A stretch of DNA of 63,880 nucleotides from Methanocellales archaeon (GTDB lineage: Archaea; Halobacteriota; UBA148; JAUWXC01): the NCBI GenBank assembly GCA_030018435.1, contig JASEEY010000006.1, forward strand, positions 1 through 63,880. The letters run 5' to 3'. Position numbers and translations under genes: made by a program. The notes below the pieces were generated by a model. That model worked only from the letters and a program-made list of their open reading frames with translations, was not told the DNA's origin and did no database searches. This document shows, one piece after another, positions 1-63,880 of the stretch; the stretch's first letter is position 1; every line of letters begins with the position of its first letter.

Positions 1-112
1 GCGGGCCAGGTCGACCCTGTATTCTTGCGATGATCTTCCTATGCAGTCCTAGGAATATTATGCCGACCAGGAATGCAACTGGTATCATGAGCAAGGTTCT
101 AACTATTTCCAT
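1..112 (-). CDS. ehaJ: EhaJ, NuoH-like membrane subunit of Eha hydrogenase (partial, cut by window edge)
   Basis: Only the first 37 residues are in the window. They contain HRKIIARIQGRPGP, the ARIQ-x-R-x-GP loop signature of NuoH/HyfC-like subunits that anchor the hydrogenase module of complex I and group 4 hydrogenases to the membrane arm. Its place directly after ehaI is that of EhaJ in methanogen Eha operons. Two ATG codons lie in tandem at 115 and 112; a GAGGTG at 118-123 is better spaced for 112. The catalytic subunits (EhaN/EhaO) would lie beyond the left edge and are not seen, so hydrogenase activity itself is inferred. Confidence 0.85.
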   Translation of the reverse strand, partial: MEIVRTLLMIPVAFLVGIIFLGLHRKIIARIQGRPGP

Positions 113-122
113 CATCACACCT

Positions 123-335
123 CTAGTAACCTATGAACGGTATTTTTTTCCTCTCTTCTTCCTCCTCCTTCTTTGGCTTGGACATCAGGCAGAAACCCAA
201 GCAAAGGATGACCATTGGTAGGAATACAAGTATTAACATGACTGAGACGACCGGAGGGATGTATCCATATATGCCGGCAGCTATCGATGCGACCAACGCC
301 AATATCGCCATCACCAGTCCTAACTTTGGGTTCAT
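123..335 (-). CDS. ehaI: EhaI, small membrane subunit of Eha hydrogenase
   Basis: 70 residues with two predicted membrane helices (about 5-25 and 28-50) and a highly charged tail with five consecutive Glu followed by Arg/Lys. GGAGG lies 6 bases before the ATG. The gene ends just before the ribosome-binding site of ehaJ, so the two are cotranscribed. Small Eha subunits diverge quickly; the name rests mainly on its position between EhaH and EhaJ, with size and topology as support. Confidence 0.7.
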   Translation of the reverse strand: MNPKLGLVMAILALVASIAAGIYGYIPPVVSVMLILVFLPMVILCLGFCLMSKPKKEEEEERKKIPFIGY

Positions 336-344
336 TTTTGCCTC

Positions 345-998
345 CTATAGCAACGTCACTATGATCTCCACCGTTCTCACGATTATGAGTAACGTGCTGA
401 CATGGATCATTATTATATACGGCGCTCCGAGCGCCCTGAACAGTCTTGCCTTGGCGGCATAGAACGGTGCCACTCCTATCTCTCCTAAGACGCCAAGTAT
501 GAAGAGCACCGCCACCACACCGCTCACTCTGATCGTATCAAGTTCGTGTAGGCTGAGGGTTCCAGCTGTCCCCAATACCAGTGCTGCTGCGCCAAACAAG
601 GGAAGACCGGCTATCATAAGCGTCATGCCATATTGATATGCGGCATCCAGAACCTGGGGCTTTTTCGAAGCAGCCACGATACCGACATCCGCGATGCCTG
701 CAAGCGTTACGAATAAGGCGAAATCGAAAATATCGCCAGTTATCATCGCGCCAGCCGTCGCAACTCCGCATACGATGGCCATGTAGCGCCGGAACTTTAT
801 CTCACCCATGGGCATCTCCGACTTTTTGTATCCGTCCATGCCGAAGACCAGCTCTACCTGCGTTTCCGGGCGGCTTAGTGCCATCACCACGGTGAACCCT
901 ACCGCTGTGAGGAACAAGGTAAGTGTAGTCGGCGTCAGATACAGTACTATATCTCCCAATCTAATCAGTCCAATGAGACTTTCTCCAAGACCGATCAT
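345..998 (-). CDS. ehaH: EhaH, membrane subunit of Eha hydrogenase
   Basis: 217 residues, about six membrane helices, strongly hydrophobic. The C-terminal part (LGEIGVAPFYAAKARLFRA) resembles the conserved helix regions of antiporter-like subunits in group 4 hydrogenases. It overlaps ehaG by ATGA and has GGAGGG before the ATG, so translation is coupled. Family knowledge: EhaH belongs to the membrane arm thought to couple ferredoxin/H2 redox chemistry to ion movement. Identity rests on gene order, length and topology. Confidence 0.75.
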   Translation of the reverse strand: MIGLGESLIGLIRLGDIVLYLTPTTLTLFLTAVGFTVVMALSRPETQVELVFGMDGYKKSEMPMGEIKFRRYMAIVCGVATAGAMITGDIFDFALFVTLAGIADVGIVAASKKPQVLDAAYQYGMTLMIAGLPLFGAAALVLGTAGTLSLHELDTIRVSGVVAVLFILGVLGEIGVAPFYAAKARLFRALGAPYIIMIHVSTLLIIVRTVEIIVTLL

Positions 999-1651
999 GT
1001 TTTCCCTCCAGGTGACCTGAAGCTCCTTTTACCTTCGATGCCGATTAGCCCCATCTTGGACGTCACCTTGACCAGTATCCCTCCACCCGCCAGGAAGAGG
1101 GCAAGTAGCCAGAGATCTGGCACTATGAAGAAGAGCAGGAAGCCAAGTATCCACAGGCACCATGCAACTCCTGACACTGCGCCAACTCCTTCCCAGAAAC
1201 TCTTGGTTATGTCTCCTTCCCATCTACAAACGAGGTAGTAGAGCATCCCAAGTCCGGCGACCGCGCCGCCAGTAAATCCCGTTAGCACGGCGCCGTATAG
1301 GATGAGGATTATGGCTATGAGATTTGGAGATGTTCTTAGCACCTCAATATTTAGTGGGCTTTGTTGCGTCTTTTCCTCAAATCCCAGCCTCGTTTTTTCC
1401 TTAGCTACCGCAAGCTCGGAAAATGCAAGGACTTCCGCCACACCCACGACCAATGCTGGAAGGATCAGGCACTCCGCCAGATCCGTACCGACACATGCGA
1501 CGATCATCAGGGTCAACACCTCGATGAGATCGGTTAGGACAAGTTTATGAACATCATCTCTCTCGAGCACAAAGCCCAGAAATGCTATGAAAGCTGATGC
1601 GAATCCAATCACGATGGCAGTTTGAAACAGTGCACCAATCTCCACTGTCAA
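995..1651 (-). CDS. ehaG: EhaG, membrane subunit of Eha hydrogenase
   Basis: 218 residues with about six membrane helices. A cytoplasmic loop near residues 80-105 is rich in charged and polar residues. The N-terminal half has acidic residues in helices (DLIEVLTLMIVACVGTDLAE), as expected for an ion-translocating membrane arm. The start overlaps the end of ehaF by four bases (ATGA type) and the stop overlaps ehaH in the same way. Order and length match EhaG of hydrogenotrophic methanogens. Confidence 0.75.
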   Translation of the reverse strand: MTVEIGALFQTAIVIGFASAFIAFLGFVLERDDVHKLVLTDLIEVLTLMIVACVGTDLAECLILPALVVGVAEVLAFSELAVAKEKTRLGFEEKTQQSPLNIEVLRTSPNLIAIILILYGAVLTGFTGGAVAGLGMLYYLVCRWEGDITKSFWEGVGAVSGVAWCLWILGFLLFFIVPDLWLLALFLAGGGILVKVTSKMGLIGIEGKRSFRSPGGKT

Positions 1652-2103
1652 TCCTCCTTAGTGATCAACCATGAGGCTACAACGAAAGCCATCATGAGGA
1701 TGCTCGTTTCCAGCACCGTGTCCAATCCTCTCGTGTAATACAGGATTTCATCGATGACGCCGCCCGGATGCGAGACTATCGTCGTTCCTAGGTGGCGAGT
1801 CTTCTCCGCCAGCCATGTCGTCAGGGGCGTTAAGTAGGACGTAATCCAGCCCAGCTTTGGTGCATTCTCTGGATATTGCGCTTTTACATCTCCGGGCTCT
1901 CTTAGTGGTGCGCCGCCTCTGTCATATGGGTCCAGTGGACTCTCCGGATTCAGCACTTTCGGGTACAGTTTATCACCTTGGTAGGTGTACGTTGTTACCA
2001 TACCCATCAACAAGACTAGCACTACCATCGCGGCAAACAGCCTTGGTACCATTCTCGGATCCGATAAAGCATTCCAGGCGTCACCAATCCTCAACTTAGT
2101 CAC
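1648..2103 (-). CDS. ehaF: EhaF, membrane subunit of Eha hydrogenase
   Basis: 151 residues: an N-terminal helix (about 22-40), a hydrophilic external segment with the Pro/Gly-rich stretch DPYDRGGAPLREPGD, and a C-terminal helix (about 130-146). A single long loop between two helices, carrying this Asp-Arg-Gly-Gly motif, is what I expect of EhaF. The gene overlaps ehaE by eight bases and ehaG by four, consistent with one translationally coupled operon. Confidence 0.78.
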   Translation of the reverse strand: MTKLRIGDAWNALSDPRMVPRLFAAMVVLVLLMGMVTTYTYQGDKLYPKVLNPESPLDPYDRGGAPLREPGDVKAQYPENAPKLGWITSYLTPLTTWLAEKTRHLGTTIVSHPGGVIDEILYYTRGLDTVLETSILMMAFVVASWLITKED

Positions 2104-2353
2104 CCTCCATGATCCTTAGCCTCTCCATCCTGAGGAACATGCGCATGAAAACGAGCGCTATGATTCCTGCAGCTGCTATGTATGTGATCAGAGCCAGGGT
2201 CGTGTGATATACGAGAAAGATCAAAAGGAGTCCGAAAGAGGACACCTCGACATTTATGAACCTGACTATGGGATCTCTTGTTCCCGGCCCGAAAACCGTG
2301 CCCAGGGTACCTATTAGTATTAGTATCCCTCCCACATAGAGTGTCATCGTCAT
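2096..2353 (-). CDS. ehaE: EhaE, small membrane subunit of Eha hydrogenase
   Basis: 85 residues, three predicted helices, resembling the MnhG/MrpG-like small subunits of ion-translocating hydrogenases (early GGILILIGTLGTVFGPG, then RDPIVRFINVEVSSFGLLLI). The ATG overlaps the end of ehaD by four bases. The role is inferred from family and position: part of the membrane arm that couples ferredoxin reduction to ion gradient use. Confidence 0.75.
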   Translation of the reverse strand: MTMTLYVGGILILIGTLGTVFGPGTRDPIVRFINVEVSSFGLLLIFLVYHTTLALITYIAAAGIIALVFMRMFLRMERLRIMEGD

Positions 2354-2580
2354 GTCCTCAGCTCCTGGATTCTAATCAGCCCTATGAGGATGATGATCGT
2401 GGATAGCGCGGACATGATCGCCACCGCAATCGCCACATCCACATACATCTTCATCGCAATCGTGCCCACTACAGCGCCGGCGGCTATCATGAGCATTATG
2501 AGCTTCTCTATGGGATCCACGTATAATACGGCCGCTATCGATCCGATGATCGCGATCAGTGCCAGCGAGTATTCGATCAT
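2350..2580 (-). CDS. ehaD: EhaD, small membrane subunit of Eha hydrogenase
   Basis: 76 residues and three hydrophobic helices with the element YVDPIEKLIMLMIAAGAVVG, typical of MrpB/MnhB-like or EhaD-type subunits (helix break at Asp-Pro followed by a conserved hydrophobic helix). Overlaps both neighbours by four bases. No catalytic or cofactor motifs are expected or seen. Confidence 0.72.
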   Translation of the reverse strand: MIEYSLALIAIIGSIAAVLYVDPIEKLIMLMIAAGAVVGTIAMKMYVDVAIAVAIMSALSTIIILIGLIRIQELRT

Positions 2581-2819
2581 TTTACCTCCATGAGTCTATC
2601 CATCGTTGACGCTACAGCATTGGATTCCAGGGTTGAGAGTATGAAGTAGGTGAGAGCAACCAGTCCTCCCAAAGGATGTTGGATGGATAATGCGATCACG
2701 CCTGTAATACAAAAGTTCATGGCATTGAGATATGGAAGTCTTCTGGGTTTGTCTTTTGTGAGTATCGCCATTATCGCTGTGTATACTGCGAGTGCGCCAA
2801 CAATTTTGATCATTTTCAT
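2577..2819 (-). CDS. ehaC: EhaC, small membrane subunit of Eha hydrogenase
   Basis: 80 residues, helices at about 5-20, 35-50 and 52-70, with the turn [20 protein letters not shown] in the last helix. ATG at 2819 overlaps the ehaB stop (ATGA). A second ATG at 2813 lies six bases after GAGGG and could be the true start; the two differ by two residues. Family placement comes from order and size. Confidence 0.72.
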
Positions 2820-3310
2820 CCCTCAATTGTGCCCATTTTTCTTGCCAGTGATCCTAGTATCTTCGATGAATACTTGTGGTGGAGTCCTTGGATAGTGACG
2901 ATTGCTAGGACCATTCCAGCCACGAAGTTAGCTGGTGAGAAGCCGAAGTGGGAAAAAATGAAGATGAGTGCTGTCGTGGTGAGGGTACCAGTCGTTCCCG
3001 CATACCCTGGATCAGCACATATCCTGTTTCCGAAGTAAACGACCGTTGCAGCGAGCAGGCCACCTTCCCACGAGCCAAAGGCATAGTAGCAGCTCGACGC
3101 GAGCAACGTTCCAGCCGATGCATCCGGGGAGCAAACGATGTTGCCCATCATATATCCTCCGTTCAGGTTTCCACCGTAATTCCTGATCGCATGTGCTATG
3201 TGCTTCGCCCCCCTCACGCCTGGTACTTCTGGAAGGCCGCCTATCAGAACGTCGACCATGACGAAATTGATCCAGCAGACCACCGCAGCGACCACTATTT
3301 TCTCTATCAT
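2816..3310 (-). CDS. ehaB: EhaB, membrane subunit of Eha hydrogenase
   Basis: About 164 residues and four to five helices. The stretch [24 protein letters not shown] and the [16 protein letters not shown] region are polar loops with many Gly/Asn, unusual for a simple membrane anchor and typical of EhaB. I chose the ATG at 3310, just inside the end of ehaA and preceded by GGTGG; the upstream ATG at 3325 would overlap ehaA by 19 bases. Confidence 0.75.
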
Positions 3311-3585
3311 TCCACCACCGGGCAAAGCTTGTTTAAATGGGATTTTATGAGCAAGGGTGTGAGAACCCCCACAACCACGGAGATGTAGATGTTAATCCCC
3401 ACAATCATTTTAATCATGACGAGGGCGCCTAAGCAGATGACGGGAGTGGGGAACAAGGCGGAAGGTTGGAACGAACGTTTGCTCTCTGGGAATCCTCTCA
3501 TTCCAATCAGCCCTCCAACGACTACTGAGAGCACCGCTCCAATCAGGTACTCCGCTCCAATCAAATACTCCATCCAGACCATCAT
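3307..3585 (-). CDS. ehaA: EhaA, first membrane subunit of the Eha operon
   Basis: 92 residues with three helices and the loop [11 protein letters not shown]. It is the first gene of ten that follow exactly the order ehaA to ehaJ. The start is uncertain: ATG at 3585, 3582 and 3573 are in frame. A good ribosome-binding site (GGGAGGT, 3601-3607) lies about 14 bases before 3585, longer than usual. A TATA box at 3673-3681 puts the transcript start near 3650. Confidence 0.75.
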
Positions 3586-3672
3586 TAAGATATTACACCA
3601 ACCTCCCTACACTTCTGCGTTTTACTCTGATTTACTAAAGGAAATCTTTACGGCAACTTACAAGCATTTCTC

Positions 3673-3699
3673 CTTTATATACTTAACGATTTATCGTTA
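3673..3699 (-). promoter_or_regulatory. TATA box and upstream palindrome of the eha operon
   Basis: On the minus strand a TATA element (TATATAAAG, 3673-3681) lies about 90 bases before ehaA. Directly upstream sits a palindrome with 7-base arms, TAACGAT-tt-ATCGTTA (3684-3699, plus-strand reading). A site just upstream of TATA would suit an activator. A related perfect palindrome lies at 24064-24079. Confidence 0.5.
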
Positions 3700-3784
3700 T
3701 GTTTCGGATCAGAAATCTAGACAGAGAAATATGTGACGGCTACTGCTGTACTGCTCCTGTTAATCCTCTCATTCCTATGAGCAA

Positions 3785-4216
3785 TTAATGCTCATACTTA
3801 GAAAAGGCGCCGATGGTGACGACGATGACAGGGCAGGGTGCCATGTTTATTAAATCCTGTGCGGTGCTCTGGTGGACAAATCGATATATCTTGCTGAATT
3901 TGCAATGACCTACGATGACTGCATCGTATTTCTTTGCCCTCTTGGCGATCTCCTGCGGTACCTCGTCGTGTTTGTACTTTGCCCTAACAAGTTCATGAGT
4001 AACGGTTACGCCTTGTTTCTGACAATTTTTCGCATATTTTTCCATCGCTTTACGCCGTAATTCGACGATTTTTTTACCATCATTTTCAAGGGCAAAGGTG
4101 ATGATATGAACCTTCGCATTTAACTCTTTAGCCAAGTCGATCGCGGCTTGAATAAGCCCCCCTTCTTCTTTTAGTGGATTAACGGGAAGTAATATTTTCT
4201 TGAACACAGTAATCAT
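3785..4216 (-). CDS. Universal stress protein, UspA family
   Basis: 143 residues with the Usp Rossmann-like fold: an opening FKKILLPVNPLKEEGG strand, alternating helices, and a closing CPVIVVTIG strand. The usual ATP-binding signature Gly-x2-Gly-x9-Gly-Ser is altered to GHCKFSKIYRFVHQSTAQ, lacking the second Gly, so nucleotide binding is doubtful. GAGGAG lies 11 bases before the ATG. It has its own transcription context between the eha promoter and the exported-protein genes. Confidence 0.85.
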   Translation of the reverse strand: MITVFKKILLPVNPLKEEGGLIQAAIDLAKELNAKVHIITFALENDGKKIVELRRKAMEKYAKNCQKQGVTVTHELVRAKYKHDEVPQEIAKRAKKYDAVIVGHCKFSKIYRFVHQSTAQDLINMAPCPVIVVTIGAFSKYEH

Positions 4217-4252
4217 AATGCTTTATTCTCCTCTTTCATATTTAAAAACCGC

Positions 4253-5095
4253 TCATTTGTATTCGTCCAATCTTCGTGAGAGCTCCATGACCTTTTCCTT
4301 GTATTCAGCCTTGAGTTCAATATACTGTTCGCTCTGTAATTTGCCGTTTTCATAGTCATCTTCTAATTCGCGCAGGATTGACAATAGTGCCTGTCTCTCA
4401 GTCTTAAGCGTTTCCGGAGTCTTCCTCAGCCCGGCTCGTCTCTCGAACTTCTTTATCTCTGAAACCCTCCCCCTCAGGATTGGGTAGGCGAGTGCCAGCA
4501 GGATGACCATCGCCACGCCAAAATAACCAAACAGACCCTCATAACTGGGCCCCCATGTAATGCTAGCTGACACGCTACCAGAAATCTCGTGCCCAATAAA
4601 TAGCCAGACGACATCTCCATTCTGCTCCTCAGCGTTATAGAATTCCAGGGACGATGTAACTTCTTTGCCCTTTTCGGTCTTGACCATCAACAACATGGAA
4701 TTCGCTGGGTTCAGCAACATTTTCTCGAAGACCACGTTTTTGCGGAGAATTCCTGCAGGCGCACCGCTCGTGGAATATTGCAGTCTAAAACTCCCCCCCT
4801 GTGGGGCGCTCCAATAAATGAGATTCCCGTCTCTCCTAAAATCGATGTTTGTATAGCCCCCCTCGACCATCACATAGACGCCATGAATGGAGGCATCATC
4901 TGGTATCCAAGCGGTTATCTCACCAGCATCGTTGAACCTCAAGGTCTCATAAATGAACAGCATGTTTGGATCCGCTGAAGCGTCTATGGCAATGATGTGC
5001 TCTTCCACGACAACTGCGCGCGCCGGCATCCATAGCGCGGCTAAAACTAAAATCAAAATGAAAGCGCAGCGAAGACTATTTACCACCTTTGGCAC
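4253..5095 (-). CDS. Exported membrane protein with C-terminal cytoplasmic coiled coil, CcmI-like tail
   Basis: 280 residues: signal/anchor helix (about 8-28), an external beta-rich domain (30-185), a membrane helix (about 190-210) and a charged helical tail. The tail has LEDDYENGKLQSEQY followed by IELKAEY, close to the helix repeat found in CcmI/CcmH-type haem lyase partners (Leu-x2-Leu-x-x-Asp-x3-Gly-Lys-Leu-x3-x-Tyr). It overlaps the upstream PLD-protein gene by 20 bases and lies beside ccmF. A part in cytochrome c assembly is my inference; the external domain is unrecognised. Confidence 0.6.
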   Translation of the reverse strand: MPKVVNSLRCAFILILVLAALWMPARAVVVEEHIIAIDASADPNMLFIYETLRFNDAGEITAWIPDDASIHGVYVMVEGGYTNIDFRRDGNLIYWSAPQGGSFRLQYSTSGAPAGILRKNVVFEKMLLNPANSMLLMVKTEKGKEVTSSLEFYNAEEQNGDVVWLFIGHEISGSVSASITWGPSYEGLFGYFGVAMVILLALAYPILRGRVSEIKKFERRAGLRKTPETLKTERQALLSILRELEDDYENGKLQSEQYIELKAEYKEKVMELSRRLDEYK

Positions 5096-6317
5096 CCCGC
5101 TTGGATAGGATTAAATCCCTGACGGCCTGCGGATCATTTACACTCTCAGATAATGGAACCGTCGCCCTATCATTCCATAATTCATCAAAATATTGCTTGG
5201 CGCTTTTTGCAAGTCTCTCATCTTTAATCCAGACTCCAGACTCATAATTCTCCCAGAGGCCTGTGTGGGTGAGATTAGCAGAGGTGACCAGAACTTCTTT
5301 TTCATCCACGATAATCATCTTGGAGTGCACATTTTCATTCATCTTTACTATGCCTGGGGGGAGCAGTGAATGGAGCCGCCTGAGTGAAAAACCCTGCCGC
5401 TTGTTCTCGCTTATATCCCACCTCCTACCCGATTTTACGAGTTCATACGGCGGTGCGGTAACGATTTTGAGCGTTACACCCCTTTCGATTAACGGCTTCA
5501 CCTTCGCCAAGAACCAGTCTATGTAAAATATCCACATCGAAGTTATCAGGACCTCTTTTTTCGCATGGTCGAGCATTTTTTCCATCCTTATATAGAGGTC
5601 CCCTCCACCTGGCACGGTTTCTAAGAAATCGCTGATAGTCTCACTCTTTCTCCATCTGGGGTACAAAAGGAGGAGTGAAGCGCCAACCAGCACAAACGCC
5701 AAAAAGGCGATGGGCAGCGTCTGCAACTTTTCTGAGTATTCTGCGCTTATTGCGAGACTCTCACCTGGCTGCAGTTCTTTGCTCCATGTGATGCTTTTTC
5801 TTCCATTTACATCGCCGATGGCCCCACCGGGAAATATGCTGTGCACTTCGTATTCTCTGAGAAAAATCCTCGGGAGCAGCAATCTTACGCTCAGGGATAT
5901 CGGACGGTCGTTGGGATTTTCGCCTATCCAATAAAACCCCCAGTTGTTCTGCGAGCGTCGCGCAGCGTTGGGAGCAATGCCCTCAAGTCGTATCACGTAC
6001 GCTTCCTGCTGTGATAATGTGTGATCTATTTGAAATACGATTAGCTTTTCATCCTCTGTTATTCGATATGTGCTGCCTTCTGCCGGCATCTCGCTAACCC
6101 TAACATGTTGAATGTTTCCCAGAGGAATCCGTATTTCTTCAGTAACATGTACCGATCGATCGCCGGTGTTCAGGAGCGTGTACGTAACTACTGATTTTGC
6201 TTTTTCAGAAGTTGTCATATCAAAAGAGTAGTCTAGGTCTTCTTGCAGTTGATGCCCTCCCACAACCGCCGGTAGCAACAGGGTGAGGAGGATGAATGCT
6301 ATAACAAGCCTTTTCAT
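5076..6317 (-). CDS. Exported membrane protein with PLD-type (HKD) domain
   Basis: About 413 residues from the ATG at 6317, chosen because it opens a signal peptide (MKRLVIAFILLTLLLPAVVG); a longer frame would run into ccmF. An external domain (about 25-200) is followed by a membrane helix (about 205-225) and a cytoplasmic phospholipase-D-like domain with one HxKx4D motif (HSKMIIVD) and TSANLT after it. Only one HKD motif is present, so an active form would need a dimer. The substrate is unknown. It is divergent from ccmF and cotranscribed with the coiled-coil protein. Confidence 0.65.
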   Translation of the reverse strand: MKRLVIAFILLTLLLPAVVGGHQLQEDLDYSFDMTTSEKAKSVVTYTLLNTGDRSVHVTEEIRIPLGNIQHVRVSEMPAEGSTYRITEDEKLIVFQIDHTLSQQEAYVIRLEGIAPNAARRSQNNWGFYWIGENPNDRPISLSVRLLLPRIFLREYEVHSIFPGGAIGDVNGRKSITWSKELQPGESLAISAEYSEKLQTLPIAFLAFVLVGASLLLLYPRWRKSETISDFLETVPGGGDLYIRMEKMLDHAKKEVLITSMWIFYIDWFLAKVKPLIERGVTLKIVTAPPYELVKSGRRWDISENKRQGFSLRRLHSLLPPGIVKMNENVHSKMIIVDEKEVLVTSANLTHTGLWENYESGVWIKDERLAKSAKQYFDELWNDRATVPLSESVNDPQAVRDLILSKRGAKGGK

Positions 6318-6370
6318 TAATATCGCCTTAGTGTTGTACCGTAGTATTGATATTTCTTTCTGAAGTAAAG

Positions 6371-6390
6371 GATATGATATATATCTCAAC
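6371..6390 (+). promoter_or_regulatory. TATA-type promoter of ccmF, probably leaderless
   Basis: GATATGATATATATCTC lies about 27 bases before the ATG at 6409, the spacing expected if transcription starts at or next to the start codon. No ribosome-binding site precedes the ATG (TTTATTTTTGTG), which supports a leaderless transcript. Confidence 0.5.
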
Positions 6391-6408
6391 ACAGCTTTTA
6401 TTTTTGTG

Positions 6409-7419
6409 ATGAATTTCGGCGCAGTCTTGATCTGGCTTTCCATCATCCTCAGTATCATATCATCTACGTTCGCGCTCTGGTATCACTGGGGAGGAGATCC
6501 AGAACTGAAGCGCCTGTCAAAAAATACGGGAATGGGCTGTGCCGTCACAACGACGCTGAGCACGTTTTTACTAGCATACCACTTCCTCACCAATCATTAT
6601 CAATATGTGTACGTCTACAATCACGCGAGTATGGAACTGCCTTGGTACTATCGACTATCAGGCATCTGGGCAGGACAAGAGGGTACTATCCTCTTCTGGG
6701 CATGGATCATCTTGCTGACCCTTGTGATACTGGAACGTACGAAGCCTTATGCTCTAAGCGATATCCTCGAGGTGGCTCAGCCACTGACGATGATGATTAT
6801 ATCCTTCTTTTTAATCCTCCTCGCATTCACAAATCCATTCGATACGTTTGGTTTTGTGCCATCTGATGGCATAGGACTGAATCCACTGCTCAGAAATCCC
6901 TGGATGATTTTTCACCCACCTGTTTTGTTCGTGGGATATGCCACCTTCACCATTCCTTATGCATTCGCGATGGGTTATTTAATCACCGGCAATGCCGATT
7001 GGACAAAGGTATCTAAGCCCTGGAGTAGGGTGTCATGGCTTTTCCTGACGCTCGGCATCGGCATCGGAGGCTTCTGGGCGTATGAAGTTTTAGGCTGGGG
7101 GGCATGGTACTGGAGCTGGGATCCTGTCGAAACCTCATCATTGGTGCCATGGGTTACTGCAACTGCATTTCTGCACTGCCAATCGGTGTATCAGCGGACG
7201 AGAGAATACGAACTCCTCACGCCAGCGCTTGCAATCACAACGTTTGTGCTCGTGATATTCGCCACCTTTGTCGTACGCAGCGGCATCTGGACATCGGTGC
7301 ACGCATTCACGCGCACACCGGTAGGACCGCTGTTCGTCATTTTCTTGGCGGCGCTGATAATCTTCGGCATCGTCTTGCTGTGGCAGCGTTCAAAAATGCT
7401 TGCCGGGCGCAGTGAGTGA
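6409..7419 (+). CDS. ccmF: CcmF, cytochrome c haem lyase subunit (short form)
   Basis: 336 residues with about nine membrane helices. Recognised by RLSGIWAGQEGTILFW, HPPVLFVGYA, the tryptophan-rich haem-handling signature WGAWYWSWDPVETSS, and RSGIWTSVHAF. CcmF delivers haem for attachment to CxxCH cysteines on the outer face of the membrane. Bacterial CcmF is about 600-650 residues; this one stops after the WWD region and lacks the C-terminal helices and periplasmic domain. It ends back to back with the arsR-like gene. A separate C-terminal half is not in the window. Confidence 0.9.
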   Translation: MNFGAVLIWLSIILSIISSTFALWYHWGGDPELKRLSKNTGMGCAVTTTLSTFLLAYHFLTNHYQYVYVYNHASMELPWYYRLSGIWAGQEGTILFWAWIILLTLVILERTKPYALSDILEVAQPLTMMIISFFLILLAFTNPFDTFGFVPSDGIGLNPLLRNPWMIFHPPVLFVGYATFTIPYAFAMGYLITGNADWTKVSKPWSRVSWLFLTLGIGIGGFWAYEVLGWGAWYWSWDPVETSSLVPWVTATAFLHCQSVYQRTREYELLTPALAITTFVLVIFATFVVRSGIWTSVHAFTRTPVGPLFVIFLAALIIFGIVLLWQRSKMLAGRSE

Positions 7420-7782
7420 TCACTCGAAGTATCTGTGAACGCACCCAAGGATGCCTTTGCCTTTGTCCGTTAAACCGTAGATCAAAAAGTTCCCCTCTCG
7501 TGTTGACGTTACCAATTTGGCATCTTTCAGCAATTTTAGATGGTATGAAAGCGCAGAATAACGGCACCCTACAATCTCGACGAGGACGCAAACACATAAA
7601 TCCTCGATCTCTAAAGCCTTCAGGATTCGTAGTCTGATTGGATCAGACAAGATCCTGAAAATAGCTATAACATCATCAGAGTCTTCGCTCATCGCCTCTT
7701 TTACTTTCTCTAAAATTTTCTGGTACTTGGATGGTATGGACTTGTTTTTGGCAAGCATCACATCTACACACCTTGTATCCAT
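7420..7782 (-). CDS. ArsR/SmtB-family transcriptional repressor
   Basis: 120 residues with a winged-helix core (ILSDPIRLRILKAL, then YSALSYHLKLLKDAKLV). The element EDLCVCVLVE keeps the Cys-x-Cys of the ArsR metalloid-sensing site (ELCVCDL in typical members), with a further Cys nearby in VGCRYS. It is last in an operon with a thioredoxin-like protein, a zinc-ribbon protein and a permease. The palindrome at 9264-9296 before the permease is a plausible target, giving autoregulation by a thiophilic ligand such as arsenite. Confidence 0.88.
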   Translation of the reverse strand: MDTRCVDVMLAKNKSIPSKYQKILEKVKEAMSEDSDDVIAIFRILSDPIRLRILKALEIEDLCVCVLVEIVGCRYSALSYHLKLLKDAKLVTSTREGNFLIYGLTDKGKGILGCVHRYFE

Positions 7783-8000
7783 TCCTTAATTTCCTCTATG
7801 CTTGGAATTCTACCCTGGCACTTAATCTCGTTGTCTATGACGAGTGCAGGGGTCATCATGACGCCGTATTCCATCATCCTGGCAAAATCGGTGACCTTCT
7901 CCACTTCTGCGTTGACGCCGAGCTCATCCAGCGCTTTCTTCACGTTCTCTTCTACCATCTTGCACCTAGGGCATCCCGGTCCCAACACCCTTATTCTCAC
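7764..8000 (-). CDS. Small thioredoxin-like protein (redox-active disulfide protein family)
   Basis: 78 residues with the active site GPGCPRCK near the N-terminus, the cis-Pro region MMTPALVIDN and a short C-terminal helix: the minimal thioredoxin fold. Such proteins are often encoded beside DUF318/ArsP-type permeases, as here, and may reduce a thiol or arsenical substrate before export. It overlaps the ArsR gene by 19 bases and the zinc-ribbon gene by 4 bases. The function is inferred from context. Confidence 0.85.
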   Translation of the reverse strand: MRIRVLGPGCPRCKMVEENVKKALDELGVNAEVEKVTDFARMMEYGVMMTPALVIDNEIKCQGRIPSIEEIKEWIQGV

Positions 8001-8182
8001 TTTCCCACCTCCTCACAGTCAAAGCAATACACTTTTTCGCCCTTCCTATTCGTCCAAAACTCTTTTCCACATCCAGCACATTTTGCTTTGCGCAACGATG
8101 GTTTCTTCTTCGTGTACTTGGTTTGCTCCTGAATATAATGCGTACATGCACACTGCTCATCGCTCTTTCTCTCTTCCAGCAT
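7997..8182 (-). CDS. Small zinc-ribbon protein
   Basis: 61 residues. Two Cys pairs (CAGCGKEFW and YCFDCEE) make a four-cysteine zinc ribbon in the C-terminal half; a further CAC lies near the N-terminus. It sits between the permease (6 bases away) and the thioredoxin-like gene (overlap), so it belongs to the same operon. No family name is recognised. It could be a metal-binding accessory protein of the permease system. Confidence 0.65.
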   Translation of the reverse strand: MLEERKSDEQCACTHYIQEQTKYTKKKPSLRKAKCAGCGKEFWTNRKGEKVYCFDCEEVGK

Positions 8183-8188
8183 TTCACA

Positions 8189-9262
8189 TCACATTCCAAT
8201 CATATATCCAAACATCACTCCAGATATTATCGCCATTATCACCACCAACAATACGTACATAAACGTCTTCTTTGCGCCCATTGCACGCCCAATGACGATC
8301 ATGTTTGGCAGGCTCAGTGCAGGCCCTGCCAATAGCAGCGTCAACGCAGGACCGCGCCCCATGCCTGAGCGCATCAACATACCGACTATGGGCACCTCTG
8401 TTAAGGTCGCAATGTACATAAGTGCCCCTGAAACGGATGCAATGGCATTCGATGTTAGTGAGTTGCCGCCAAGATACGTTTGAATCACCCAGATTGGAAT
8501 TAGGTCTATTATGATTCCTGCGATGAACACGCCAGCCAGCAGAATGGGAACTATCATCTTGATGAGGAACCATGTTTCGTGCATCCACTCCCTTTGCTCA
8601 TCTTTTGTGAGCCATTTAGATGACAGGGCAGCGGTAAGTATGATCAGCGGCATTAGGATTGGCAACTTTGTGCCCCATGATAGTTTGGATGGTCCGATTA
8701 CCAAGATTGCAATCAGCAGCATGAAAATCGCTGGCAGTGTATAATTCGGACGCCCCCTTCTCACATCTACAGACTGAACCGGGCTTTTGGATGTATCGAT
8801 CTCATCTGATTCATCGAGCATCGTACCTCTCTCAAACACGAAGACCATTCCAAGGCCAATAATGACGGACAGCAGTATCGCCGCTAAAGCTCTTGCAACT
8901 CCAATATCATAGCCGAGCGCCTGCGCAGTGTAAACGATGGCAAGTATATTAATCGCTGGTGCCGAATATAGGAACGCCGTTGCAGGTCCTATTCCAGCCC
9001 CTCTCCTATAGATTCCAGCAAATAGCGGAAGAACGGTGCAACTGCATACTGCCAGAAGACATCCACTGGTGGCGGCAATTGCATATGATATATACCTTTT
9101 AGCTCCTTTACCCAGATATTTCAACAGCGATTCCTTGGACATCAGGGATGCGATGGCGCCTGCCAGGAAAAAGGCTGGCACTAAGCAGGTTATAACGTGA
9201 AGCGCGAGGTATTCCTTCAGTGCCTCCACTCCGACCAATATTAAATAAGTGACATCTATCAT
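8189..9262 (-). CDS. Permease of the DUF318/ArsP family
   Basis: 357 residues with about eight to ten membrane helices in two homologous halves: N-half AGAIASLMSKESLLKYLG with CSCTVLPLFAGIYRRGAG, C-half with PIVGMLMRSGMGRGPALTLLLAGPALSLPN. The Cys-x-Cys before TVLPLFAG is the conserved cysteine motif of ArsP-type organoarsenical or thiol-metal exporters. It is first in the operon with the zinc-ribbon, thioredoxin and ArsR genes. The substrate cannot be told; a thiophilic metalloid or organoarsenical is likely. Confidence 0.85.
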   Translation of the reverse strand: MIDVTYLILVGVEALKEYLALHVITCLVPAFFLAGAIASLMSKESLLKYLGKGAKRYISYAIAATSGCLLAVCSCTVLPLFAGIYRRGAGIGPATAFLYSAPAINILAIVYTAQALGYDIGVARALAAILLSVIIGLGMVFVFERGTMLDESDEIDTSKSPVQSVDVRRGRPNYTLPAIFMLLIAILVIGPSKLSWGTKLPILMPLIILTAALSSKWLTKDEQREWMHETWFLIKMIVPILLAGVFIAGIIIDLIPIWVIQTYLGGNSLTSNAIASVSGALMYIATLTEVPIVGMLMRSGMGRGPALTLLLAGPALSLPNMIVIGRAMGAKKTFMYVLLVVIMAIISGVMFGYMIGM

Positions 9263-9263
9263 A

Positions 9264-9296
9264 TTAACTATTTCAAATTAGATTGAAATAGGTTAA
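9264..9296 (-). promoter_or_regulatory. ArsR-type operator at the permease operon promoter
   Basis: Palindrome TATTTCAA-attaga-TTGAAATA (arms 9269-9276 and 9283-9290) extended by TTAAC and GGTTAA. Arms of this kind around a six-base centre are typical ArsR/SmtB operators. It begins two bases before the permease ATG and overlaps the likely transcript start, fitting repression by the operon's own ArsR protein. Confidence 0.6.
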
Positions 9297-9331
9297 CTTA
9301 AATGTTACGCCCCAATCTTGAAGCGCTTGCC

Positions 9332-9571
9332 TCAGAACACCAGCTCAACGTCCGCCCTTTCCACGCCCTCTATCTGCTCGACCCTGCTCTTAACAGCATG
9401 CACCAATTGATTCGACAGGGGACAGAATGGCGTCGTTAGCATCATCTTGATCTTTACAACGTCATCATCGATCGCGACATCTTTAATCAAGTCCATGTCC
9501 ACTAGGCTTACACCGACATGTGGGTCGATGACATCTTTCAGCGCTTCTTTAACCTCTTGTTCTGTTACCAT
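9332..9571 (-). CDS. DUF59/MIP18-family iron-sulfur assembly protein (SufT-like)
   Basis: 79 residues from the ATG at 9571 (GGAG eight bases upstream). Shows the family order: EALKDVIDPHVGVSLVDMDLI, then MMLTTPFCPLSNQLVHAV with the conserved TTPxCP cysteine, and the C-terminal IEGVERADVELVF. Family members assist Fe-S cluster assembly or transfer. It overlaps the end of ccmC, so it is made with the cytochrome c maturation proteins. Confidence 0.85.
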   Translation of the reverse strand: MVTEQEVKEALKDVIDPHVGVSLVDMDLIKDVAIDDDVVKIKMMLTTPFCPLSNQLVHAVKSRVEQIEGVERADVELVF

Positions 9572-9573
9572 TT

Positions 9574-10248
9574 TCAAGCTCCTTTTTTGAACCACTGTGC
9601 TTTTTCATTCATTCGTTCAACATCTATGCGCATCAGTAAAAGGGATGTGTACAGCAGGGTGAACGCAACCAGATTGACCAGAAGGGTAGAGATTATGAAC
9701 TCCCCTTCGATGCCACCACTCTTGAACACCTCTGGGTGAATCGTGCTCCAAAGATGTATCGATAAATAGCTGAGTGGCACGCCTACAAAGGCGACCACCC
9801 CAAATACCGACGAAAGTCTGGCCCTCCTTTCCGGCTCGTGAACGGCAGAGCGCAACATCAAATACGCGGCATATAGCAACCACAGCACCAATGACGTTGT
9901 CAGTCGCGGATCCCATATCCAGTACACACCCCATGCGGATTTTGCCCAGATCATTCCGGTTACCAAAACCAACCCGCAAAATATGACTCCGATCTCCGCT
10001 GAAGAGAGTGCAAAAATATCCCATTTTTGCCCCCCTTCTTGCAGGTATTTGATGCTCGAAATGAATACCACGAAGAATGCAAAGTAAGCAACCCATGCCA
10101 GGGGCACATGGAAATAAAATATCCTGTAGTAGTCGCCCAGCACCTCTCCACCAGGTCCGTACACAGTAGAAGCAGGATGGAATATGAGACATATCGCAAT
10201 TATCATTATGGCCAGAGTCGACCAGGGCAAAATTTTCTTGACTTCCAT
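9574..10248 (-). CDS. ccmC: CcmC, haem-handling subunit of cytochrome c maturation
   Basis: About 224 residues with six membrane helices. The diagnostic tryptophan-rich motif WGVYWIWDPRLTTSLVLW is near the middle and the flanking haem-ligand histidines are present (FYFHVPLAW and SIHLWSTIHP). CcmC loads haem onto the chaperone CcmE. The ATG at 10248 has GGAGTG before it and abuts the ccmB stop. No ccmE is found in the window. Confidence 0.92.
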   Translation of the reverse strand: MEVKKILPWSTLAIMIIAICLIFHPASTVYGPGGEVLGDYYRIFYFHVPLAWVAYFAFFVVFISSIKYLQEGGQKWDIFALSSAEIGVIFCGLVLVTGMIWAKSAWGVYWIWDPRLTTSLVLWLLYAAYLMLRSAVHEPERRARLSSVFGVVAFVGVPLSYLSIHLWSTIHPEVFKSGGIEGEFIISTLLVNLVAFTLLYTSLLLMRIDVERMNEKAQWFKKGA

Positions 10249-10249
10249 A

Positions 10250-10909
10250 TCACTCCTCGATCGTGTACTCAAATATGAGCAAAGCCACTATAAAAAAGAT
10301 GGCATCATATGTCCCTAGGATTCGCAGCTCATCCAAGATGTTCAGCACGCCGCTCAACACCTTTGTAGTGGCAGAGACAGCAGAGACTATGACTGGAACC
10401 AGAACTGGAAAGAGAATGACCGGCAGGAGTATTTCCCTCGTCCGCGTGTTTACTGTTAGCGCGGACAATAGCGTTCCAACGAATACGAATCCCGCGGTCC
10501 CGAGAAGGACTACAAAGCCAATCTCCCCTAAATTTGGGATGCTGTAATCAAAAAGCACTATGAATACAGGAATCGTGACACCCTCCATTATGAACATCAA
10601 GATTAGGTTCGAGATCGCCTTTCCTATGTAGATGGCACTCCTATCCACCGGACAGAGTTTTAATCCATCTAAACATCCTTGTTCCTTCTCACTTGCAAAG
10701 GATCGCGATAGACCGAGCATTCCCGCAAAGGTGAATGCAACCCATAATACCCCAGGCGCAAGTCTCTCGATACGCTCTGGGTATGGTCCGAATGCAAAGC
10801 CGAAGATGGCCACTATGAGGAAGGAAAATAATAGCATTGAGTTCAGCATCTGTTTCGTTCTGAATTCTGCTCTGAGATCCTTCCAGGCTATGTTCAGACA
10901 ACGCCTCAT
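10250..10909 (-). CDS. ccmB: CcmB, membrane subunit of the haem ABC transporter
   Basis: 219 residues from the ATG at 10909, which overlaps the ccmA stop (ATGA). Six membrane helices. CcmB family features: RSFASEKEQGCLDGLKLCPVDR after helix 2, and TREILLPVILFPVLVPV. CcmAB drives release of holo-CcmE in the system I maturation pathway. Order ccmA-ccmB-ccmC is as in bacteria and other archaea. Confidence 0.9.
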   Translation of the reverse strand: MRRCLNIAWKDLRAEFRTKQMLNSMLLFSFLIVAIFGFAFGPYPERIERLAPGVLWVAFTFAGMLGLSRSFASEKEQGCLDGLKLCPVDRSAIYIGKAISNLILMFIMEGVTIPVFIVLFDYSIPNLGEIGFVVLLGTAGFVFVGTLLSALTVNTRTREILLPVILFPVLVPVIVSAVSATTKVLSGVLNILDELRILGTYDAIFFIVALLIFEYTIEE

Positions 10910-11640
10910 AACTCCTCTCCTATGCAAGACTCGTAAATCGATTTGAAGTGTTTTTCATCGCGAATCTGCCCTCTTGGTACATCGTAGACGATCTCCCCAC
11001 TGCGCAATATCGCCACTCTATCGCTCATCTCGATTCCCCTACCTATCATATGGGTGGTCATAACTACCGTCTTATTTGAGATATCCGACTTCTCCAGAAT
11101 CCTGTCAAAGGTTGCAACTGCGTGCGGATCTAATCCAGTATAGGGCTCATCCAAGAGCAATATGGGCGGGTCGTGAAGTATCGCCCTTGCTATCGAGAGT
11201 CGCTGTTTCATGCCCCTAGAAAACGTCCTTACTAGGTCATCCGCCCTAGGCGATAGCCCAACCTCTGACATGACATCGGATACGCGCTCCTCTATATCAT
11301 CTACTTCATACATCCTGCCGTAAAACTGGAGATTCTCTTGCGCGGACAAATCCTCGTAGAGATACGTTTCATGCGAGATGACACCAATCCTCTTGCGTAT
11401 CTCGATGGCCTCCTCTCTTATGTCGTATCCATCTATCACGACGGCGCCCGACGTTGGAGCAATTAACGTCGACATGATTTTGATGAGCGTTGTCTTGCCG
11501 GCGCCGTTGGGACCGAAGAGCGCCATAAACTCACTTTTTTTCATTTTGAGATTAATCTCTCTTAAGGCAACGTTGTTGCCGAAGACTTTTGACAATCCGT
11601 TAATCGAAATCATCATTCCTCTTTCTGTAATCCTAATCAC
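10906..11640 (-). CDS. ccmA: CcmA, ATPase subunit of the haem ABC transporter
   Basis: 244 residues from the GTG at 11640; ATG codons at 11616 and 11613 (after AGAGGA) are alternatives and give the usual family start MMISINGLSKVFG. Walker A GPNGAGKTT, signature FSRGMKQRLS, Walker B ILLLDEP and the switch His (TTHM) are all present, so it should be an active ATPase. The upstream segment 11640-11652 reads as a leftover tatC tail (VSLLVIRIT), see the flanking repeats. Confidence 0.88.
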   Translation of the reverse strand: MIRITERGMMISINGLSKVFGNNVALREINLKMKKSEFMALFGPNGAGKTTLIKIMSTLIAPTSGAVVIDGYDIREEAIEIRKRIGVISHETYLYEDLSAQENLQFYGRMYEVDDIEERVSDVMSEVGLSPRADDLVRTFSRGMKQRLSIARAILHDPPILLLDEPYTGLDPHAVATFDRILEKSDISNKTVVMTTHMIGRGIEMSDRVAILRSGEIVYDVPRGQIRDEKHFKSIYESCIGEEL

Positions 11641-11652
11641 TAATAAACTAAC
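11585..11652. repeat. tatC/ccmA junction repeat, copy A
   Basis: This segment covers the start of ccmA and the tail of a lost tatC copy. It matches 14010-14084 in the same orientation: 23 identical bases (11585-11607 = 14010-14032) and 12 identical bases at the outer end (11641-11652 = 14073-14084), with a more diverged middle. The pair brackets the AT-rich island. Confidence 0.7.
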
Positions 11653-11779
11653 TCATGGCAGAGATGGCGATATTCAAATTTAAGGAACAACTTGATGCCC
11701 TTAGCGGCCACAACATATTTAAACATAATAAACATAATATTTCAATTGAAAAATATATAATAAAAAACGAGAAAATAGC

Positions 11780-12704
11780 ATGAACGTTAATCTGATGAAA
11801 GTCATGAAAAAGACGAAAACTAAAATCTTGGCAACGATGATGGCATCGTTAGTGTTATCCATCCTAGCGGTTCCAGCAGTCAGTGCGAGATCGATGAGCA
11901 CAGTAGAGATAATCAATGATCTGGGAGAAGTAGACATAATCGAGGGGGGGCAGCTCTCCAGATCCCACCGATTACGAAGAGATTGAAAGATTGGTCTCCG
12001 AATTGGAAGAATCGATCTCTAAATTAGAGGAATTAGGTCGTGTATCTGACGAAGCTCTTGTGGCTGAATATGTCAAGCAAGAGCTCCAACAGTTGAAATC
12101 AAATGTAGAAGGGCTTGATGCACATCCAGGGATAAAGAACAGCCTTCTTGTTAAACTAGATGCTGCCTCAAATAAGAACGATCAAGCTCTGCAGTTTCTG
12201 CTGGATGGCAAAGAGAAACAAGCCAATAATATGCTAAAAGCCACCAGCAACATTTTAGATGCATTCATAAATGAGGTGGGAGCTCTTAGCGATAAGAAAA
12301 TAGCAGAAGAGGATGCCAAAAGCTTGGTTCAGCAGGCAGAGAAGATCATAGAAAGCATTGAAGAGGGCGCTCAATGGATCATCAAAGAGAAAGTTTTAGT
12401 GGAAGTGATTTCACGGCCAGAGATCCTAGCAGAAATTGACGAGAACATAGCAGACATATATAAGATCATAGCAGAGTTGCAGGTACTAGGGGCACAGATC
12501 GAAGTGGTCGTGGTAGATCACGAGGCTAGGTTGGTTGTCAGTGCTTCACCAATAGTATGGACAGTAGTGATTGGAGTCGCAGCAAAGTCATTGCTTACAG
12601 CATACGGTACTGTAATTATCCTTGAGTATGTTTTTGGTCCGATTTGTTTCTGGCATGAGCTGGGAATCTTCACAATAGGTGTAGTAGTTAGTGCAGCTGC
12701 GTAA
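11780..12704 (+). pseudogene. Exported coiled-coil protein, reading frame broken at a G7 tract
   Basis: Two frames make one protein. Frame 1 (11780-11986) gives a signal peptide (KILATMMASLVLSILAVPAVSA) and stops after the G tract at 11944-11950. With six instead of seven G the frame continues as EGGSSPDPTDYEEIERLVSE into the second part, ending at 12704. The body is acidic, helical and coiled-coil-like (about 70-250), then a hydrophobic C-terminal segment (TVVIGVAAKSLLTAYGTVIILEYV region). No family recognised. A TATA-like run (11749-11761) lies 20-30 bases before the ATG. It could be a real frameshift, a phase-variable tract or a sequencing error. Confidence 0.6.
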
Positions 12705-12802
12705 GTCGTATTAATTAAGCTCGCTGTAGGGTTGATGACAGTAGAAAAAGTGATTACATTCATCGGATTTATGGGAATTCGCGCATTGTTTATACAATTG
12801 TT

Positions 12803-13162
12803 GTGAACTTAGCTCCCTGCAGCGATCCCGAATGTATATTTTATAAGCCCGTCGTGCCGCCAGTACCAGTCATATACGAGCAAACCATCACAGACGCTCC
12901 AGGAATGGATGAGTATAGGTGGTATAACCAAGACTTTGGCTGGACACACACATTTGATCCCACAGGAAAAGAAATAATATCAGCCAAATTGGAGATCAGA
13001 GCTTGGAATGTAGACTGGGGCGAGCCATGGTACATGGAACACGACATCATCTATAGTTCTGACTCACAGCAGAGAGCACCGCAAACGATCCAGCCCCCGC
13101 CTCAGTCTGATACTGTTAAGGGAAGCTGTTGCAAATTGGAGGTGATAGTAAATGAGATATAA
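12803..13162 (+). CDS. Possible fragment of an exported beta-sandwich protein
   Basis: 119 residues from a GTG with no clear ribosome-binding site. The middle (GWTHTFDPTGKEI, then AKLEIRAWNVD and EHDIIY) resembles a Trp/Asp-rich beta-sandwich module common in exported proteins, but the usual end of the module is missing. A signal-like peptide (MTVEKVITFIGFMG, from 12735) lies in another frame and stops at the GTG, so this may be a decayed gene. The frame overlaps the next gene by 11 bases. Confidence 0.4.
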   Translation: MNLAPCSDPECIFYKPVVPPVPVIYEQTITDAPGMDEYRWYNQDFGWTHTFDPTGKEIISAKLEIRAWNVDWGEPWYMEHDIIYSSDSQQRAPQTIQPPPQSDTVKGSCCKLEVIVNEI

Positions 13163-13760
13163 GTCGTTTGCATACATTTTTTGGGTTACTATACTTATCA
13201 TACTCATTATAGCAATTATTCTGGAGCTTTTTGATGTAGAAGTTATCGGCAAATTTGGCTTACTTTCTCTCCTCTTTTTCTTTGCAGGATTTTGCATGTG
13301 TATTTTCCCTAATTTTGTTCATAAGGTGTTTTTTAACGAAGAACTTAGCGGCAGTGAAAAACGTAAAATCTATAGGAGTGCTGGAGCGATGCTCATTTTG
13401 TCATGGACATGTTTCATAATTCTTGATCTTGAATATGATGTGCCAAGGCTTATCGTGGTGATAGCAGCTGTTCTCACGGTCTCTGCTGGAGTTCTTCTTT
13501 TGGTGGGACTTAGTAAATTTGGGGAAGAGGCGCTTAAGTGTGGTGTAAGTGTAGATGAATTGATATTTGTCAACATTATAGCGGCAGGCATATGTGCTGT
13601 TATAGTTGAGACCTTTATATCCTCCTCAATCCTTTTAACTACATACCCTATTATAATGTATCTGGTGCTTGAGATCATAGTTTTTGTGGTTTTTGCAATA
13701 AGTGTACTCGTGATAGAATACTTAAAAAGGATGAGAAAAGCCGCCGACATCGAATACTAA
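13152..13760 (+). CDS. Membrane protein of unknown function, six helices
   Basis: 202 residues with six clear hydrophobic helices and short charged loops (KVFFNEELSGSEKRKIYRS between helices 2 and 3; YLKRMRKAADIEY at the end). GGAGGTG lies six bases before the ATG. No family recognised. Part of the AT-rich island with the two neighbours and likely cotranscribed with the 68-residue protein that follows. Confidence 0.65.
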   Translation: MRYKSFAYIFWVTILIILIIAIILELFDVEVIGKFGLLSLLFFFAGFCMCIFPNFVHKVFFNEELSGSEKRKIYRSAGAMLILSWTCFIILDLEYDVPRLIVVIAAVLTVSAGVLLLVGLSKFGEEALKCGVSVDELIFVNIIAAGICAVIVETFISSSILLTTYPIIMYLVLEIIVFVVFAISVLVIEYLKRMRKAADIEY

Positions 13761-13779
13761 AGAATTAGTGGAGGACCCT

Positions 13780-13986
13780 GTGAAATTTAAGTCACTTATA
13801 GATATACTGGCTATAACACTCCTAATTTTCATCATCGCTATGGGTACGGTCATTGTTTTAGCAGGCGATTTAGTCAAATTTGACTTAGCGACTCTTCTAG
13901 TAATTTCTGCTGGAATTCTCCTTTTGATGATGGGTGAATTCGTGGTATACTACTTAATAATGAGAAAGAAAAAGCCACCAGCATGA
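13780..13986 (+). CDS. Small membrane protein, two helices
   Basis: 68 residues from the GTG at 13780, chosen because GGAGG lies five bases upstream; a GTG at 13768 is in frame but lacks a site. Two helices (about 9-28 and 35-57) and a basic tail ending MRKKKPPA. Its second helix (TLLVISAGILLLMMG) resembles helix 4 of the preceding membrane protein, so the two may interact or be related. Function unknown. Confidence 0.6.
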   Translation: MKFKSLIDILAITLLIFIIAMGTVIVLAGDLVKFDLATLLVISAGILLLMMGEFVVYYLIMRKKKPPA

Positions 13987-14009
13987 GAGAGCTGCCAAAC
14001 GTTTGGAAA

Positions 14010-14084
14010 AACTTTTGACAATCCGTTAATCGATATTATATCGGCCACATCTCTTTATAGAAATCGCGCTATTAATAAACTAAC
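14010..14084. repeat. tatC/ccmA junction repeat, copy B
   Basis: Read on the minus strand, this holds the true end of tatC followed by a remnant of the ccmA start (ISINGLSKVF then a diverged PN). It matches 11585-11652 in direct orientation. With copy A it brackets the island 11653-14009, implying that tatC once ran straight into ccmA. Confidence 0.7.
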
Positions 14085-14786
14085 CTCGAATAGCGCTACT
14101 AACACGATCGCTACCACCAATTGCGAGATCGCCGTAGGATCAGGTGATATGAACACCGCAAACGCTAACAGGGCGGCATAGACCCACCATCGCTTCCCCT
14201 TTAGCGTCTCATATTTTACCGCCCCCATCTTCACTGCAAGCACCACCAGTAGCGGAAATTGAAATACGATGCCCAAGCCAGCGAGCATCATCGTAACCAT
14301 CGAGAACGTTTTTCCTACCGAGAGTTGTGCTATAGCAACACTACCGGAGTGAAATATCAAGAGCTTGAGTAAGAGCGGAAGCAGTACAAAATAGCCAAGA
14401 AAGGCGCCTGCAACAAATAAGATTAGCGAAAAAGGTATGACGATTAAAAGAAATCGCCTCTCACTTGGATACAATCCAGGATTCATGAACGCTACCATCT
14501 CATACATGAGCAGTGGTATGCCGACGATCAAGGCGCATATGAGCGAGAGAGTAATTCTCACCTTGATGATCTCCCAAGGTCCATAGAACACCATGTCCAC
14601 ATTTGGTGGGATCAGGTCATTCCATATTATGCGAAGTAACCCATCTGAAAAAGGAATTACAACCACGGTTATAACCGCCACCACGCCCATGATGATGAGC
14701 AGCCTGTGTCGCAGCTCCCCTACATGCTCCACTAATGGTAGCTCCTTATCGCCAGGCGGGGCATCATATCGTTTGGCGGCGCTCAT
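14055..14786 (-). CDS. tatC: TatC, twin-arginine translocase subunit
   Basis: 243 residues from the ATG at 14786, which gives the usual family start (LPLVEHVGELRHRLL). Six helices; conserved FMNPGLYPSERR between helices 2 and 3, and the helix 5-6 region VFISPDPTAISQL. TatC binds the twin-Arg signal of folded, cofactor-bearing proteins. A divergent second tatC starts 97 bases away. Longer starts (14813, 14942) would run into the other gene's control region. Confidence 0.9.
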   Translation of the reverse strand: MSAAKRYDAPPGDKELPLVEHVGELRHRLLIIMGVVAVITVVVIPFSDGLLRIIWNDLIPPNVDMVFYGPWEIIKVRITLSLICALIVGIPLLMYEMVAFMNPGLYPSERRFLLIVIPFSLILFVAGAFLGYFVLLPLLLKLLIFHSGSVAIAQLSVGKTFSMVTMMLAGLGIVFQFPLLVVLAVKMGAVKYETLKGKRWWVYAALLAFAVFISPDPTAISQLVVAIVLVALFEVSLLIARFL

Positions 14787-14883
14787 TTTACCAGCGAAAT
14801 AGGATGTTATCATCCCCAAACTTAATACTATGGATAGGGCTAATAATGTTGAAGCACCACATACAGGGTGCGGAGGATGAAAG

Positions 14884-15633
14884 TTGGCACTTAATGACTT
14901 CAACTTCGTTTTGGTAAGGTTGCGAAGAAAGTTGATGTACATAGCGATGGTGATAGGAATAGGAACGTTAGCATCCTTCCCTTTTATGGGTCATGTGTTA
15001 AACCGGATCAAGGCGGACATAACGCCACCCGATGTGCAAGTCATCGTTCTCACGCCTGTCGAGGCAATATTACTAGAGTTGAAAATGGCCTTGGCCGTTG
15101 GCATTCTTCTCGCATTACCATTCATGGCATACTACGCGCACGGAGCGTTAAAAGAGAGAGGAGTAGTACGTGGGATAAGAAAATCGTTCACACTTCTCAT
15201 CGGCATCTTGGCTGTGGTCATGTTTTTGCTCGGCATCTCTTACTCGTACCTCATCATGCTGCCAATTGTACTTAGCTTTCTGAATATGCTTGCAGCTGGC
15301 ACAGGAGCGATGAGCAATTGGTCGTTGGAGTCTTACATCTATTTCGTGGTTATGATGTCTTTAGCATTTGGACTGGTTTTTGAAATGCCGATAGTGCTAC
15401 CTCTGTTAGTGCGGTCTGGAGTGGTGGAATATAAGACGCTGGCAGGGCACAGGAAACATGCCATCGTTCTCATATTCCTCACGGCGGCAATTATCACGCC
15501 TCCAGATGTGGTGTCTCAGTTGATGATAGGGCTTCCGATGGTTTTGTTCTATGAACTCAGTTTGCTGATAATCAGACTCACCACCAAGACATCACGTCAT
15601 CCGATAACTGCCGATGATGGTGGAAGACAATGA
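14884..15633 (+). CDS. tatC: TatC, second twin-arginine translocase subunit
   Basis: 249 residues from a TTG at 14884, supported by GGAGG seven bases upstream. It is shorter and more diverged than its neighbour: the N-terminal HL-x-E-L-x-R motif is replaced by DFNFVLVRLRRKL, and the loop after helix 2 lacks the NPGL motif. The C-terminal TPPDVVSQLMIGLPM matches TatC. It overlaps the cytochrome gene by ATGA, so it is made together with the haem proteins. A specialised partner of the first TatC is likely. Confidence 0.85.
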   Translation: MALNDFNFVLVRLRRKLMYIAMVIGIGTLASFPFMGHVLNRIKADITPPDVQVIVLTPVEAILLELKMALAVGILLALPFMAYYAHGALKERGVVRGIRKSFTLLIGILAVVMFLLGISYSYLIMLPIVLSFLNMLAAGTGAMSNWSLESYIYFVVMMSLAFGLVFEMPIVLPLLVRSGVVEYKTLAGHRKHAIVLIFLTAAIITPPDVVSQLMIGLPMVLFYELSLLIIRLTTKTSRHPITADDGGRQ

Positions 15634-16595
15634 ATCAAAAAAAGTTCATAATAATCTTATTTCTCGTTTTTTTGATCATCGGCTGTGCAGCCACCGTCCG
15701 AGCCATTCATTTTACAAAGGAAAACGCATTTTGTGGCTCATGTCACGTCATGGAGTCTTATTATCTCAATTATTCCACCTCCAGCGATCCGATGCCATAC
15801 GCGCACAGTCAAGCAGGCGTTAAGTGCTATGACTGTCACTTTGAATCCGACGTTCTTGGCAGGGTGGAGGCGAGAAAACTCGTAGCCAACATGATCCTGC
15901 TGTATATCTTAGATGAATATGAGATGCCGGCATGCGATATGCTAAGTGAGCGATGCATTAGGTGCCATCCAGACTATCTGGAGCAAACGACGAATGGCGT
16001 TAATCCTCATCTGGGCGTGGGGGATTGCATCTCCTGCCATCATCCACACAAGGAGACGGGGCTCTCAGACTTTTTTACATACGATTGCTCAGTTTGCCAT
16101 AGTACATCTCTCGCCGGCGTGCATGAGCCCATGAAGTGCAGGGGGTGTCATGTTCAACACGCTTCTTTTCCCAACTGCGTCTATTGCCACGAGTCCCACA
16201 CACAAACACAGACTGACAATTCTAATTGTATATTGTGTCACGGAAAACCACACAATATAAGTGGCGAGCTCACATTCTCACCAGACATATCCAAGAAGCT
16301 TTGCAGGGTTTGTCATGCCGAACAATATTCTACGCTGGCAAGATACAATGAGGCGCATAACACGTTTGTAGGTGAGCACAAGGATGCCATGCGTACGTAT
16401 ACCTACAATTTCAAAAAGAGTTGCATCTACTGCCATCCTGCACACGCACAGGCAAGGGGTTGCACTTCTCCAGGATGTCATTTCAATCATTATCATCCCA
16501 TACAGGATGGATGCTCATGGTGTCATGTCGAAGAACACTGGGGGTGCATGAAGTGTCACACCGATCCACATGCGCCAAAAATCAGCGCTAGATGA
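15630..16595 (+). CDS. Membrane-anchored multihaem cytochrome c, 12-13 haem sites
   Basis: 321 residues. An N-terminal anchor helix (IIILFLVFLIIGCAA) is followed by twelve CxxCH motifs (CGSCH first, CMKCH last) and one CTSPGCH (Cx4CH) near residue 282. The first haem region (NAFCGSCHVMESYY, then VKCYDCHFES) is NapC/NrfH-like, the usual site of quinol or methanophenazine oxidation. It overlaps tatC by four bases. Likely carries electrons from the membrane to outer haem proteins. Confidence 0.9.
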   Translation: MNQKKFIIILFLVFLIIGCAATVRAIHFTKENAFCGSCHVMESYYLNYSTSSDPMPYAHSQAGVKCYDCHFESDVLGRVEARKLVANMILLYILDEYEMPACDMLSERCIRCHPDYLEQTTNGVNPHLGVGDCISCHHPHKETGLSDFFTYDCSVCHSTSLAGVHEPMKCRGCHVQHASFPNCVYCHESHTQTQTDNSNCILCHGKPHNISGELTFSPDISKKLCRVCHAEQYSTLARYNEAHNTFVGEHKDAMRTYTYNFKKSCIYCHPAHAQARGCTSPGCHFNHYHPIQDGCSWCHVEEHWGCMKCHTDPHAPKISAR

Positions 16596-16671
16596 TTGTA
16601 GACCAATATGAACCAAATACAAAAAATTTATATGGATGGCGCCTGATGTTTGTTAAGAGGTATAGGATAGT

Positions 16672-17026
16672 ATGGTTTCTAAACGATTGAACATAATCAT
16701 CGTTTTCATCGTGCTTCTTGCCATCGCTGGCTTTGGGGCACTGACCATGCTCCATTATACTGAATCACCTGAATTTTGTGCTGAATGCCACATCATGGAG
16801 CCATATTATCGCTCATATCTTTCCTCTGATTATTTGGATCATAAGCACGAGCAGGTAGGCATTACCTGCGATGGGTGTCACATAGAGCCCGGCACGACCA
16901 CCATAGAAATTGGAATTCACAGCATATTTGCTGAGGTCATACCATATTACACGGGTGCTTACGAGGATCCAGTCCCACCTGGACATGTTCCAAGGGAGCA
17001 CTGTCTCCAGTGCCATGAGGATTATC
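16672..17026. repeat. 355-base direct repeat within cytochrome genes, copy 1
   Basis: Identical by eye to 17876-18230. Identity begins exactly at the ATG and stops inside the codon run after CLQCHEDY. Upstream sequences differ. It encodes the membrane anchor and first three haem sites. Confidence 0.9.
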
Positions 17027-17784
17027 GGGAGAAAACAAGATATCTGGCAACAGACCCCCATAAAACTCTGGCCGAATGCGATTCATGTCATCAAGCACAT
17101 CCAAAACGCGTTGTACTACCACCGCCCAGTGACGAGCAATGCGGACAATGTCATCGAACAGAATACAACGCGATCAAGACTGTTGGAGGAGACCATGGCA
17201 GACTTTATTGCACATACTGTCATGAAACGCATGGGGCCATCTTGGCTTGCCAGGGCTGTCATGGCGATACTCATGGTGCTGAATATGGCAACTGTTTAGA
17301 TTGCCACTCCGATGCCCACGCACCGGGGAAAATTGCATATGCAGGGACCACATCGAATGCATTCTGTGCGGTTTGTCACGATGCTGAGTATGGTGCCACT
17401 CAAACATCTCCGAGCAAGCATACCGGCATGTATTGCGCCGACTGCCATGCAGAGCATGGGGCGATTTTAGCGTGCATGGATTGTCACGCACCGCATACCT
17501 CGGGCATGACCAATGCGGATTGCCTGGGATGCCACCCAGCACACATGCCCACCGTAATCGAATACCCAGTCACCACACCATCAACGACATGTGGGGGATG
17601 TCACCAAGAGGATTACAATACGCTCATGACAAGTGCCACAAGACATGCAACGTTGACCTGTGCCTATTGCCACCCAGAGCATGCATACCTACCGACCTGC
17701 CAATCGTGTCATGGAACTCCACATGGAGCCACATTCACAGACTGTGGTACGTGTCATGATACTGCTCATAGCACGAGGATATGA
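16672..17784 (+). CDS. 16-haem membrane-anchored cytochrome c, copy 1
   Basis: 370 residues: an anchor helix (about 7-27), a NapC/NirT-like first haem domain (SPEFCAECHIMEPYY, then CDGCH and CLQCH) and a chain of further CxxCH motifs, sixteen in all, about one per 22 residues. That density fits a wire-like haem array. The first 355 bases are identical to the gene at 17876; the rest differs except for a 38-base match near the end (17635-17672). A TATA-like run lies at 16624-16634 and AGGA precedes the ATG. Confidence 0.92.
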   Translation: MVSKRLNIIIVFIVLLAIAGFGALTMLHYTESPEFCAECHIMEPYYRSYLSSDYLDHKHEQVGITCDGCHIEPGTTTIEIGIHSIFAEVIPYYTGAYEDPVPPGHVPREHCLQCHEDYREKTRYLATDPHKTLAECDSCHQAHPKRVVLPPPSDEQCGQCHRTEYNAIKTVGGDHGRLYCTYCHETHGAILACQGCHGDTHGAEYGNCLDCHSDAHAPGKIAYAGTTSNAFCAVCHDAEYGATQTSPSKHTGMYCADCHAEHGAILACMDCHAPHTSGMTNADCLGCHPAHMPTVIEYPVTTPSTTCGGCHQEDYNTLMTSATRHATLTCAYCHPEHAYLPTCQSCHGTPHGATFTDCGTCHDTAHSTRI

Positions 17785-17810
17785 GTCCTATAGGCGAGGA
17801 CCTATCTTTT
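17784..17810 (+). terminator. Possible terminator after the first 16-haem cytochrome gene
   Basis: GTCCT-ataggcg-AGGAC (17784-17801) is followed by CTATCTTTT. The stem is short (5 bp) and the T run is brief, so this is a weak call; it would separate the two cytochrome transcripts. Confidence 0.3.
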
Positions 17811-17875
17811 AGCCTTGGACGAAGTCTATTTATGGCTCCTTTTATGTATTATAGGTATGAACAGAGGATATGAGC

Positions 17876-18230
17876 ATGGTTTCTAAACGATTGAACATAA
17901 TCATCGTTTTCATCGTGCTTCTTGCCATCGCTGGCTTTGGGGCACTGACCATGCTCCATTATACTGAATCACCTGAATTTTGTGCTGAATGCCACATCAT
18001 GGAGCCATATTATCGCTCATATCTTTCCTCTGATTATTTGGATCATAAGCACGAGCAGGTAGGCATTACCTGCGATGGGTGTCACATAGAGCCCGGCACG
18101 ACCACCATAGAAATTGGAATTCACAGCATATTTGCTGAGGTCATACCATATTACACGGGTGCTTACGAGGATCCAGTCCCACCTGGACATGTTCCAAGGG
18201 AGCACTGTCTCCAGTGCCATGAGGATTATC
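17876..18230. repeat. 355-base direct repeat within cytochrome genes, copy 2
   Basis: Identical by eye to 16672-17026, 1204 bases upstream. The lack of even synonymous changes, beside well-diverged 3' halves, points to recent gene conversion or sequence exchange. Confidence 0.9.
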
Positions 18231-18982
18231 AAGAGAGAACGAGTCATTTGGAGATAAATCCGCACGGCGGTGGCGACAACTGCGATGCCTGTCATCAGGG
18301 ACATCAAAAAGAGTTCGCAGATGCGGATTGTGCTAAATGTCATGCAAGGCCCTATGCGAATCTAAGAGAAGCAGGGGGCAAGCACGCAGTTCTTCAGGAT
18401 GACAGAAATTGTGCATTCTGTCATAATGTGCATGGGTACATACCAGGATGTGCTGACTGCCATGGACGCATTCATGGTGAAGACTTTGCATCTTGTGGCG
18501 ATTGTCATGTCAACGCTCACATGCTAGGAGACATCGAGCTCAAACCGATAGAATCAAGGTTCTGTGCAAGCTGTCACGCTAAACAGAGTGAGGATTTGGG
18601 GAGCTACCCCTCTAAACATGCAAAAGTGCAGTGTACATCATGTCATCCGGGGCATAAAAAGATTCCAACCTGTGATTTGTGTCATTTTGGACACGGTGAT
18701 ATGATCGGAGAAGATTGTGCCGACTGCCATGCCAGCGGGCATATGCCCAAGGAGGTAAGTTATGCTACCACCACACCATCTAACTTCTGTGTGGGGTGCC
18801 ATGCCGAGCCATATCAAGTGTTAATGGCAAGCGCCACAAGACATGCAACGTTGACCTGTGCCTATTGCCATCCAACGCATGGACTCATACCAACCTGTGA
18901 ATCGTGCCATCCACTTCCACACGGAACCACGTTCACGGACTGTGCTACATGCCATACAACCGCTCACAGCACGAGGATATAA
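17876..18982 (+). CDS. 16-haem membrane-anchored cytochrome c, copy 2
   Basis: 368 residues from the ATG at 17876, preferred over 17870 because GAGGA is eight bases upstream and the shared repeat starts there. Sixteen CxxCH motifs. The first 118 residues are identical to copy 1; beyond that the proteins differ in sequence but keep haem number and spacing, and both end in CHxTAHSTRI. Probably a paralogue with the same membrane entry domain and a different outer partner. Confidence 0.92.
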   Translation: MVSKRLNIIIVFIVLLAIAGFGALTMLHYTESPEFCAECHIMEPYYRSYLSSDYLDHKHEQVGITCDGCHIEPGTTTIEIGIHSIFAEVIPYYTGAYEDPVPPGHVPREHCLQCHEDYQERTSHLEINPHGGGDNCDACHQGHQKEFADADCAKCHARPYANLREAGGKHAVLQDDRNCAFCHNVHGYIPGCADCHGRIHGEDFASCGDCHVNAHMLGDIELKPIESRFCASCHAKQSEDLGSYPSKHAKVQCTSCHPGHKKIPTCDLCHFGHGDMIGEDCADCHASGHMPKEVSYATTTPSNFCVGCHAEPYQVLMASATRHATLTCAYCHPTHGLIPTCESCHPLPHGTTFTDCATCHTTAHSTRI

Positions 18983-18988
18983 TGTGGG

Positions 18989-19504
18989 CTAAAAAGCATG
19001 AAATTCCTGTTCTGCTTTAGTGGGCGAGCTCATAGTTTTTAGTTTCTCTTGTACCTTGGTGCCCAGATCTGTTATGTGCCAGTAGAATCCGTCGCCTATT
19101 TTCTCCCCTTTCTCTATCAGATTGTATCTGGATAGGGTATTCACTGATACGCCCATCGAACTTTGCCACCCCATCCTCTCCTCGATGTCTTTATCGGTTA
19201 TCATGACATTTTTGTCGGGAAATACCATCAGAACCCTTGCAGCCGTGGTATTACATAATTCTTCTGCGATGATATCGGCTCTGTCATAGGTGTATTCATT
19301 CGACTGACTACGCTCATTCGATCGACCTGAAAGAATCTCTCTCCAAACTTTTTCATCTGCATGGCTGATGGTAGGTACTGTGATGTCTCCACCTACCACT
19401 TCACTCATATCGATCTTTTTGGAGTGAGTGCTAACGTGTATCTCTTTTTTTTCTAAATCAAAAAATAAAATCACATCATCGACGTCTCGCCTTACGATCA
19501 TCAT
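18989..19504 (-). CDS. Protein of unknown function with C-terminal winged-helix-like domain
   Basis: 171 residues. The N-terminus (MMIVRRDVDDVILFFDLEKK, then EIHVS) matches that of the gene upstream, so both carry the same small domain. The C-terminal half (NVMITDKDIEERMGW, then VNTLSRYNLIEKGEK and TDLGTKVQEKL) reads as a winged helix. It follows its neighbour with an ATGA overlap and converges on the cytochrome gene. Could be a regulator of the cytochrome genes; this is inference. Confidence 0.6.
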   Translation of the reverse strand: MMIVRRDVDDVILFFDLEKKEIHVSTHSKKIDMSEVVGGDITVPTISHADEKVWREILSGRSNERSQSNEYTYDRADIIAEELCNTTAARVLMVFPDKNVMITDKDIEERMGWQSSMGVSVNTLSRYNLIEKGEKIGDGFYWHITDLGTKVQEKLKTMSSPTKAEQEFHAF

Positions 19505-19707
19505 CTTGCTCCGTATTCTGTATTTAACGATTCGCCCTCTACTTCCTCGCTAACGTCAGCCATCTCGTGTGTGTCAGAGGTGTATGCCTTTTCACCCTCA
19601 CCCTCTTTCATGTCAATCATCTTTGGCAAGTCGGAGATGTGTATCTCTTTCTTATCCAGGTCGATGAACAAAACTGAGCCGCCAACGTCTCTTCTTACAA
19701 TCGCCAA
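19501..19707 (-). CDS. Small acidic protein sharing an N-terminal domain with the next gene
   Basis: 68 residues from a TTG preceded by GGGGGATGG. Its start, AIVRRDVGGSVLFIDLDKKE followed by IHISDLPK, is closely similar to the start of the 171-residue protein downstream; the rest is acidic and low in complexity. It has no DNA-binding domain. The two genes overlap by ATGA. This looks like a tandem duplication in which only one copy kept the winged helix, perhaps a modulator of its partner. Confidence 0.55.
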   Translation of the reverse strand: MAIVRRDVGGSVLFIDLDKKEIHISDLPKMIDMKEGEGEKAYTSDTHEMADVSEEVEGESLNTEYGAR

Positions 19708-19813
19708 TTACCATCCCCCTTAATAATACTTAATTATCTCGTATTTATCTTTTACCCTACGCTCATGTGCAAACGATAACCATAATACCCTTCGCGTTTT
19801 ACCTGTTTTAAGC

Positions 19814-20269
19814 ATGATAAAAAGGAAGGTCGCGGTCGGAGGAACGTTTGAACCCTTACATGATGGTCACAAAGCACTGCTCAAAAAAGCATACGAACTT
19901 GGTGACGTTTACATCGGGCTAACATCCGATGCCATGGCAAAGCGCCGGTACAGAGATGTGCTGCCGTATGGGCGAAGAAAACAAATCCTTGAGCAATACA
20001 TTCGCAGGGAGTTCGGTGTACAAGCAAATATCTTTGAGTTGCGCGATCCATATGGGCCTGCTATTAGCGAGCATTTTGATCACATTGTGGTATCCCCAGA
20101 GACCCATTCCATGGCCGAAAAGATCAATCGAATCAGGGCAAACAGAGGGTTTTCATCCATAGATATAATCAAGATTGATTTTGTATTGGCCCAGGACGGC
20201 AAACCCATTTCTGCTACTAGAATCAAAAACGGCGAAATCGACGAGCACGGCGTTTTACTCCAGAAATAG
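19814..20269 (+). CDS. coaD: Phosphopantetheine adenylyltransferase, archaeal type
   Basis: 151 residues of the nucleotidyltransferase fold: GGTFEPLHDGHKALL (the HxGH signature as HDGH) at the N-terminus and SATRIKNGEID, the ISSTxIR equivalent, near the C-terminus. It transfers AMP to 4'-phosphopantetheine in coenzyme A synthesis. The archaeal family is distinct from bacterial CoaD; length fits. Confidence 0.9.
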   Translation: MIKRKVAVGGTFEPLHDGHKALLKKAYELGDVYIGLTSDAMAKRRYRDVLPYGRRKQILEQYIRREFGVQANIFELRDPYGPAISEHFDHIVVSPETHSMAEKINRIRANRGFSSIDIIKIDFVLAQDGKPISATRIKNGEIDEHGVLLQK

Positions 20270-20307
20270 TGCCAATCTTTTTATCCAATTGCATATTATA
20301 CATATCC

Positions 20308-20450
20308 GGGGCAGTAGGGTAGCCTGGTCGATCCTCGCGGCTTTGGGACAACCCTTTTCCTCGCTACGCTCGCAAAAGCGTTGACGGAAAAGGTTGACGG
20401 AAAAAGTAGCAAAATAGCCGTGGACCGCAGTTCAAATCTGCGCTGCCCCA
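20308..20450 (+). tRNA. tRNA-Pro(TGG) with a 68-nt intron
   Basis: Acceptor GGGGCAG pairs with CTGCCCC; TTC arm CCGCAG-TTCAAAT-CTGCG. The anticodon stem GCGGC/GCCGT brackets loop TTTGGG-A with anticodon TGG. An intron at 20348-20415 sits after position 37, the canonical archaeal site. It contains two copies of GTTGACGGAAAA and can fold on itself (CCTTTTCC with GGAAAAGG). Confidence 0.88.
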
Positions 20451-20483
20451 TTCTGCGTTTTGAATAAAAAGAATGAAAGGAAG

Positions 20484-20557
20484 GTCGAACCAATCAAAAA
20501 GGAGGTGTTCTTAGGAGGGGTGTAGGAAGAAAGAACATGGTTTTTGATTGATTCGAC
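20484..20557 (+). ncRNA. Long imperfect hairpin, possible small RNA
   Basis: GTCGAACCAATCAAAAA (20484-20500) pairs with TTTTTGATTGATTCGAC (20541-20557) with a single G-U pair, and TGTTCTT with AAGAACA extends the stem inside. The apical loop is purine-rich (AGGAGGGGTGTAGG). A tiny hairpin CGAC-GTTT-GTCG follows. No open frame uses it. It lies just after tRNA-Pro, so it could be processed from that transcript. Strand is uncertain. Confidence 0.4.
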
Positions 20558-20680
20558 GTTTGTCGATATATACTTCGTGATATTTATATGTTTCCAGTGG
20601 AAACGTACCTTAGAAGGCAAAGTTTTAAACGCAGAAAGCCTCAACGAGATATTATATAGCAATCAAAGGGGGTGGGAAAG

Positions 20681-20863
20681 GTGAAGAAAGACGTCCAAGA
20701 CACTTTGGCTCTCGGAGTTATTTTGATTCTCGCACCACTGATCATTTTTGTGGTTAAGACTGCTATGGATCTAACTATGGATGCAGTAGCCAGTATATCC
20801 AGCCATATCGGATTAATAGGCGTTTTGCTATGCATATATGCGTTAACGAAGCAGAAGGCATGA
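20681..20863 (+). CDS. Small membrane protein, two helices
   Basis: 60 residues from a GTG at 20681 with GGGGGTGGG upstream; a GTG at 20672 is also in frame. Two helices (about 9-27 and 37-55) and a basic tail (TKQKA). No family recognised. It stands alone between a hairpin region and a T-rich terminator. Confidence 0.55.
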   Translation: MKKDVQDTLALGVILILAPLIIFVVKTAMDLTMDAVASISSHIGLIGVLLCIYALTKQKA

Positions 20864-20888
20864 GATACGCGATGCGATATTCAATCTA

Positions 20889-20920
20889 TCCTTCTCTTTT
20901 TTGTTTTTTCTTTTTCCTTT
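20889..20920 (+). terminator. T-rich transcription terminator
   Basis: CTTCTCTTTTTTG followed by two more long T runs up to 20920, after the small membrane gene. Runs of T without a stem are the usual archaeal termination signal. Confidence 0.5.
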
Positions 20921-20969
20921 TATAGATGAAAATGCTTAATAGGGCAGTGACAATAATAAAGTGGGCGCC

Positions 20970-22196
20970 ATGATAAATGATATCCAGATATATGAAAACG
21001 TCTTCAAAATCTGTTTGAGTGTAGCCTTGGGCATGTTCATAGGTATGGAGCGCGAATGGGCACAAAAAGGCGCTGGCATCAGAACATTTGCGTTAATCAG
21101 TTTGTGTGGAGCTGTTTTTGGTTTTATAAGCTACCCGTTGATATTTGTTGGCGCAATATTCGTCGTGATATTGTCCGCGTTTGAATCCATATGGAGTTTG
21201 CTCAAAGGTGGCGACGTACATCTGACGACCATGGTGGCCATCATACTCGCGTACTGTACTGGCGTCTTGGTAGGATTGGAATTTTACACCTTTGCCGTTA
21301 TCATCGCCATTATCGTCACGGCATTATTGGCAATCAAGCAAGAGTTGCACGACTTCGTAGGGGAAATGTCCAGTCAGGACGTTAAGGGTGCGGTTAAATT
21401 CGGCATCTTGGCGTTTGTGATTTTTCCCACATTGCCGAATGCATACATCGATCCCTGGCAGATTGTAAACCCCAGAACGATCTGGTTAATGGTCGTATTG
21501 GTCTCCGGCTTTGGGTTCCTCAATTACATCATAATGAAAAGGATGGGCAGTCGTGGAATCGCATACACCGGCTTTTTTGGCGGTCTGGCGAATAGCACAG
21601 CTGTAGTCGGCGAACTCGTATCACGTGTACGCTCATACCCCAATCTGGTGCTGTTCACCGCGGCTGCAGTGATCTTATCGAACGTCGCTATGTGCCTGCG
21701 AAATTTCATCATCTGCGCGGTGTTTTCATGGGAGCTGGCATTGACCGTTTTATTCCCCCTATTGGGCATGGCCCTTGTTGGGCTATTCTATTCCTTTTTC
21801 GCGGGCACGGGCGCGCCCAAGGTCGAAGTAGAGCTTAAATCACCATTTAGCATAACGCATGCATTAACCTTCGGATTGATATTTCTGTGCATGATATTCG
21901 TCTGTGCCATGGCGCACATGCAATTTGGTGGTGCAGGCTTTTATATCTCAGAGTTCGTCAGCGGCATAATCAGCAGTGCAAGTGCAACGACAAGTGCCAT
22001 CGTTCTCTATCAGGCGGAAAAAATAGATCAGATGACTGCAGCGCTCGGCATCATTCTCGCCAATATCTCGAGCGTCGTGGCCAAGATAGGATTGATAGGA
22101 GTTGTTGGCAACAAGGAGCTTACAAAATACGTCATCATTGGCAGCGTGGCAACGGTCACAATTGCCTTGGTCATAGTCATCGTGCTGTTGGTATAA
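20970..22196 (+). CDS. MgtC/SapB-family membrane protein with DUF4010 domain
   Basis: 408 residues and about twelve helices. The N-terminal part is MgtC/SapB-like (LGMFIGMEREWAQKGAGIRT, the E-R-x4-G-x-R-T signature), and the C-terminal half (GFLNYIIMKRMGSRGIAYTG, ANSTAVV, SASATTSAIVLY) is DUF4010. The transport or sensing role is not known. The ATG at 20970 is preferred over a GTG at 20961. It ends six bases before the tRNA cluster on the other strand. Confidence 0.85.
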   Translation: MINDIQIYENVFKICLSVALGMFIGMEREWAQKGAGIRTFALISLCGAVFGFISYPLIFVGAIFVVILSAFESIWSLLKGGDVHLTTMVAIILAYCTGVLVGLEFYTFAVIIAIIVTALLAIKQELHDFVGEMSSQDVKGAVKFGILAFVIFPTLPNAYIDPWQIVNPRTIWLMVVLVSGFGFLNYIIMKRMGSRGIAYTGFFGGLANSTAVVGELVSRVRSYPNLVLFTAAAVILSNVAMCLRNFIICAVFSWELALTVLFPLLGMALVGLFYSFFAGTGAPKVEVELKSPFSITHALTFGLIFLCMIFVCAMAHMQFGGAGFYISEFVSGIISSASATTSAIVLYQAEKIDQMTAALGIILANISSVVAKIGLIGVVGNKELTKYVIIGSVATVTIALVIVIVLLV

Positions 22197-22202
22197 AAGT
22201 AA

Positions 22203-22306
22203 AGCCCCGGGCGGGGATTGAACCCGCGACCTCGTCCTTTTTGTGTCCCTTTCCGTTGAGCTAAGAGTTGTACCAAGGACGCGCTATACCACTAAGCCAC
22301 CAGGGC
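22203..22306 (-). tRNA. tRNA-Thr(GGT) with a 32-nt intron
   Basis: Acceptor GCCCTGG/CCGGGGC with discriminator T; D arm GCT-TAGTGGTAT-AGC; anticodon stem CGTCC/GGACG with loop TTGGTA-A (anticodon GGT); T arm GCGGG-TTCAATC-CCCGC. Exons are 22271-22306 and 22203-22238; the intron 22239-22270 is at the canonical 37/38 site. Confidence 0.9.
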
Positions 22307-22308
22307 AA

Positions 22309-22437
22309 TGCGGGGGGTGAGATTTGAACTCACGAATCCCTTCGGAACAGGATCTTAAGTCCTGCGCCTTTAGCCAACCTTTTTGGTCAAGCTTTTTGCT
22401 TGCAAAAAGGTTGTTGGCCAGACTTGGCTACCCCCGC
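22309..22437 (-). tRNA. tRNA-Leu(TAA) with a 44-nt insert in the D arm
   Basis: Acceptor GCGGGGG/CCCCCGC, anticodon arm CAGGA-CTTAAGA-TCCTG (anticodon TAA), variable arm and T arm are intact and align base for base with the neighbouring tRNA-Leu(TAG). Relative to it, 44 extra bases lie in the D loop (about 22373-22419). The insert folds as AACCTTTTTG/CAAAAAGGTT. Without it the gene is 85 nt, the same as its neighbour. Read as an intron at a non-canonical site. Confidence 0.8.
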
Positions 22438-22486
22438 TCTTCGTGATTACGGTTTCTATTTTATTTGAAGTTGTTGCAATTGAGAA

Positions 22487-22571
22487 TGCGGGGGACGAGA
22501 TTTGAACTCGCGAACCCCTACGGGACAGGGTCCTAAACCCTGCGCCTTTAGCCTGACTTGGCAACCCCCGC
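22487..22571 (-). tRNA. tRNA-Leu(TAG)
   Basis: 85 nt with a long variable arm. Acceptor GCGGGGG/CCCCCGC with discriminator A, D arm GCC-AAGTCAGGCTAA-AGGC, anticodon stem CAGGG/CCCTG with loop TTTAGGA (anticodon TAG), T arm GCGAG-TTCAAAT-CTCGT. No intron. It serves as the internal reference for the interrupted Leu gene beside it. Confidence 0.93.
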
Positions 22572-22583
22572 ATTTTGTATTTA

Positions 22584-22691
22584 TGATCAACCTTCCCTTC
22601 TGCTTGCGCATGTTGAAATCCCTACGGGATTGCAACTCTCGCAGATGTTCCATCTGCGACAGAAGGAAGGTGTTTCTGTGAAGCAGGAACC
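22584..22691. repeat. Three-hairpin dispersed element, copy 1
   Basis: 108 bases, 105 identical to 45515-45622. Predicted fold: outer stem ACCTTCCCTTCTG/CAGAAGGAAGGT enclosing hairpin 1 (GTTG..AATCCC-tac-GGGATT..CAAC, 22612-22636) and hairpin 2 (TCGCAGATG-ttc-CATCTGCGA, 22639-22659), then hairpin 3 (GTTTCTG-tgaag-CAGGAAC, 22672-22690). All three base differences between copies fall in apical loops. It lies 12 bases upstream of tRNA-Leu(TAG). It could be a non-coding RNA or a mobile palindromic element. Confidence 0.75.
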
Positions 22692-22723
22692 CCCGCCTGC
22701 TTAATAGTGTTAACTATAGTAAT

Positions 22724-23379
22724 TCACCTCTTTAAGATAACCTTCATCATAATTGGCGTTTCCTTGATTTTATAGTCTTCGAACAGGGTTTTGCCAAGAT
22801 GTTCACGTATCTCATCCGGTGTGTATGCATCCTTAATGGAAAATATCGTCCATAGGCCCGTGAACGTCCAGCTTGCCAGTTTTAGCTCAGCCTGTACTTC
22901 TCTAATTTTTCCCTCGAAGCATCACGCCTCAAGTCATAAATCCATGCCTTTCCGCCATACTTCAACACGCGATGTGCTTCGTTGAACACAGTTATAGGAT
23001 TACTCCAGTGGTGCATGGCGCCCGTACTAATAATAAAATCAAACGAACCATCATCGAACGACAGATTATTTGCATCCCCGGCCTGAAACTTGACCCTATC
23101 CGCTACACCCTCGCGTTTGACATTCTTCCTCGCAATTCTCACCATGTCCTCTGATATGTCGATGCCAGTTATCTTTACATTGGGAGCGATCTTCGCTATC
23201 TCAATTGGCAGCAGTCCATGACCTGTGCCCAGATCGAGAAGATACCCTGCTTCTATTTCGCTCGCAACTTCTTCGGCAATCTCTTTGTAAAAGCGCATAA
23301 AATATTTTCTAGCACCCCTTGCATATAATATGCTAAAGGGAAACGGAATTCCTTCTCCGAGAAGTTTTAATGTTCTCAT
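22724..23379 (-). pseudogene. Class I SAM-dependent methyltransferase, frame broken near its end
   Basis: The intact part (22882-23379) has LLDLGTGHGLLPIEIAK (SAM-binding motif I), GIDISEDMV, and DFIISTGAMHHW. The frame stops after DASREKLEKYRLS. One extra A at the A5 run (22906-22910) would restore REKIREVQAELKLASW and continue to 22724, ending KVILKR, which gives the usual length of about 215 residues. So a single-base loss splits the gene, by mutation or by sequencing error. The substrate is unknown. ATGA overlap with the gene upstream. Confidence 0.75.
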
Positions 23380-23579
23380 CGTTTCGTTTTATGCTTGGTA
23401 GTCTTCCTAGCTAGGTGAAGCATGATGCACATCACGCCGAACCAGAATAGGTTATCACCTTCTTTTAACACATCCCATGCTCGCCGTAGAACGTCTATCA
23501 ACCGCTCTGCTACCTCTTTCTCTATTTTTATTTGCTCCACTATCTGGCTTATCTGCTTTTCGTACGCACTTATCTCCAT
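23376..23579 (-). CDS. Small helical protein of unknown function
   Basis: 67 residues from the ATG at 23579 with GGGGGG seven bases upstream. An N-terminal helix rich in Glu/Lys (SQIVEQIKIEKEVAERLID) precedes a hydrophobic helix (LFWFGVMCIMLHLA) and a very basic end (RKTTKHKTKR). It overlaps the methyltransferase start by four bases and may act with it. No family recognised. Confidence 0.5.
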   Translation of the reverse strand: MEISAYEKQISQIVEQIKIEKEVAERLIDVLRRAWDVLKEGDNLFWFGVMCIMLHLARKTTKHKTKR

Positions 23580-23625
23580 TTTGCCCCCCCTTAAGTGTAT
23601 CACAAGGAACTTTATAAAAATGATG

Positions 23626-24045
23626 CTAAAATAGGGGTCGCCGAATACTTCTTCTGAACAGTCTACTCACATAGGCGTACTTTAGACCATCCATAACAGT
23701 GCGTGCGCTCAACATGCCTATGATCTTACCAGAATCGTCAGAAACCGGCAGATGTCGTATATAATAAGCCCTAAGCAGTCTAGATGCTTCTTGGATAGGG
23801 GCACCTTCGTTAATGGTTATTACCTCTGGGTGCATTACATTTTTGATCAGGGTTATCCTTGGATCGAGGTTCTTAACTATTACTTTTCTGATTACATCCC
23901 TCTCTGTAAATATGCCCATGGGATTCGTAGCAGATCCAACTATAACAGAGGCAATATTTTTTTCACACATGATCCTAGCGGCATCGGTGACCGTAGCTCT
24001 AGGGTCAACAAAAGTTGGTTTGTGCATGATTTCGCTAACCAACAT
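23626..24045 (-). CDS. CBS-domain pair protein
   Basis: 139 residues with two CBS motifs: VSEIMHKPTFVDPRATVTDA to FTERDVIRKV, and IKNVMHPEVITINEGAPIQE to MLSARTVMDGL. Such pairs bind adenosyl ligands and sense energy state. GAGGGGGAGAGA precedes the ATG. Its promoter overlaps the palindrome at 24064-24079, shared with the divergent marker 12 gene. Confidence 0.88.
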   Translation of the reverse strand: MLVSEIMHKPTFVDPRATVTDAARIMCEKNIASVIVGSATNPMGIFTERDVIRKVIVKNLDPRITLIKNVMHPEVITINEGAPIQEASRLLRAYYIRHLPVSDDSGKIIGMLSARTVMDGLKYAYVSRLFRRSIRRPLF

Positions 24046-24063
24046 TCTCTCCCCCTCACTTAT

Positions 24064-24079
24064 TAATGATTAATCATTA
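24064..24079. promoter_or_regulatory. Perfect 16-base palindrome between divergent genes
   Basis: TAATGATTAATCATTA between the CBS gene and the marker 12 gene, next to TATA-like sequence (24078-24088). It matches the eha palindrome at 3684-3699 at 13 of 16 positions; two of the three changes are symmetric (C/G to T/A), so dyad symmetry is kept. Possible operator for a common regulator. Confidence 0.4.
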
Positions 24080-24142
24080 TATTTTAAGGTTGTGCACAAA
24101 TTAGATTATACCTCATGTGAATATATCCTGCAGGCGTATGAT

Positions 24143-25093
24143 ATGTTCGTCGGAGTGGATCATGGCACCGTTGCCATACGGTTTGGAACAGATGACGGGC
24201 GGACTTTTGGACTATCACGTGAAACCGCCAAAAAGATGACGGACAGCAGGTTATTAGAAAGTATTCTGAGCGGCCTAAACATCGAAAAAAGCGATATCGA
24301 CCTTGTTGCGGTCAGCTATTCGATGGGAGACGCCATCACGAAGATCACCGATATACAGCGCGTAACTAACAGAGGTGTGAGATGCACCAAAGGAGCAGGA
24401 ACGTTCATAGGTGGCGGAACGCACGTCTTTGATGTAATTCAAAAATCTGGTATTCCAGCAATCGTGCTACCAGGCATACATTCTAGGAGCGATGTGGATT
24501 TAAGAATGAAGATGTTTTCACATGGTGCCAGTCCTGAGAAGGTAGGTGCTGCATATCACATCCTTTTGCAGAACCATAACACCTTCATCTTCTCGGATAT
24601 AAGCTCGAATACCGTCACACTTGGTGTCGCGGATGGAAGAATCATCGGTGCCATAGATGCGTGCATCTTTGCGCCTGGAATACTACAAGGTCCGCTTGAC
24701 TTGGAGGCGATTCGCGACATCGACAACGGCAAAATGAGCGCAAGCGATGCCTTCTCATCGGGTGGCGTTTTAAAGCATGCGCCATACAAGAGCATTGCAG
24801 ATCTGCTGAGCGTGGAAGATGGTGTATCGCGACTAGCAATCGATAGACTGGCGCTTTTTGGTGCTATGGAAATAGCGGCAATGAATGTACTTATTGAAGA
24901 TTATAGCGAGCTGGAAAGCATCTTCGTATGCGGGGAAGACATTATCCGGCAAAAAATCAGCTCGCTCTTAGGCAAGGAAATTCTGGGACAGGATAGGTGG
25001 TGCGCCGCCATCGGCTGTGCTGAAATAGCCAGAGATGTTCATGCTGGCAAGGATGACATTCTGGGAATCAAAGTTGACTATGAACGAAAATGA
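24143..25093 (+). CDS. Methanogenesis marker protein 12
   Basis: About 316 residues from the ATG at 24143, which opens the family start MFVGVDHGTVAIRFG, an ASKHA-type nucleotide-binding turn (DHGT). Further features: SYSMGDAITKI, KGAGTFIGGGTHVFD and the C-terminal IFVCGEDIIRQK. The family is largely restricted to methanogens and relatives with methyl-coenzyme M reductase-type metabolism; its function is not established. It is one of the stronger taxonomic clues in the window. Confidence 0.85.
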   Translation: MFVGVDHGTVAIRFGTDDGRTFGLSRETAKKMTDSRLLESILSGLNIEKSDIDLVAVSYSMGDAITKITDIQRVTNRGVRCTKGAGTFIGGGTHVFDVIQKSGIPAIVLPGIHSRSDVDLRMKMFSHGASPEKVGAAYHILLQNHNTFIFSDISSNTVTLGVADGRIIGAIDACIFAPGILQGPLDLEAIRDIDNGKMSASDAFSSGGVLKHAPYKSIADLLSVEDGVSRLAIDRLALFGAMEIAAMNVLIEDYSELESIFVCGEDIIRQKISSLLGKEILGQDRWCAAIGCAEIARDVHAGKDDILGIKVDYERK

Positions 25094-25173
25094 CCCTTTG
25101 GCAATTACACAATACTTAAATAGAATTCCCTATCTTAAAATCTTACACCTATTATCGTTAAGGATTGAGGGAC

Positions 25174-25719
25174 GTGAAGGAGATAAGGATACACGGTCGC
25201 GGCGGTCAAGGCTCTGTCACTGCCGCCGAGTTACTGGCGGTAGCTGCGTTTGAAGACGGCAAGTACAGTCAGGCCTTCCCATCGTTTGGCGTAGAGCGTA
25301 GAGGGGCGCCCGTCACCGCCTTCGTTAGAATTGGCGATCAGTCCATCCAACTTAGGAGCCAGATATCCAAACCTGATTATGTGATTGTTCAAGATCCGAC
25401 GTTGATCAGCGTGGTGGATGTCGCCTCTGGCATAAAACCAGATGGCATGGTGCTCGTTAACACCGAAAAGGATGCAAAAAGTTTGAACCTGAGCACTAGG
25501 GTAAAGGTAAGAACAGTAGATGCAACGAAGATTGCACTTGACATCTTGGGTAGGCCAATAGTTAACACAACTTTATTGGGCGCGTTTGCTGGTGCTACTG
25601 GACTCATAAGGATGACGTCTATCGAAAAGGCGATCAGAGAGAGATTTGCCGGAGAGCTTGGCGATAAAAACGTGAAGGCTGCCAAGAAGGCATTTGATAT
25701 CACAGGAGGCAAGGAATGA
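25174..25719 (+). CDS. porG: Pyruvate/2-oxoacid:ferredoxin oxidoreductase, gamma subunit
   Basis: 181 residues from a GTG at 25174 giving the family start KEIRIHGRGGQGSVTAAELL; a TTG at 25165 is in frame. The SFGVERRGAPVTAFVRI segment is typical of gamma subunits. First of four genes porG-porD-porA-porB, the standard archaeal four-subunit order, with overlapping ends. The enzyme cleaves pyruvate with CoA to acetyl-CoA, CO2 and reduced ferredoxin, or runs in reverse for carbon fixation. Confidence 0.92.
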   Translation: MKEIRIHGRGGQGSVTAAELLAVAAFEDGKYSQAFPSFGVERRGAPVTAFVRIGDQSIQLRSQISKPDYVIVQDPTLISVVDVASGIKPDGMVLVNTEKDAKSLNLSTRVKVRTVDATKIALDILGRPIVNTTLLGAFAGATGLIRMTSIEKAIRERFAGELGDKNVKAAKKAFDITGGKE

Positions 25720-25973
25720 AGTTGAGCGTTGGTGCAGTTGCCGAACCAGGAAGCACGCGCGCGAACAAAACTGGGACGTGGCGAACGTTTAGGCCGGTTT
25801 TTAACGCCGACCTTTGCGTAGGGTGTGGTATTTGCAGTCAGTTCTGTCCTGAGGGCATCATACATGAGAAGAATGACAAATACGCCACAGATTATGACTA
25901 TTGCAAGGGATGTGGAATTTGTGCCGCCGAGTGTCCAAAGGGGGCAATCAAAATGGTCCTAGAGGTAAAATGA
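25716..25973 (+). CDS. porD: Pyruvate:ferredoxin oxidoreductase, delta (ferredoxin) subunit
   Basis: 85 residues with two [4Fe-4S] motifs: CVGCGICSQFCPEG and CKGCGICAAECPKG. It passes electrons from the thiamine-bearing subunits to ferredoxin. Overlaps porG by four bases and porA by ATGA. No residues are missing. Confidence 0.93.
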   Translation: MKLSVGAVAEPGSTRANKTGTWRTFRPVFNADLCVGCGICSQFCPEGIIHEKNDKYATDYDYCKGCGICAAECPKGAIKMVLEVK

Positions 25974-27142
25974 AGGTAATTGAAGGCTCATATGCCGTGG
26001 CAGAGGCTGTAAGGGTCTGCAAGCCACACGTGATATCCGCCTATCCAATAACTCCACAGACCCATATCGTAGAGACTCTTTCACAAATGGTGGCGGATGG
26101 TGCGATAAAGGCGGAATATGTCAGGGTTGAATCAGAATTCTCGGCCATATCCGTTTGCATAGGTGCTAGCGCGGCTGGTACAAGGACATATACTGCCACT
26201 ACTTCTCAAGGACTTGCTCTAATGCATGAGGCATTGTTCAATGCAGCGGGGATGAGGTTGCCCATTGTCATGACGGCGGTGAATCGCTCACTGTCAGCGC
26301 CTTTGAGCATTTGGAACGACCAGCAGGATACGATCTCCCAACGCGACACGGGATGGATCCAGCTCCATGCAGAGAACGCTCAGGAAGCAAGCGATACGAT
26401 CATCCAGGCATACAAGATTGCCGAGTATAGAAGCATACTCTTACCAGTTATGGTCTGTATGGATGGCTACATTCTCACGCATGTGTATGAACCAGTAGAG
26501 CTATGGGAGCAGAAGAAGGTGGATGCATTCTTACCTGAATTTGATCCTGTGCATGTGTTAGATCCAAAAAAGCCGAAGACATTTGGCGCATTTGCAGACC
26601 CCAGCTTGTACACGGAGTTTCGATATATGGTACAAGAAGCCATGGAAGTTGCAAAAAAGAAGATAGTGGATATAGCGAATGAGTTTAGGGATGAGTTCGG
26701 TCGTTATTATGGTGGTCTGATTGATGAATATAGGGCAAAGGACGCGGAGACACTCATACTGGCGATGGGTTCCGTCATAGGAACCATCAAGGATGCTATA
26801 GACGAGATGAGAGCGGACGGCATCCCGGTTGGGTTGCTCAAGATACGGGCTTACAGGCCTTTTCCGGTTGATACAATCAGAGATGCGGTGGCGGGTGCAA
26901 AGGCGATCATAGTGCTGGACAAAAACATCTCGATGGGATATGAAGGTGCGCTGTTCACAGATGTCAAGTCCGCCCTTTATGGTAAAAGTGGTGTTACCGC
27001 GCTTGGATTCATTCTCGGACTTGGCGGGCGAGATATCACCAAACAGACCATCAAGGACATGGTTGCAAAAGCCCTGGAAGCGATGAAATCCGGCAAGGTG
27101 CAAGAGTGTGAGTTCGTTGACCTGCGAAAAGAGGTGTTATAA
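25970..27142 (+). CDS. porA: Pyruvate:ferredoxin oxidoreductase, alpha subunit
   Basis: 390 residues starting at the ATG that overlaps the porD stop. Family features: [20 protein letters not shown] followed by [25 protein letters not shown], and the C-terminal VPVGLLK-type domain ([15 protein letters not shown]). Together with PorB it forms the thiamine pyrophosphate site and binds CoA. Confidence 0.93.
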
Positions 27143-28014
27143 TGAAACTACTCGCACCTGGTCACAGAGGATGTGCTGGATGTGGTGCCGCAATAGCCGT
27201 GCACTCAATTCTCAGCGCCACGGGAAAGGACGTAATAGTCGTAAGTCCAACCGGATGCTTAGAGGTGATATCGACACCATATCCAGAATCGGCATGGGAA
27301 GTCCCATGGATCCATTCGTTATTTGAAAATACGGCGGCGGTCGCATCTGGGGTGGAGGTAGCACGGAGAGCGCTGGGGAGAAAAGACGAGACAAAGGTCA
27401 TATGCATCGGTGGAGATGGTGGTACCGTAGACATCGGGATTGGGTCTCTCTCTGGAATGCTCGAACGAGGACATGATGTAACGTACATCTGTTATGATAA
27501 CGAGGCGTATATGAACACCGGAATCCAGCGAAGCGGTTCAACCCCATATGATGCCGCGACAACGACAAGTCCTGCTGGCAAGATATCATTCGGGAATGAC
27601 AGGCCGAAAAAGAACACGCCTGCCATAGCCGCTGCACATGGAATCCCTTATGTTGCAACATCATCCATTGCATATCCTGCCGACATCGGCAAAAAAGTGA
27701 AAAAAGCGATTGCGATCAAAGGTCCAAAATATCTACAGATACACACTCCTTGCCCGACGGGATGGGGTTTTGACTCCAACAGGACGATAGAGGTTGGCAG
27801 ACTGGCCGTCGAAACAGCTCTCTTCCCGATATATGAGATGGAGAACGGCAAGATCACGTCGGTCAAGAAGATCAAGAGGAAGCCGGTCGAGGAGTATCTG
27901 AAGGTGCAGCGCAGATTTGCGCATTTATTCAAAAAAGAGGGCGGTGACGCTGAGATAAAAAAGATACAAGAGACTGCGGATGCAAACGCGAAGCAACTCG
28001 GGCTGGATATGTGA
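27142..28014 (+). CDS. porB: Pyruvate:ferredoxin oxidoreductase, beta (thiamine pyrophosphate) subunit
   Basis: 290 residues. [14 protein letters not shown] holds the first cluster-ligand cysteines; the thiamine site [16 protein letters not shown] and [15 protein letters not shown] are intact, and CPTGWGF supplies a further cysteine. It ends inside the purO start. The specific 2-oxoacid cannot be proven, but the set fits pyruvate. Confidence 0.93.
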
Positions 28015-28631
28015 TGTGCAATTCGTGTAAGCCAAAGGCGTACGTTGGCAGGATGGTTGCAATAGGAAAGTCGGATGGTAAACCTTTTGTCGGGTATAGG
28101 GTGTCTTCGCGCTCTTTTCCGAATAGGATTGCTGTAGCCAAGGGCGATATCGCGACGATAACTCCAAAGGACTCTGCAGACGTGTCCAAAAGCCCATACA
28201 TCTCCTACAATTGCATCAGGGTGATTGGTGAAAGGGCAATTGCCACAAATGGATCGCACACGGATGTCATAGCTGAAAAAATCCAGCAGGGATACCCGCC
28301 AAGAGATGCCATCGCGTTGGGATTGCTCACGATGGACTACGAGAAGGATGCGTACAACACGCCGAGAATTGCAGGAATAATCGATGTAACTGGTTTGGGA
28401 TACTTGGGCATCATCCAGGCAAGTGGAATGAACATTCGGGGGTTTAAGCCAGAGGATGGCGCATTTTTCGTCGCTACATATGAGAAGACGGATTTTGAAA
28501 AATTGAAGTTGCACGGTTCAACTGCACAGGAGATCGCCCAATCCATGTACGAATTGGAATTCGAGCATCCTGTGTGTGCGACTGCTGCTCTGTGGGATGG
28601 AGCGTTTGAGATCGGCGTGTATAATGGATAA
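28014..28631 (+). CDS. purO: Archaeal-type IMP cyclohydrolase
   Basis: 205 residues. Recognised by YVGRMVAIGKSDGKPFVGYR followed by VSSRSFPNR, and by the run YISYNCIRVIGERAIATNGS. PurO closes the inosine ring in archaeal purine synthesis in place of bacterial PurH. The ATG at 28014 overlaps the porB stop; no strong ribosome-binding site, so translation is probably coupled. Confidence 0.9.
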   Translation: MCNSCKPKAYVGRMVAIGKSDGKPFVGYRVSSRSFPNRIAVAKGDIATITPKDSADVSKSPYISYNCIRVIGERAIATNGSHTDVIAEKIQQGYPPRDAIALGLLTMDYEKDAYNTPRIAGIIDVTGLGYLGIIQASGMNIRGFKPEDGAFFVATYEKTDFEKLKLHGSTAQEIAQSMYELEFEHPVCATAALWDGAFEIGVYNG

Positions 28632-28663
28632 CCTTATTAGACAAAACCAAGCAAGTTAAAATC

Positions 28664-29944
28664 ATGCATGACATGGTTTTGATCGTATCCTATTTTTCCT
28701 TTCTGCTTGGATTCGGGGTTTTAGTCGCAAACATGATGAAAAAGATTAGAATCCCCGATCCCATCTTTCTGCTCTTGATTGGACTGGCTTGCGGTCCTAC
28801 CATATGGAAGAATCCCGCTGTTGTGCAACATATCCAACTTACCATCGTTGACGTGGACGCCATGTCCGTCGTGCCCGATTTTCTCAGGACACTCGCCTTG
28901 GTGCTGATCGTCTTTACGGGTGCCTTCAACCTGCGATTCAGCGAACTTAAAAAATTCTCAGACATCTCCATAAAACTGGCATTCCTAGTGGTAGTCCTGA
29001 ACACCGTCGCCCTGGGAATCATCGCAAAGTTCGTATTCAATCTCGGAATGGTCCCCGCTCTACTGATCGGCGCGATAATAAGTGGAACTGACATCAGTGT
29101 CGTCGTCACCTTTGAGGATGTGCTGAAGAAACACTCCAATATTCTTACAATCTTAAAGATGGAATCGATAATTAACAGTCCTCTGTCCGTACTCATACCT
29201 TTCCTTTTCTTGGATTTCTTGAGATCAGCGCCTAGTGCAGTATTGGAGCCCGGAATCTACATCTCAAAGTTCTGGCTGATGATCGCTGCTGGCGTGGGTG
29301 GTGGAATCGTTATAGGTCTTGCTGTGACCAAGATTTTGGACAGGATGTTGAGGGAATATACACCCCTCATCATATTCTCTCTCGCACTTTTGACCTATGG
29401 ATTGGTAGAAGCTGTCGGCGGCTCTGGAATGCTCGCAGCCGCTATTTCTGGATGTATAATTGGGAATACAGCATTCACTCACAAGAAGGCTGCAAAGGAG
29501 TTTCACAGTGAAATCTCCGATATGCTGAGAATTGCCATTTACACCCTCTTGGGGGCGCAGGTATTTCTGGATTTGAATCCGATGCTGATATTGGCAGAGA
29601 TTCTATTCGTGCTCTTCGTATTTGTCGTCCGCCCCGTATTTGTGACCCTCTTAGCTGGGGATATAGAAGTGGATTATGAAGGCACGACTCTCCTCAAATG
29701 GGTTGCACCCAGGGGCATCTCAGCCGCGGCAATGGCCCCTATCGCGGCGGTAGCTCTGGGAGATCAGCGCATCATTAACGTCGTGTTCATGGTAATCTTC
29801 TTCTCCGTGCTCTTCAGCACCATCACAGCGAGTCTTGTGAGCACAGAAAAGATCTTGGCAATCAGAGATGGGCTCACAAGTTTTAAGTCGATGCTGAAAA
29901 AGGAAACCAAAGAGGTAGAGGAGGGCAAAGATGAAATTCAGTGA
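28664..29944 (+). CDS. Sodium/proton antiporter, CPA1 (NhaP-like) family
   Basis: 426 residues with about twelve helices and a charged C-terminus (KKETKEVEEGKDEIQ). The ion-binding region GAIISGTDISVVVTFEDVL replaces the usual Thr-Asp-Pro by Thr-Asp-Ile, and ESIINSPLSVLI corresponds to the E-x-x-x-N-D region with Ser for Asp. These changes are at key positions, so ion selectivity may differ. It overlaps pyrF by 14 bases. Confidence 0.82.
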   Translation: MHDMVLIVSYFSFLLGFGVLVANMMKKIRIPDPIFLLLIGLACGPTIWKNPAVVQHIQLTIVDVDAMSVVPDFLRTLALVLIVFTGAFNLRFSELKKFSDISIKLAFLVVVLNTVALGIIAKFVFNLGMVPALLIGAIISGTDISVVVTFEDVLKKHSNILTILKMESIINSPLSVLIPFLFLDFLRSAPSAVLEPGIYISKFWLMIAAGVGGGIVIGLAVTKILDRMLREYTPLIIFSLALLTYGLVEAVGGSGMLAAAISGCIIGNTAFTHKKAAKEFHSEISDMLRIAIYTLLGAQVFLDLNPMLILAEILFVLFVFVVRPVFVTLLAGDIEVDYEGTTLLKWVAPRGISAAAMAPIAAVALGDQRIINVVFMVIFFSVLFSTITASLVSTEKILAIRDGLTSFKSMLKKETKEVEEGKDEIQ

Positions 29945-30740
29945 TAAATTGAGTACTGCATCGAAAAAGAATGACAGTCTGCTCTGCGTAGGGCTCGATC
30001 CCGATATGGGAAAGATTTCCTCCTTTCTGCGTAGCGCTGACGACCCCATCTTTGAATTCAACAAACGAATCATCGATGCCACTAAGGATCTGGTAATAGC
30101 GTATAAACCAAATCTCGCATTTTACGAGGCATTGGGCTTGGGAGGCTTAAAATCCTTGGTGAAAACCATGGAGTACATCCCAGACGATATTCCTGTCATC
30201 GGCGATGCCAAGAGAGGAGACGTAGGACATTCTGCAAGGGCATATGCCAGAGCCATGTTCGACGTGTTGGGCTTTGATGCGGTGACGGTCAATCCGTACC
30301 TGGGCACCGATTCCATCGCACCATTCCTGGATTATGAAGATAAGGGTGTGTTCGTGTTGTGCAGGACATCCAATCCCAGCGCGAAGGAATTTCAGGATGT
30401 TGGTCCTAAGCCGTTATATCAAATCGTGGCAGAAAGCGTGGTAAAATGGAACGTGCACAAGAACTGTGGAGTGGTGGTTGGCGCCACCTATCCAGATGAA
30501 TTGAGGAAAATACGGGAGCTCGTGGGTGAAGATATGTGGATTTTGATCCCTGGCATAGGAGTGCAGGGCGGCGATTTAAGAGCGGCGGTAAAGTCTGGCA
30601 CCAATTCACATGGTGAGCGTGCGATCATTTGTTCCTCCAGGGGCATTCTCTATGCTGGAGCGAAAGACGATTTTGACAAAAAGGCAAGAGAGGCAGCGCT
30701 TGCATTACGAGAACAAATAAACCTCTTCAGGCGGGACTAA
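29931..30740 (+). CDS. pyrF: Orotidine 5'-phosphate decarboxylase, type 2
   Basis: 269 residues. The DAKRGDVGHSARAYA segment holds the catalytic Asp-x-Lys-x2-Asp; LCVGLDPDMGK begins the barrel; IPGIGVQGGD and SSRGILYA form the phosphate site. Length (about 270) fits the longer type 2 subfamily common in bacteria, rather than the short archaeal form of about 215. Last step of UMP synthesis. Confidence 0.9.
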   Translation: MKFSDKLSTASKKNDSLLCVGLDPDMGKISSFLRSADDPIFEFNKRIIDATKDLVIAYKPNLAFYEALGLGGLKSLVKTMEYIPDDIPVIGDAKRGDVGHSARAYARAMFDVLGFDAVTVNPYLGTDSIAPFLDYEDKGVFVLCRTSNPSAKEFQDVGPKPLYQIVAESVVKWNVHKNCGVVVGATYPDELRKIRELVGEDMWILIPGIGVQGGDLRAAVKSGTNSHGERAIICSSRGILYAGAKDDFDKKAREAALALREQINLFRRD

Positions 30741-31228
30741 ATTTTTGCCACATGATTTAATTTCTTGGTGATCGGTGCGGGTCGTTGGTCCAGCACAACC
30801 CTATCTCGCACGACTTTGTCTCCACGCTTTACGGCCTTTATGACCAACGTATTGCCAAAAAGGGGGACTATGTTACCTACCATTGAATTTGATTTGAGCG
30901 TTGCCAGTTCAAATCCATGGGTGTAGAGGAGGTTTTTCCAGCTGGAAATGGACGTTTTAGGAGTCGAGAAGACCAAAGCCCCCCTGTCGGTGAGTACTCT
31001 GTGGCACTCTATTAGGAGTGAATCGACGTCCTGTTCGCTCAGCCAGGGTATGCACACCACGTCAAAGGTTGCGTTGTCAAAAGGAATTTCATTCTCGGCA
31101 TGCTTTATGGAGACAACCTCATTGTCTCTATCCCGGAGCATGGGTATGACATCATCAGAGCCTATGCATAGGACTTCTTTTCCACCTCCGATCATCTCCA
31201 GCATTTTTTTGATGTGCTTAGCGGCCAT
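30737..31228 (-). CDS. Methyltransferase-like protein, possibly inactive
   Basis: About 163 residues from the ATG at 31228 (AAGGTGAG just upstream). The layout is that of a class I methyltransferase: KEVLCIGSDDVIPML, IPFDNATFDVVCIPWLSEQD, and LTDRGALVFSTP. Motif I lacks the usual Gly-x-Gly-x-Gly (here CIGSDD), so SAM binding is doubtful. It converges with pyrF, overlapping by four bases. Confidence 0.6.
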   Translation of the reverse strand: MAAKHIKKMLEMIGGGKEVLCIGSDDVIPMLRDRDNEVVSIKHAENEIPFDNATFDVVCIPWLSEQDVDSLLIECHRVLTDRGALVFSTPKTSISSWKNLLYTHGFELATLKSNSMVGNIVPLFGNTLVIKAVKRGDKVVRDRVVLDQRPAPITKKLNHVAKI

Positions 31229-31261
31229 CTCACTCACCTTAAAATCGGCCTTCTTTCACCT

Positions 31262-32467
31262 TTATGCACCAGACAACAATGCACGTATCGCTTTTACATC
31301 TGCCTCTACCCCTATGGGTTTATCGCAAACCCTCATAACTTCCTCCGGGTCTTTGAGGAGATGCCCTGTGGTGACGCACACAATGCGTTCGTCATCATCA
31401 ATAGCGCCCTGCTCGATCAGCTTCCTCAGCCCGGCGACAGAGGCAGCGCTCGCAGGCTCAACGCCTATACCTTCCAGCTTGGCAAGGTCTTTCTGTGCCT
31501 GGACGATTTCCTCATCAGATACGATTTCTGCTGTTCCTCCAGAGTTGCGGATGGCTCTCAGCGCTTTTGGCGCGTTCACAGGATTTCCAATCCTAATTGC
31601 CGTGGCAATGGTATCCGGTCTTGATACCGGAACGATCTCCTTTGCACCTTTTTTGAATGCATCAGCAATTGGAGCTGCCTTTTCCGCCTGTATCCCGGTC
31701 ATCTTTGGGATTTCATCTATAATGTCAAACTTCTGAAGTTCCACAAAGCCCTTGTAAATGGCAGAGATGTTGCCCGCATTTCCGACGGGCAGAACAACCC
31801 TGTCTGGTGCCTTCCACCCTAGTTGATCCACAATCTCAAATCCTATCGTCTTTTGTCCTTCTAGCCTGAAAGGATTTATCGAGTTCAGCAGGTAAAAATC
31901 GCCGCTATTGCACAGCTCCTGCACCAATCGAAACGCCTCGTCAAAATTGCCCTTGATGCTGAGGACCTTGGCACCATGCATTAATGCTTGCGCAAGCTTG
32001 CCCATCGCCACTTTGCCTGCGGGCAGCAGTACGACAGCGGTTATTCCCGCCTTTGCTGCATAGATTGCAAGAGAGGCGGATGTGTTGCCAGTAGAGGCGC
32101 ACGCAACCGTTTTCATTCCAAGCTCAAGCGCCTTGGACACACCAACCGTCATCCCTCTGTCTTTGAATGAACCCGTGGGGTTAAGACCCTCGTGTTTCGC
32201 ATACAATTCACGAATACCGATCTGCTTCGCTAGTCTGTCGCATTTATAAAGAGGAGTGCCGCCCTCATTTATCGATATTACCCTTCCCTTTATCGGCAGA
32301 AGTGGTTTGTACTTCCAAACAGAGGGGGATTGTGTTAGCTTTTCAGGGCGAAAATCGATCCTCGAATAATCATAGATGACATCAAGAAGCCCACTGCACT
32401 TTGGGCATCTGTAAATGATTTCCGAATCTGGATATCGGGTTTTGCACTCAATGCATTCCAGGAACAT
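31262..32467 (-). CDS. thrC: Threonine synthase
   Basis: 401 residues. An N-terminal zinc ribbon (CIECKTRYPD and CPKCSGLL) precedes the PLP fold: GLNPTGSFKDRGMTVG with the Lys that binds PLP, ACASTGNTSASLA for the phosphate, and PVGNAGNISAIYKGF. Converts O-phosphohomoserine to threonine. It follows alaS by six bases and is likely cotranscribed. Confidence 0.93.
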   Translation of the reverse strand: MFLECIECKTRYPDSEIIYRCPKCSGLLDVIYDYSRIDFRPEKLTQSPSVWKYKPLLPIKGRVISINEGGTPLYKCDRLAKQIGIRELYAKHEGLNPTGSFKDRGMTVGVSKALELGMKTVACASTGNTSASLAIYAAKAGITAVVLLPAGKVAMGKLAQALMHGAKVLSIKGNFDEAFRLVQELCNSGDFYLLNSINPFRLEGQKTIGFEIVDQLGWKAPDRVVLPVGNAGNISAIYKGFVELQKFDIIDEIPKMTGIQAEKAAPIADAFKKGAKEIVPVSRPDTIATAIRIGNPVNAPKALRAIRNSGGTAEIVSDEEIVQAQKDLAKLEGIGVEPASAASVAGLRKLIEQGAIDDDERIVCVTTGHLLKDPEEVMRVCDKPIGVEADVKAIRALLSGA

Positions 32468-32473
32468 TCGAAT

Positions 32474-35203
32474 TCATCCTCCCTTAATCTGTTTTTTAAC
32501 CATATCTACGCCTTTTTTCAACGCCTCATCCAACTTCTCCACCTTCGGGCCGCCGCCCTGCGCCAGGTTGGGCTTTCCGCCTCCTCCGCCGCCCACTATT
32601 TTGGATAATTCGCTGACGATTGCGCTGGCATTGACACCTTGCTTGATTGCGCTTGGTCCTACAGAAGCCACTATTTTTGCCCCGTCTTTGCGCGATCCGA
32701 GAATTGCGACCATGTCATCTTTTGCCAGCAGTGATGCCGTCTTTATCAGTTCCTTAACGTCAGCACCTGGCAGTTGCCTCGAAATGACTCTGACATTGCC
32801 CACTTTAACCGCCTCGCCCACCATGCCAACTCTTGCCTTTGCCAGTTCCTCCTTCAGTCTGGTGTTCTCCTTCTTGAGCGTCTTCCACTCTTCGAAGAAC
32901 TTCTTCGCCGTTTTTGGGAGGTCATCTTGCGAAACTCCCCATAGCTCAGATAGTTCCCTTAAAATCCTTGCCTGACGCTGTATTTCCTCCATTGCATTAT
33001 CCCCTACAAGGAATTCCAATCGCACGACACCATCCTGTATCCTTTCCGAGTTGATAATCTTAATTAATCCAACCTGCGATGTATTTTTTACGTGTATGCC
33101 TCCGCACGCCTCCACATCGTAATCGCCTATGGCAACGATTCTTAACGTTTTTCCAGGGACAGCGCCACCTTGATATATCCTCATCGAATATTTTTCTTCT
33201 GCCTTGTCCCTTGGCATTTCTTTAATGTCAACTGGCACATCCCGCTTGACAAGCTCGTTTGCCACCCTTTCTATCTCCTGTATTTGGTCAAAATCAAGCG
33301 ATTGGTAATGGGTTATATCAAGTCTCGATTTTTCCACCGTCTTTTCGGCACCCGCCTGCCACACATGCTCTCCAAGAACCTTTCTTGCGGCATAATTGAC
33401 GATGTGTGTGGCGGTATGATGTTCTGAGAGAATCTTCCTTCGCTTTGAATCTATGATGCCTTTGATATGGTCTTCTTTGACCGGCTTTTCAGTTGTATGT
33501 ATGACAACTCCATTTTCCTTGATTACATTCAACACCTTTATTCCATTTATCGTGCCAGTATCGTGCGCTTGCCCTCCGCTTGTTGGATAGAAAAGCGTCC
33601 GGTCAAGCACAATCTCTTTTGGGCTAAGCCTCTTTATGACTCTTGCCGTAAACGTCGTCGCCTCAGGCTTTTCATAAAATAAGAGCTTCGTTCTCGGTAT
33701 ATGTTCAACATCATACTTTGGTCTCTCAGCCTTGGCACGTCTCTCGTGGAGTGCCTGCACCCTGGAATAAAAGTCATCCGGGATGTTGATAGAAGGACCA
33801 ACTTCCGCTACCATTTCCGGGATTATTCCATGCGAGTCATACAACTCCACCAATTTCTTAGGATCAAAAACCTCTCCTCTGTTGATCATTCTCTGGATTA
33901 TGCCCTTACACCTCTTTCTCGTCTCGTCGTATCTCTCCCTCTCAATCGCCAGGATCTCAAAAAGGCTGCCGTAATCTTTTAACTCGGTGAACCACGAACC
34001 GAACTCATCAATGTGCATCTCGAACAAACGCTCTAGCTCGAAGTCAAATTCGTACTCGTTGATCAACGACCAGCATCGCCTCAAAAGACTTCTGAGATTA
34101 TACCCTCCTCCCACATTGCTGGGCAATGCACCATCATGAATCGCAACCAAAAGCGTTCTCGTATGATCTGCCAGAGCGTAGAGCGCCCGTCTCCTATAAA
34201 CCTCTTCTTTAAGTGCAGACACCTCGACGCCCACCTGAGACGCTACTTTTTTCCACACAGGTCCTACGTTTTCTATCTCATCGATGTTTAGCAGACCCGC
34301 ATATCTGGCAAATTTCCTCCATAACTCCTCTGAGCCTTTTGGCGTGGTATCACTCTGCTTATACAGATACTTCATAACTTTCGGGAACACAGTATCATAG
34401 GACATAGATGTCCCCTGCGAAAACCATGACCATCTTTCCAGACCAGCGCCCATATCGATGACCTTTGTTTTTAGTTCGCGGTACGAACCATCTGGTAGCG
34501 ATTGGTATTGGATGTAAACCTGATTGCCCAATTCGAGGCCCCTGGAGAAGAACTCCATGCATGGGCCGAAGTTGCCCCCTCCAGCCCACACCTCTTCATG
34601 GAAAAAAAGCTCATCGCTTGCGATTCCAAGTCCTTTGGTGAGAAATTCATAGATTTGCGCAGTTCCTTCATCCTTGAAATATACGTGCTTTGCTGGCGTA
34701 TTGAATACATGCTGGCCCACCATTATGAAGCCGGTATAATGTCTGCCTGTGATGCCAACGCTATCGGTATCCAGAAATCTCAGACAGAACTGGGGTTCAA
34801 TCACCGCATCTGCTGGTGGCGCCACCTCACCGGAAACGACGTACGGCTGAAAGTCGTTTATGCCAGCGGTCACAAAATAAAGGGCGTCGTACCACCTGCA
34901 TACGACTGGATATCTATCCAGGGGGACATACTTCCATTTCTTGAAAGTTTTAACGTATACATCCCACGCCTCTTTATAGCCAAACCTCTTCTTCGTTACG
35001 GGTTGGTCGATGAATCTATATCCTCCGCTACATGCCGGCTCATCGCAAAATTGCCTGGATTGCGTACTCCAGAACCCATTGCCACACTTCTTGCATACGC
35101 TTCTGGAAAAGCCAAGGGACTTCAACGCTTCCACTGGATAAAACCTGGTATAATTCTGTGAGAAGCGGGTTTTCATTCTCTTCTTGAGCTGTTTATCATC
35201 CAT
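32474..35203 (-). CDS. alaS: Alanyl-tRNA synthetase, archaeal type
   Basis: 909 residues. Archaeal features: an N-terminal region with CKKCGNGFW and FCDEPACSG (zinc), catalytic motifs (GHYTGFIMVGQH-like stretch ITGRHYTGFIMVGQ; WGGGNFGPCMEF), an editing domain with SEHHTATHIVNYAARKVLGE and CGGIHVKNTSQ, and a C-Ala domain ending in a Gly-rich stretch (VGGGGGGKPNLAQGGG). Domains are complete. No frameshift seen. Confidence 0.95.
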   Translation of the reverse strand: MDDKQLKKRMKTRFSQNYTRFYPVEALKSLGFSRSVCKKCGNGFWSTQSRQFCDEPACSGGYRFIDQPVTKKRFGYKEAWDVYVKTFKKWKYVPLDRYPVVCRWYDALYFVTAGINDFQPYVVSGEVAPPADAVIEPQFCLRFLDTDSVGITGRHYTGFIMVGQHVFNTPAKHVYFKDEGTAQIYEFLTKGLGIASDELFFHEEVWAGGGNFGPCMEFFSRGLELGNQVYIQYQSLPDGSYRELKTKVIDMGAGLERWSWFSQGTSMSYDTVFPKVMKYLYKQSDTTPKGSEELWRKFARYAGLLNIDEIENVGPVWKKVASQVGVEVSALKEEVYRRRALYALADHTRTLLVAIHDGALPSNVGGGYNLRSLLRRCWSLINEYEFDFELERLFEMHIDEFGSWFTELKDYGSLFEILAIERERYDETRKRCKGIIQRMINRGEVFDPKKLVELYDSHGIIPEMVAEVGPSINIPDDFYSRVQALHERRAKAERPKYDVEHIPRTKLLFYEKPEATTFTARVIKRLSPKEIVLDRTLFYPTSGGQAHDTGTINGIKVLNVIKENGVVIHTTEKPVKEDHIKGIIDSKRRKILSEHHTATHIVNYAARKVLGEHVWQAGAEKTVEKSRLDITHYQSLDFDQIQEIERVANELVKRDVPVDIKEMPRDKAEEKYSMRIYQGGAVPGKTLRIVAIGDYDVEACGGIHVKNTSQVGLIKIINSERIQDGVVRLEFLVGDNAMEEIQRQARILRELSELWGVSQDDLPKTAKKFFEEWKTLKKENTRLKEELAKARVGMVGEAVKVGNVRVISRQLPGADVKELIKTASLLAKDDMVAILGSRKDGAKIVASVGPSAIKQGVNASAIVSELSKIVGGGGGGKPNLAQGGGPKVEKLDEALKKGVDMVKKQIKGG

Positions 35204-35267
35204 CCAATGTAGTTATGTGCTTATATTCAAAAAGGTATTTGTCACATAGCGAATAAACAATAACAGC

Positions 35268-35498
35268 ATGGCGGGGGATAAGGACGAAATTGAGGGCGAA
35301 GAGGTAAAGTGGGAGAGAGCGGATCAGGCAATCGACAGGATACACAAAGAGGTTGAAGCGGAATACGGTCCTGTTTATCTCTCCAAGCACATGCGCGATG
35401 AGTTTATCGAACAGTACAGGGAGCTTAAAAGAGAGTACGACGAAGAGCTGGCGGAAGATGAGATCAAAAGACGGTTAAAAATGCTGACGAAACAATGA
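35268..35498 (+). CDS. Small charged helical protein of unknown function
   Basis: 76 residues, rich in Glu, Lys and Arg, predicted to be one or two helices (WERADQAIDRIHKEVEAEYG; then MRDEFIEQYRELKREYDEE). Overlaps the FAD oxidoreductase start by ATGA, so the two are translated together. No family recognised; it could be a partner or chaperone of the oxidoreductase. Confidence 0.65.
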   Translation: MAGDKDEIEGEEVKWERADQAIDRIHKEVEAEYGPVYLSKHMRDEFIEQYRELKREYDEELAEDEIKRRLKMLTKQ

Positions 35499-36856
35499 AG
35501 AGAGTTATTATTGTCGGTGCGGGACCAGCAGGATTGTTTGCAGCGCTAACGTTGATGAGTAAGGCGAATGTGCTGGTTCTCGAGAAGGGAAAGGAGATCT
35601 ACGAGCGACGTTGCCCTGCTGATGTTACAGAGTGCATCCATTGCAAGATTTGCGATGTAATTCATGGGGTCGGTGGCGCCGGTGGAATGTCTGATGGCAA
35701 GCTAAATCTGCATCCCAAAATAGGCGGCGACCTGACGGAATTCGTCAGCGAGAAAAGAGCCTACGAGCTGATCGATAGGGTTGACAAGGTGTTCATAGAG
35801 CATGGTGCTCCTGAGATGGATAATGCCTCCCCTGAGGACCTACTTCGGCGTGCAGCCGCCGCAGGGATCGAATTTCTTCCGATCAAGCAACGTCATATTG
35901 GCTCAGATAGATTGCCGGTGGTGATCGACTCGATTAAAAGATATCTAGAAAAGGGCGGAGTGAAATTTCGGCTGCAGACAGAAGTCGCAGATATCCTTAT
36001 TTCTGATGGCAAGGTGGGGGGCGTCGTGATTAAGAAGGATAAGAAAGTGGAGAGGGCTAAATCCGATTATGTCGTTCTAGCACCAGGTAGGGCTGGTTCA
36101 TCTTGGCTTAGTGCCATAATAAAAAAATGTGGTATTGCAGTTCAGCACATGCCCATAGATGTTGGCGTGCGAGTAGAAGTTCCTGCTGTGGTTTACGAGG
36201 ATGTAGTTAGCATAAATTGGGATCCGAAATTTAGAATGATGACGCCCACTTATGACGATTCGGTCAGGACATTCTGCACCTCGCCGCATGGTTTTGTGGT
36301 TCGGGATACCTATGACGATATGGTTGGAGTAAATGGACACTCTATGATAGATCGCCTATCAAACAATACGAATTTCGCCTTTTTGGTCAGGGTTCGCCTT
36401 ACAGAGCCAGTAGAAGATACTACTGCTTATGGGCATTCAATAGCAAGACTGGCGACGACGATTGGAGGTGGAAAACCTCTTCTGCAACGATTAGGGGACC
36501 TGAGGCAAGGAAGGCGCTCGACATGGAGAAGAATTGAAAGAAGCTATGTCAAGCCAACGTTAAAAGCGGTCACGCCAGGCGATATTTCGACGGCGCTACC
36601 GCACAGGATAGTGACCGACATCCTAGAAGGACTTCATATGCTGGATCAGGTCGTTCCAGGAGTGGCATCAGATTCAACGCTGCTCTATGCGCCGGAGATT
36701 AAATTCTCTGCGATGAGGGTGATCACAAAGGATGGATTCGAAACCTCTGTTGATGGACTATATACGATTGGCGATGGCGCCGGTGTCAGCAGGGATATGG
36801 TGAACGCCGCCGCCACCGGGATCATTGCAGCGGAGCACTTGATGGATAGGTTATAA
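35495..36856 (+). CDS. FAD-dependent oxidoreductase, COG2509-like
   Basis: 453 residues with a Rossmann start (VIIVGAGPAGLFAALTLM), a cluster of cysteines at about 45-55 (CPADVTECIHCKICDV), and the FAD-closing motif near the C-terminus (DGLYTIGDGAGVSRDMVNAA). The family has no settled reaction. The cysteine pattern is noteworthy for an archaeal member. The gene is convergent with hsp20. Confidence 0.85.
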   Translation: MKRVIIVGAGPAGLFAALTLMSKANVLVLEKGKEIYERRCPADVTECIHCKICDVIHGVGGAGGMSDGKLNLHPKIGGDLTEFVSEKRAYELIDRVDKVFIEHGAPEMDNASPEDLLRRAAAAGIEFLPIKQRHIGSDRLPVVIDSIKRYLEKGGVKFRLQTEVADILISDGKVGGVVIKKDKKVERAKSDYVVLAPGRAGSSWLSAIIKKCGIAVQHMPIDVGVRVEVPAVVYEDVVSINWDPKFRMMTPTYDDSVRTFCTSPHGFVVRDTYDDMVGVNGHSMIDRLSNNTNFAFLVRVRLTEPVEDTTAYGHSIARLATTIGGGKPLLQRLGDLRQGRRSTWRRIERSYVKPTLKAVTPGDISTALPHRIVTDILEGLHMLDQVVPGVASDSTLLYAPEIKFSAMRVITKDGFETSVDGLYTIGDGAGVSRDMVNAAATGIIAAEHLMDRL

Positions 36857-36859
36857 AAA

Positions 36860-37195
36860 TCAGACTTTTCTCAATAGGATCTCGAGCACACCATTTTTAA
36901 ATGTGGTTGTGACATCTTCGCAGACCCTTGGTATTTTTATGCTTCTACTAATCCTTTTGCCGCTGGTGTTGATATCGAGGTGGAGATGATGGTCGACCAA
37001 CCTATATCTCACATCGTCTTCCTTTGCGAACGGAATGTCTGCTAAGATTGAAACTTCTGTCCCCATCTCATATATATCAATGTGTATTTCTTGTCCATCT
37101 CCTCGGGGAACGCTAAGAGCTTCATGTACAACTCTCTCGAATTCCATGAAGAATTGGTCGAATGGATCTTGTTTTTCCCAGGACAAGTAAATCAC
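36860..37195 (-). CDS. Small heat-shock protein, Hsp20 family
   Basis: 111 residues of alpha-crystallin domain: IHIDIYEMGTEVSILADIPF, then HLHLDINTSGKRISRSIKIP, and the final FKNGVLEILLRKV, the hallmark of the family (FxNGVLxxxxxK). The N-terminal arm is short and the C-terminal I-x-I tail is missing, so oligomer assembly may be limited. Confidence 0.8.
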   Translation of the reverse strand: MIYLSWEKQDPFDQFFMEFERVVHEALSVPRGDGQEIHIDIYEMGTEVSILADIPFAKEDDVRYRLVDHHLHLDINTSGKRISRSIKIPRVCEDVTTTFKNGVLEILLRKV

Positions 37196-37255
37196 ATAAT
37201 ATTGTGTACTGGAAACTTAAAAACTTTTCTCTGGAGGAAGAAATTAAGAAAGGAT

Positions 37256-37570
37256 TTAACCGAATAGTGCACCAAGACCTTCCATTCCGGTTTCTTCGGC
37301 CTCTTCCTCTTTCTTCTTCTCTTCTTCTTTCTTCTTTTCCTCTTTCTTTTCCTCTGCCGGTGCAGCCTGCGCTGGTGTAGGAGCAACTGCTGGCACTGCA
37401 GCCTGTGCAATCGCCTCTTCTATGTTGACGCCATCGAGTGCAGCAACAAGTGCTTTCACTCGTGCTCCATCAGCCTTTATACCTGCTGCCTTCAAAACAG
37501 CGGTGACACCTTTTTCATCTACTTTTTTACCAGCGCTGTGCAACATGAGTGCTGCATATACGTATTCCAT
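37256..37570 (-). CDS. rpl12: Ribosomal protein L12 (P1-type stalk protein)
   Basis: 104 residues: helical N-domain ([20 protein letters not shown]) , Ala/Pro hinge, a low-complexity Lys/Glu run, and the conserved acidic end [10 protein letters not shown] that binds translation factors. Last gene of rpl1-rpl10-rpl12, one base after rpl10. Confidence 0.95.
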
Positions 37571-38467
37571 TTATAACACCTCTGGATTGCTTGGATTATC
37601 TTCTTTTTTATTCTCTCTTGGGATATTTGCCGATAGTAGCATTGCCTGTACGCTCGCTTTTATGAGCATTGTCTTAATAACTTCTGGTATTAAAATCGTT
37701 GCGCTGATCGCTAGGTTTCTTGAGTCGTTGAATGCCTTCTGCAATAGTTGACGAACGGTCATGCTGGTTGGATATGCTGCGTCGATCGCCAGATTAAGTG
37801 CATTACGCACAGCTATCATGAAGTCCGAGAAGTATTTGGATTCATCGACCGCTAATACATCAGGCGTGAATATGGTTCCGTTTTCATGGGCTGCTCTCAG
37901 CCTAAGTCCAACCTCCATTGGATATATACCAAGTCTTGTAAGTACTTCCGCCAGTTTTGGCGATATCACTTCTCCTGTCTTTGCAACCATTTTGCTCTCC
38001 CGAATTACCACGCTGCCGCCCTCGATTGCGGCAGGAATTCCTGCATTTTGAAGCTCTCCGACAATCGGCCCAGGCTTGAAAGAGGTGGTACCCCTCTCCA
38101 CGATGACATCATGTGGTGCGATATCGCCTCCCTTTGCTGGTGCTGGAGATTTACTTTTCTCGATCAGTTTGTATAATTTGAACGGGTTTAATTGGGTAAA
38201 TATGAGGGCTGTTTGTCCTTTAACAAAGTCGCTCAGGGGCCTAATTTTTTCATCTGATTGACTTAGTGCCCTCTCCATAAGCGTATTTCGTGACGTCTTT
38301 ATAACTGCTCTGTCCTTGAATTCAACCCTCATCTGCTGTAACTGCCTGGCTGGTATTTCGTGCATCTCAACTACGCCCACTACAGGGTATGTCTTAATGA
38401 GCGCCTTAATCTCCTCTATTTCATCTTTTTTCCACTGTGGAATGTGTATGGTCTTATGTTTGGGCAT
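37571..38467 (-). CDS. rpl10: Ribosomal protein L10 (P0), without the acidic tail
   Basis: 298 residues. Starts KHKTIHIPQWKKDEIEEIKA and has the rRNA-binding core (MRVEFKDRAVIKTSRNTLME). The C-terminus ends RENKKEDNPSNPEVL; the acidic tail GLGALFG shared with L12 in most archaeal P0 proteins is absent. The helical spine that anchors L12 dimers appears present (residues 225-275). Confidence 0.93.
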   Translation of the reverse strand: MPKHKTIHIPQWKKDEIEEIKALIKTYPVVGVVEMHEIPARQLQQMRVEFKDRAVIKTSRNTLMERALSQSDEKIRPLSDFVKGQTALIFTQLNPFKLYKLIEKSKSPAPAKGGDIAPHDVIVERGTTSFKPGPIVGELQNAGIPAAIEGGSVVIRESKMVAKTGEVISPKLAEVLTRLGIYPMEVGLRLRAAHENGTIFTPDVLAVDESKYFSDFMIAVRNALNLAIDAAYPTSMTVRQLLQKAFNDSRNLAISATILIPEVIKTMLIKASVQAMLLSANIPRENKKEDNPSNPEVL

Positions 38468-38468
38468 C

Positions 38469-39101
38469 TCAAATCACCCTGACCGCAGGCCCCATCGTGG
38501 TCTTCACATAAATCGAGCGAATGTTCTGTTTTTCCACTTTCGATTCGAGTTGCTTTATGACGGTCTCAACGTTCGCTGCGATTTCTTCGGGAGTCATGGT
38601 CTTGCGTCCTATGGTCACGTGAAACGTCGTTTTGTCCTTTGACCTTATCCGAACCATCTTCCGCAATCTTTCGATGATAGCAGCGATGTTTACGTCGCTG
38701 GTAAGAGGACTTGGCATCTTGCCAGGAGGGCCCAATATAGGTCCGAGATTCTTACCAATGGCCGGCATCAATGATGCCTCAGCAAGGAAGAAATCATGTT
38801 CATTGACAAGAGATTTGGCTCTTGACTTGTCTTTTCCTAGTTTTTCGATTTGGTCTGGTGAGAGAATTAGGTCAGCTCCTGCCCTATCTGCCTTCACAGC
38901 GAGTTCTCCGGAGGCGAAAATTGCTATCTTCACGGGCTTGCCCAAACCGCTCGGAAGGACGACCTCTTCGTCGATTCTGTTCTGGGGCTTGCTCATGTCG
39001 ATGTTTCGTAGGTTTATCGCCAGATCGACGCCCTCCGTAAAATTTCGCTTAGGAGAATCCAGCGCAGTTTTTACCACTTGTAATATGTCCTTGCGTGCCA
39101 T
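38469..39101 (-). CDS. rpl1: Ribosomal protein L1
   Basis: 210 residues. Family features: VDLAINLRNIDMSKPQNRID, GLGKPVKIAIFASGE, and MPAIGKNLGPILGPPGKMP. GGAGGGTT precedes the ATG. A TATA-like run near 39163-39172 (minus strand) gives the rpl1-rpl10-rpl12 unit its own promoter, needed because the operon is split from rpl11 by the toxin-antitoxin-like pair. Leader sequence forms a small hairpin GACC-TTT-GGTC. Confidence 0.95.
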   Translation of the reverse strand: MARKDILQVVKTALDSPKRNFTEGVDLAINLRNIDMSKPQNRIDEEVVLPSGLGKPVKIAIFASGELAVKADRAGADLILSPDQIEKLGKDKSRAKSLVNEHDFFLAEASLMPAIGKNLGPILGPPGKMPSPLTSDVNIAAIIERLRKMVRIRSKDKTTFHVTIGRKTMTPEEIAANVETVIKQLESKVEKQNIRSIYVKTTMGPAVRVI

Positions 39102-39221
39102 AACCCTCCGTAGTCACACGACCAAAGGTCTTCTACGATGTAGGTGCTTCAAATTGGAAAAACGCATATTTTAAGTTGTCGGTTAGAGAGAGGCCTTGGA
39201 GTGGGAAAGTATATTAACTAG

Positions 39222-39248
39222 TTTTGCATACTATTAAAAGGTGCAAAA
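39222..39248 (+). promoter_or_regulatory. Operator-like inverted repeat before the toxin-antitoxin-like pair
   Basis: TTTTGCA (39222-39228) and TGCAAAA (39242-39248) face each other across 13 bases, between a TATA-like run (39209-39217) and the start codon. This is where autoregulation by an antitoxin would act. Confidence 0.45.
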
Positions 39249-39251
39249 ATA

Positions 39252-39506
39252 GTGAAAATGGACTTGACGAAAGCCCTGCGCCCGAGTAAACATTTCCGTA
39301 ACACTTGGATGCGGAAGTGGAATTGGGATATGCACGATCTTAGAACGGCTATAGAAGAGGCATATGAAACCAAAAAAGTTGGGAAAAAGAAGTATGAAGT
39401 CTATACGAGATATAAAGGAAAAAAAGGAAAAGGCAAAAGTCGGAAATTAATATTGGTTGATTGCCCAGAGGAAATCTTCATAATAACAGGAGCTGAAGGA
39501 AAATGA
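39252..39506 (+). CDS. Putative toxin of a zinc-finger toxin-antitoxin pair (DUF4258/MqsR-like)
   Basis: 84 residues from a GTG (ATG at 39258 also possible). It is very basic: HFRNTWMRKWNWDMHDLRTA, a repeat of Lys/Gly (KGKKGKGKSRK), and a beta-strand end ([20 protein letters not shown]). Size, charge, His/Asp in the helix and the gene order toxin then zinc-finger antitoxin resemble MqsR or DUF4258 mRNA-cleaving toxins. Overlaps the next gene by ATGA. No activity can be claimed from sequence. Confidence 0.55.
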   Translation: MKMDLTKALRPSKHFRNTWMRKWNWDMHDLRTAIEEAYETKKVGKKKYEVYTRYKGKKGKGKSRKLILVDCPEEIFIITGAEGK

Positions 39507-39841
39507 GAAAAATCTGTCCTGTATGCGAGAAGGGGCACTTGGTGCCCACCAACGACATAGTGTCTGAGATAGAGGGTTATGTGTTTGTAGAGAGGGGTGA
39601 AAGGTGCTCAAACTGTGGAGAGGAATTTCCATACGAAGAAGATTCTCAACGAGTGATAGAGGCGGCTAGAAAATTAGGAGTGTGGCCTGAGCCATTGAAA
39701 TTGCATAGAAAACTCTCCAAGAGTGGTAGAGGAGTCATCCTGCGAGTCCCAGCCGATATCGAAAAGCAGATGAGTCTGAAGGGGAAGGAGGAAGTAGCGA
39801 TATCAAAGGTAGGGAAAAAGATAATTGTCGAGATCCTTTAA
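39503..39841 (+). CDS. Putative antitoxin: YgiT-type zinc finger plus AbrB-like domain
   Basis: 112 residues. The N-terminal half has [12 protein letters not shown] and CSNCGEEF, the paired CxxC of YgiT/MqsA zinc domains, plus ERGERC. The C-terminal half ([20 protein letters not shown] followed by EEVAISK) resembles an AbrB/MazE-type DNA-binding swapped hairpin. Antitoxins pair a zinc domain that binds the toxin with a DNA-binding domain that represses the operon. Convergent with rpl11, overlapping by four bases. Confidence 0.65.
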
Positions 39842-40314
39842 TCACCAAAGATGTCATCATACATTCCTTCATCGATGTCCCGAAAAATTTCTTTGAGCCT
39901 CTTCCCCTCCACGGTAACGCCCATCGATCCACACGTGCCAATCACCTCTTTCACGGCATTTTTGAGTGTGGTGGATAACATGTTGTTTATCTTCATTTTA
40001 GCTATCTTTACCGCGGCATCCATCGAAAGGTCGCCCACGAAATCAACGCTGGGCGTGCCAGATCCCTTTGAAATGGCAAGCTCCTGCATGATTAATGCTG
40101 AAGTAGGCGGCGTTCCGACCTCTACTGATACGTTCTTCTGCTCATCTACTGTTATCTTAACAGGAACCTGCATCCCGTTGAACGTCTTCGTCTTTTCGTT
40201 GACCTCATCAACTATCTGCTTGATATTCACTCCCAATGGGCCCAATGCAGGTCCCAGCGGTGGCCCTGGATTGGCCTGCCCCCCTGGAACGAGGACCTTT
40301 ATCACCTCTGCCAT
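39838..40314 (-). CDS. rpl11: Ribosomal protein L11
   Basis: 158 residues. [20 protein letters not shown] followed by [15 protein letters not shown] is the family start; the C-terminal rRNA-binding domain ends [14 protein letters not shown] and a short acidic tail. Start overlaps the spt5 stop (TAATG). Downstream order in other archaea would be rpl1; here it is interrupted. Confidence 0.95.
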
Positions 40315-40775
40315 TATTTCTCCTCCTTGCTCAACACCCTGACATGCCCTCCTCTAACGGTAACTGGAATTGGAACCATCGCCTCAAACAGCTCGACCGT
40401 AATCTCCTCATGAGCCTCATCCACCCTTTTTACCCTCGCCTTCTCGCCCTTAAATGGACCAGATATTAACTCAACGATACAACCCTCGGTTATGCCGGTG
40501 ACCGTCGGCTTAGGTGTCAAGAAATGCTCCACCTCTGTCAACGTGGTTTTTCCTTTAACTATCCCCCGCACATGGGGAATGCCCTGGATAGCTTGCTCTA
40601 CAATTTCCGGGGCAGGGGATTCGATCAGCACGTAGCCTTTTAGCTCATCCGGAACAAGAATCGCCCTGATATCATACTCTCTCTTTTTTGTGACCTGCTC
40701 AAGCAAATTTGCGACAGGTCTTTCCTGATTCGCGGTCGTTTTTATCACATAAACGGCAGTTTCATCACTCATCAT
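40314..40775 (-). CDS. spt5: Transcription elongation factor Spt5 (NusG homologue)
   Basis: 153 residues: NGN domain ([38 protein letters not shown]) and a KOW domain ([20 protein letters not shown]). It clamps RNA polymerase for processivity. ATG at 40775 or 40772. Its place between secE and rpl11 is the conserved archaeal order. Confidence 0.93.
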
Positions 40776-40783
40776 ATATCCCT

Positions 40784-40960
40784 CTATTTACCGGCAAGCA
40801 ACCCTGGTAGGATGGCCATGACAAAATATATCAAAAAGCCGATGAACCCTACCAACAGGGTACCTGCAATACAAACCTTTGCAATCATGCTGAACTCCTC
40901 TCCACCAGGTTTTCTGGCTAATCTGAGTACCCTTGCATATTCATTGAGTTTTTGCGTCAC
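40784..40960 (-). CDS. secE: Preprotein translocase subunit SecE (Sec61 gamma)
   Basis: 58 residues from a GTG at 40960, with GGTGAG upstream, which gives the normal family size; a TTG at 40996 would add 12 residues. Amphipathic helix [19 protein letters not shown], the family hallmark, then one membrane helix ([19 protein letters not shown]). SecE clamps the two halves of SecY. Confidence 0.88.
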
Positions 40961-41034
40961 CAATTCTCTCACCGTTTGATAAACTAAAAGCGCCAAATGA
41001 CATTCGGTGTAAAATGCCTTTTGCTACAAAGGGA

Positions 41035-42141
41035 TTATCTCAAGAAGTCGATGCCATACTTCTGCGCGGGTCTCATTAACCCTTCGGGTTTGCCATATAT
41101 CTGCTCTGATCTAACACCGGTCACGACCACCATGGTCCTGATCGCACGCTCAAGATCGGGGTCGATTTGCGCCCCCCATATAATTCTCGCATTAGGGTCG
41201 ATACGTTGGTAAATCTCTTCCACCACTGCTTCCGCCTCTGCAACGGTCATATCGACTCCACCGATTACATTAACTAGAGCTGATGTTGCACCGGAGACAT
41301 CTACATCCAATAGCGGGGATCTCAATGCCTTTTGAATCGACTCAATCGCCCTGTCCTCGCCGTCCGCCTCGCCAAGACCGATCATTGCTACGCCGCCCTT
41401 CTGCATGACTGTTCGCACATCTGCAAAGTCAAGATTCACCAAACCAGGTTTCGTGATCAGCTCGGTGATACCCTTGACAGCTCTCATCAGTACCTCATCG
41501 GCTACCTTAAATGCTGCCTGCAGTGGTAGATTTGGCACGATCTCCAACAACTTGTCATTCGGCACGACGATGACAGTATCCGCTATCTCTCGTAGACGTT
41601 CCAAGCCAGCCTCAGCATTAGCTTGCCTAACTGCACCCTCTGCCTTGAATGGTAGTGTCACGATGGCGATGGCTAACGCCCCCACATCCTTAGCAGCCTC
41701 GGTGACAATCGGCGATGCACCCGTTCCTGTGCCCCCTCCTAAACCGCAGGTGACGAAGGTCATGTCTGCGCCATCAACTGCTGCCCTAATTTCATCGTAA
41801 CTCTCTCTGGCGGCATCCTCACCTATCTGAGGGATGCTTCCTGCTCCTAATCCCTTGGTTTTTTGCCTTCCGATTAGAATCTTCTTGTCGGCGATGATGT
41901 GGAGCAGATGTTGAGCATCTGTGTTTAACGCGAACAAGTCAGCTCCTCGAATACCTTCCTCCATCATCCTTTGGATTGTATTCGAGCCGCCTCCGCCGCA
42001 TCCAATAACGCGTATTGTAGTTTTAAGCTCCTTCAAAACTTCTATGAGTTCTTCATCGGTTTCGCCGAGTTTAACTTGGGGAGCTTTTTCTTGATTTTCA
42101 GTCTCTGCCCTTGTAAGTGCCCTCTCCACGATAGACTTCAT
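41035..42141 (-). CDS. ftsZ: Cell-division GTPase FtsZ
   Basis: 368 residues. [16 protein letters not shown] starts the GTPase domain; the tubulin signature [10 protein letters not shown] and the T7 loop [11 protein letters not shown] are intact, so GTP hydrolysis at the dimer interface should be normal. A 35-residue N-terminal extension is charged, as in archaeal FtsZ1-type proteins. First in ftsZ-secE-spt5-rpl11; divergent promoter shared with the gene at 42265. Confidence 0.95.
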
Positions 42142-42264
42142 GCTATTTTTCCTCCAAGATGTGAGAATGTTGTTTTTATATATCCTCTTCTTCTATTTTA
42201 TAGTTCCCTTTATCAACAACGTTATTATTTAACACATCATGATTATAATATCTTTCGTGGGAAA

Positions 42265-43194
42265 ATGCAATCCGTGCTCAAAACAGCGAAACAAATCAAG
42301 ACTATGGAGATAAGAGGCGCTGGTGCGATCGCAAGAGCTGCTGCATCTGCTCTAAAAGAGCATGCTCTCTCGACTAAAACCGACTCGCTGAGCGAGTTTA
42401 ATGAAGAGATGAAAAAAGCGGCGCAAACCTTGCTAAAGACCAGGCCGACGGCAGTATCGCTACCAAACGCGATCAGATTTGTGATGTGCTATCAGGGCGA
42501 TACAATAGAAAAAGCGAGAGAATCTATAGTTAGTTTAGCAGACGAATTCATCAAGCGCTCAGAAAAAGCGGTGGAACAAATCGGCAAGATCGGGGCAAAG
42601 CGAATTCGAGATGGCGACCTAATCATGACTCACTGCCATTCATCAGCGGTTGTTTCTATTATAATCACGGCCCTCAAACAGGGAAAAAATATCGGGGTCA
42701 TCGCAACCGAATCCCGTCCAATGATGCAGGGTCACATCACAGCTCAACAGCTAAGCGATGCAGGCATACCCACAACGCTCATCATCGATTCTGCAATGCG
42801 ATATTATATGCAGGATGTGAATTTGGCGATTGTAGGAGCAGATGCGATTGGCGTGAATGGTTGCCTTGTGAACAAAATCGGCACATCTCAACTCGCCTTA
42901 GCGGCCCATGAAGCGAGGGTGAATTTGCTCGTAGCGGCCGAGACCTTTAAATTCTCTCCGAGGACGATTTTTGGCGAACTAATCGAGATCGAAGAAAGGT
43001 CGCCAGATGAGGTTTTGAGTGCGCAGAAGAGAAAATCGCTGAAGAAAGTGACGGTGCACAACCCTGCATTTGATGTAACGCCACCAGAGTACATAGACCT
43101 CATATGTACAGAGGTGGGCGCGATACCCCCCGAGATGGCATATATCATCATTAGGGACTACTTAGGCTGGGAACTGGAAGAACTCGGAATTTAA
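42265..43194 (+). CDS. Ribose 1,5-bisphosphate isomerase-like protein (eIF2B family)
   Basis: 309 residues from the ATG at 42265; a longer frame would run through the ftsZ promoter and start. Family features: the catalytic Cys in MTHCHSSAVVS, VIATESRPMMQG, and the Asp in VGADAIGVNGCLVNKIGT. In archaea with type III RuBisCO this enzyme converts ribose 1,5-bisphosphate to ribulose 1,5-bisphosphate in AMP salvage. A RuBisCO gene is not in the window; an eIF2B-alpha-like role is the alternative. Confidence 0.8.
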   Translation: MQSVLKTAKQIKTMEIRGAGAIARAAASALKEHALSTKTDSLSEFNEEMKKAAQTLLKTRPTAVSLPNAIRFVMCYQGDTIEKARESIVSLADEFIKRSEKAVEQIGKIGAKRIRDGDLIMTHCHSSAVVSIIITALKQGKNIGVIATESRPMMQGHITAQQLSDAGIPTTLIIDSAMRYYMQDVNLAIVGADAIGVNGCLVNKIGTSQLALAAHEARVNLLVAAETFKFSPRTIFGELIEIEERSPDEVLSAQKRKSLKKVTVHNPAFDVTPPEYIDLICTEVGAIPPEMAYIIIRDYLGWELEELGI

Positions 43195-43607
43195 TCGACG
43201 CGTTTTAGAGTGCGTCTTACAACATCGCTGTTAGAGATAAATCCCACCAATCTATCATTTTTCACAACTGGCAGCGTTCTAATATGCTGTTCTAGCATGA
43301 TCTTTACAGCATCTCCGATGTACACATCGGGACTGATGGTTGATGGTGGAGTGGTCATTATATCACTTATATGACTGGCTAAAACGTCGCCTAACTTTTC
43401 TCGCCCCAAAATCTTAAGAATATCCGTTTTGGTCACCATGCCTACCAATTTTTCACCAGAAAGCACGGGAAACCCATGATAATCGTACTTTCGGAAATGC
43501 TTTACCAGCTCTTCTATGCTGGCATCTTTGTCGATGGCTATAACCTTCTTGGTCATGACTTGCTCTACCTTGAGCTTAGGCAGCACGTATCTTTCGACCA
43601 TTCCCAC
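43191..43607 (-). CDS. CBS-domain pair protein
   Basis: 138 residues with two CBS domains: VEQVMTKKVIAIDKDASIEE to GMVTKTDILKILG, and ISDIMTTPPSTISPDVYIGD to GFISNSDVVRRTL. Nucleotide-sensing role inferred. It overlaps the isomerase gene by four bases at its 3' end and is not in the same operon. Distinct from the CBS protein at 23.6 kb. Confidence 0.88.
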   Translation of the reverse strand: MGMVERYVLPKLKVEQVMTKKVIAIDKDASIEELVKHFRKYDYHGFPVLSGEKLVGMVTKTDILKILGREKLGDVLASHISDIMTTPPSTISPDVYIGDAVKIMLEQHIRTLPVVKNDRLVGFISNSDVVRRTLKRVD

Positions 43608-43663
43608 CTCTTAGTATTGAGAAACTCTCTTGAACGTTAATATGAACCTATCGAATTGTAGCG

Positions 43664-44863
43664 TCATGCATGTTTACCGACCTCTCCCGCTTTAACAACG
43701 GCAAATTTTGTTGATATAGGTCCAATGACTTGAAATATTAAAGTGGTGGCGGCTATGACATTGATGGCTAAAAGCCCTAGCTGATATCCTTCTACACCAT
43801 ACGCTTGGAATTCGTGCCAGGCTTGGACAGCCAAACCGATGGCAACACCTGCTTGCGAGAAAAGACAGAATCCGAGATATTTGGCAACTGCCTCTTCGGC
43901 ACTGGAAACGCGTGCACCCAAGAACGAGCCGATGCTTTTTCCAGTTACCCTAAATAAAATGTAAGTGAGCCCTAATATTCCCATGGCAGGCAGCAGATCA
44001 ACCCGTAGCCTCGCTCCTATCAGAACGAAAAAGAGGACGTAGATCGGAGGACTAACGCTCGATACTACATCAAAGGCTCGTCTATCCGTAAGAGGCAGAT
44101 TGATGAGCGTCATCCCCATGGCCATGTTGGCTAAAATCAACGAGAAGTGGAACATGTTAGCCAATCCGGTACAAATCAGTATGCTGCCTAAAGACAATAT
44201 TAACAGTTCATTTCTATCGTGTGTTCGCCTCGTTACATATCCGAGTACCATCCCCATTAACATGCCCAACAAGATAGACCCACCAATCTCCATCAAAGGT
44301 GTGCTCATGATGGTGATGAAAGAAATTTGTTCGTATCCGCTGATGGAAATCTTGGCGAATGCAGATGCAAACGCATAAATGATGATGGCAATGGCATCAT
44401 CCAAAGCCACCACTGCAAATACCGTAGACGTAAGAGGTCCTGCAGTCTTGTATTCTCTCAGAACGTCCACCGTGGCCGCAGGTGCGGTAGCGCAGGCCAG
44501 GGCACCGAATATTAAGGCTATATACAATTTGCGTGTCAATAACAAAACGGCTAATGTGACCCATGTAAATGCACCAAAGGCCTCCAAAAAGGTGATATAA
44601 CTGACGCTTCTCCCTAACTTCTTCAAGACATCTAAGGAGAGCTCCCCGCCTATATCAAATCCGATTAATGCTAAGGCCAAATAGTTGACCACATCCAGTT
44701 TGTCCACTAAATCTGGCTGGAATATGCCCAGAACCGAAGCCCCTAAAATGACGCCTATCAGAATGTACCCAACCACCAGCGGAGATCCCAATTTTTTGCC
44801 AGACTTCCCGCCGCTTAATCCAAGAAGTATTGCCAGCCCTAAAAGCAACAAAACGTCCATCAT
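43664..44863 (-). CDS. Sodium/proton antiporter, CPA2 family
   Basis: 399 residues, about twelve to thirteen helices. The ion-binding segments ACATAPAATVDVLREYK and TVFAVVALDDAIAIIIYA contain the paired Asp of the CPA2 NapA/KefB type (ALDDA). The N-terminus has GGKSGKKLGSPLVVGYILIG. No C-terminal TrkA-N regulatory domain. Works with the CPA1 protein at 28.7 kb in sodium or pH control, by inference. Confidence 0.85.
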   Translation of the reverse strand: MMDVLLLLGLAILLGLSGGKSGKKLGSPLVVGYILIGVILGASVLGIFQPDLVDKLDVVNYLALALIGFDIGGELSLDVLKKLGRSVSYITFLEAFGAFTWVTLAVLLLTRKLYIALIFGALACATAPAATVDVLREYKTAGPLTSTVFAVVALDDAIAIIIYAFASAFAKISISGYEQISFITIMSTPLMEIGGSILLGMLMGMVLGYVTRRTHDRNELLILSLGSILICTGLANMFHFSLILANMAMGMTLINLPLTDRRAFDVVSSVSPPIYVLFFVLIGARLRVDLLPAMGILGLTYILFRVTGKSIGSFLGARVSSAEEAVAKYLGFCLFSQAGVAIGLAVQAWHEFQAYGVEGYQLGLLAINVIAATTLIFQVIGPISTKFAVVKAGEVGKHA

Positions 44864-44941
44864 GTTTTACGCTAGACGTATTGTCGAACAAGTCTTAAAA
44901 AGCTTTTTAAGGTTTGAATGTAAACCAGTGGTTGAGATACT

Positions 44942-45415
44942 ATGGCTAACAAGTATCAGAAGTTTAAAATGCTCGATAAACAGCAATATGCTGAAGTAAC
45001 CCGTTTCTTGAAGAAGTGCACCCATCTAACAGCGAGGGAGTGGGCGATTGCGCGCTTATGCGCAGACCACCGAAGTGCAACGAATCATGCCGAGATGACG
45101 TGGATTGGTGCTCATCTGCCAGAGCTAGTGCCGTTTATGAACGAGCCGTATTCACGCCAGGCGGTTGCTGCTGCACATGCGATGTTCAAAGACAAAGTCC
45201 TCAGATCTGGCACTACATTCTTCTATGCGTATTATTCCGGGTTAATCTCCATGGAAGACACCGTCGACATGATTCACCAAATCGCGGAAAACATAGGACA
45301 TCTTCTCAGCGCAGGGGAGGGAAAGACACCAAAAGGAGACGTAGACGCCGAGGTTCAACGAAAGGTTGCGGAGGTGCTGCGGCAAATTACTCACAATTTG
45401 CAGAATCGCGATTGA
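44942..45415 (+). CDS. DUF5806-family protein
   Basis: 157 residues. The stretch YAEVTRFLKKCTHLTAREWA followed by IARLCADHR, and LPELVPFMNEPYSRQAV, are the family hallmarks known from haloarchaea and methanogens. Function unknown; the conserved HLTAREWA and the helical character suggest nucleic-acid or protein binding. GAGATAC precedes the ATG. A structured region follows its stop. Confidence 0.8.
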   Translation: MANKYQKFKMLDKQQYAEVTRFLKKCTHLTAREWAIARLCADHRSATNHAEMTWIGAHLPELVPFMNEPYSRQAVAAAHAMFKDKVLRSGTTFFYAYYSGLISMEDTVDMIHQIAENIGHLLSAGEGKTPKGDVDAEVQRKVAEVLRQITHNLQNRD

Positions 45416-45443
45416 TCGTCAAGTTCTACCGAGCGAGCGTATG

Positions 45444-45494
45444 AGCTGCAGATCGAAGATCTGGCAGCTGCCTGCGAATCTTTGATTCGAGGCA
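45444..45494. other. Twin back-to-back hairpins, possible structured RNA
   Basis: Two hairpins of the same design abut: AGCTGC-AGATC-gaa-GATCT-g-GCAGCT (45444-45469) and TGCCT-g-CGAATC-ttt-GATTCG-AGGCA (45469-45494), each 11 pairs with a one-base bulge and a three-base loop. Flanks CTAC (45426-45429) and GTAG (45504-45507) could pair to close a three-way junction. It lies just after the DUF5806 gene and 21 bases before the repeated element. Confidence 0.5.
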
Positions 45495-45514
45495 CGAGCG
45501 AATGTAGCACTTTT

Positions 45515-45622
45515 TGATCAACCTTCCCTTCTGCTTGCGCATGTTGAAATCCCTATGGGATTGCAACTCTCGCAGATGTTCCATCTGCGACAGAAGGAAG
45601 GTGTTTCTGCAAAGCAGGAACC
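45515..45622. repeat. Three-hairpin dispersed element, copy 2
   Basis: Same orientation and 105 of 108 bases identical to 22584-22691. Differences are at loop 1 (TAC to TAT) and loop 3 (TGAAG to CAAAG). It sits 23 bases from the 3' end of tRNA-Arg. A further small hairpin (ACCTTTT-tct-AAAAGGT) fills the gap to the tRNA. Confidence 0.75.
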
Positions 45623-45644
45623 ACCTTTTTCTAAAAGGTTGTGA

Positions 45645-45790
45645 CGGACGTGGCGGGATTTGAACCCGCGACCTACAGCTCTCTCCTTCGAACCTCTTCC
45701 TTTCTCTTGACCTTTTTCTTGGGGTTTCGAAAGGGGCAAAGCCCCTTCGGTTAGGAGGCTGCCGCCCTATCCAAACTAGGCCACACGCCC
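45645..45790 (-). tRNA. tRNA-Arg(CCT) with a 71-nt intron
   Basis: Acceptor GGGCGTG/CACGTCC with discriminator G, D arm GCC-TAGTTTGGATA-GGGC, anticodon stem GCAGC/GCTGT with loop CTCCTA-A (anticodon CCT), T arm GCGGG-TTCAAAT-CCCGC. Exons are 45752-45790 and 45645-45680. The intron 45681-45751 lies at the canonical site and begins with a strong hairpin (CGAAGGGGC-ttt-GCCCCTTTCG). Confidence 0.9.
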
Positions 45791-45942
45791 TTGAAGTATT
45801 GTTTACGATCTCATCTTTAATGTATTGATTGGTGTGACTAATAAATGATATGGCTGATAAATGATGATGACATGATGATGAGTCAATAGGTATTTAAGTA
45901 ACGAGCGATATTTTGATATATAATAAATGGAAGGAGGGTGTC

Positions 45943-46710
45943 ATGGCTAGGAAAAAGGAGAAACCCGCCGTAGAAAAACAGGAGAGAGTGCCCACTGGGG
46001 TACCGGGATTTGATGAGTTGTGCTATGGAGGGCTTATCAGAAACAGAACATACCTACTTACTGGAACATCTGGCGCTGGCAAAAGCATCTTCGCGTTGCA
46101 ATATTTGTATAATGGAGCTGTTAAATACAACGAACCAGGTATCTTCGTTGCCACAGAGGAGAGACCGAAGGAAATACGGCAGAATGCCCTGAACTTTGGA
46201 TGGAATCTGAAAGCGTTAGAGGACGAAAATAAGCTGGCGATGGTTGATGCCTGTGCCGCCAAGATTGGCATTCCTTCCAAGGAAAAGTACGTGGATGTCA
46301 GACCTCTTGACATACGCTCTATGATGGACCAGATCATCACAATACAAGAAAAAATCGACGCGAAAAGGGCGGTAGTGGATTCCTCCACATCGATTGGTTT
46401 TTACCTCCTGCGGGATCTGGGTAAAATAAGGCTGGAGCTACTCAGATTGAGCACTACGCTGGAAATCCTCGGGCTGACATCACTGCTAACCTGCGAAATC
46501 ATCGAGGAATCTGATATAAGCAGATTTGGCGTGGAGAATTTCGTGACCGAGGGTACTATTGCAATGTATTACAAGAGAAGTGAAAACGTACGAACCAGGA
46601 GCATAGAGATATACAAGATGAGAGGGACTGATCACAGCAATAAGATTCATCCGTTTGAAATCACCCCTGATGGAATAGTAGTTCATCCCAAGGAAGAGGT
46701 CTTTACTTAG
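45943..46710 (+). CDS. KaiC-like RecA-superfamily ATPase
   Basis: 255 residues from the ATG at 45943 (GGAGGGTG five bases upstream). Single KaiC domain: TGVPGFDELCYGGLIRNRTY, Walker A GTSGAGKS, EERPKEIRQNA with the catalytic Glu pair, Walker B AVVDSSTSI. Common in archaea as signalling or regulatory ATPases. Related to, but not fused with, the protein at 48836, which has lost the Walker lysine. Confidence 0.85.
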   Translation: MARKKEKPAVEKQERVPTGVPGFDELCYGGLIRNRTYLLTGTSGAGKSIFALQYLYNGAVKYNEPGIFVATEERPKEIRQNALNFGWNLKALEDENKLAMVDACAAKIGIPSKEKYVDVRPLDIRSMMDQIITIQEKIDAKRAVVDSSTSIGFYLLRDLGKIRLELLRLSTTLEILGLTSLLTCEIIEESDISRFGVENFVTEGTIAMYYKRSENVRTRSIEIYKMRGTDHSNKIHPFEITPDGIVVHPKEEVFT

Positions 46711-46841
46711 TCCGTATCGGTCTCATACCCACAGTTCGGGCATTTGAGTATGGGTCGTCTAGCATTGCGCTTATGGACATTTATCAGTTTATACTTCCAA
46801 AGGAACATTCTCGCGCCGCATTTCGGACATATTTTTTCCAT
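46707..46841 (-). CDS. Small zinc-ribbon protein, 44 residues
   Basis: Short gene found by reading the gap after the KaiC-like gene. It encodes MEKICPKCGARMFLWKYK and ends LKCPNCGYETDTD: two CPxCG pairs, a zinc ribbon of the TFIIS/RPB9 or FmdB size class. GAGGT lies seven bases before the ATG. It overlaps the KaiC-like gene by four bases at its 3' end and follows the PINA gene by five bases, so it is probably cotranscribed with PINA. Confidence 0.7.
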   Translation of the reverse strand: MEKICPKCGARMFLWKYKLINVHKRNARRPILKCPNCGYETDTD

Positions 46842-46846
46842 CTCAT

Positions 46847-48418
46847 CTACCTCTCTTGAACAGGGCAAACTTCGATGCAGATACCTAAAGCGCGTTCAAT
46901 TCTATCAATCGTCCTGCCGCCTTTACCCAAAACGCGAGGAATGTCACGCTGATTGAGGTAGACGATTGCTTTCGAGTCTGACATCATTACTACATCTATG
47001 GGTCCACGCACATGCCTGCTAATCTCCTTTTGGACTTCTTTTTCTGCCAGTTTCCATATTGGCTTGCTTGGTGCGCCAACTGGCATGACCACAACCTGCT
47101 CGCCGTATGAATAAACCTCATATTCCACCTGAGCGGTCTCAAAGTTAATCACATCTATAACCGGTCGTGATAGATCCTGCTCGATCATCCCAGATGGAAT
47201 CTTCACCGTAAATTCTACATTATACACCAAGGAGACTTCACCCTTGTCGATGAACACGATGGTGTCTACTATTTGTGGTATTACCCCCAACTCTATCCTG
47301 CCTATCAATCGCTGCAACGCATCTATTGCTCTATTGGCATGCACCACGCCCACCATTCCGACGCCTGCCAATCGCATATCTGCAAATACCTGGAAGTCAG
47401 AGGTCTTGCGCAACTCATCGTATACCGTATAATCCGGCCTGACCAAAAGGAGGATGTTGGCTGTACTTGCCATACTGCCTCCTAAGGGGGAATACTGTGT
47501 GATCGCATCTGATACCTGCAGATCTCTGGGGGACTCCATGGTTTTCACAACATACCCCTTCTCTTGCAGGAATTCTGCCACGCCGGTGGCAAAAGTGGAT
47601 TTCCCTGCACCAGGGGGGCCTGCGATGAGAATTCCTCTCTGCTTTTCGATCACTCTCGCTTTAAGCTCTTCACTGAGCCTGTAATCGTCCAAACTTACCT
47701 TTGCAATGGGGCGTACAGCCGTGATTTCGATTCCATCTGAGAACGGTGGGCGCACTATCGCAACTCTCACGGGGCCAAGTTGAACTACCGTCGCACCTTT
47801 TCTGTCGAATTCGATGAAGCCCTCTGGATCCCTCTTTGCCCTCTCCGTGATCTCGTGTGCCATATCATGCAATTCTCTTTCCGTGCAGGGTTCTTTCCTT
47901 ATTTTCACCAACCGCATTTTACCTACGCTACCTCTCTTCGCCATGGGATACGTGCCCTCTTTCAGATGCACGGACATCGTATCATCGGTGAAGAAGGAGG
48001 AGATGCGTAGCGGCTCCAACTTCTCCATTTCTGGATAAAGGTAAATGACCTCCAAGCCCTTTGCCTTGGCAACCTCTGACTGAACGATGTCGCTGGTTAC
48101 GAATACTGCATCATGTTGAGCAGCTACAGACCTGATTATGGAGTCGATCTCCCCTCCAGCGGCAAGTTTAATCTGCTCAAGCGTAGGGCGCTCGCCTACA
48201 TATTTCAACGAGATCTTTTTCTCCTTCGCCATCTTGTTCAGTTTTTTGAGCTCTTCTAGGCCATTAAAACCGATTTCGCGGCCCTGATTTGCCTGCGCCT
48301 CTAACTCCGATATGACTGCCTCTGGAATGATGATTTCAGCACCTTCGAACTCACCACTTTCTATCTTGGCGGTTATCCTACCATCTATGATGACGCTCGT
48401 ATCAGGGACGAGTTTCAT
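46847..48418 (-). CDS. PINA: PIN domain, PilT-type ATPase and KH domain
   Basis: About 523 residues from the ATG at 48418. PIN domain (LVPDTSVIIDGRI, with acidic residues to 150), then a PilT/VirB11-like ATPase (Walker A AGPPGAGKST, Walker B-like PDYTVYDELRKTSDF), and a C-terminal KH segment (IPRVLGKGGRTIDRIERAL). In Sulfolobales PINA acts as a Holliday-junction branch-migration ATPase. It overlaps hisI by 17 bases. Confidence 0.9.
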   Translation of the reverse strand: MKLVPDTSVIIDGRITAKIESGEFEGAEIIIPEAVISELEAQANQGREIGFNGLEELKKLNKMAKEKKISLKYVGERPTLEQIKLAAGGEIDSIIRSVAAQHDAVFVTSDIVQSEVAKAKGLEVIYLYPEMEKLEPLRISSFFTDDTMSVHLKEGTYPMAKRGSVGKMRLVKIRKEPCTERELHDMAHEITERAKRDPEGFIEFDRKGATVVQLGPVRVAIVRPPFSDGIEITAVRPIAKVSLDDYRLSEELKARVIEKQRGILIAGPPGAGKSTFATGVAEFLQEKGYVVKTMESPRDLQVSDAITQYSPLGGSMASTANILLLVRPDYTVYDELRKTSDFQVFADMRLAGVGMVGVVHANRAIDALQRLIGRIELGVIPQIVDTIVFIDKGEVSLVYNVEFTVKIPSGMIEQDLSRPVIDVINFETAQVEYEVYSYGEQVVVMPVGAPSKPIWKLAEKEVQKEISRHVRGPIDVVMMSDSKAIVYLNQRDIPRVLGKGGRTIDRIERALGICIEVCPVQER

Positions 48419-48776
48419 GCCCATACACCTTCTCCGGCTCGAACACCTTGTCGGCGAGAATTTTTCCATCTACGTCCCTATAGAAACAGGACTTGTATCC
48501 CATATGGCATGCGCCCCTGATCTGCTTCACCTTCAGGAGGATGGCATCACCATCGCAGTCTACCCTAATCTCGTGTACAATTTGCTCGTTGCCAGAAACT
48601 TCGCCCTTTTTCCAGATGCGCTCTTTGTTCGTGCTCCAGTAGTGTGCCCGCTTGGTCTCAAGAGTTTTTTTGAGGGCACCCAAGTTCATGTGAGCGAGCA
48701 TCAGCACCTCGCCCGTTTGATAATCCTGTGCGATAGCATGGATCAATCCGTTTTTGAAATTCAACTCTCGTAGCAT
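48402..48776 (-). CDS. hisI: Phosphoribosyl-AMP cyclohydrolase
   Basis: 124 residues from the ATG at 48776. Metal site VDCDGDAILLKVKQ, IRGACHMGYKSCFYR and MLAHMNLGALKKTLET match HisI. It opens the purine ring in histidine synthesis (third step). Stand-alone, not fused to HisE, the normal state in archaea. Confidence 0.93.
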   Translation of the reverse strand: MLRELNFKNGLIHAIAQDYQTGEVLMLAHMNLGALKKTLETKRAHYWSTNKERIWKKGEVSGNEQIVHEIRVDCDGDAILLKVKQIRGACHMGYKSCFYRDVDGKILADKVFEPEKVYGHETRP

Positions 48777-48835
48777 GGAAATCCCTAATTCTATATAGTA
48801 TAATGACATTAAAACGTTTGTAAGGCTTGGTAGCA

Positions 48836-49597
48836 ATGGAATTTGGTCTCAAAGCCAAGGAGAAACTGGTCACGACGGGCGTAAGAAGTCTAGATGCCCA
48901 GCTGGGCGGGGGGACCTTACCCGGGACGACGTTATTATTATTGGGTGACCCTGGAATTGGTTCTGAGGTGTTTGCACATCAGTTCATTTCTGGTGGTTTG
49001 GAGAATGGCGAACGTGCATTCTACTTTTCTACAGATCATCCCATAAATGAACTTAGAGATAACATGCATAGATTGGGAATTGATGCTGAGAAGTACGAGA
49101 AAAAGAAGAAGTTGCTCTTCATCGACGCGTATACGCCCAGGTTCATCAGCATACTTCCGCCAGAGTTGAGTAAGGAAATATCAGACAAGGAGCTCTTGCA
49201 GAAGGGTGTCGACTCACTCAACCAACTAAAAATGGCGATAGAGGCGGATTATGGAAGGAAATACAGGGGCGTGATCGACTCGCTTTCATTCTTCTTGAGG
49301 AGTTATGATGTAAAAGACGTCAGCGATGCGATCGAGATCATGTCCTCGATCGGAAAGATGGCTGGTGGATCGCACCTACTCCTGATGACCAGGGGTATGC
49401 ATGATGTGGCGACGGAAAATGCCATGAAGCACATAGCAGATGGTGTCATCGAGATTTTTTTCAAGGAAAGAGGTAGCGAATTAGAGCGATTGCTCGTCGT
49501 TAGGAAGATGAGGGGCATGTTAACGCCAAATAAGATGATGTCCTTCACCATTGGTCCGAAGGGAATTGATTTAGAAGTGATGACCAGGGTTCTGTAG
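48836..49597 (+). CDS. KaiC-like protein with degenerate Walker A
   Basis: 253 residues. Overall KaiC fold (TGVRSLDAQLGGGTLPGTTL, IDSLSFFLRSYD as Walker B region), but the P-loop reads GDPGIGSEVF: the Lys and Ser/Thr of GKT/S are replaced by Ser-Glu. ATP binding is therefore unlikely or altered. A TTG at 48827 is an alternative start. Divergent from hisI across about 60 bases. May pair with the active KaiC at 45.9 kb. Confidence 0.75.
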   Translation: MEFGLKAKEKLVTTGVRSLDAQLGGGTLPGTTLLLLGDPGIGSEVFAHQFISGGLENGERAFYFSTDHPINELRDNMHRLGIDAEKYEKKKKLLFIDAYTPRFISILPPELSKEISDKELLQKGVDSLNQLKMAIEADYGRKYRGVIDSLSFFLRSYDVKDVSDAIEIMSSIGKMAGGSHLLLMTRGMHDVATENAMKHIADGVIEIFFKERGSELERLLVVRKMRGMLTPNKMMSFTIGPKGIDLEVMTRVL

Positions 49598-50497
49598 TCA
49601 GCGTTTCTTGATTTCCCGTATCATTTCTTTATGGAATAGTGCGAGCAAGTCGCTCAGAAGGCCGAAGATGAACATCTGAACGCCCGTTATAATTAGCAAC
49701 GTGGAAAGAATCGTCAGTGGGATATGTTCTATTCCCTTGAACCAGTCCAGTACGACGTAGATTCCAATGGCGGCACCCAGTATCGTGAAAACGACTCCAA
49801 ACAGGCCGAAGTACAGCAAGGGGTTATGCGTCTTGGTGAGCTGATACATGGTATGCCCAATCTTTAAACCGTCTTTGATAGGGTTAAGCTTGGTGGTAGC
49901 CTTCTCATGCCTTGGCAGATATGTGACCGGTACCTCTACGATTTTCTGATCTTTCTTTATACCCTCTATGGTGATCTCTGCCTCGGTCTCGAATCCAGTC
50001 CTGTTCAGCTCTAATTCTTTAATGGACTTTCTGCTAAAAGCCCTGTATCCCGATAAAACATCCGTAATCCAGGCGCCATATGCAAGACCGAACATCTTGC
50101 TCAGAATTTTATTGCCGAGTAGGTTTAATGCGGTAAATGCCCCTCTCTGGTGTGATGCAAACCTGTTGCCGATGACGTGGTCGGCTTTGCCTTTTTCTAT
50201 TGGCTCAAGCAGTATATTGACCTCCTCCGGAAGATACGTCCCGTCGCCGTCAATTATGACGATGACATCTTTACCGATCATGTCAAAAGCCTGCTGAAGC
50301 GCATGACCTTTTCCTTTACCATCCTGAATGACGACCTTGGCGCCTGCATCTTCCGCCATCTTGACCGTGCCATCGGTGCTATGTCCGTCAATGACCAGAA
50401 TATTAGAAAATCCCATGGACTTGAATTTGTGGACTATATCACCTATGGTGGGCGCCTCGTTCAACGTTGGAATTAGAATGCAGACGTTATCTTTCAT
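49598..50497 (-). CDS. Family 2 glycosyltransferase, AglJ-like
   Basis: About 299 residues from the ATG at 50497. GT-A fold: ILIPTLNEAPTIGDIVHKF, DGHSTDGTV, and the metal-binding IIDGDGTYLPEE; C-terminal two membrane helices (about 225-250, 262-285). Haloarchaeal AglJ adds the first sugar to dolichol phosphate for N-glycosylation. Next to aglB with 28 bases between, supporting this role. Confidence 0.85.
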   Translation of the reverse strand: MKDNVCILIPTLNEAPTIGDIVHKFKSMGFSNILVIDGHSTDGTVKMAEDAGAKVVIQDGKGKGHALQQAFDMIGKDVIVIIDGDGTYLPEEVNILLEPIEKGKADHVIGNRFASHQRGAFTALNLLGNKILSKMFGLAYGAWITDVLSGYRAFSRKSIKELELNRTGFETEAEITIEGIKKDQKIVEVPVTYLPRHEKATTKLNPIKDGLKIGHTMYQLTKTHNPLLYFGLFGVVFTILGAAIGIYVVLDWFKGIEHIPLTILSTLLIITGVQMFIFGLLSDLLALFHKEMIREIKKR

Positions 50498-50525
50498 TTC
50501 CCATACAACACCTTTTCTGATACCT

Positions 50526-52916
50526 TCATGGAACATATTCGAAGATCTTCACGTATTTGATCTCTCTACCTTCTATCGTGCCAACTGTCGTGGACGACTC
50601 GTAGACAAGTCGATAATGCTCTAAGGGTTCGATCTGATCTCCATACGGTGATGTGAAATTCTCTCCGTTAAAGAAGTGAAGCCTTATGACCATGGTTTTA
50701 AAGTACTCAGGTCCCCAGCCTATGCTTCCATCTGGCAAGGTAACCTGATATTTTGCCCAGTATTTGTTGACATCTCCCCCTTCTGCAAACGTGCCCATCG
50801 CCCAGAACTTACCGGTTGCCATCTCGATGTCGGTGATCACATACCTAGAGCCCAACATATCTAGTACCTCATTTGCACCCGATTCATTAGTAGCGGTGAA
50901 GAATACACACGCGCCTGGGATAATAGAACCATTTGGCCCGTATGGACCGCCTATACCAGACTGGAATGGATTGGCATTTGGTATTCTATGTGCTATCCTA
51001 GTTATCCAGTGACCATAATCCCACCAGCTCATAACGCCGTAGGCGGAGTCTGGATATTGATATGTTTCTCCGGGTGCCGGTTCTTCGTACACCGCATAAT
51101 AATCCACACCCGGATCCGGGGTGTTGTACTTCATCCAGTTTAATGAATTATACCAGTCCATGTTTGGTCCGCCAGTCCATCTTGCTGCACCTGGGCCAGA
51201 TCCCATCGTTATGTTGACGTTGGGGTAGATGAGGAGCAGCACGACCAGTACTACAGCAAGTACATGACCGAGTTTGACATATCTGGAAACGAAATAACTA
51301 ATGTCGCCTGCATCCGTCACCCTTCTCTTGAAGTTCTCGTATAATTTATCTAGTCCCCCCCACTCTAACATCTTGATGCCGAAATAACCAGAGAGGATTG
51401 CGACGTTCACCACGAAGTAATACGCAAACCGATTCTGTCCAATGGTGGCGAAGAGCATGATGATGCTCCATACTATAAGCAACGTATCCTCTGGCCTCCA
51501 TTCTTTGATGACTCTATATCCGACCATTAAAAGGGCGATGACTGCAACATAGAAGCACGTCGTGAAATTATACCATACATTCTCTAGGGTGAATTGACCG
51601 CCTCTATAAAGGATCGATGACGCCTCTGCAATGGTTAGTGTGCCGCCAACCGGGCGGAAGACGTTAAATGAACCTATCATCGAGTTGAGCAGGGAAGGAT
51701 CTATAATGCGAATAATTATGATACCAATGGTGCCAACTCCAATCAACCATAGGGGATAATAACTCCGATTAATGTTCCTTTGATTCATCTTTTTTGAAAT
51801 CGTACATAATATCAAAAATGCCAGTATGCCCATCAGAAAGGAGAGCATGTGAAGTTTGGAATACATGCCCCAGCCCTGTACGACAAGTGGTGCAACCATT
51901 ATCAACGAAATCACGAATGTGATTACACCCGGAATACAGAGGCAGTCAACAGATTTGCCTCTCCTATGGTCTGCAATACATTGTAGCACAACATATACGG
52001 CAATCACAAAGGCGAATAACAGCGCACCTACCCAACATAGCAGATAGCACCCAAGCATGAGTCCAGCCAATGCCGAGAATATGATTGGTGTTTTTAGAGC
52101 AATCCAATCTTTGTTTAGAACACGCTCAAATGTTAGCCCCTGCTCCCTTGCTTTTTTAGTTGCGATTATTAAGAACGCAATCGTCAGCGTGCTGAAAAGT
52201 GTCTCGGCAACATGGTGATCTGTGAATCCTAGTAATGATCGTGACAAGAATTGTCCTGGCATGATTGCCACTAGAAGAGCAGATAAAATGCCAACTCGCT
52301 TATCGAATATTTCTCTTGCAATAACATATACTGGTATGACAACTAATGTTCCTAGGACGGCTGGGAAGTATGCGCCTACTACTTCTATCGTGTGCTGGCT
52401 GGGCGAGCCGAATCCGATGAGTAATGCAAGAAATGCAACCGTCTGATCGAACAACGGTCCAAAATGGAGACCCGCTCCAATGGGATAATAAGTAAATGGA
52501 TCAAACATGATCCTGTGCGGGAAATTGTGGATTGTGTTCTCCACCAGGCGCATGTGATACCAAGGATCATTGCCGCCAAATCTGACTATGTCGCCGATGA
52601 AGACGGAATTGTATGGCAAAATCGCCCTGATGTAAAAAGCGAGCGCTAAGATGAGAAGTAATAGGACGTTATAAATCGACACTCTTTCAAAAAAGGATGG
52701 CTGCTCGAGTCTCCTGATTTTTGTCTCATACTCGGCTTTTAGTTGCTCGTATATTGCTTTGGTGATTTTATCCTGCTTGTATTCTCTCTCCAACTTGTCC
52801 ATCGCTGCCTTTGTCTTGGCGATTTTCGCCTCCTTGCCCGATAGCTCTGGCGTTGGCACTTTCAGTTGCTTTGGTTTATATTGCGCCTTAAATTTCTTTT
52901 TCCTCTTCTTGCCCAC
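50526..52916 (-). CDS. aglB: AglB, archaeal oligosaccharyltransferase
   Basis: 796 residues: a cytoplasmic charged N-terminus with Lys-rich start (MGKKRKKKFKAQYKPKQL), about thirteen helices, the first-loop catalytic FGGNDPWYHMRL (Asp in the DxD-like position), and the substrate-recognition motif SWWDYGHWI in the external domain. It transfers lipid-linked glycan to Asn in N-x-S/T sites of S-layer and other surface proteins. Confidence 0.95.
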   Translation of the reverse strand: MGKKRKKKFKAQYKPKQLKVPTPELSGKEAKIAKTKAAMDKLEREYKQDKITKAIYEQLKAEYETKIRRLEQPSFFERVSIYNVLLLLILALAFYIRAILPYNSVFIGDIVRFGGNDPWYHMRLVENTIHNFPHRIMFDPFTYYPIGAGLHFGPLFDQTVAFLALLIGFGSPSQHTIEVVGAYFPAVLGTLVVIPVYVIAREIFDKRVGILSALLVAIMPGQFLSRSLLGFTDHHVAETLFSTLTIAFLIIATKKAREQGLTFERVLNKDWIALKTPIIFSALAGLMLGCYLLCWVGALLFAFVIAVYVVLQCIADHRRGKSVDCLCIPGVITFVISLIMVAPLVVQGWGMYSKLHMLSFLMGILAFLILCTISKKMNQRNINRSYYPLWLIGVGTIGIIIIRIIDPSLLNSMIGSFNVFRPVGGTLTIAEASSILYRGGQFTLENVWYNFTTCFYVAVIALLMVGYRVIKEWRPEDTLLIVWSIIMLFATIGQNRFAYYFVVNVAILSGYFGIKMLEWGGLDKLYENFKRRVTDAGDISYFVSRYVKLGHVLAVVLVVLLLIYPNVNITMGSGPGAARWTGGPNMDWYNSLNWMKYNTPDPGVDYYAVYEEPAPGETYQYPDSAYGVMSWWDYGHWITRIAHRIPNANPFQSGIGGPYGPNGSIIPGACVFFTATNESGANEVLDMLGSRYVITDIEMATGKFWAMGTFAEGGDVNKYWAKYQVTLPDGSIGWGPEYFKTMVIRLHFFNGENFTSPYGDQIEPLEHYRLVYESSTTVGTIEGREIKYVKIFEYVP

Positions 52917-52976
52917 TAGCTATCCATCCTTTAAGCATTAAACACTTCATTGCATCACATAAATCTTTTGAAGATA

Positions 52977-54149
52977 TTATTTGTTGCTGATTCTGTCTAT
53001 TATATCGCAGTATTTGGATGCAATCGTATCCCAGCCAAGGTCTACTAGATCACATTTGACCTCTATTGGGCGTTCATAACATTTAATGAGCGCTCTTGCA
53101 ATCGCATCTGCATCGCCGGGTGGAGCGAAAATTGTGCCGCTATACTTAGCCATGGATTCTTCCAATCCGCCAACTCTCGAAGCGATGATTGGCTTTTTAA
53201 AGCACATTGCTATGTGAGCGGCGCCGCTCTGTGATGCCCTTATGTATGGAAAAACAGTCACGTCAGCGGCTGAAAAATATAGCGGAATCTCATCATCAGA
53301 AACATATTTTGGTACCAATGTTATTCGATCTCTGCGTTTTGATGTTGCAACCAGCTGGACGACTTCATCTGCGCCTTCCCAAGGTTCTCCAACTATGAGC
53401 AGTCTTGCATTCTTCACCACATTTTCTGGCAATTGTTCGAATGCATCGATGAGGTATGGGATGCCCTTATATCTTCTAATCAACCCAAAATGCAGGATGA
53501 CGAACTTCTCCTTGATTTTCAGTGCAGACTTGGCTTTTTTCTTGTCGATTTGTTTGTAATGATCATAGAGCCCATGTGGGATGACGTGTATTTTTTCTAC
53601 ATCAAGATGGTATTTGGATGCAATCTGTTTCCTGTCAAAGTTGGAGTGTACAACGTATGCATCTGCTTTATGAGTCAGCAGGCGACCAAATATACGTGAA
53701 TGCAACCTAATCGGCAAAATTGCCTCCTCCAACGGATCGACAACCTCATGAAACTCGATGATAAGCTTTGATTTCAGAAAAAGCGCATTTAACATCTTCA
53801 AAACAAGGTGCATGTGTGCTACGGAAGACGTCCACCACTGCAGTATGATGACGTCAGGCTTCTGCTTTTTGATAAAGCGAAACGCCCTGCTCCAGCTCAA
53901 CGGTGAATTGTAATCCATGCCATCATAAACCGCGACGTTAGGTGAAAATTCGAGGTCCGATATCTCTTTTCCCACATGCTCTCGCCCTGGAAACAAAAAT
54001 TGAGGCAACAATTTTCTCAAGCAGACCACGGATACGTCATTCGATTGTGATAGTGCATTGGCGAGCCGGATAGTGTAATAGCTCAATCCGCTGAGAAAGC
54101 GTTTGGATGGCCCGACAATACAAATGCTTCTACTCATGCTTCTGCTCAT
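52977..54149 (-). CDS. Family 4 glycosyltransferase
   Basis: About 390 residues. GT-B fold: N-domain with FLSGLSYYTIRLANAL, C-domain with ILHFGLIRRYKGIPYLIDAF and the donor-binding FPYIRASQSGAAHIAMCFKK (in place of the usual E-x7-E with acidic first residue changed to Gln/Ser), IIASRVGGLEE. In-frame ATGs at 54149 and 54137 follow a short internal repeat. Divergent from the epimerase gene. Acceptor unknown. Confidence 0.8.
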   Translation of the reverse strand: MSRSMSRSICIVGPSKRFLSGLSYYTIRLANALSQSNDVSVVCLRKLLPQFLFPGREHVGKEISDLEFSPNVAVYDGMDYNSPLSWSRAFRFIKKQKPDVIILQWWTSSVAHMHLVLKMLNALFLKSKLIIEFHEVVDPLEEAILPIRLHSRIFGRLLTHKADAYVVHSNFDRKQIASKYHLDVEKIHVIPHGLYDHYKQIDKKKAKSALKIKEKFVILHFGLIRRYKGIPYLIDAFEQLPENVVKNARLLIVGEPWEGADEVVQLVATSKRRDRITLVPKYVSDDEIPLYFSAADVTVFPYIRASQSGAAHIAMCFKKPIIASRVGGLEESMAKYSGTIFAPPGDADAIARALIKCYERPIEVKCDLVDLGWDTIASKYCDIIDRISNK

Positions 54150-54237
54150 ATATCTGCCCTGCAAAGTTTTTCAGCGTCCCATTTATATGGGGAAGTATAA
54201 TTACGAATGTAAATAAACATGTCTTAGATTTGGTACT

Positions 54238-55158
54238 ATGAAATATAACAACGCACTCGTAACCGGCGGCGCAGGATTCATAGGAAGCCATTTAGTCGAC
54301 CGACTGGTAGAGGATGGTTTAGCGGTAACTGTCATAGATAATCTTCAGGCGGGGAAGCTGGAGAACTTAGAGGACGCCAGGGATAAAATAACGTTTGTAA
54401 AAGGCGACGTGAAAGATGTTGAATTATTGAAAAGGATCCTCCAAGGCATTGATATTGTTTTTATCCTCGGCGCAAACGCCTCGGTGCCGTATTCAGTTGA
54501 GAATCCAAGATATGACTTCGAGACCAATGCACTTGGGACGTTCAATGTGTTGGAAGCATCAATCAATTCTGATGTGAAAAAAGTGGTGTACGCTTCGTCT
54601 GCAGCGGTCTATGGCGAGCCAGAATACACTCCTATGGATGAAAAACATCCCATGCACCCGATATCGCCATACGGCGCATCCAAATTGGCAGGCGAGACCA
54701 CTGGCATGGCGTTTAAGGAGACATACGGGCTAAACTTCGCATCCATACGCATTTTTAACACTTACGGGCCGCGCCAGCCCAGATATGTGATGTACGACTT
54801 CATCATGAAGCTCAGGAAGAATCAGAAGAAACTTAATGTCCTAGGGACAGGCGAGCAAGTAAGGGACTATTGCTACGTGTCAGATATGGTTGACGCCTTC
54901 ATGCTGGTGGCGGAAAAGGGCGATGACATCTACAATGCGGCAGGCGGGGTTCCGACCTCAATAAGGGAATTGGCAGAGTTGATGGTGTCCGAGATATCTC
55001 CGGGTGCGGAGATTCAATATGGCGGAAAGACGTGGAAAGGAGACATCAACACCCTGATTGCAGACATCACCAAATTAAAAAATCTGGGTTTTGCGCCAAA
55101 GGTTGACCTTAGAAATGGCGTAAAAAGGATGATAGAGTGGTTTGAGGAGAAAAATTAG
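54238..55158 (+). CDS. NAD-dependent sugar epimerase/dehydratase (GalE-like)
   Basis: 306 residues. Rossmann motif VTGGAGFIGSHLVDRL, catalytic SSAAVYG and SPYGASKLAGE (Tyr-x3-Lys), and RIFNTYGPRQPRYV. Likely makes a nucleotide sugar for surface glycans. One base before the next glycosyltransferase gene, so it begins an operon running to 60.3 kb. Epimerase against dehydratase cannot be decided by eye. Confidence 0.87.
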   Translation: MKYNNALVTGGAGFIGSHLVDRLVEDGLAVTVIDNLQAGKLENLEDARDKITFVKGDVKDVELLKRILQGIDIVFILGANASVPYSVENPRYDFETNALGTFNVLEASINSDVKKVVYASSAAVYGEPEYTPMDEKHPMHPISPYGASKLAGETTGMAFKETYGLNFASIRIFNTYGPRQPRYVMYDFIMKLRKNQKKLNVLGTGEQVRDYCYVSDMVDAFMLVAEKGDDIYNAAGGVPTSIRELAELMVSEISPGAEIQYGGKTWKGDINTLIADITKLKNLGFAPKVDLRNGVKRMIEWFEEKN

Positions 55159-56274
55159 ATGAAAATTCTGATGGTCGGCAAGTATTTTTATCCTGTCCTT
55201 GGCGGCGTCGAATTGCATATGCAAAACCTTGCCTATGAACTGGTTAAGAAAGGGCACGATGTAGAGGTCTTCGCATCGAATGAAGATTTCAAGGACGAAA
55301 AACTGTCTACAAAAGACGAAATAGAGGGAATAAAGATACGAAGATTTCTCAACGTGTTCTCATTATGTAGAGGGATTCTTAACAGCGACTGTGATGTGAT
55401 TCATTACCATCTCTTTCGCAAGGTCTATGTGGATGCCAGCATCATCGCGGGCAAGATCACTGGCAAACCGCTTGTTTTCACGCCGCACTGCGTGTATCCG
55501 CCACAGTCACTATTTATGAAAGTTGCAAAAAAAGCCTATGACTCTAGTTTTGGCCATTTGAGTCTGGCGTTGGTTGACACGATAGTTGCCCTAACAGAAA
55601 ACGACAAAAGTGACATCATAGCTGTTGGGGCGAGCCCAAATAAAATTGAAATCGTTCCAAATTCCATCAGATTCGAGAAGTTTAGGAATCTGGTTTCAGG
55701 AGAATCGTTCAGGAATAAGTACGGTGTGGACAGGTTCTTACTCTATGTGGGGAGGATAGACTGGAACAAAGGCCTTGAGCACGTGATACAGGCGATGCCG
55801 AATCTAAAAAAGCTTGGGCTCAAGTTCGTAATCGTCGGAGAAGATGTTGGATACAGGGCAAAACTCGATGAGTTAATCGATAGGTTGAATCTCAGGCATG
55901 ACGTTACATTCACAGGAAAAATTTCAGAGGACATGCTGTTCAGCGCATATGCGGCATGCACGCTGTTTATTCTGCCTGCATTCTATGAGGGATTGCCAAC
56001 CGTAGTTTTAGAGGCAATGGCGTATAGGAAGCCAGTAATCGCCGCAAAAACTGGCGGTACGAAGTACGTTATTAAACACGGACACAACGGTTTTCTCATC
56101 GAATACGGCGACCCTGGCAACATTTGCGATGTGGTAAAAGAGGCATTAGATTCGGATTTAATGTCAATCGGCGAAAATGCCAAGAAGGATGTGGAAGTGA
56201 ATTATACTTGGGAGAAGTCGGCAGAGAAAATTGAGCAAATCTATGAAGGTCTTCTCAGTAGGGACTTAAAATGA
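55159..56274 (+). CDS. Family 4 glycosyltransferase
   Basis: 371 residues. N-domain GKYFYPVLGGVELHMQNLAY, donor site LFILPAFYEGLPTVVLEAMA (the E-x7-E motif), then YRKPVIAAKTGGTKYVI. Part of the operon 54238-60261. Retaining transfer from a nucleotide sugar is the family rule; donor and acceptor are unknown. Confidence 0.85.
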   Translation: MKILMVGKYFYPVLGGVELHMQNLAYELVKKGHDVEVFASNEDFKDEKLSTKDEIEGIKIRRFLNVFSLCRGILNSDCDVIHYHLFRKVYVDASIIAGKITGKPLVFTPHCVYPPQSLFMKVAKKAYDSSFGHLSLALVDTIVALTENDKSDIIAVGASPNKIEIVPNSIRFEKFRNLVSGESFRNKYGVDRFLLYVGRIDWNKGLEHVIQAMPNLKKLGLKFVIVGEDVGYRAKLDELIDRLNLRHDVTFTGKISEDMLFSAYAACTLFILPAFYEGLPTVVLEAMAYRKPVIAAKTGGTKYVIKHGHNGFLIEYGDPGNICDVVKEALDSDLMSIGENAKKDVEVNYTWEKSAEKIEQIYEGLLSRDLK

Positions 56275-57413
56275 GAATCTGCATTGTAGCGCCATATTTC
56301 ACGCCTTTTGTTAGGGGAAACGAATTTGGGCTGGCGGAAAGCCTATTCAAACTAGGAAACGACGTTACGATAGTCACGTCTACAAGTAGAGCCCCTAGGG
56401 AAAAGATGGTTGCCAGTGGTAAAGGAGATGAACCAAACTACAATTTTAAGGTAAAATACCTGAGGACACTGGTGGATGTATTTGAGAACCCCATAGTTCC
56501 TACTGCCTTTATTGAAATCCTTAGAGGAGATTACGATGTCGTGTTGCTGCAGGAAGACTATCCAAACATATGTCATATGGCTTTTTTCGCCTCCAAAATA
56601 AAGAGAGTTCCTACGGTACTATCTACTGAAAGAAATTACATGCCAAGTGATATATCAAAACGAGTTGGGCTCTCCTTTTTTGACAAAACGATTAACAGGA
56701 TAGTTAGGAACGGGGTAGATGTTTTCACTGCACATTGTTTAGCTGCAAAGGACTTCATGAACGATATGATGGGTGTAGATAGGGATATCAAAGTCATACA
56801 TGTCGGTGTGGATACCAAACTTTTTAGACCAATAAGTGACCCAGAGGATTTCTTTCAAGGAGAGGACGATGAACTGCGAATATTATCAGTTGCCAGACTA
56901 CACAAACACAAGGGGCTGGTACATCTTACTCAAGCGATGAAAGGGGTAATTCGTGACATCCCTAATGCGAAGTTGTACATCATTGGCAGGGGCGCCGAAG
57001 AACAGAAATTAAAGTCACTCGTTAACGCCCTCGATTTGAGTAGGTCAATATCTTTTATCCAAACAGCCATACCAAACGATATGATGCCACATGTGCACTC
57101 AAGTTGTGATCTTTATGTCCAGCCGAGCATAGTGGAGCCTTTTGGAATCGCAGTTCTCGAGGCGATGGCGTGTGCAAAGCCAGTTATTGCATCAAACGTT
57201 GGTGGTATGAAGGACACGGTCGTAGATGGTCATACAGGCTTCCTAGTACCGCCCGGGGATGTGAAGGATCTGAAAGATAAGATCGTTGAACTCCTAACAA
57301 ATCGAGAAAAGAGAAGTGTCATGGGAAGGAATGGTAGAAAAAGGGCTGTAGCGCATTTCGATTGGATGAAAATTGGGGCCGAATACCAAAAACTACTGAA
57401 GTCCATATCATAG
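56271..57413 (+). CDS. Family 4 glycosyltransferase
   Basis: 380 residues. FTPFVRGNEFGLAESLFKLG opens the acceptor domain; the E-x7-E region is LYVQPSIVEPFGIAVLEAMA followed by CAKPVIASNVGGMKD. Overlaps the preceding gene by ATGA. Same operon. Confidence 0.85.
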   Translation: MRICIVAPYFTPFVRGNEFGLAESLFKLGNDVTIVTSTSRAPREKMVASGKGDEPNYNFKVKYLRTLVDVFENPIVPTAFIEILRGDYDVVLLQEDYPNICHMAFFASKIKRVPTVLSTERNYMPSDISKRVGLSFFDKTINRIVRNGVDVFTAHCLAAKDFMNDMMGVDRDIKVIHVGVDTKLFRPISDPEDFFQGEDDELRILSVARLHKHKGLVHLTQAMKGVIRDIPNAKLYIIGRGAEEQKLKSLVNALDLSRSISFIQTAIPNDMMPHVHSSCDLYVQPSIVEPFGIAVLEAMACAKPVIASNVGGMKDTVVDGHTGFLVPPGDVKDLKDKIVELLTNREKRSVMGRNGRKRAVAHFDWMKIGAEYQKLLKSIS

Positions 57414-57425
57414 CCGGGGTCGATC

Positions 57426-58625
57426 ATGTCAAGAAACAACCTAAACATATGTTATGTCGCACCGGATGTGCCTGTGCCACATACGGGTACTTTTATTGGA
57501 GGCTCCACGCACACTCTCAAGATTGCAGAAAATCTCGCGAAAAAGGGAAACAACGTCCATATCGTATCGCGACGAATGGAAGGGCAGAAAAAGTTTGAGA
57601 GGTTGGGAGAGAATTTATTTGTATACCGAATCTATCGTGGATTGGTGTGCCCGGTACAAGGCACGGTGTCAAAGAAATCGGATTACAAGAACAACTTCAT
57701 ATTTGACTTCCTTAAAAACGTGTATTTTTTAACCATTTATCGACTGGTTTTGATGCTTATCGTTGCAGGGATAATACGAAAGCACAAAATCAACATCATA
57801 CTTGAACGAAACTCATCAAAGGGAATTGGAGTTTTCGCTGGAACGCTTCTTGGTGTGCCATCTGTAGTTGAAGTAATAGACCCCGATTACAGCAATCTGG
57901 CGCTTAGACTTGCCAAAAAAGTATTCGTATATACTGATAAGATGCTGCCTCCAAATTTTCCGAAGTACAAGATAGAGATAACGACGGCAGGGGCAGACAC
58001 AGAAACGTTCAACCCAGATGCAGACGGTGACAGTATCAGAGAGAAATACGGACTTCATGGCAAAAATGTTGTAATCTATGTCGGCGAGATGAGCGCATGG
58101 CACGGTGCTGAAGATCTTGTGCAGGTTGCGAGTAAACTGGGCGAAAACACCAAGATACTCATGATTGGAAAAAACGTAGAGTTGTTAAAAGAGAGGGCGA
58201 AAGAGAACAACGTCTCAGAAAAATTCATTTTCGTTGGATTTGTGAAACACAACGAAGTCCCAGATTACATAGCCGCTGCAGATGTGGCGGTCGCTCCATA
58301 TAATCCTAAGGGATTCAGATACATGGAAAAGTATGGCTTCTATTTTTCACCCATTAAAATCTTCGAATACATGGCTTGCGCCAAACCGATCGTAACTACT
58401 AACGTAGAGATCGTCAGGGACATCATTAAAGAAAATCAATGTGGCATCTTAGTTGAGCCCGGAAACATTGATGAAATAGCGCATGCAATAGAGCATTTGT
58501 TTAAAAACAAAAAGAAGGCAAAGGAGATGGGGCAATACGGGAGGAAGGCTGTGGTTGAAAAGTATTCATGGGAAACAATTGCAGAACAGATAGACAAAGG
58601 CATGAAAGAAATTGTTCAAAAATAA
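57426..58625 (+). CDS. Family 4 glycosyltransferase
   Basis: 399 residues. GTFIGGSTHTLKIAENLAKK at the start; C-domain AADVAVAPYNPKGFRYMEKY and SPIKIFEYMACAKPIVTTNV, where Lys-Ile-Phe-Glu-Tyr is the common form of the second acidic motif in this branch. Third of three consecutive glycosyltransferases in one operon. Confidence 0.85.
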   Translation: MSRNNLNICYVAPDVPVPHTGTFIGGSTHTLKIAENLAKKGNNVHIVSRRMEGQKKFERLGENLFVYRIYRGLVCPVQGTVSKKSDYKNNFIFDFLKNVYFLTIYRLVLMLIVAGIIRKHKINIILERNSSKGIGVFAGTLLGVPSVVEVIDPDYSNLALRLAKKVFVYTDKMLPPNFPKYKIEITTAGADTETFNPDADGDSIREKYGLHGKNVVIYVGEMSAWHGAEDLVQVASKLGENTKILMIGKNVELLKERAKENNVSEKFIFVGFVKHNEVPDYIAAADVAVAPYNPKGFRYMEKYGFYFSPIKIFEYMACAKPIVTTNVEIVRDIIKENQCGILVEPGNIDEIAHAIEHLFKNKKKAKEMGQYGRKAVVEKYSWETIAEQIDKGMKEIVQK

Positions 58626-58638
58626 AGAAGGATGAAAA

Positions 58639-59316
58639 ATGAGCGAGATAGACTGGAGAGAGTTTTATGAGAAAGAGGCGGAGGTAAAACGATATACTCC
58701 TGACGATTACTATCACAAATCTATTCTATCACTGCTGTCACACATCAATTTTGATAGCGTACTTGATGTCGGATGCGGAGATGGCCATTTATGCCACTTG
58801 TTTAAGGAACGCGGCACCAGGAATGTTGCAGGCGTGGATATATCTAAAAAAAGGGTCGCAATATGCACATCCCAATATCAAGAATGTGAATTTAAGCAAG
58901 GAAGTGCATACGATATACCTTATGAAGACAGCTCTTTTGATTTAGTCACTGCAATTGAGGTCATCGAACATTTAGAAGAGCCGCTGAAAGCACTTAAGGA
59001 GATCAAAAGAGTCTCCAAGAAATACATCATGTTTCAGGTTCCGTATAATGAGATCATCCAAGAAGAAACGTGTCCGCATTGCCTAAAGCCCTTTTATCCA
59101 CGAGGACACATCCAATCATTCGATGAAAAAAGAATCGAGGAACTATGTGAGAAATGTGGGCTAAAAATCATAGAAAGGGATATGTTTTTCCATGCATTTG
59201 ATCACCCATTCATCCGGTGGATTCCATCGTTTATGCTCAAGAATATGAAAAAATTTGTCTTCAACGAGTTCATTAAGCACGGTGGGTACATAGGTGTGTT
59301 ATGTGAGAAGGTGTAG
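58639..59316 (+). CDS. Class I SAM-dependent methyltransferase
   Basis: 225 residues. Motif I VLDVGCGDGHLCHLF, GVDISKKRVAI, and the post-motifs LVTAIEVIEHLEEP. A small cysteine pair (CPHCLKPFYPRGHI) lies at 145-160. Likely methylates a sugar or lipid intermediate of surface glycan synthesis, from its place inside the operon. GAAGGATG precedes the start. Confidence 0.83.
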   Translation: MSEIDWREFYEKEAEVKRYTPDDYYHKSILSLLSHINFDSVLDVGCGDGHLCHLFKERGTRNVAGVDISKKRVAICTSQYQECEFKQGSAYDIPYEDSSFDLVTAIEVIEHLEEPLKALKEIKRVSKKYIMFQVPYNEIIQEETCPHCLKPFYPRGHIQSFDEKRIEELCEKCGLKIIERDMFFHAFDHPFIRWIPSFMLKNMKKFVFNEFIKHGGYIGVLCEKV

Positions 59317-59319
59317 TAA

Positions 59320-60261
59320 ATGAAAGCACTCGTAACCGGCGGCGCAGGATTTATAGGTTCGCATTTAGTTGATAAACTATTAGAGCAGGGGCATCATGTT
59401 ATCTGTCTTGATAATTTTGATCCGTATTATGACCCTAAAATAAAGCGAGAGAACATTCGGCACCGCTTGGATACTGACAATTTTGAACTCGTCGAAGGGG
59501 ACATTCTAGACAAAACCCTCCTCAAGAAGATAATTCACGACGATGGCATCGACTATATCTTCCACAATGCAGCACAAGCAGGAATCAGAGTATCTGTTGA
59601 GAATCCAATAAAACCACATGACATCAACACAACTGGCACACTAAATATCTTAGAAACATCTCTGGATTCAGATGTCAAGAAAATCATAAATGCATCTTCT
59701 TCTTCTGTTTACGGAAAAGCCGAATACCTACCATTTGATGAGGTGCATCCGAAGACGCCCGTTTCACCATATGGTGTTTCAAAGTTGGCGGCCGAGCACT
59801 ATTGTAGAGTTTTCAACGAGGTTTATGGCTTGAAAACCACTTCACTTAGGCTTTTCACCGTATATGGGCCAAGGATGCGGCCAGACCTTGCTATTTCGAT
59901 ATTCACAAGAAGGGCGTTGAACAACGAGACGATAGAAATTTTTGGTGATGGTAATAAAACCCGGGATTTCACTTACATCGACGATGTGGTAGAGGCGAAC
60001 ATGAAGGCAATTGGGAAGGGAGATGGAGAGGCATACAACATAGGCAGTGGAAAAAGGATTAGCGTAATTGAGTTAGCGGAAAAAATCATCGACATTACTC
60101 AAAGCAACCCAAAAATCATTTTCACAGACCCCCGAAAAGGAGACGCAGAGCACACATGGGCGAATATTGAAAAAGCGAAAAAAGAATTAGATTGGGAACC
60201 AAAATACGACATACACACTGGTTTAAAGAAGTATGTTGAATATGTTCAAAGGAGGACATAA
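59320..60261 (+). CDS. NAD-dependent epimerase, UDP-glucuronate 4-epimerase-like
   Basis: 313 residues. VTGGAGFIGSHLVDKLLEQG shares a near-identical start with the gene at 54238. Catalytic SSSVYGKAEYLPF and SPYGVSKLAAEHYCR; LRLFTVYGPRMRPDLAI and FTYIDDVVEA are typical of UDP-glucuronate epimerases. Last gene of the operon, meeting the opposite-strand membrane protein two bases on. Confidence 0.87.
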   Translation: MKALVTGGAGFIGSHLVDKLLEQGHHVICLDNFDPYYDPKIKRENIRHRLDTDNFELVEGDILDKTLLKKIIHDDGIDYIFHNAAQAGIRVSVENPIKPHDINTTGTLNILETSLDSDVKKIINASSSSVYGKAEYLPFDEVHPKTPVSPYGVSKLAAEHYCRVFNEVYGLKTTSLRLFTVYGPRMRPDLAISIFTRRALNNETIEIFGDGNKTRDFTYIDDVVEANMKAIGKGDGEAYNIGSGKRISVIELAEKIIDITQSNPKIIFTDPRKGDAEHTWANIEKAKKELDWEPKYDIHTGLKKYVEYVQRRT

Positions 60262-60262
60262 A

Positions 60263-61867
60263 CTACAAGTCACCATAATCAACTTCGTAAATCTTCACAT
60301 ATTCGCTTTGCCACACAAGTTTTAACTGCCCTTCTTCTGCCATTTTATCGATTATGTTGTTGTGTGCGCTCAAATCCTGCCACAGATATGTCTCTGTTCT
60401 AACTACATGGGTTATATTGTACCTCTGCAGAGTTGTCAGGTTAAATGCAGCCAAATCCAGACCTGCAAGCGGCATCGGCTTCTTTTCTGAATAATATATA
60501 GTTTGCTCGCCGTATGGCGTTAATACAATCGCATCCTCAGGTAACGTTTTTAGATATTGTAGTGAGTCGGAATGTTTATCAAAGTAATCGTTCGCATACC
60601 ATGCTTTTCCAATCTGGGATGTAGAGCAACCGATAACAGCAAGAATCAGCAGCAAATATCCAATCTTCTTAATTTTTGTCTTATCAAATCCATAGCCTGC
60701 GAATAGTGCTAAAAATGGTGCTATAGGAAGCAATCTCCTGAAACCCCATAACAGCTGTTTTTGCAAGATGAGAATTGCGATAACCCATGTTAACATCCAC
60801 GCCCAGATTGGTAAATTCTTCTCTTCCTTAAATTCTTGGATCGCACCGTAGAATATGACCAGCGATAGTAGAATAGTCAGCCCCAAAAATCCGAGTATAA
60901 CATAACTTGGAATGAAAGATATTGTATCAAAACGACCTTGTGGAATGCCCCAACATGTGAGATATGCCTCTTTCACAAAATCGATAATTGTGCTTGACGG
61001 TCTATATGCTGCCATTGTTTGTGCCGACAAGGCATAAGTGGTTACGTCCGCTCCAAAACTGCCACTTGGATGAATAGTACCCCCGCCTCCCCAGAGTGGA
61101 TCTCCAAATAATAACCAATTTCTCAGGTAATACGGGCTACATACTATTAATCCGATTAAAGAAATACAAAGGCTGTTTTTAAGTAGCCCTGTCGGTATCT
61201 TGATATTTTTTAAATTCTCCTTAAGCGTTGGCAACGTATTCTGAAGATGTAGCCCCTTCATCAGCGGCATCATTAAACTTAACACGAAATACATCACGAT
61301 AAATGGAAATACGACCAGCCCAGTAAACTTGCTCAGGGCGGTTAGGCCGGCTAACACTCCTACGAGCACAACTCCCTTGCTGGAATTTGATTTAACAGTC
61401 TGATGAAAATAATATACAAAAGCAATAGATAAACCAGTTACCATTGAATCCATGTAACCCATCGAACTTAGGTATATGTGAGATGGGATAATTCCTACAA
61501 ATAAAGCAGCTAACAGACCCTTCTTTTCATCAAACAATTCACACCCTAATCTATAGGTGTAGTAGATTCCAATCGCCCCGAAAGTAGGAGCGATCAGCTT
61601 CAAACCAATCTCGCCCAGAAGCGTGTGCATAAACGCCCCTATGATGAAGAGCAAAGGGGGAAAATACCCTATGTTTGGTGCGATTAGGAGCGATGGATTC
61701 GCAGCTATCTGTTTAGCCTGATAGAAGTACATGCATGCATCGGAGAATACTGGATAGTAGAAGGCAAGTGCAAATCTCAGTACGATCAAAAATAGCACTC
61801 CGATTGTTAGTGCTTTGGCTACACTATCCTTATCCGTGAATTCAGCAATAGCTTTCATTGTAAACAC
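60263..61867 (-). CDS. Membrane glycosyltransferase-like protein, PMT/ArnT fold
   Basis: 534 residues with about eleven helices and an external C-terminal part. The first external loop FYYPVFSDACMYFYQAKQIA has the acidic residue position (here Asp) of GT-C enzymes that use lipid-linked sugars; SSMGYMDSMVTGLSIAF follows the second. C-terminal half is soluble (LPEDAIVLTPYGEQT). Probably transfers a sugar from dolichol phosphate. Gap 61868-62059 holds no gene. Confidence 0.75.
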   Translation of the reverse strand: MFTMKAIAEFTDKDSVAKALTIGVLFLIVLRFALAFYYPVFSDACMYFYQAKQIAANPSLLIAPNIGYFPPLLFIIGAFMHTLLGEIGLKLIAPTFGAIGIYYTYRLGCELFDEKKGLLAALFVGIIPSHIYLSSMGYMDSMVTGLSIAFVYYFHQTVKSNSSKGVVLVGVLAGLTALSKFTGLVVFPFIVMYFVLSLMMPLMKGLHLQNTLPTLKENLKNIKIPTGLLKNSLCISLIGLIVCSPYYLRNWLLFGDPLWGGGGTIHPSGSFGADVTTYALSAQTMAAYRPSSTIIDFVKEAYLTCWGIPQGRFDTISFIPSYVILGFLGLTILLSLVIFYGAIQEFKEEKNLPIWAWMLTWVIAILILQKQLLWGFRRLLPIAPFLALFAGYGFDKTKIKKIGYLLLILAVIGCSTSQIGKAWYANDYFDKHSDSLQYLKTLPEDAIVLTPYGEQTIYYSEKKPMPLAGLDLAAFNLTTLQRYNITHVVRTETYLWQDLSAHNNIIDKMAEEGQLKLVWQSEYVKIYEVDYGDL

Positions 61868-62059
61868 GGTTAATACACCCAGCTAAACAAAAGCTTTTTC
61901 TGCAAATAAACATGTCACACAAAGAGTCAAATTCCTAGCTGATAACATCAAAACGGAGGGCATAACAACTGTAGCTTATAAACGCTATTAATCAAAGCGA
62001 TAGGATCTGTAATCACTTTTTGTGTTATTCCATACACAAATTCATTACGTTCTCTTTTC

Positions 62060-62632
62060 CTATTCGCTCTTAGAACACAAAATATGATATGAGTAAGTAG
62101 TATAATCATGATTGAGGATTTTGCTGATGATGACCAACATGAGCGATTTGATGGCAAAAACAGGATTTATCGTTAACAAAGCCGTTCTTTTATATATCTT
62201 AAATTTTTGAATGACAAATCCGCCATCTTTAAGAAACTTTTTTATTGACTGTTCAGTATAACCTCTCTTGTGAGCGTAATCCCGCCAAAGATTTGGAGAG
62301 GTTTCACATGGAACTTTGACATATAGCATTCCTCTTGGTTTTAGTACCCTGTATGTTTCATTTCTTATTTCTATGTGTGAATGAAGGTGTTCGAGAATGT
62401 CTTGTGCTAAAACACGGTCAAATATTTCATCTTTAAAGGGTAACCTTCCACTTTCTAAATCATATCTTATAACGTCATAACCATTCTTCCTTGCATCTTT
62501 TAGTGCATTTTCATCTATATCTATACCAATGTAGTAATCAGACTTATTTTTAAACCAATACTTGCCCCATCCTATAAATTTGATATTATCTAAAGAATTA
62601 CCTTTTCCACAACCAATATCAAGAACTTTCAC
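62060..62632 (-). CDS. Class I SAM-dependent methyltransferase
   Basis: 190 residues from a GTG at 62632, chosen because it overlaps the upstream stop by GTGA; an ATG at 62698 would overlap by 70 bases. KVLDIGCGKGNSLDNIKF, YIGIDIDENALKDA, RVLAQDILEHLHSH. The C-terminal end is hydrophobic (AIKSLMLVIISKIL). Glycan or lipid methylation is likely from context. Confidence 0.83.
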   Translation of the reverse strand: MKVLDIGCGKGNSLDNIKFIGWGKYWFKNKSDYYIGIDIDENALKDARKNGYDVIRYDLESGRLPFKDEIFDRVLAQDILEHLHSHIEIRNETYRVLKPRGMLYVKVPCETSPNLWRDYAHKRGYTEQSIKKFLKDGGFVIQKFKIYKRTALLTINPVFAIKSLMLVIISKILNHDYTTYSYHILCSKSE

Positions 62633-63588
62633 ACTCTTTCTCTCCAAAAATTTAAAAGATCCTCTAGAGTTTGTTCGAACGGAATTTCTGGTTCCCAACC
62701 AGTTTGTTTTTTGAACTTAGAACAATCTCCTTGCAGCATCTCAACATCGGAGGGTCGCATTTTCTTCGGATCTTGTCTGACTTGGATATTTACTTTGCTC
62801 ATGCTTAATAACAAATCCAAAACGGATCGTATTGTTCTTGATTTTTCAGAACAAATATTATAAACTTCCCCCAACTTGCACTTTTGTAAGCTTAACCAAT
62901 AGGCTCTCACGATATCTCTGACATCTGAGAAATCCCTCTGAGCGTTCAGATTGCCTACATGTATGATAGGCTCTCTTTGGCCTGCCTCAATTTCTGCGAT
63001 TTGCTTAGAAAAGTCAGAGCAAACGAATACTTCTCCACGACGGGGGCCTGTGTGATTAAACGCTCTTGTTATTATGATTTTCATACCATATGACTTGTAA
63101 TATTGTTGTGCGAATAAGTCCTGTGCAACTTTAGAAACACCATACGGCGATAGCGGTCTTAATAGATTGTCCTCTATTATTGGTACCTCGTCTGATTTTA
63201 CTAGACCATATTCTTCACTAGATCCTGCGATCTGAATTTTGGGATCTAAATCCAATTGCCTTACTGACTCTAACAAATTCACAGTACCGATAGCATTTGT
63301 TGTGAACACTTCTTGTGGTGCATTCCAACTCATCGGAACAAATGATTGAGCAGCAAGATGAAATATCTTATCTGGTTCTGAAAATTTTAGTGCACTGTAA
63401 ACACTGTAGCTGTCCGTTATGTCCATGTCTATCCAACTTATTTTGTTTTTATTATGTTGTACATTAGCCATATCACTGCGTCTACGTTTAGTCCCAAATA
63501 TTACTATATCTCCCATCTGAAGCAAGTAATCTATCAGATGACTTCCAACAAAACCTGTTGCCCCAGTTATTAATACTCGCCCGCTCAT
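62629..63588 (-). CDS. GDP-mannose 4,6-dehydratase-like protein
   Basis: 319 residues. ITGATGFVGSHLIDYLLQMG, EEYG after the first strand pair (AGSSEEYGLV, a 4,6-dehydratase hallmark), SPYGVSKVAQDLFAQQYYKS with Tyr-x3-Lys, and RAFNHTGPRRGEVFVCSDFS. Would make GDP-4-keto-6-deoxymannose for deoxy-sugars. Begins the minus-strand unit with the methyltransferase. Confidence 0.87.
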   Translation of the reverse strand: MSGRVLITGATGFVGSHLIDYLLQMGDIVIFGTKRRRSDMANVQHNKNKISWIDMDITDSYSVYSALKFSEPDKIFHLAAQSFVPMSWNAPQEVFTTNAIGTVNLLESVRQLDLDPKIQIAGSSEEYGLVKSDEVPIIEDNLLRPLSPYGVSKVAQDLFAQQYYKSYGMKIIITRAFNHTGPRRGEVFVCSDFSKQIAEIEAGQREPIIHVGNLNAQRDFSDVRDIVRAYWLSLQKCKLGEVYNICSEKSRTIRSVLDLLLSMSKVNIQVRQDPKKMRPSDVEMLQGDCSKFKKQTGWEPEIPFEQTLEDLLNFWRERV

Positions 63589-63607
63589 CCTATTACCTCT
63601 CTAAAAT

Positions 63608-63880
63608 TTATATGTAACATCTCTCTTTTAATGTCTCCTTAGCCATCCTTTTTAATTCTAATACATCTTTAGTTGAAAATTTATCCGTTTCGATCAAAGG
63701 AATATCACTCTGCACCATCATTTTTAAAGGGTCAAAATCTTTTATCGCACCTTGTTTAACGCAGTCCTCATGCAACCGAGTTCCAGGGAATGGCATGCAG
63801 GTATAAATTCTTACTTTATCAAGGCTAGAAGTTACAGCAAAATTTATAGTATCTTTCATTGTCTGCTTGGTCTCACCTAA
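63608..63880 (-). CDS. Radical SAM protein, C-terminal part (cut by window edge)
   Basis: Frame open to the right edge. Visible residues include LGETKQTMKDTINFAV and CMPFPGTRLHEDC, the PGET and PFPGT motifs found after the barrel of B12-binding radical SAM enzymes. The iron-sulfur and cobalamin domains would lie outside the window. Neighbouring genes suggest a cell-surface or lipid modification role. Confidence 0.7.
   Translation of the reverse strand, partial: LGETKQTMKDTINFAVTSSLDKVRIYTCMPFPGTRLHEDCVKQGAIKDFDPLKMMVQSDIPLIETDKFSTKDVLELKRMAKETLKERCYI

Follow-up and report, generated by a model that had tools for sequence, protein, structure and literature searches.

The 108-base repeat found twice in the window (the whole stretch of 63,880 nucleotides analysed here, from a Methanocellales archaeon; GenBank assembly GCA_030018435.1, contig JASEEY010000006.1) very probably consists of two miniature mobile elements, both non-autonomous, of which one sits inside the other; each is a two-hairpin unit of about 51 bp that lacks a gene of its own. 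The initial annotation, which offered either a structured RNA or a palindromic miniature element near tRNAs, missed that the cluster is a second, independent element (B) nested in a first (A); its element reading holds for the outer part, A, but a single RNA family does not. The genome from which the window derives (G000; 1.02 Mb in 29 contigs, 95% complete) belongs to a comparison set of 11 small, Methanocellales-labelled metagenome assemblies of one order (G000-G010). Copy numbers come from the lists of search matches, and sequence was read in stretches around those matches.

The two copies are, as first described, identical except for three differences (105 of 108 positions, blastn E value 1.8e-47), which lie at positions 42, 96 and 97, and both are indeed less than 25 nt from a tRNA gene (Table 1). 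The differences had all been assigned to apical loops. This is correct for two of the three, but position 96 closes the third hairpin of the fold, as a C-G pair in copy 2 and a U-G pair in copy 1, and is thus a stem change that preserves pairing. The right-hand end given to the repeat also cuts through the surroundings of copy 2, where the outer flank runs on as a hairpin.

Table 1. Features at and around the two composite copies in the window
Feature	Positions	Strand	Location or basis
Composite copy 1, A with B nested	22584-22691	+	5' side of tRNA-Leu(UAG); A-model and B-model covariance matches
A left part, TGATCA flank and first arm of hairpin 1	22584-22610	+	Joined to 22662-22691, gives the 57-nt sequence
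B, 51 bp, two hairpins, TGT...ACA ends	22611-22661	+	Match to covariance model R1 (76.5 bits)
A right part, closing arm of hairpin 1 plus hairpin 2	22662-22691	+	Sequence comparison
tRNA-Leu(UAG), 12 nt from copy 1	22486-22572	-	ARAGORN, Rfam
TATA-like box TTACTATA	22714-22721	-	Identified against the empty G003 site; putative promoter
Composite copy 2, A with B nested	45515-45622	+	3' side of tRNA-Arg(CCU); A-model and B-model matches
B in copy 2	45542-45592	+	Match to covariance model R1 (76.4 bits)
Short hairpin ACCTTTTTCTAAAAGGT, right-hand flank of A (target core)	45623-45639	+	Version present in G002 without A and B
tRNA-Arg(CCU), intron of 71 nt; 22 nt from copy 2	45645-45790	-	Rfam, ARAGORN
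D-loop intron of tRNA-Leu(UAA), an unfilled target core of AACCTTTTTGCAAGCAAAAAGCTTGACCAAAAAGGTT type	22376-22413	-	Sequence; same core in tRNA introns of relatives

In the relatives, blastn divides the 108 nt into bases 1-27 and 72-108, which are directly joined without the middle, and bases 28-78, which occur separately. This split rules out a single family, and the 108-nt unit as a whole is not present in the relatives. A search of G000 against itself returns the two full copies, four places that match approximately bases 28-78 alone, and others that match the outer parts alone. Excision of exactly 51 bp (the B segments in Table 1) from either copy restores a 57-nt sequence that is found uninterrupted in a tRNA-Thr intron of G002. 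The B site within A reads CTTGCGCA^GAAGGAAG, with the caret at the insertion point. The composite was probably copied as one unit after B had entered A, since B occupies an identical position within A in both copies, which have TGATCA plus 102 bp in common.

On its own, B is present in about 50 places. It was detected in G000-G004, G006 and G009, with none in G005, G007, G008 and G010 of the same order and nothing convincing outside the order; every B-holding relative recovered in a scan of public genomes carries the label Methanocellales archaeon. In a set of 20 copies, standard pairs make up 98.7% of pair cells and six pairs have changed on both sides; in slid-register controls, standard pairing drops to 26-42%.

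Precise gain of B is visible between orthologous genes. The gene for the CCA-adding enzyme is empty in G002 (TTTTTTGAGGGGTACAG) and longer by 51 bp in G000. In Trm1, G004 has TTTCCATG directly followed by CCAGAAAAG, and G006 has TGTCACAG...TTCAACA in between. The gene for a MinD-like ATPase is empty in G001 (GACG followed by AGTTAG) and filled in G003, with flanks as in G001, and also in G000, and ELP3 is filled in G002 and empty in G000. The DUF362, tmk, Endo_dU and PolB pairs are too diverged for exact junctions. It is because filled and empty orthologues show a gain of precisely 51 bp that A and B are considered mobile elements and not a structured RNA family. Target-site duplications, proposed beforehand as a sign of mobility, are missing for B: flanks match over 3, 5 or 6 bp in none of 36 copies and over 4 bp in two of 36. 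Mobility is nonetheless evident from the clean filled and empty pairs.

Instead of a duplication, B has a symmetric target, TTGNNNN^NNNNSAA, with insertion at the dyad. Among 48 non-redundant copies, T is found at -7 in 36 (p 3e-11) and A at +7 in 43 (p 2e-17), with supporting preferences for T at -6, G at -5, S at +5 and A at +6; all 53 B copies have at least one of T at -7 and A at +7. The TTG/SAA motif belongs to the target and not to the element, since it is already present in the empty Trm1 orthologue.

Many B copies lie within long open frames; both orientations and several reading frames are represented. Host genes recognised by Pfam encode the CCA-adding enzyme in G000; the large subunit of CPSase, Trm1, DUF362 and HisRS in G006; ELP3 in G002; and a class I tRNA synthetase, PolB, AsnB, TiaS, thymidylate kinase, GHMP kinase and Endo_dU in G004. 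In HisRS and GHMP kinase, B is N-terminal and could precede the true start. Aligned with the solved structure 1r89, the CCA-adding enzyme has 17 extra residues just before the VDVVPC strand; an example of the insert peptide lies within IPDETSGRVVIPKGFQG. The B sequence is open in four of six frames, and both B and the A copy in hisD are 51 bp, or 17 codons, so that insertions survive in genes as 17-residue segments, which may be tolerated as neutral. The RNase P RNA of G000 (L147:1250-1681, minus strand) also holds B (L147:1433-1483) and still matches its Rfam model over the full length, at 175 bits. Besides B, this RNA carries a core hairpin.

Element A, like B about 51 bp with two hairpins, has a different range of sites. 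Covariance-model matches read with ARAGORN place about 22 of 28 sites in tRNA introns; most of these introns are at the canonical 37/38 position, and one is a D-loop intron of a tRNA-Leu. The orientation is tRNA-sense wherever sequence was read. (For intron-rich tRNAs, the isotype given by ARAGORN is probably wrong in some cases, with a tRNA-Gly-like sequence called Phe and a tRNA-Leu called Ser.) The non-intron sites are the two window copies, hisD, the RNase P RNA of G009 (L229:216-635, minus strand; full-length Rfam match kept) and two further sites in G004. In G000, five of six A loci touch tRNA genes, for which the probability under random scatter is near 4e-10 if the tRNA footprint is taken as 46 tRNAs of 200 bp each. 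The proposed targeting of tRNA neighbourhoods thus applies to A, whose usual home is in fact inside tRNA introns, and not to B, which is found in many protein genes. The intron of tRNA-Arg(UCG) is 44 nt without A in G004 and 93 nt with A in G000 and G002, and hisD has gained 51 bp in frame in G000 only, at AACCTTTTGAGAAAAGC^TTGACCAAAA, a segment found in none of the nine other hisD genes read.

The empty hisD sequence, AACCTTTTGAGAAAAGCTTGACCAAAA, resembles the tRNA-intron core AACCTTTTTGCAAGCAAAAAGCTTGACCAAAAAGG. The target of A is probably a recurring hairpin core, AACCTTTTnnnAAAAGC^TTGAYCAAAA in tRNA orientation, in tRNA introns, tRNA flanks and hisD alike, and this common flank in unrelated genes suggests a target preference. 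Alternatively, the core hairpin at A sites could itself be an older small insertion. A has less sharply defined junctions than B, with short end repeats (AAGC, ACCTT) that could be duplications or part of the structure. In G004, a 1.07 Mb single-contig genome, tRNA introns of 303-366 nt (L223, L226 and L219) contain several repeated hairpin modules.

Both window copies are missing at the orthologous places in G003, and G002 has the short core TTTTGATCAAACTTTTTTCTAAAAAGTTTG alone at the place of copy 2, with neither A nor B. The right flank of copy 1 differs from the usual core, and this copy is not a simple insertion. Copy 1 is located between the TATA-like box and tRNA-Leu(UAG), and is thus probably transcribed as part of the 5' leader of that tRNA; the box is kept in G003 (TTATTATA), where it is 24 nt before tRNA-Leu. 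Copy 2, from its position, is probably transcribed in the 3' trailer of tRNA-Arg(CCU). Such copies could be tolerated because leader and trailer would be removed on tRNA maturation. A reading of the window copies as parts of split or permuted tRNAs was rejected, as both neighbouring tRNAs are complete and occur in relatives without the element.

Other insertions are present in the same neighbourhoods. A tRNA-Leu(UAA) at about 22309-22437 (minus strand), called by neither ARAGORN nor Rfam, has a D-loop intron of approximately 40 nt (AACAACCTTTTTGCAAGCAAAAAGCTTGACCAAAAAGGTT). Adjoining copy 2, positions 45448-45496 form a further two-hairpin element (GCAGATCGAAGATCTGGC...CTGCCTGCGAATCTTTGATTCGAGGCACG), and hairpins akin to it are nested in A in tRNA-Leu(CAA) of G000 (L227) and a tRNA-Arg of G006 (L234). 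The intron of tRNA-Arg(CCU) is shorter and of different sequence in G002 and G003. The tRNA-Leu(UAG) of G003 (L238, G003:C1 about 15244-15295) has a D-loop insertion of about 50 nt, which its G000 orthologue is without.

The symmetric target, insertion at the dyad and lack of duplication argue for a dimeric enzyme that would act at the DNA level. Such an enzyme, acting in trans, probably recognises the hairpins as well as the symmetric target, which is left unduplicated when the element is joined to it; mobilisation by a since-lost gene or a visiting element is possible. The search for a mobilising enzyme covered Y1_Tnp and RVT_1. Genes for Y1 transposases are present in G001, G005 and G009, but none was detected in G000, G002, G003, G004 or G006, five of the seven B carriers, and no reverse transcriptase was detected in any of the 11 genomes; both were consequently rejected as drivers. 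Carriage by viruses was likewise rejected: no viral contig matches the B pattern, and the single short pattern match for A, with the rest of A missing, is a chance one.

It is highly improbable that the repeat is a structured non-coding RNA family or a tRNA-associated regulatory RNA. The fold is very stable (z -5.9, with none of 200 shuffles as stable), A is in tRNA-sense orientation, and compensatory stem changes, which had been suggested as support for an RNA, do occur, several in B and few in A. However, the B copies lie in coding genes in either orientation, and compensatory changes in such copies indicate that the palindrome is maintained rather than a conserved transcript. Rfam recognises only tRNAs in the window, the nesting contradicts a single unit, and the locations are not conserved among relatives.

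Elements of the REP/BIME type, moved by a genome-encoded RAYT (Y1 HUH) transposase, would account for small palindromes in hairpin pairs, for occasional tandem arrays and for the lack of target-site duplication, and some of the genomes do have Y1 genes. Still, this explanation appears unlikely. The carriers without Y1_Tnp include G000 and the richest, G004 (97% complete, single contig), no GTAG or CGTC tag was noted at the element ends, and the copies are often intragenic and in frame. The targets of IS200/IS605 elements are one-sided, unlike the symmetric target of B. We consider it quite unlikely, too, that the spread concerns tRNA introns only, with A being a transposing intron that moves by RNA re-integration or via recognition of the bulge-helix-bulge motif, and the copies in hisD and the flanks being side products. 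As in the tRNA intron transposition described for Thermoproteales (Fujishima et al. 2010, as cited in PMC4090602), near-identical sequence is found in introns of many isotypes, at canonical and D-loop positions. Yet A is an insert inside a pre-existing intron core, as in tRNA-Arg(UCG), and not at exon junctions, and no intron among those read consists wholly of A with its ends at the splice junctions. A also occurs in hisD, in RNase P RNA and in tRNA flanks, a reverse transcriptase is missing, and B would be left unexplained.

If the two elements are mobile in the way proposed, they may belong to an undescribed class of archaeal selfish elements, a suggestion to which we give about an even chance: two-hairpin units of about 51 bp that integrate without duplication at a TTG-N8-SAA dyad by means of an unrecognised enzyme, nest in each other and are tolerated as 17 codons. 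Most descriptions of in-frame palindromic elements in essential genes come from Rickettsia, and the mainly open-access literature that was searched yielded none from archaea. To our knowledge, in-frame selfish palindromes have for two decades been almost confined to Rickettsia and Wolbachia, with no known mechanism. An independent case in small archaeal genomes opens the mechanism to testing, as it offers clean filled and empty pairs and a defined symmetric target. Through repeated entry of one short module, such a class would go on extending core enzymes and RNase P RNA, and it would lengthen tRNA introns in a genome of about 1 Mb; it could be a simple source of lineage-specific protein loops and long tRNA introns.

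Among known systems, A and B resemble miniature inverted-repeat transposable elements (MITEs) in being small, non-autonomous, palindromic and multicopy, with empty and filled orthologous sites between close relatives and a precise gain. They differ in that B lacks a target-site duplication and in the shortness of its terminal inverted repeat, about 3-5 bp (TGT/ACA). The search for Y1_Tnp and RVT_1 returned no parental transposon. The Rickettsia palindromic elements (RPEs) and their Wolbachia counterparts (WPEs) are short palindromes that occur in frame in many unrelated housekeeping genes, which remain unbroken, and also outside genes, in lineage-specific families (PMC10969869, PMC3767692, PMC3733652). 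Similarly, B, and A in hisD, are in frame in intact genes, including hisD and those for the CCA-adding enzyme, Trm1, ELP3, AsnB, PolB, TiaS and CPSase. We know of no dedicated transposase for RPEs or WPEs. The differences are several: the hosts are archaeal and not Rickettsiales, the length is 51 bp and not 100-150 bp, the two hairpins are separate and adjacent, and the copies occur in both orientations and several frames, at a symmetric target in the case of B. The families also nest and enter tRNA introns and RNase P RNA. By analogy, B appears closest to the RPEs in its mode of life, but with its length and archaeal host it is not classed as an RPE by descent, and no sequence relation is claimed.
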